Shown here piece after piece: positions 1 to 10,883 of a stretch of 10,883 nt of DNA; within the stretch, counting starts at the first letter, position 1, and each line of letters begins with the position of its first letter. The position numbers and the translations under genes were made by a program. A model generated the notes under the pieces. The model made no database searches, was not told the DNA's origin, and was given only the letters and a program-made list of their open reading frames with translations. The DNA lies in the NCBI GenBank assembly GCA_020050375.1, contig JAGVKR010000183.1:1-10883 (forward strand), in the 5' to 3' direction. The DNA comes from Planctomycetales bacterium (GTDB lineage: Bacteria > Planctomycetota > Planctomycetia > Planctomycetales > Planctomycetaceae).

Positions 1-190
1 GCCCGACCGCGATTCCGCCGACGAGTGCGACCGCCAGCGCGATCCATACGGGAAGCGAAGTCCCCAACAGCGCGGCGACCTGCTGACAAACCGTTGCTAC
101 GCAAATTGCGCTGAGCCCTCCGGTGATCGCCAGGACGAACGACGGATGAGCGCATCCGCGAACACACCGCGAAAACAATCGACGCAACAT
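1..190 (-). CDS. Membrane protein, N-terminal part only (runs off left edge)
   Basis: Reading the minus strand from an ATG at 190 gives 63 codons with no stop up to the window edge. The start is supported by an AGGGA Shine-Dalgarno at 195-199, four bases upstream. The peptide opens with a basic stretch (MLRRLFSRCVRG) and then carries two hydrophobic segments, about residues 18-43 and 48-63, separated by a short GTSLP turn. This is what the cytoplasmic N-terminus and first two membrane helices of an inner-membrane protein look like. It lies downstream of the Uma2-type gene on the same strand, with a 145-base gap. I do not recognise the family from this fragment; it could be a transporter or any polytopic protein. 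That it is coding is fairly likely; its function is unknown. Confidence 0.55.
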   Translation of the reverse strand, partial: MLRRLFSRCVRGCAHPSFVLAITGGLSAICVATVCQQVAALLGTSLPVWIALAVALVGGIAVG

Positions 191-236
191 GGCATCCCTG
201 CCGATCGGCGCTTGTATTCCTAAGGTCCAGTCAGGT

Positions 237-253
237 CACGGCCTTGCGCCGTG
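237..253. other. Short perfect hairpin between two minus-strand genes
   Basis: CACGGC and GCCGTG form a perfect 6-bp stem around a 5-base loop. It lies between the end of the Uma2-type gene and the start of the membrane-protein gene. No T-run follows on either strand, so it is at best a weak terminator or a processing site. Confidence 0.25.
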
Positions 254-335
254 CCACGGGCCGCGATTTGTAGCCGAAACGGCGCCAATGCCGCAAGAGC
301 ATTCAGCCGTCGCGGGATTTCATGCCCGACTTCGT

Positions 336-893
336 TCATCCGCAATCGAAGAGGTCGCCAACCGGACACGAAAAACCCGGAAGCAAGGCACCGCCATCAA
401 GCGTCACGTCGGCTGCGACTGTGGAGATACTCCCATCGGCCGCGTAGACGGTAACGGTTTTCCAGCGCGGGCTGACGACCCAGACTGCTTGCGCCCCGGC
501 TCGGAGCCACTCGGCAGTCTTCTCGTCGATCTCACGAACGCTATCGCCGGGAGACAAGACCTCGACTGCCAGATCAGGAGCGCCGGGCCAGTAGCCGGTC
601 GGCAATCCCTCTAAAGGGATTCGTTCACGACGGACGAACGCGACGTCGGGCGCGCGAACCGTATCGGGGTTGCGTTCGGTCAGAAAGCCGGTTTCCGCAC
701 CGAAGACGACGCCGAGTCGATGCCGTCTCACGAACTCGCCGATGATTGTCGCCAATGTTCCCGCAATCGCCCCGTGTTCACCTCCGGCGGGAGACATCGT
801 CAACAGCTCTCCTTTCACCAGTTCGTGACGCACTCGACCGCGTGGCAGTCGGATCAAGTCTTCAGCCGAGATTTGTTGCAGTGTGCTGCTCAT
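336..893 (-). CDS. Uma2/DUF820 family putative endonuclease
   Basis: This is a 185-residue protein of the Uma2 (DUF820) family, which has a PD-(D/E)XK nuclease-like fold and is common in cyanobacteria and planctomycetes; its biological role is not settled. The family hallmarks are visible in order: HELVKGEL near residues 23-30, the RAPDVAFV strand with Asp83, and PDLAVEVLSPGD with Glu111. A helix with Lys125 follows, then AGAQAVWVVSP at 132-142. Asp83, Glu111 and Lys125 are the likely metal-site and catalytic residues. The length matches the family norm. The ATG at 893 fits the usual N-terminus, although no strong Shine-Dalgarno precedes it. The stop is TGA. It is on the same strand as the DUF1559 gene upstream, with a 110-base gap, so co-transcription is possible but not shown. 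Confidence 0.88.
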   Translation of the reverse strand: MSSTLQQISAEDLIRLPRGRVRHELVKGELLTMSPAGGEHGAIAGTLATIIGEFVRRHRLGVVFGAETGFLTERNPDTVRAPDVAFVRRERIPLEGLPTGYWPGAPDLAVEVLSPGDSVREIDEKTAEWLRAGAQAVWVVSPRWKTVTVYAADGSISTVAADVTLDGGALLPGFSCPVGDLFDCG

Positions 894-1003
894 CGGTTGT
901 GCGCCGCGGGATCGGAATTCACGGATTTGAGTCTAACAGTTTCACGACCTGTTGACAGCAGGATTTGAATCGTGAAGAAACAGCTTCTTTGACGAATCCG
1001 ACT

Positions 1004-1846
<843 letters not shown>

Positions 1847-2031
1847 GGAGGGTCCCTTCTTTGGCAGAGAACGGCGATCGGTGGAACCGCGTGCCGTTCA
1901 CACTACCGTGGTGCAACGCGATGAGGCAAGCGGATTGATCGTTGAATCGGCGGCGCGATCGAGCAGCGATTACGGTGATCGGCTGGCATCCTGGCATCGA
2001 CCCGCCGAAAACCGCTCTTTTCGCCAATTTC

Positions 2032-2080
2032 AGAACCTGATAAGAGATCGCCTCCAAGCGGTCTCTTGAGAGCAGGTTCT
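2032..2080. promoter_or_regulatory. Two-tier hairpin in the leader of the lipoprotein-like gene
   Basis: An outer 8-bp stem, AGAACCTG (2032-2039) with CAGGTTCT (2073-2080), encloses a 10-bp stem, AAGAGATCGC (2042-2051) with GCGGTCTCTT (2058-2067). The inner stem has one G-T wobble and a 6-base loop. The structure ends 30 bases before the ATG at 2111 and would sit in the 5' leader of that gene. No T-run follows, so a classical terminator is unlikely. Its role (RNA stability, regulator binding, or DNA cruciform) is inferred only. Confidence 0.5.
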
Positions 2081-2110
2081 CAGGCACGGCGGAATCAGAG
2101 GCGAATCACC

Positions 2111-2482
2111 ATGTCGAGACGCGGCCTGTGGGCCATCGGGTTGGGACTGACCTGTGCGGCCTGGACGTGCGGTTGTCAGTCGACCGGGGTTTCGGCCGAT
2201 GGGGACGCGCGAGCCCCCTCGTTCGGCGTCGATCGCGTCCCCCGTCAGACCGAGCCGGAAGTCGACACGGTCGGCGGAGTGCGGCAAGCGGCCTCGAGCC
2301 AGCCTGATGACGACGAAGAGACCACGAGGAGTGATTCATCGGGCAAGAAGGGAAACCTCTTGACGCGCCTTCTCCCCGGACGGGACAAAGAGAATCCCGA
2401 TCGAAAGCCTCTGCCCGTCAGCAAGCGATCGTCAGGAACTGATGACGAGAGCAGCGACGACGATGACGATTTCGAATTCTGA
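2111..2482 (+). CDS. Small putative lipoprotein with acidic C-terminal tail
   Basis: The predicted protein has 123 residues. The ATG at 2111 is preferred over an in-frame upstream start at 2066 because AGAGG (2097-2101) lies nine bases before it and the resulting N-terminus is a clean signal peptide. That signal is MSRRG followed by a hydrophobic core (LWAIGLGLTCAAW) and a lipobox-like TCGC with Cys22 as the probable lipidated residue. The box is imperfect, lacking the usual Leu at -3, so the lipoprotein call is an inference. The rest is hydrophilic and low in complexity, rich in Ser, Asp, Lys and Arg, and ends in DDESSDDDDDFEF. No enzymatic domain is visible. The 264-base region upstream is shared with the divergent DUF1559 gene. 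The function is unknown; a periplasmic or outer-membrane-anchored structural protein is one possibility. Confidence 0.65.
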   Translation: MSRRGLWAIGLGLTCAAWTCGCQSTGVSADGDARAPSFGVDRVPRQTEPEVDTVGGVRQAASSQPDDDEETTRSDSSGKKGNLLTRLLPGRDKENPDRKPLPVSKRSSGTDDESSDDDDDFEF

Positions 2483-2797
2483 TCGATTCGTTGTCAAGCA
2501 GGCTCGGCGTCGCCATTCACGCTTTCGCTTGAAGGCGCCGATGGGGATTTCCGGCGCGCCGACGTTCGCCTCGTAACTACCATTTTGTCGGTGGTTTACG
2601 TCTCAAGCCCCTCATTTGACGGCGTTCGCGGGTCGCGCTATGCGAAACCTCGATTCGCGCCCGTCCCATCGCTGGCAATGGGTTTGGCCCTCAGCTACAC
2701 TCAGGCCGTACTAGGAACTGAAGTGTCCCGGAATGAGTTCGAAGTGCGATCATCCGCCGTCGGATGGCCGCACGAAGCGAAGAAGGAGCCTTGCGTC
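2483..2797. other. Gene-free stretch before the hpf-ptsN-HPr-ptsI cluster
   Basis: This stretch of about 315 bases probably holds the end of the lipoprotein transcript and the promoter of the PTS cluster. It contains one modest hairpin, GCGCCG (2535-2540) with CGGCGC (2552-2557) around an 11-base loop, without a T-run. The frame of hpf stays open back to 2585, but the residues it would add are unlike any HPF N-terminus, so I treat it as non-coding. I see no convincing sigma-70 promoter. A sequence resembling a sigma-54 site at 2673-2688 lacks the required GC at -12. Confidence 0.5.
2784..2788 (+). promoter_or_regulatory. Ribosome binding site that fixes the hpf start
   Basis: AGGAG (within GAAGGAG, 2782-2788) lies nine bases before the GTG at 2798. 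It supports a GTG start there over the upstream TTG at 2585. Confidence 0.8.
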
Positions 2798-3127
2798 GTG
2801 CAAGTGGCAATTACCTGCAAGCACGGTCAATTGAACGCCAATCAACAGGAGTACCTCACTCGAAAGTCGGAAAAGCTCCTGACTTATTTCGAACGGGTGA
2901 CCGCGATCCATGTGACGGTTTCGTTCGATAACGGCCGCGTACGGGTGGAAATCCTCGTCGACGCCGAGCACAAGCACAATTTTGTGGCCAACGACCAGGG
3001 TGACGACGTCGTGCCGACGTTCGACTTGGTGCTGCACAAGATGGAACACCAGATCAAGAAATACAAAGAGAAAATCCAGGATCACCGCCGGGACCTGCCT
3101 CTCAATGAGTTAGGCCCGGTTGAGTGA
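2798..3127 (+). CDS. hpf: Ribosome hibernation promoting factor, short form
   Basis: From the GTG at 2798 the product is 109 residues and matches short HPF/YfiA (RaiA) proteins. These bind the 30S decoding region and help inactivate or dimerise ribosomes in stationary phase or starvation. The typical opening is visible ([20 protein letters not shown]), then the [12 protein letters not shown] helix, and strands [20 protein letters not shown]. The second helix is [20 protein letters not shown] (75-94), ending in DHRRD. There is no long C-terminal dimerisation domain, so it is the short type, about 14 residues longer than the E. coli protein. A strong Shine-Dalgarno decides the start. It is 22 bases ahead of ptsN on the same strand. 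In many proteobacteria hpf also neighbours ptsN, downstream of rpoN, so the linkage is meaningful. The stop is TGA. Confidence 0.93.
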
Positions 3128-3149
3128 GTCGAAAGCGAGGAATGATTTT

Positions 3150-3623
3150 ATGAAGTTGTCGGACTTCGTCGTCAAAGAGGCGATTCTGACGGATTTGAAG
3201 GTTGCCACGAAAGAAACTGCCATACGCGCGATGGTGGAGAGTCTGGGGGCAAAGGGCAGCATCAAGGCCGGTGAACAAGAAAGCATCATCGCCGCAATCC
3301 TCAAGCGAGAAGAACTCGGCTCGACCGGGATCGGCAAAGGGGTTGCGGTTCCACACACGAAACATCCGTCGGTCGATCGACTGGTCGCGACGATCGCCCT
3401 CTCGAAGGACGGCGTCGAATTCTCCAGCCTCGACGGTGAGGATGTGCATATTCTGTTTCTTCTGGTCTCCCCTCCCGATCGTCCGGGAGACCACCTGCGG
3501 GCCCTCGAAAACATCTCCCGCCACCTCCGAAACGACAACTTTTGTAATTTCCTGAAGCAGGCCCCTTCGGCTGACGCCGTGATCGAACTCCTGGAGGAAG
3601 CAGACAGCAATCAGCTCGGCTAA
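3150..3623 (+). CDS. ptsN: PTS EIIA-Ntr-type regulatory phosphocarrier
   Basis: This 157-residue protein starts at the ATG preceded by GAGGA (3137-3141) at a spacing of eight. An earlier in-frame start at 3120 overlaps hpf and adds residues not typical of the family. The family opening [18 protein letters not shown] is present. The active-site region reads [19 protein letters not shown], with His69 as the phosphorylated residue, and the second conserved histidine lies in [13 protein letters not shown] (His115). This is the fructose/mannitol-type EIIA fold. With no EIIB or EIIC fused or nearby, it is best read as the regulatory EIIA-Ntr. That protein receives phosphate from an HPr/NPr and modulates targets such as K+ transport and stress signalling in proteobacteria; targets here are unknown. 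It sits in a same-strand cluster with hpf, HPr and Enzyme I. Confidence 0.93.
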
Positions 3624-3656
3624 TCCCCATCAGCAAACTTCCCGTGCCTGATTGAC

Positions 3657-3677
3657 GGGGGGGGGGCGGCGGCGGCG
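3657..3677 (+). repeat. G10 homopolymer followed by CGG repeats
   Basis: Ten consecutive G bases (3657-3666) run directly into short CGG repeats (to 3677), in the 126-base gap between ptsN and the HPr gene. It follows the ptsN stop, and an in-frame TGA at 3684 separates it from HPr. A length change would therefore alter the transcript but neither protein. Confidence 0.8.
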
Positions 3678-3749
3678 CACGATTGATCCGGCGTCTGTCT
3701 TCGGCCCGGCTGGATGGGAAAACCGCTTACGACGAAGCGCGCCGTCTCT

Positions 3750-4040
3750 ATGAATTCGATCCCCACCTGCACGCGCAACGTCGTCGTCGGCCTGGAAAGC
3801 GGCCTGCACCTCACCCCCTCGTCGCAGATCGTCCAATTGGCGCAGAAGTTCAGCTCTGAGTTCCTGATCCGCAAGGGCGACAAGGTAGCGGATGGGAAGA
3901 GCATGCTCGATCTGATGCAGTTGGCGGCCGAGCATGGCGAGACGCTGCAGCTCGAAGCCCGCGGTGACGACGCCGACCAGGTCATTGCGGCTATTTTGTC
4001 GCTCTTCGAGCGGAATTTTAACCTGGATCAGCCGGGCTGA
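3750..4040 (+). CDS. ptsH: HPr-like phosphocarrier (NPr-like) with altered active site
   Basis: From the ATG at 3750 the product is 96 residues; an alternative ATG at 3714 would add 12. Neither has a clear Shine-Dalgarno. The HPr core is plain: [20 protein letters not shown], then a helix [27 protein letters not shown] and the C-terminal helix [18 protein letters not shown]. His20 corresponds to the phosphorylated His15, and Ser51 lies 31 residues later, exactly the His15-Ser46 distance of Bacillus HPr. The usual GLHARP is GLHLTP, so the active-site Arg17 equivalent is Thr22. That residue normally stabilises the phospho-histidine, so transfer kinetics may differ. It lies between ptsN and ptsI, with its TGA stop 25 bases before the Enzyme I start, and probably passes phosphate from Enzyme I to EIIA-Ntr. 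Confidence 0.88.
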
Positions 4041-4065
4041 CCGGCGGTTCATGGTTCAGGAAACC

Positions 4066-5811
4066 ATGGAACTCAATCGCGGAATCGCTGTTGCACCCGG
4101 AGTTGCTATTGGCTCGGCCCTCGTTCTGGGGTCCGAGGATTTCCGCATTCCGCAGCGGTTCGTGCGCATTGACGCGGTCGATTCCGAAATCGCCCGCTTT
4201 CGCGCGGCGCTCACGGCCGCAGTCGCCGAGATCACCGGCCACGAAGCGCTCGCTTCATCGCGGCTCGGGCAACAGTATGGAGCGATCTTTGCCGCCCATA
4301 AGCAGTTGGCGCAAGACCCCAAGTTGCTCAAGGAAATTGAAGACCTGATCCGGCAGAAGTGCCACTCTCCCGAATTTGCATCGAGCCGCGTGCTGCGGCA
4401 GTACGCCCGCACTCTGCAGAATCTCGGGGATCGATATTTCGCCGAACGGGCCACCGACCTGTTCGACCTCGAGAAGCGGATTCTCCGGCACCTGCTGGGG
4501 GAGCGTCGCGAAGAGCTGATGCAACTGACCGCCCCGGTGGTCGTCCTGGCGCATAACCTGACCCCCAGCGAAACCGCCAATCTCGACACGAAATACGTGC
4601 TGGGGTTTGCCACCGAAGTCGGCGGCAAGAGCAGCCATACGGCGATTCTCGCAGGGGCACTCGAATTGCCGGCCGTTGTGGGGGTCGGTTCGTTTCTATC
4701 CGAGGTCTCCGGTGGCGAGACGATCATCATCGACGGCAATCAGGGACTGGTGATCATCGGGCCCGACGAAGAAACCCTCAATCGCTATCACGCCGAAGAA
4801 GTGAAGATGAAATCGGCCGCCGTCCATTTGCGGTCGTTGGGGCCGCTGGAGTCTGTGACGCGCGACGGAGTGCCGATTCACCTCTACGGAAACATCGAAT
4901 TTCCGAATGAAGTCGAGCATTGCACACAACGGGGAGCGGCGGGAATCGGCCTTTACCGGACGGAGTTTCTGTATCTCGAAAGCGACCAGGAGCCGACCGA
5001 AGAGGTGCAATACGCAGCCTACTGCGAGGTCGTCCGTGCCTTTGCCGGCAAGCCGGTGGTCATCCGCACACTCGACCTCGGGGCCGAAAAATTTCCCCAG
5101 TCGATGCAGGAAGTGATCGAAGCCACTCCCAATCCGACGCTGGGCCTGCGAAGCCTGCGGCTGACGCTGCAAAACCTCCCCTTGTTCAAGACGCAGTTGC
5201 GGGCCATTCTCCGCTCCGCCGTCCTGGGGGATGTGCGAGTCATGTTTCCCTTGGTTTCGACGCTTTTGGAGCTGCGGCAGGCCAAAATGATTCTGGCCGA
5301 CGTCATCGACGACCTGGAGGAACAGGGGGCGACATTCAACGGCAAAGTGCAGGTCGGAATGATGGTCGAAGTCCCCTCCGCCGCCCTGATGGCCGACGAG
5401 TTCGCGCGGGAAGTCGACTTTTTCTCCATTGGAACTAACGACCTGATTCAGTATACATTAGCAGTCGATCGAGCGAATCCGGCGGTCGCCAACCTGTACA
5501 GTTCCGCCGATCCTTCGATCTTCCGCATGATTCGTATGGTATTGAGTGCGGCCGAAAAGCACGAAGTCGCGGTTTCGGTCTGCGGCCAGATGAGTTCCGA
5601 TCCGATCTACACCCCGCTGCTGGTGGGGATGGGTCTCCGGGAACTGAGCGTCACTCCGCAGGCCATCCCCGAAGTCAAGCAGGTCGTCCGCAGTCTGACT
5701 GTGCCGCAGGCCCAGGAAATCGCCGAGCACGCCCAGACGCTGGAAGTTGCACGCGACGTGGAAAACTATCTCCGGGGAGAGCTCAAAAAGCTCTGTCCGG
5801 ATTTGGTCTAA
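4066..5811 (+). CDS. ptsI: PTS Enzyme I (PEP:protein phosphotransferase)
   Basis: This 581-residue protein moves phosphate from phosphoenolpyruvate to HPr in the cytoplasm. The start at 4066 is chosen because AGGA lies four bases upstream and the product begins [16 protein letters not shown], as Enzyme I does; an ATG at 4051 is also possible. The N-terminal swivel domain carries [20 protein letters not shown] with the phosphorylated His191. The PEP-binding barrel shows [15 protein letters not shown] (292-306), [14 protein letters not shown] (331-344) and [11 protein letters not shown] (356-366). It continues with [17 protein letters not shown] (430-446), [19 protein letters not shown] (451-469) and [10 protein letters not shown] with catalytic Cys506. 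There is no N-terminal GAF domain as in PtsP, so it is the classical Enzyme I type. CGQMSS differs from the common CGELAG. It is the last gene of the cluster and a strong hairpin follows its TAA stop. Confidence 0.96.
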
Positions 5812-5812
5812 A

Positions 5813-5843
5813 AGCCTGCCCCCGCCGGAACCGGCGGCAGGCT
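5813..5843 (+). terminator. Strong hairpin right after ptsI, probable terminator
   Basis: AGCCTG (5813-5818) pairs with CAGGCT (5838-5843). After a CCC bulge, CCGCCG (5822-5827) pairs with CGGCGG (5832-5837) around a tiny GAAC loop. It begins two bases after the ptsI stop. The stem is very GC-rich but no T-run follows, so it may end transcription poorly or instead protect the 3' end of the message. Confidence 0.5.
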
Positions 5844-6483
5844 CAGACGAGGCTGAAGTTGTCAAAAGGAAACAGGTTCCGTGGCTCCGTCCGAAAACGG
5901 CTGGGCCGCGGTTCCCCGAAAACAGCCGCCGGCGCCACGGCAGCGACCGGCGGTCAGACCATTTTTGGTTCAAACAGAGTGCGCATTCGTTGTGAAAATC
6001 GCTGTCGCCCAACGGGGGGCCTGATCGGGTTCCCGGGCTTCCCGGACGGGAATTTCCCCGAGGCGGATTGTCTCCGCGATCGGCGTGACGTCTCGTTCGG
6101 TCTCGGTCAAAGTGGACGGTCGATCGCAACCGCGCGAACCAGTTCAGATCCCGAATCATCGGCGCCGATCGCGCCGTCTTGGTTCCTCGTTGATCCGCCG
6201 TGTGCCATCGGTGCGCGTCGGTTCACGCCCGCCTCTGCGGGTTTTGGGGTCGGGTTCGCAAGGGGTTGGTTGCGTGGCCCTCACACCGGCAGCGATTGGC
6301 CTTGCGCCGCTTCTTCGAACCGTGGCCCCGATTCCGCAGTCAGACCTGCGGCGGGCAACGGGCGGTTCGGAGCCGGCACAGATCTCGCGGAATCCGGGGG
6401 GGCTTCGGCCTCGCCCACCGTCGCGATCGGGCCTCACCCCGCACCGGGGCGCACCGTTCGTCTCTGCCGACGAAGGGCGATCA
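5844..6483 (+). other. Long gene-free leader upstream of RNase E/G
   Basis: About 640 bases hold no convincing gene. The RNase frame is open back to 6085, but the added residues are Arg/Pro/Ser-rich with no homology to the enzyme. The RNase start at 6484 has GAAGGG (6472-6477) six bases upstream. Small hairpins are visible: TTCCCG/CGGGAA (6030-6035 with 6047-6052), GCGGA/TCCGC around 6063-6077, and a perfect CGGCGC/GCGCCG stem with a CGATC loop (6160-6176). E. coli RNase E is known to control its own mRNA through a long structured 5' leader; a similar arrangement here is only inferred. I see no confident promoter. Confidence 0.45.
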
Positions 6484-7755
6484 ATGAAGAAAGAAATGCT
6501 GGTGAATGCCCTCCAGCCCGAAGAAAGCCGGATCGCAATTGTCGAAAACGGCGTGCTGGAAGAGCTCTACATCGAACGTAACAGTCTCGAAAACTTCACG
6601 GGGAACATCTACAAAGGCCGAATCGTCAACATCGAGCCGAGCATTCAGGCGGCCTTTGTCGATTTCGGCGTCGGACGCAACGGGTTCTTGCACGTCAGCG
6701 ACGTCGAATACCAGTACTACAAGCACCTCCAAAGCCCGGGAGACCGCGGCGGTCCATCGTCGGACGACGATGACGACGAAGACGACGACCCCCGTCCCGC
6801 CCCGCGCGGCGGCCAGAAACGCTTCAACGAGCGCAGCGTTCGCAATAAGCCTCCCATCCAGGAGATCTTCAAGCGCGGCAGCGAGGTGCTCGTTCAGGTC
6901 ATCAAGGAAGGGATCGGCACCAAAGGCCCGACTCTCTCGACCTACATCAGCATTCCCGGGCGCTACCTCGTCCTGATGCCCGGCCTGCAGCGGGTCGGCG
7001 TCAGTCGCAAGATCGTCGACGAGCAGACCCGCCGGCAGCTCCGCACGGCCCTCGAAGCCCTGAAACCACCCCCGGGCCTGGGCTTCATCATCCGCACAGC
7101 GGGAATCGAGCGCTCGCAGCAGGACCTGCAGCGCGACCTGCACTATCTGCTCCGCCTGTGGAACGTCATCGTCCGCCGCATCAAGAAGACCCGCGCGCCG
7201 GTCGACATCTACCAGGAAAGCGACATGGTGATCCGCACCATTCGCGACATCTACAACGCCGAGATCGATACGATCTGGATCGACGAGCAGCAGGCCTACG
7301 AGCGGGCCAGCGAATTTCTGAAGGTCGTGCTCCCGCGTCACGCCAATCGTGTGAAGCTTTACGACGGCAAGGAGCCGCTGTTTCACAAGTACAATATCGA
7401 GCAGGAGATCACCCGCATTCAGCAGCGGCACGTGCCGCTGCCCGGCGGGGGATCGCTCGTCATCGACCAGACCGAGGCCCTCGTGGCGATCGACGTCAAC
7501 AGCGGCAACTTTCGAGCCGACAACGACGCCGAAGAGACCGCCTACCAGGTCAATCTCAAGGCGGCCGCCGAGATCTGCCGGCAGATTCGGCTCCGCGATC
7601 TGGGCGGAGTGATCGTCAACGACTTCATCGACATGCGCGAAGAGCGCCATCGCCGGGGAGTCGAGCGGGCCTTGCGCGACGCCATCCGCCGCGATCGGGC
7701 TCGCAGCAAGGTCCTGCGAATCAGCCCGTTCGGGCTGATCGAAATGACCCGCTAG
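6484..7755 (+). CDS. rng: Ribonuclease E/G, catalytic part, ending at in-frame TAG
   Basis: The 423 residues before the stop are the catalytic region of RNase E/G, the endonuclease that cuts single-stranded RNA in mRNA decay and rRNA/tRNA processing. The S1 domain (about 38-155) includes NIYKGRIVNIEPSIQAAFVD and FLHVSDVE, and is split by an acidic insert (DDDDDEDDD, about 94-102). The 5'-sensor motif is FIIRTAGIERS (Arg204, Thr205). The DNase I-like catalytic site has VAIDVNSGNF (Asp337) and GVIVNDFIDM (Asp380). Translation then meets TAG after ISPFGLIEMTR, where homologues read MTRQR. The zinc-link and small domain, needed for tetramer assembly in E. coli RNase E, follow intact in the same frame to 8109. 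The full product would be about 541 residues with one residue at the TAG. The start has a good Shine-Dalgarno. This could be a nonsense mutation, recoding, or a base-call error. Confidence 0.9.
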   Translation: MKKEMLVNALQPEESRIAIVENGVLEELYIERNSLENFTGNIYKGRIVNIEPSIQAAFVDFGVGRNGFLHVSDVEYQYYKHLQSPGDRGGPSSDDDDDEDDDPRPAPRGGQKRFNERSVRNKPPIQEIFKRGSEVLVQVIKEGIGTKGPTLSTYISIPGRYLVLMPGLQRVGVSRKIVDEQTRRQLRTALEALKPPPGLGFIIRTAGIERSQQDLQRDLHYLLRLWNVIVRRIKKTRAPVDIYQESDMVIRTIRDIYNAEIDTIWIDEQQAYERASEFLKVVLPRHANRVKLYDGKEPLFHKYNIEQEITRIQQRHVPLPGGGSLVIDQTEALVAIDVNSGNFRADNDAEETAYQVNLKAAAEICRQIRLRDLGGVIVNDFIDMREERHRRGVERALRDAIRRDRARSKVLRISPFGLIEMTR

Positions 7756-8109
7756 CGGATCCGGCCTTCGCTCCGCCGCAGCGTTTACGAAGATTGCCCC
7801 TGCTGCCGCGGAACGGGGCTCGTCAAAACCGCCGAAAGCGTCGCGATCGAAGTCGTCCGGTTGTTGCTCAATTCGATCCACCGCGAGAATGTCTCGCGAA
7901 TTACGGTTGAAGTCCACGATCGGGTGGCGACGTACCTGAACAACCGTAAACGTCGTGACCTGATCCATTTCGAGGAAGACAACAACGTCAGCATTCATAT
8001 CAGCTCGCGGGCCGACGTCAGCCCCGAGCACCTTATGATTCGCTGCTTCGACGGGACCGGGACAGAGCTCAAGTTTCTGACCTCGGAACCCTCGAAATCG
8101 GGGCGTTGA
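7756..8109 (+). pseudogene. C-terminal part of RNase E/G, in frame after TAG
   Basis: Immediately after the TAG at 7753-7755 the same frame reads RIRPSLRRSVYEDCPCCRGT, the conserved RNase E/G continuation. It contains the CPxC zinc-link (here CPCC) and then GTGLVKTAESVAIEVVRLLL. The small domain continues to a TGA at 8107-8109, 117 codons in all and without another stop. Nothing like a start with a Shine-Dalgarno is found before the zinc-link; the first ATG (7861) lies beyond it, so separate translation as a second subunit is unlikely. The absence of further damage argues that the stop is recent, suppressed or an artefact. Marked as a pseudogene fragment only because standard decoding would not translate it. 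Confidence 0.75.
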
Positions 8110-8150
8110 GCCGTTACACTACCTGATCCCCGCCAGCGACAGGAATTTGC

Positions 8151-8199
8151 TCGCCCGGTCGGCCCACGGGTGTTTTCGCCCGTGGGCCATTTCGGGCGA
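8151..8199 (+). promoter_or_regulatory. Two-tier stem-loop in the rplU leader
   Basis: A perfect 10-bp stem, GGCCCACGGG (8161-8170) with CCCGTGGGCC (8179-8188), is extended inward by a T-G and a G-C pair to a TTTT loop. It sits inside a perfect 7-bp outer stem, TCGCCCG (8151-8157) with CGGGCGA (8193-8199). It starts 42 bases after the RNase E/G frame ends and stops 50 bases before the proposed rplU start. Only TTTACC follows, so it is a poor intrinsic terminator. It may be an attenuator or a ribosomal-protein leader; such leaders are known for L21 in Firmicutes, but identity with those is not shown. Confidence 0.6.
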
Positions 8200-8237
8200 T
8201 TTACCAGACAGCGTTCGACCCTGTTTTTGAAAGCCGT

Positions 8238-8241
8238 GAGG
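8238..8241 (+). promoter_or_regulatory. Ribosome binding site supporting an ATC start of rplU
   Basis: GAGG lies eight bases before the ATC at 8250, the codon that aligns with Met1 of bL21. No ATG, GTG or TTG exists in that frame between the stop at 8124 and the GTG at 8289. Confidence 0.5.
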
Positions 8242-8249
8242 TTGTCGTC

Positions 8250-8579
8250 ATCTTCGCCATTTTCGAAGACGGTAGTCACCAGTACCGCGTGCAGCCCGGA
8301 GACAAGCTCAAGGTCGATTTCCGCGATGCGGCGAAGGCCGGCGACGCGCTGAATTTCGACCGCGTGCTGGCAGCCGGCTCCGACACCACCGGCCAGATCG
8401 GCCGCCCGCTGATCGCGGGCGCCTCGATCACTGCCGAGGTCATCGAGACCGCCTACGACCGCAAACTGGAAGTCGGCAAGTTCCGCCGCCGCAAAGGTTA
8501 CATCCGCCACAACGGCCACACGCAGAAGTACACGGCGGTCAAGATCACGGCGATCAACGTGCCCGGCCTGGCGGACTGA
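8250..8579 (+). CDS. rplU: Large-subunit ribosomal protein bL21, apparent ATC start
   Basis: bL21 binds 23S rRNA in the large ribosomal subunit. Read from the ATC at 8250 the product is 109 residues, near the usual 103. The opening IFAIFEDGSHQYRVQPGDKL matches the family start MYAIFxDGxxQYRV with Ile codon for Met. The rest is typical: ALNFDRVLAAG, IGRPLIAGASITAEVI, VGKFRRRKGYIRHNGHTQKY and AVKITAI near the end. The only standard start in frame is a GTG at 8289, which would remove the conserved first beta-strand and has no good Shine-Dalgarno; an automatic annotation might use it, giving 96 residues. RNase E/G upstream of rplU is a known gene order in several bacterial groups. The usual next gene rpmA (bL27) is absent. 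The function is certain; the true start is not. Confidence 0.9.
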   Translation: MFAIFEDGSHQYRVQPGDKLKVDFRDAAKAGDALNFDRVLAAGSDTTGQIGRPLIAGASITAEVIETAYDRKLEVGKFRRRKGYIRHNGHTQKYTAVKITAINVPGLAD

Positions 8580-8580
8580 G

Positions 8581-8750
8581 AGTTCAAGAGTTGCTGGGTT
8601 GAAGGGTTCAAGAGATTCGGCGTTGATCGCGTCGCTGAGTGGAATGAGCCGACTGTCAGTCGGCTCCCTGGCAACGCGTGCTTGAGTCTTCTCTCCATCT
8701 CATCGACTCTTCTTCTCTTCAAATCTTTATCTCTTCAACTCAGCAACTCC
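8581..8750. repeat. Imperfect inverted-repeat element between rplU and thyX
   Basis: The 17-base arms at 8588-8604 (GAGTTGCTGGGTTGAAG) and 8733-8749 match as inverted copies at 16 of 17 positions. Each arm is next to further copies of a short GTTCAAGAG-like unit (for example 8582-8590 and 8606-8614). The right half is strongly pyrimidine-rich. The element surrounds a perfect palindrome and ends 11 bases before the thyX ATG. It resembles a non-autonomous MITE- or REP-like intergenic repeat. Confidence 0.6.
8646..8666. repeat. Perfect 10-bp palindrome, REP-like
   Basis: GAGCCGACTG and its exact reverse complement CAGTCGGCTC flank a single T. It lies 67 bases after the rplU stop and could also act as a terminator for the RNase E/G-rplU transcript, though no T-run follows. 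Confidence 0.65.
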
Positions 8751-8760
8751 GGTGCGGTCC

Positions 8761-9669
8761 ATGCCCTCACACGCCGAACTGCTGACCGAGCTGCGCTGGA
8801 AGAAGTTTCCGGTGCTCAACGACGGGTTCGTGTGCCTGGTCGACTGCATGGGAGACGACGCTGCCGTCGTGCAGGCGGCCCGCGTCAGCTACGGTGAAGG
8901 AACCAAGCGCGTCTCCGACGACCGGACGCTGATTCGCTACCTGCTGCGGCATCGGCACACGACTCCCTTCGAGATGGTCGAGATCAAGTTTCTCGTCCGC
9001 GTCCCGATGGATTGCTGGCGGCAATGGATCCGCCACCGGACCGCCTCGGTGAACGAGTACAGCACGCGCTACTCGGTCGCCATCGACTCGATGCAGGCCA
9101 CTCCCGCCGACGATTGGCGAACGCAGGCTGAACAAAACCGCCAAGGCAGCGGCGCCCCGCTCGCGGCCGAGCTGGGCCAGTCCCTCACCGACGACGAGCA
9201 TCACTTCCAGGTGATGGCCCGGCAGATTTATCAGAAGCGTCTGGAGGCCGGCGTCGCCCGCGAGCAGGCTCGCAAAGATCTTCCCCTCTCGACGTACACC
9301 GAAGCTTATTGGAAGATCGACCTGCACAACCTGCTGCACTTTCTCGCCCTGCGGATGGACACGCACGCCCAGCAGGAAATCCGCGACTACGCCACGGCGA
9401 TCGGCGAGAACATCGTCCAGCCCCTCTTCCCCATCGTGTGGGAGGCGTTCCGAGATTATCGCCTGGCCGGATTGAACCTCTCGGGCCTCGAAGTCGGCGT
9501 GCTGCAGCGCCTGGCCGCGCGCCCGCGCGCCATCGATCGAAACACCTGGACCGAAGAAGACTTCGCCGCCGCGCAGGATGAATCGTGGCGCGGCCTCGCC
9601 CGATCGCGCGAGCGCGACGAATGTCGCGCGAAGCTCGAAAAGCTGGGGTTGCTTGAATCGCGGCTGTGA
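8761..9669 (+). CDS. thyX: Flavin-dependent thymidylate synthase ThyX
   Basis: ThyX makes dTMP from dUMP using FAD, NADPH and methylene-tetrahydrofolate, and is unrelated to ThyA. The signature RHRx7S is present as RHRTASVNEYS (Arg91-Ser101), followed by TRYS. Other conserved parts are RVSYGEGTK (41-49), RHTTPFEMVEIKF (65-77), AREQARKDLPLSTYTEAYWK (166-185) and FLALRMDTHAQQEIRDYA (194-211). The protein has 302 residues, longer than the roughly 220 of Thermotoga ThyX, through an insert around 110-150 and a C-terminal tail of about 70 residues. The ATG at 8761 is chosen; a GTG at 8752 would add three residues. No Shine-Dalgarno is evident because the upstream region is repeat DNA, so translation may be weak or leaderless. 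It stands alone, convergent with the creatininase-family gene. Confidence 0.95.
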   Translation: MPSHAELLTELRWKKFPVLNDGFVCLVDCMGDDAAVVQAARVSYGEGTKRVSDDRTLIRYLLRHRHTTPFEMVEIKFLVRVPMDCWRQWIRHRTASVNEYSTRYSVAIDSMQATPADDWRTQAEQNRQGSGAPLAAELGQSLTDDEHHFQVMARQIYQKRLEAGVAREQARKDLPLSTYTEAYWKIDLHNLLHFLALRMDTHAQQEIRDYATAIGENIVQPLFPIVWEAFRDYRLAGLNLSGLEVGVLQRLAARPRAIDRNTWTEEDFAAAQDESWRGLARSRERDECRAKLEKLGLLESRL

Positions 9670-9674
9670 TGCGG

Positions 9675-9862
9675 AAATGCCGAATGACTAAGGGCAAATG
9701 TCCAATGAAATCCGAATTCTGAAATTCAAATGTCTAAGGAAATTCAAAACTCCAAAGACAACAAGATGTGTCTAACTCCGTTTTGATTTTCAGTTTTTGG
9801 ATTTCCTTCGACATTTGAATTTCGGGCTTCTTTAGACATTGGGTTTTCGACATTCGGCATTT
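9675..9862. repeat. Long imperfect palindromic element after thyX
   Basis: The outer ends AAATGCCGAATG (9675-9686) and CATTCGGCATTT (9851-9862) are perfect inverted copies. Further inside, both arms share GAAATTCAAATGTC followed by AAGGAAAT(T/C)CAAAA, giving imperfect arms of about 75-80 bases. It is much richer in A+T than its surroundings and has no coding capacity. It begins five bases after the thyX stop, between convergent genes, so it may terminate transcription from both sides. It looks like a non-autonomous mobile or REP-type repeat. Confidence 0.7.
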
Positions 9863-9881
9863 TATCCCAGTCCGCGCTTCA

Positions 9882-9897
9882 GGGGGCTGACGCCCCC
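9882..9897. repeat. GC-rich REP-like hairpin
   Basis: GGGGGC (9882-9887) and GCCCCC (9892-9897) form a perfect 6-bp stem with a TGAC loop. It lies 11 bases beyond the stop of the creatininase-family gene, so it could help end that transcript. No T-run follows on the minus strand. Confidence 0.55.
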
Positions 9898-9908
9898 CGC
9901 TCGCCTGG

Positions 9909-10667
9909 TTACCCCTCCCACGACTTGCCGTCCCAGGCTATGACCCGTTCGAGCAGGGTGACAACGTCGGCGGAGAAGACTTTGAAGATCGTCTCTCCTT
10001 TCTCGGCGGTCGCGTGCCGCGGGTCGCCGATGTGGCCGGGAGCGGTGCGGTCTTTGGTGATCCAGGCCCGGTGAGCCGGCTCGAAGGAGTTGCCGAAGGG
10101 GACCTCTTCCACCTTCTTCAGGTCGCCAACGAGATGCGGGGCGATCTTGAGGATCATCGACGTCTCGAACTCGCAGGCGTGCCCCATCTTATCCTGCTTG
10201 ATGCTCGGGTCGACTGTTTTCGGCTGGCCCCCCAGTGTCCAGTACGTCGTCGACAGGAGCAGCAGATCTTTCCGTGTGCGGTGCTTCTGCCGGATTTCGA
10301 ACGTCGCCTGCTGGGCGGGAACGATGTTTCCACCGTGGCCATTGAGCAGGATGATTCGCTGGAAGCCGTGGAAGATCATGTTCTCCATCAGGTCGGCCAG
10401 CAGGTCGAGATAGAGCCGCGGCGAGGCGGAGATTGTCCCCGGGAAATCGATGTGATGATGCGAGTTGCCGATCCAGGTGAGCGGGACGAACAGCACGCGA
10501 TCCTTCATCGTTTCAGAAACGCGCCGCACGACTTCGCCCAGAAGCAAGCTATCGGTGAAGAGGGGCATATGCCGGCCATGCTGCTCGAGCGCGGCGACGG
10601 GAATCACAACCGGCGTGCTCTTGGGCAGCGCCTCGACCTGAGGCCACGTCATTTCGAACAAGTGCAC
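9909..10667 (-). CDS. Creatininase-family amidohydrolase
   Basis: This 252-residue protein belongs to the creatininase family, metal-dependent amidohydrolases that open cyclic or formamide-type amides. The metal-site motifs are visible: PVAALEQHGRHMPLFTDS (Glu28, His30, Asp39), LLNGHGGNIV (His111) and GHACEFETS (Glu166). The conserved WIGNSHHHIDFPGTIS segment is at 65-80. The GTG at 10667 is chosen as start because AGGAG lies eight bases upstream and VHLFEMTWPQV matches the usual beginning; an earlier in-frame GTG at 10757 would add 30 residues without support. Family members act on creatinine, on mycofactocin precursor (MftE) or on a riboflavin-pathway formamide; no neighbour indicates which applies, so the substrate is unknown. 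The stop is TAA. Confidence 0.92.
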   Translation of the reverse strand: MHLFEMTWPQVEALPKSTPVVIPVAALEQHGRHMPLFTDSLLLGEVVRRVSETMKDRVLFVPLTWIGNSHHHIDFPGTISASPRLYLDLLADLMENMIFHGFQRIILLNGHGGNIVPAQQATFEIRQKHRTRKDLLLLSTTYWTLGGQPKTVDPSIKQDKMGHACEFETSMILKIAPHLVGDLKKVEEVPFGNSFEPAHRAWITKDRTAPGHIGDPRHATAEKGETIFKVFSADVVTLLERVIAWDGKSWEG

Positions 10668-10675
10668 GGGGGTAT

Positions 10676-10680
10676 CTCCT
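10676..10680 (-). promoter_or_regulatory. Ribosome binding site that fixes the creatininase-family start
   Basis: On the minus strand AGGAG stands eight bases before the GTG at 10667, favouring that start over the GTG at 10757. Confidence 0.75.
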
Positions 10681-10763
10681 TGAGTTGAAGAATCTGGTGT
10701 GTTTGCCAGCGAAAGTTCGGTCAATTCGCAATCGCTCAGAAGACTCCGCACACGCACAGCATC

Positions 10764-10883
10764 TCATATGCGCCGTTGGAAATCATCCTTACGGAGTTGA
10801 GCGATCTTTTCTTCCTCTCGCGCGAGGGGGGGAGGGAGCGAGTGTACGCGCGCGAGACGCGCTTCAAGCCAGAACTCCCTGCA
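10764..10883 (-). CDS. Possible C-terminal fragment of an unrecognised protein
   Basis: The minus strand is open from the window edge at 10883 to a TGA at 10764-10766, 39 codons, ending in a charged, helix-like AREEEKIAQLRKDDFQRRI. The preceding part (LARVHSLPPP) is low in complexity. The region also holds a CTCGCGCGAG palindrome and G- and C-rich runs. The short length means the open frame may be chance, and the stretch could equally be intergenic repeat. If real, it would lie about 96 bases upstream of the creatininase-family gene on the same strand. Confidence 0.22.
   Translation of the reverse strand, partial: CREFWLEARLARVHSLPPPLAREEEKIAQLRKDDFQRRI

What the first reader, a model, noticed from the sequence alone, without database searches (positions are those of the whole stretch)
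7753..7755. In-frame amber codon at a conserved Gln of RNase E/G
The sequence reads GLIEMTR-TAG-RIRPSLRRSVY where RNase E/G proteins read MTRQR or SRQR. CAG to TAG is one base change. The downstream 117 codons, including the CPCC zinc-link, stay in frame and intact to a TGA. Eleven other complete reading-frame ends in the window use TGA or TAA and none uses TAG. Options: a recent nonsense mutation leaving a catalytic domain without zinc-link, amber suppression inserting Gln or another residue, or a base-call error. A weak GCGGA/TCCGC hairpin (7755-7759 with 7772-7776) overlaps the stop and could influence readthrough.
Basis: partly seen in the sequence, partly recalled or inferred. Interest (0 to 1): 0.8.

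Follow-up and report, generated by a model that had tools for sequence, protein, structure and literature searches.

The report
Stray stop codon in RNase E/G
The RNase E/G gene of an uncultured planctomycete is cut by a premature stop codon, but other genes in the same rough draft genome are cut in the same way, so this looks like an assembly error or a recent random mutation and not a new way of reading the genetic code.

Summary
RNase E/G (6484-8109) has one internal stop, TAG 7753-7755, where 29 of 29 relative loci read and 119 of 119 homologues have Gln. The genome is a fragmented draft (845 contigs, 66.6% complete).

TAG is an ordinary stop here: it ends 9 of 36 homology-checked frames. 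An uninterrupted RF1 gene is present. None of 28 tRNAs has anticodon CUA, though tRNA-Gln is missing too. The hairpin is no better than shuffles.

Rne is not special. In the sampled 14% of the genome three more genes are cut by one stop: a PQQ propeller (TAG), a ScaI-type restriction enzyme (TAA) and a TolC-like protein (TAA). Two relatives' drafts also have a single-stop PQQ gene. The part of rne downstream of the stop shows no clear relaxation.

Best reading: a scattered single-base substitution, as a consensus error in a rough assembly (0.50) or a real recent nonsense allele (0.38). Read-through is unlikely (0.06) but not excluded: all four stops are TAR, and two or three sit at Gln positions.

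The parts
6484..8109 (+). RNase E/G gene (rne/rng), interrupted by one internal stop
7753..7755 (+). in-frame TAG where relatives have Gln; equivalent to position 390 by the chain numbering of E. coli RNase E 2vrt_A (window residue 423 aligns to 389)
6484..7752 (+). upstream part, 423 codons: S1 and the RNase_E_G catalytic domain, including AIDVNS (7486-7503) and NDFIDM (7618-7635), which align with the regions recalled to hold the two catalytic Asp of E. coli RNase E
   Evidence: catalytic roles recalled
7756..8106 (+). downstream part, 117 codons, open: rest of the large domain, zinc-link and small domain (RNase_E_G_Thio)
7795..7818 (+). CPCCRGTG, fits the zinc-link pattern CPxCxGxG
   Evidence: pattern from PMC2631609 (passage)
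7755..7776 (+). GCGGA/TCCGC letters proposed as a hairpin; not better than shuffles
8250..8579 (+). ribosomal protein L21 gene downstream; rne-rplU order also in G001 and G009

Best explanation
The TAG is a single-base substitution in one rough metagenome-assembled genome. The gene in living cells most likely reads straight through with Gln, and the assembled contig carries a consensus error or a minority base. It does nothing by itself. Shown: the stop, the conserved Gln, the intact downstream frame, ordinary use of TAG as a stop, and at least three other genes with a single premature stop in the sampled 14% of the same assembly. Inferred: that these are errors and not real mutations. No reads or coverage were available.
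For: 845 contigs, 66.6% complete. Three further single-stop interruptions in unrelated genes: PQQ propeller, ScaI-type restriction enzyme, TolC-like. All four frames are open on both sides of the stop. No frameshift-like pair among tblastn matches covering 118 kb of this genome; in true pseudogenes I would expect some (recalled, not tested). The part of rne downstream of the stop shows no clear excess of changes in this lineage: 2 residues against 5 in G001 with G009 as outgroup, 3 against 3 with G033. With about 3% of coding substitutions giving a stop, four stops imply by hand about 130 substitutions in 0.6 Mb, roughly 2 per 10,000 bases, which is plausible for thin coverage. Rne has an internal stop in no other listed match of 158 family genomes that have the gene (the match list is cut).
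Against: No read evidence. The frameshift test covers less sequence than the codon scan, and three of the four stops were found by the codon scan, not by it. Same-genus genome G001 showed a split domain at 0 of 35 comparable sites, but one of its PQQ genes does have an early TAG at a position where the query has Trp, and G021 has a TAA inside its PQQ gene, so such stops are not peculiar to this draft. Two or three of the four stops fall at Gln positions: P of 3 or more of 4 is 0.008 to 0.07 depending on the transition weight.
Confidence: 0.5

Rival explanations
1. A real, recent nonsense allele in this strain or population. Translation stops after 423 residues, leaving the catalytic domain without its last stretch, zinc-link and small domain, so a mostly dimeric, weak RNase E/G or none; RNase Y may carry the load.
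For: The truncated part keeps the whole RNase_E_G profile (1-267 of 270). PMC2631609 (passages) says that mutation or deletion of the zinc motif prevents tetramers and substantially reduces activity; [quoted passage not shown] RNase E/G seems dispensable in the family: 4 of 130 good genomes lack a match, and RNase Y is found in 5 of 6 genomes over cut-off, with a contig-end fragment in this one. Scattered single stops are also seen in relatives. Downstream constraint fits a very young mutation.
Against: RNase E/G is kept in 126 of 130 good family genomes. The stop is seen in one assembly only; no second copy of the gene was found in it.
Confidence: 0.38
2. Stop codon read-through: a suppressor tRNA, perhaps a Gln tRNA reading UAG and UAA, inserts Gln and full-length RNase E/G is made in part.
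For: All four premature stops are TAR, none TGA, and two (three with the ScaI-type gene, where 63 of 119 relatives have Gln) lie at Gln positions; downstream parts stay intact. P of 4 of 4 TAR by chance is 0.26 to 0.36.
Against: TAG and TAA close 15 of 36 homology-checked frames; RF1 uninterrupted; none of 28 tRNAs reads UAG, though no tRNA-Gln was found either, so the test is weak; the TolC-like stop is at a position where 24 of 43 relatives have Glu and 2 have Gln; PylS only below cut-off.
Confidence: 0.06
3. Programmed read-through or regulation by the stop and hairpin, giving two forms of RNase E/G.
For: A stem can be drawn next to the stop.
Against: No excess folding (z -0.19); no relative read has the stop; no Rfam match in the window.
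Confidence: 0.02

Closest known systems
RNase E/G of Planctomycetes (e.g. P0001, 92% identical; same-genus G001, 90% over the C-terminal part)
   Same: length, domain order, motifs, neighbourhood with ptsI and rplU
   Different: none of the relatives read has a stop at this Gln
E. coli RNase E catalytic part (PDB 2bx2, 2vrt and others)
   Same: aligns from S1 to the end of the upstream part, E 1.4e-99
   Different: the window's open frame ends at the equivalent of residue 389; zinc-link and small domain lie beyond the stop
Amber/ochre suppression and stop codon reassignment (recalled)
   Same: stop at a Gln position with intact frame downstream
   Different: TAG and TAA still end genes, RF1 kept, no matching tRNA found
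Isolated premature stops in draft metagenome-assembled genomes
   Same: single substitution, otherwise intact gene, several unrelated genes in one draft
   Different: nothing that I could test

Membership tests
RNase E/G family | RNase_E_G catalytic domain | tested here: met
   PF10150, 337 bits, profile 1-267 of 270
RNase E/G family | S1 domain | tested here: met
   PF00575, 26.8 bits, cut-off 22
RNase E/G family | zinc-link and C-terminal small domain in the same open frame | tested here: not met
   both are encoded, but beyond the in-frame TAG
Stop codon recoding (TAG or TAR as Gln) | the codon no longer ends genes | tested here: not met
   TAG ends 9 and TAA 6 of 36 homology-checked frames; 5 of the 9 TAG ends have another stop in G001; at least one of the 36 is a shadow frame (a TGA one)
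Stop codon recoding (TAG or TAR as Gln) | loss or change of RF1 | tested here: not met
   RF1 465 bits, above cut-off, GGQ and uninterrupted
Stop codon recoding (TAG or TAR as Gln) | tRNA reading UAG or UAA | tested here: inconclusive
   none in 28 tRNAs, but no tRNA-Gln either; genome 66.6% complete
Stop codon recoding (TAG or TAR as Gln) | many in-frame stops at one amino acid across conserved genes | tested here: inconclusive
   four found in about 14% of the genome: Gln, Gln, mostly Gln, mostly Glu
Pyrrolysine system | PylS | tested here: not met
   only 20.7 bits against a cut-off of 178; incomplete genome
Assembly or base-call error | reads disagree with the consensus | not testable with these tools
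   no reads or coverage held

The most novel reading that the evidence does not exclude
This lineage carries a suppressor, perhaps an ochre-type Gln tRNA in the missing third of the genome, that partly reads UAG and UAA as Gln, so that scattered TAR codons at Gln sites are tolerated while TAR still ends genes.
Probability: 0.04. Interest if true: 0.85.

Novelty: not a real feature. Interest (0 to 1): 0.15.

Why it matters
If the stop were truly read as Gln, a free-living planctomycete would have a partly recoded stop, which would be a striking find. As it stands the case mainly shows that a single in-frame stop in a draft metagenome genome should be checked against the rest of the assembly: three more genes interrupted by a lone stop turned up in 14% of the sequence, and two relatives' drafts have the like.

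Tried and rejected
Second copy of the gene: none in this genome. Pyrrolysine: no PylS above cut-off. RF1 defect: none seen. Hairpin-driven read-through: not significant. Rfam: no match in the window. First codon scan: nine candidates, none of which was the rne site. L188 and L220 are explained by genes on the other strand or by an ordinary end; L208, L174, L197 and L150 gave no split domain; the two L169 and one L175 candidates were not examined singly. Second scan: 19 sites in 457 kb; rne, PQQ and ScaI-type are premature, the other 16 look like gene boundaries (Pfam; L162; L178-2383 and L213 by eye only). Third scan: 17 sites in 622 kb (about 614 kb unique); it added TolC but missed rne itself, so sensitivity is limited. 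L200-385 (transposase fragment) is unresolved; L159 and L326 were judged by eye. Control G001: 35 sites in 791 kb, none with a single Pfam match across the stop, 3 with no Pfam match at all (at E 1e-4, read with X at the stop; G000 pieces were mostly scanned apart at E 1e-3). G001's sampled contigs are also longer than those of G000, so the control is not matched. By hand, 3 of 19 against 0 of 35 has P about 0.04, which the early TAG in a G001 PQQ gene outside the sample weakens further. G004's stop lies before the start and is no interruption. Paper searches: for Planctomycetes with stop codon and readthrough, 4 listings, none read; for errors in metagenome genomes, none found with those four terms together.

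Full report
What is there. The window is contig C70 of a draft genome of 4.38 Mb in 845 contigs, 66.6% complete. Its closest named relatives by RNase E/G are planctomycete metagenome genomes. The RNase E/G gene runs from ATG 6484 to TGA 8107-8109 and has one internal stop, TAG 7753-7755. The frame goes on for 117 codons with the zinc-link pattern and the small domain.

Conservation. At this codon 29 of 29 relative loci read have Gln (21 CAG, 8 CAA; 55 relatives matched, 29 were fetched). So do 119 of 119 other proteins among the best 120 hits and 75 of 80 loci of genome contigs; 3 more have Lys and 2 show no motif. By alignment to E. coli RNase E the stop is at the equivalent of residue 390. 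In the family search 158 of 169 genomes have the domain, and every listed match but this one is free of stops; the list is cut.

Selection. Against G001 omega is 0.076 upstream and 0.072 downstream of the stop, but 0.037 in the 125 codons just upstream. Against G009 it is 0.108 and 0.090. Against the more distant G033 and G024 the downstream part is less constrained (0.20 and 0.22, against 0.07 and 0.10 upstream), as may be usual for this domain. The relative-rate count downstream is 2 changes here against 5 in G001 (outgroup G009; 6 ambiguous) and 3 against 3 (outgroup G033; 7 ambiguous). So there is no sign of long decay: the stop is young, or not real, or read through.

Is TAG a stop here? 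Yes. It ends 9 of 36 frames whose ends were checked against G001 frames, and 5 of these 9 have another stop in G001. RF1 is present and uninterrupted. None of 28 tRNAs has CUA, but none is tRNA-Gln either, so the draft lacks tRNAs. PylS is absent above cut-off. The proposed hairpin is not better than shuffles.

Is rne alone? No. A codon-usage scan for stops inside one coding frame gave 19 sites in 457 kb. Three are premature: rne; a PQQ beta-propeller gene (L195 2718, TAG) where 12 of 14 relative loci show Gln and 2 show no motif; and a ScaI-type restriction gene (L149 8907, TAA) where 63 of 119 relatives have Gln, 31 Arg and 25 another residue. A second scan over 622 kb added a TolC-like gene (L178 4335, TAA) where 24 of 43 relatives that span the site have Glu and 2 Gln. 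The PQQ gene, like rne, shows no relaxation downstream (13 changes against 19 in G001).

Control. In G001, 35 sites of the same kind showed no domain across the stop. That contrast must be taken with care: G001's sampled contigs are longer, 3 sites had no Pfam match, and outside the sample a G001 PQQ gene has an early TAG where the query has Trp; G021 has a TAA inside its PQQ gene. Lone premature stops therefore occur in several drafts of this family, at positions of different amino acids.

Pattern of the four stops. All are TAR (P 0.26 to 0.36 by chance) and two or three are at Gln positions (P of 3 or more 0.008 to 0.07, by transition weight). This is the one hint for suppression. The Glu site, and the Trp site in G001, speak against a Gln-only rule, and TAR still ends genes.

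How it most likely works. It does not work as anything: a one-base substitution in a rough consensus (0.50), or a real young nonsense allele (0.38). In the second case the product would end before the zinc-link. PMC2631609 (passages) states that mutating or deleting this motif prevents tetramers and substantially reduces activity, so the enzyme would be weak. Loss is tolerated now and then in the family: 4 of 130 good genomes lack the domain, and RNase Y is present in 5 of 6 genomes looked at over cut-off, with a contig-end fragment here.

Limits. No reads, one third of the genome missing, 14% sampled, scans of limited sensitivity (the third scan missed rne itself), and no second genome of the species. 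The nearest protein in the database is 92% identical.

Noticed in passing
L195 (G000:C53) 2718-2720, - strand: PQQ beta-propeller gene cut by a single TAG where relatives have Gln; downstream part intact.
   Followed up: yes
L149 (G000:C7) 8907-8909, + strand: ScaI-type restriction endonuclease gene cut by a single TAA where about half of the relatives have Gln.
   Followed up: yes
L178 (G000:C36) 4335-4337, - strand: TolC-like gene at a contig end cut by a single TAA where most relatives that span it have Glu.
   Followed up: yes
L329 (G001:C91) and L306 (G021:C528): PQQ genes of two relatives also carry one early or internal stop (TAG, TAA).
   Followed up: partly
G010, G028, G102, G190: Four family genomes of good quality show no RNase E/G match; G010 and G028 do have RNase Y.
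   Followed up: partly
window 9675-9862 and 9874-9911: Imperfect inverted repeat (67-nt arms, 72% complementary) after thyX, and next to it a stretch of about 30 bases with many near-identical copies in G001, perhaps a dispersed palindromic repeat.
   Followed up: partly
window 2585-5811: Run of ribosome hibernation factor, PTS EIIA, HPr and PTS enzyme I genes before rne; 2778-5811 is collinear with rne in G001 and G009.
   Followed up: partly
L200 (G000:C58) 385: Possible further in-frame TAG in a transposase fragment.
   Followed up: partly
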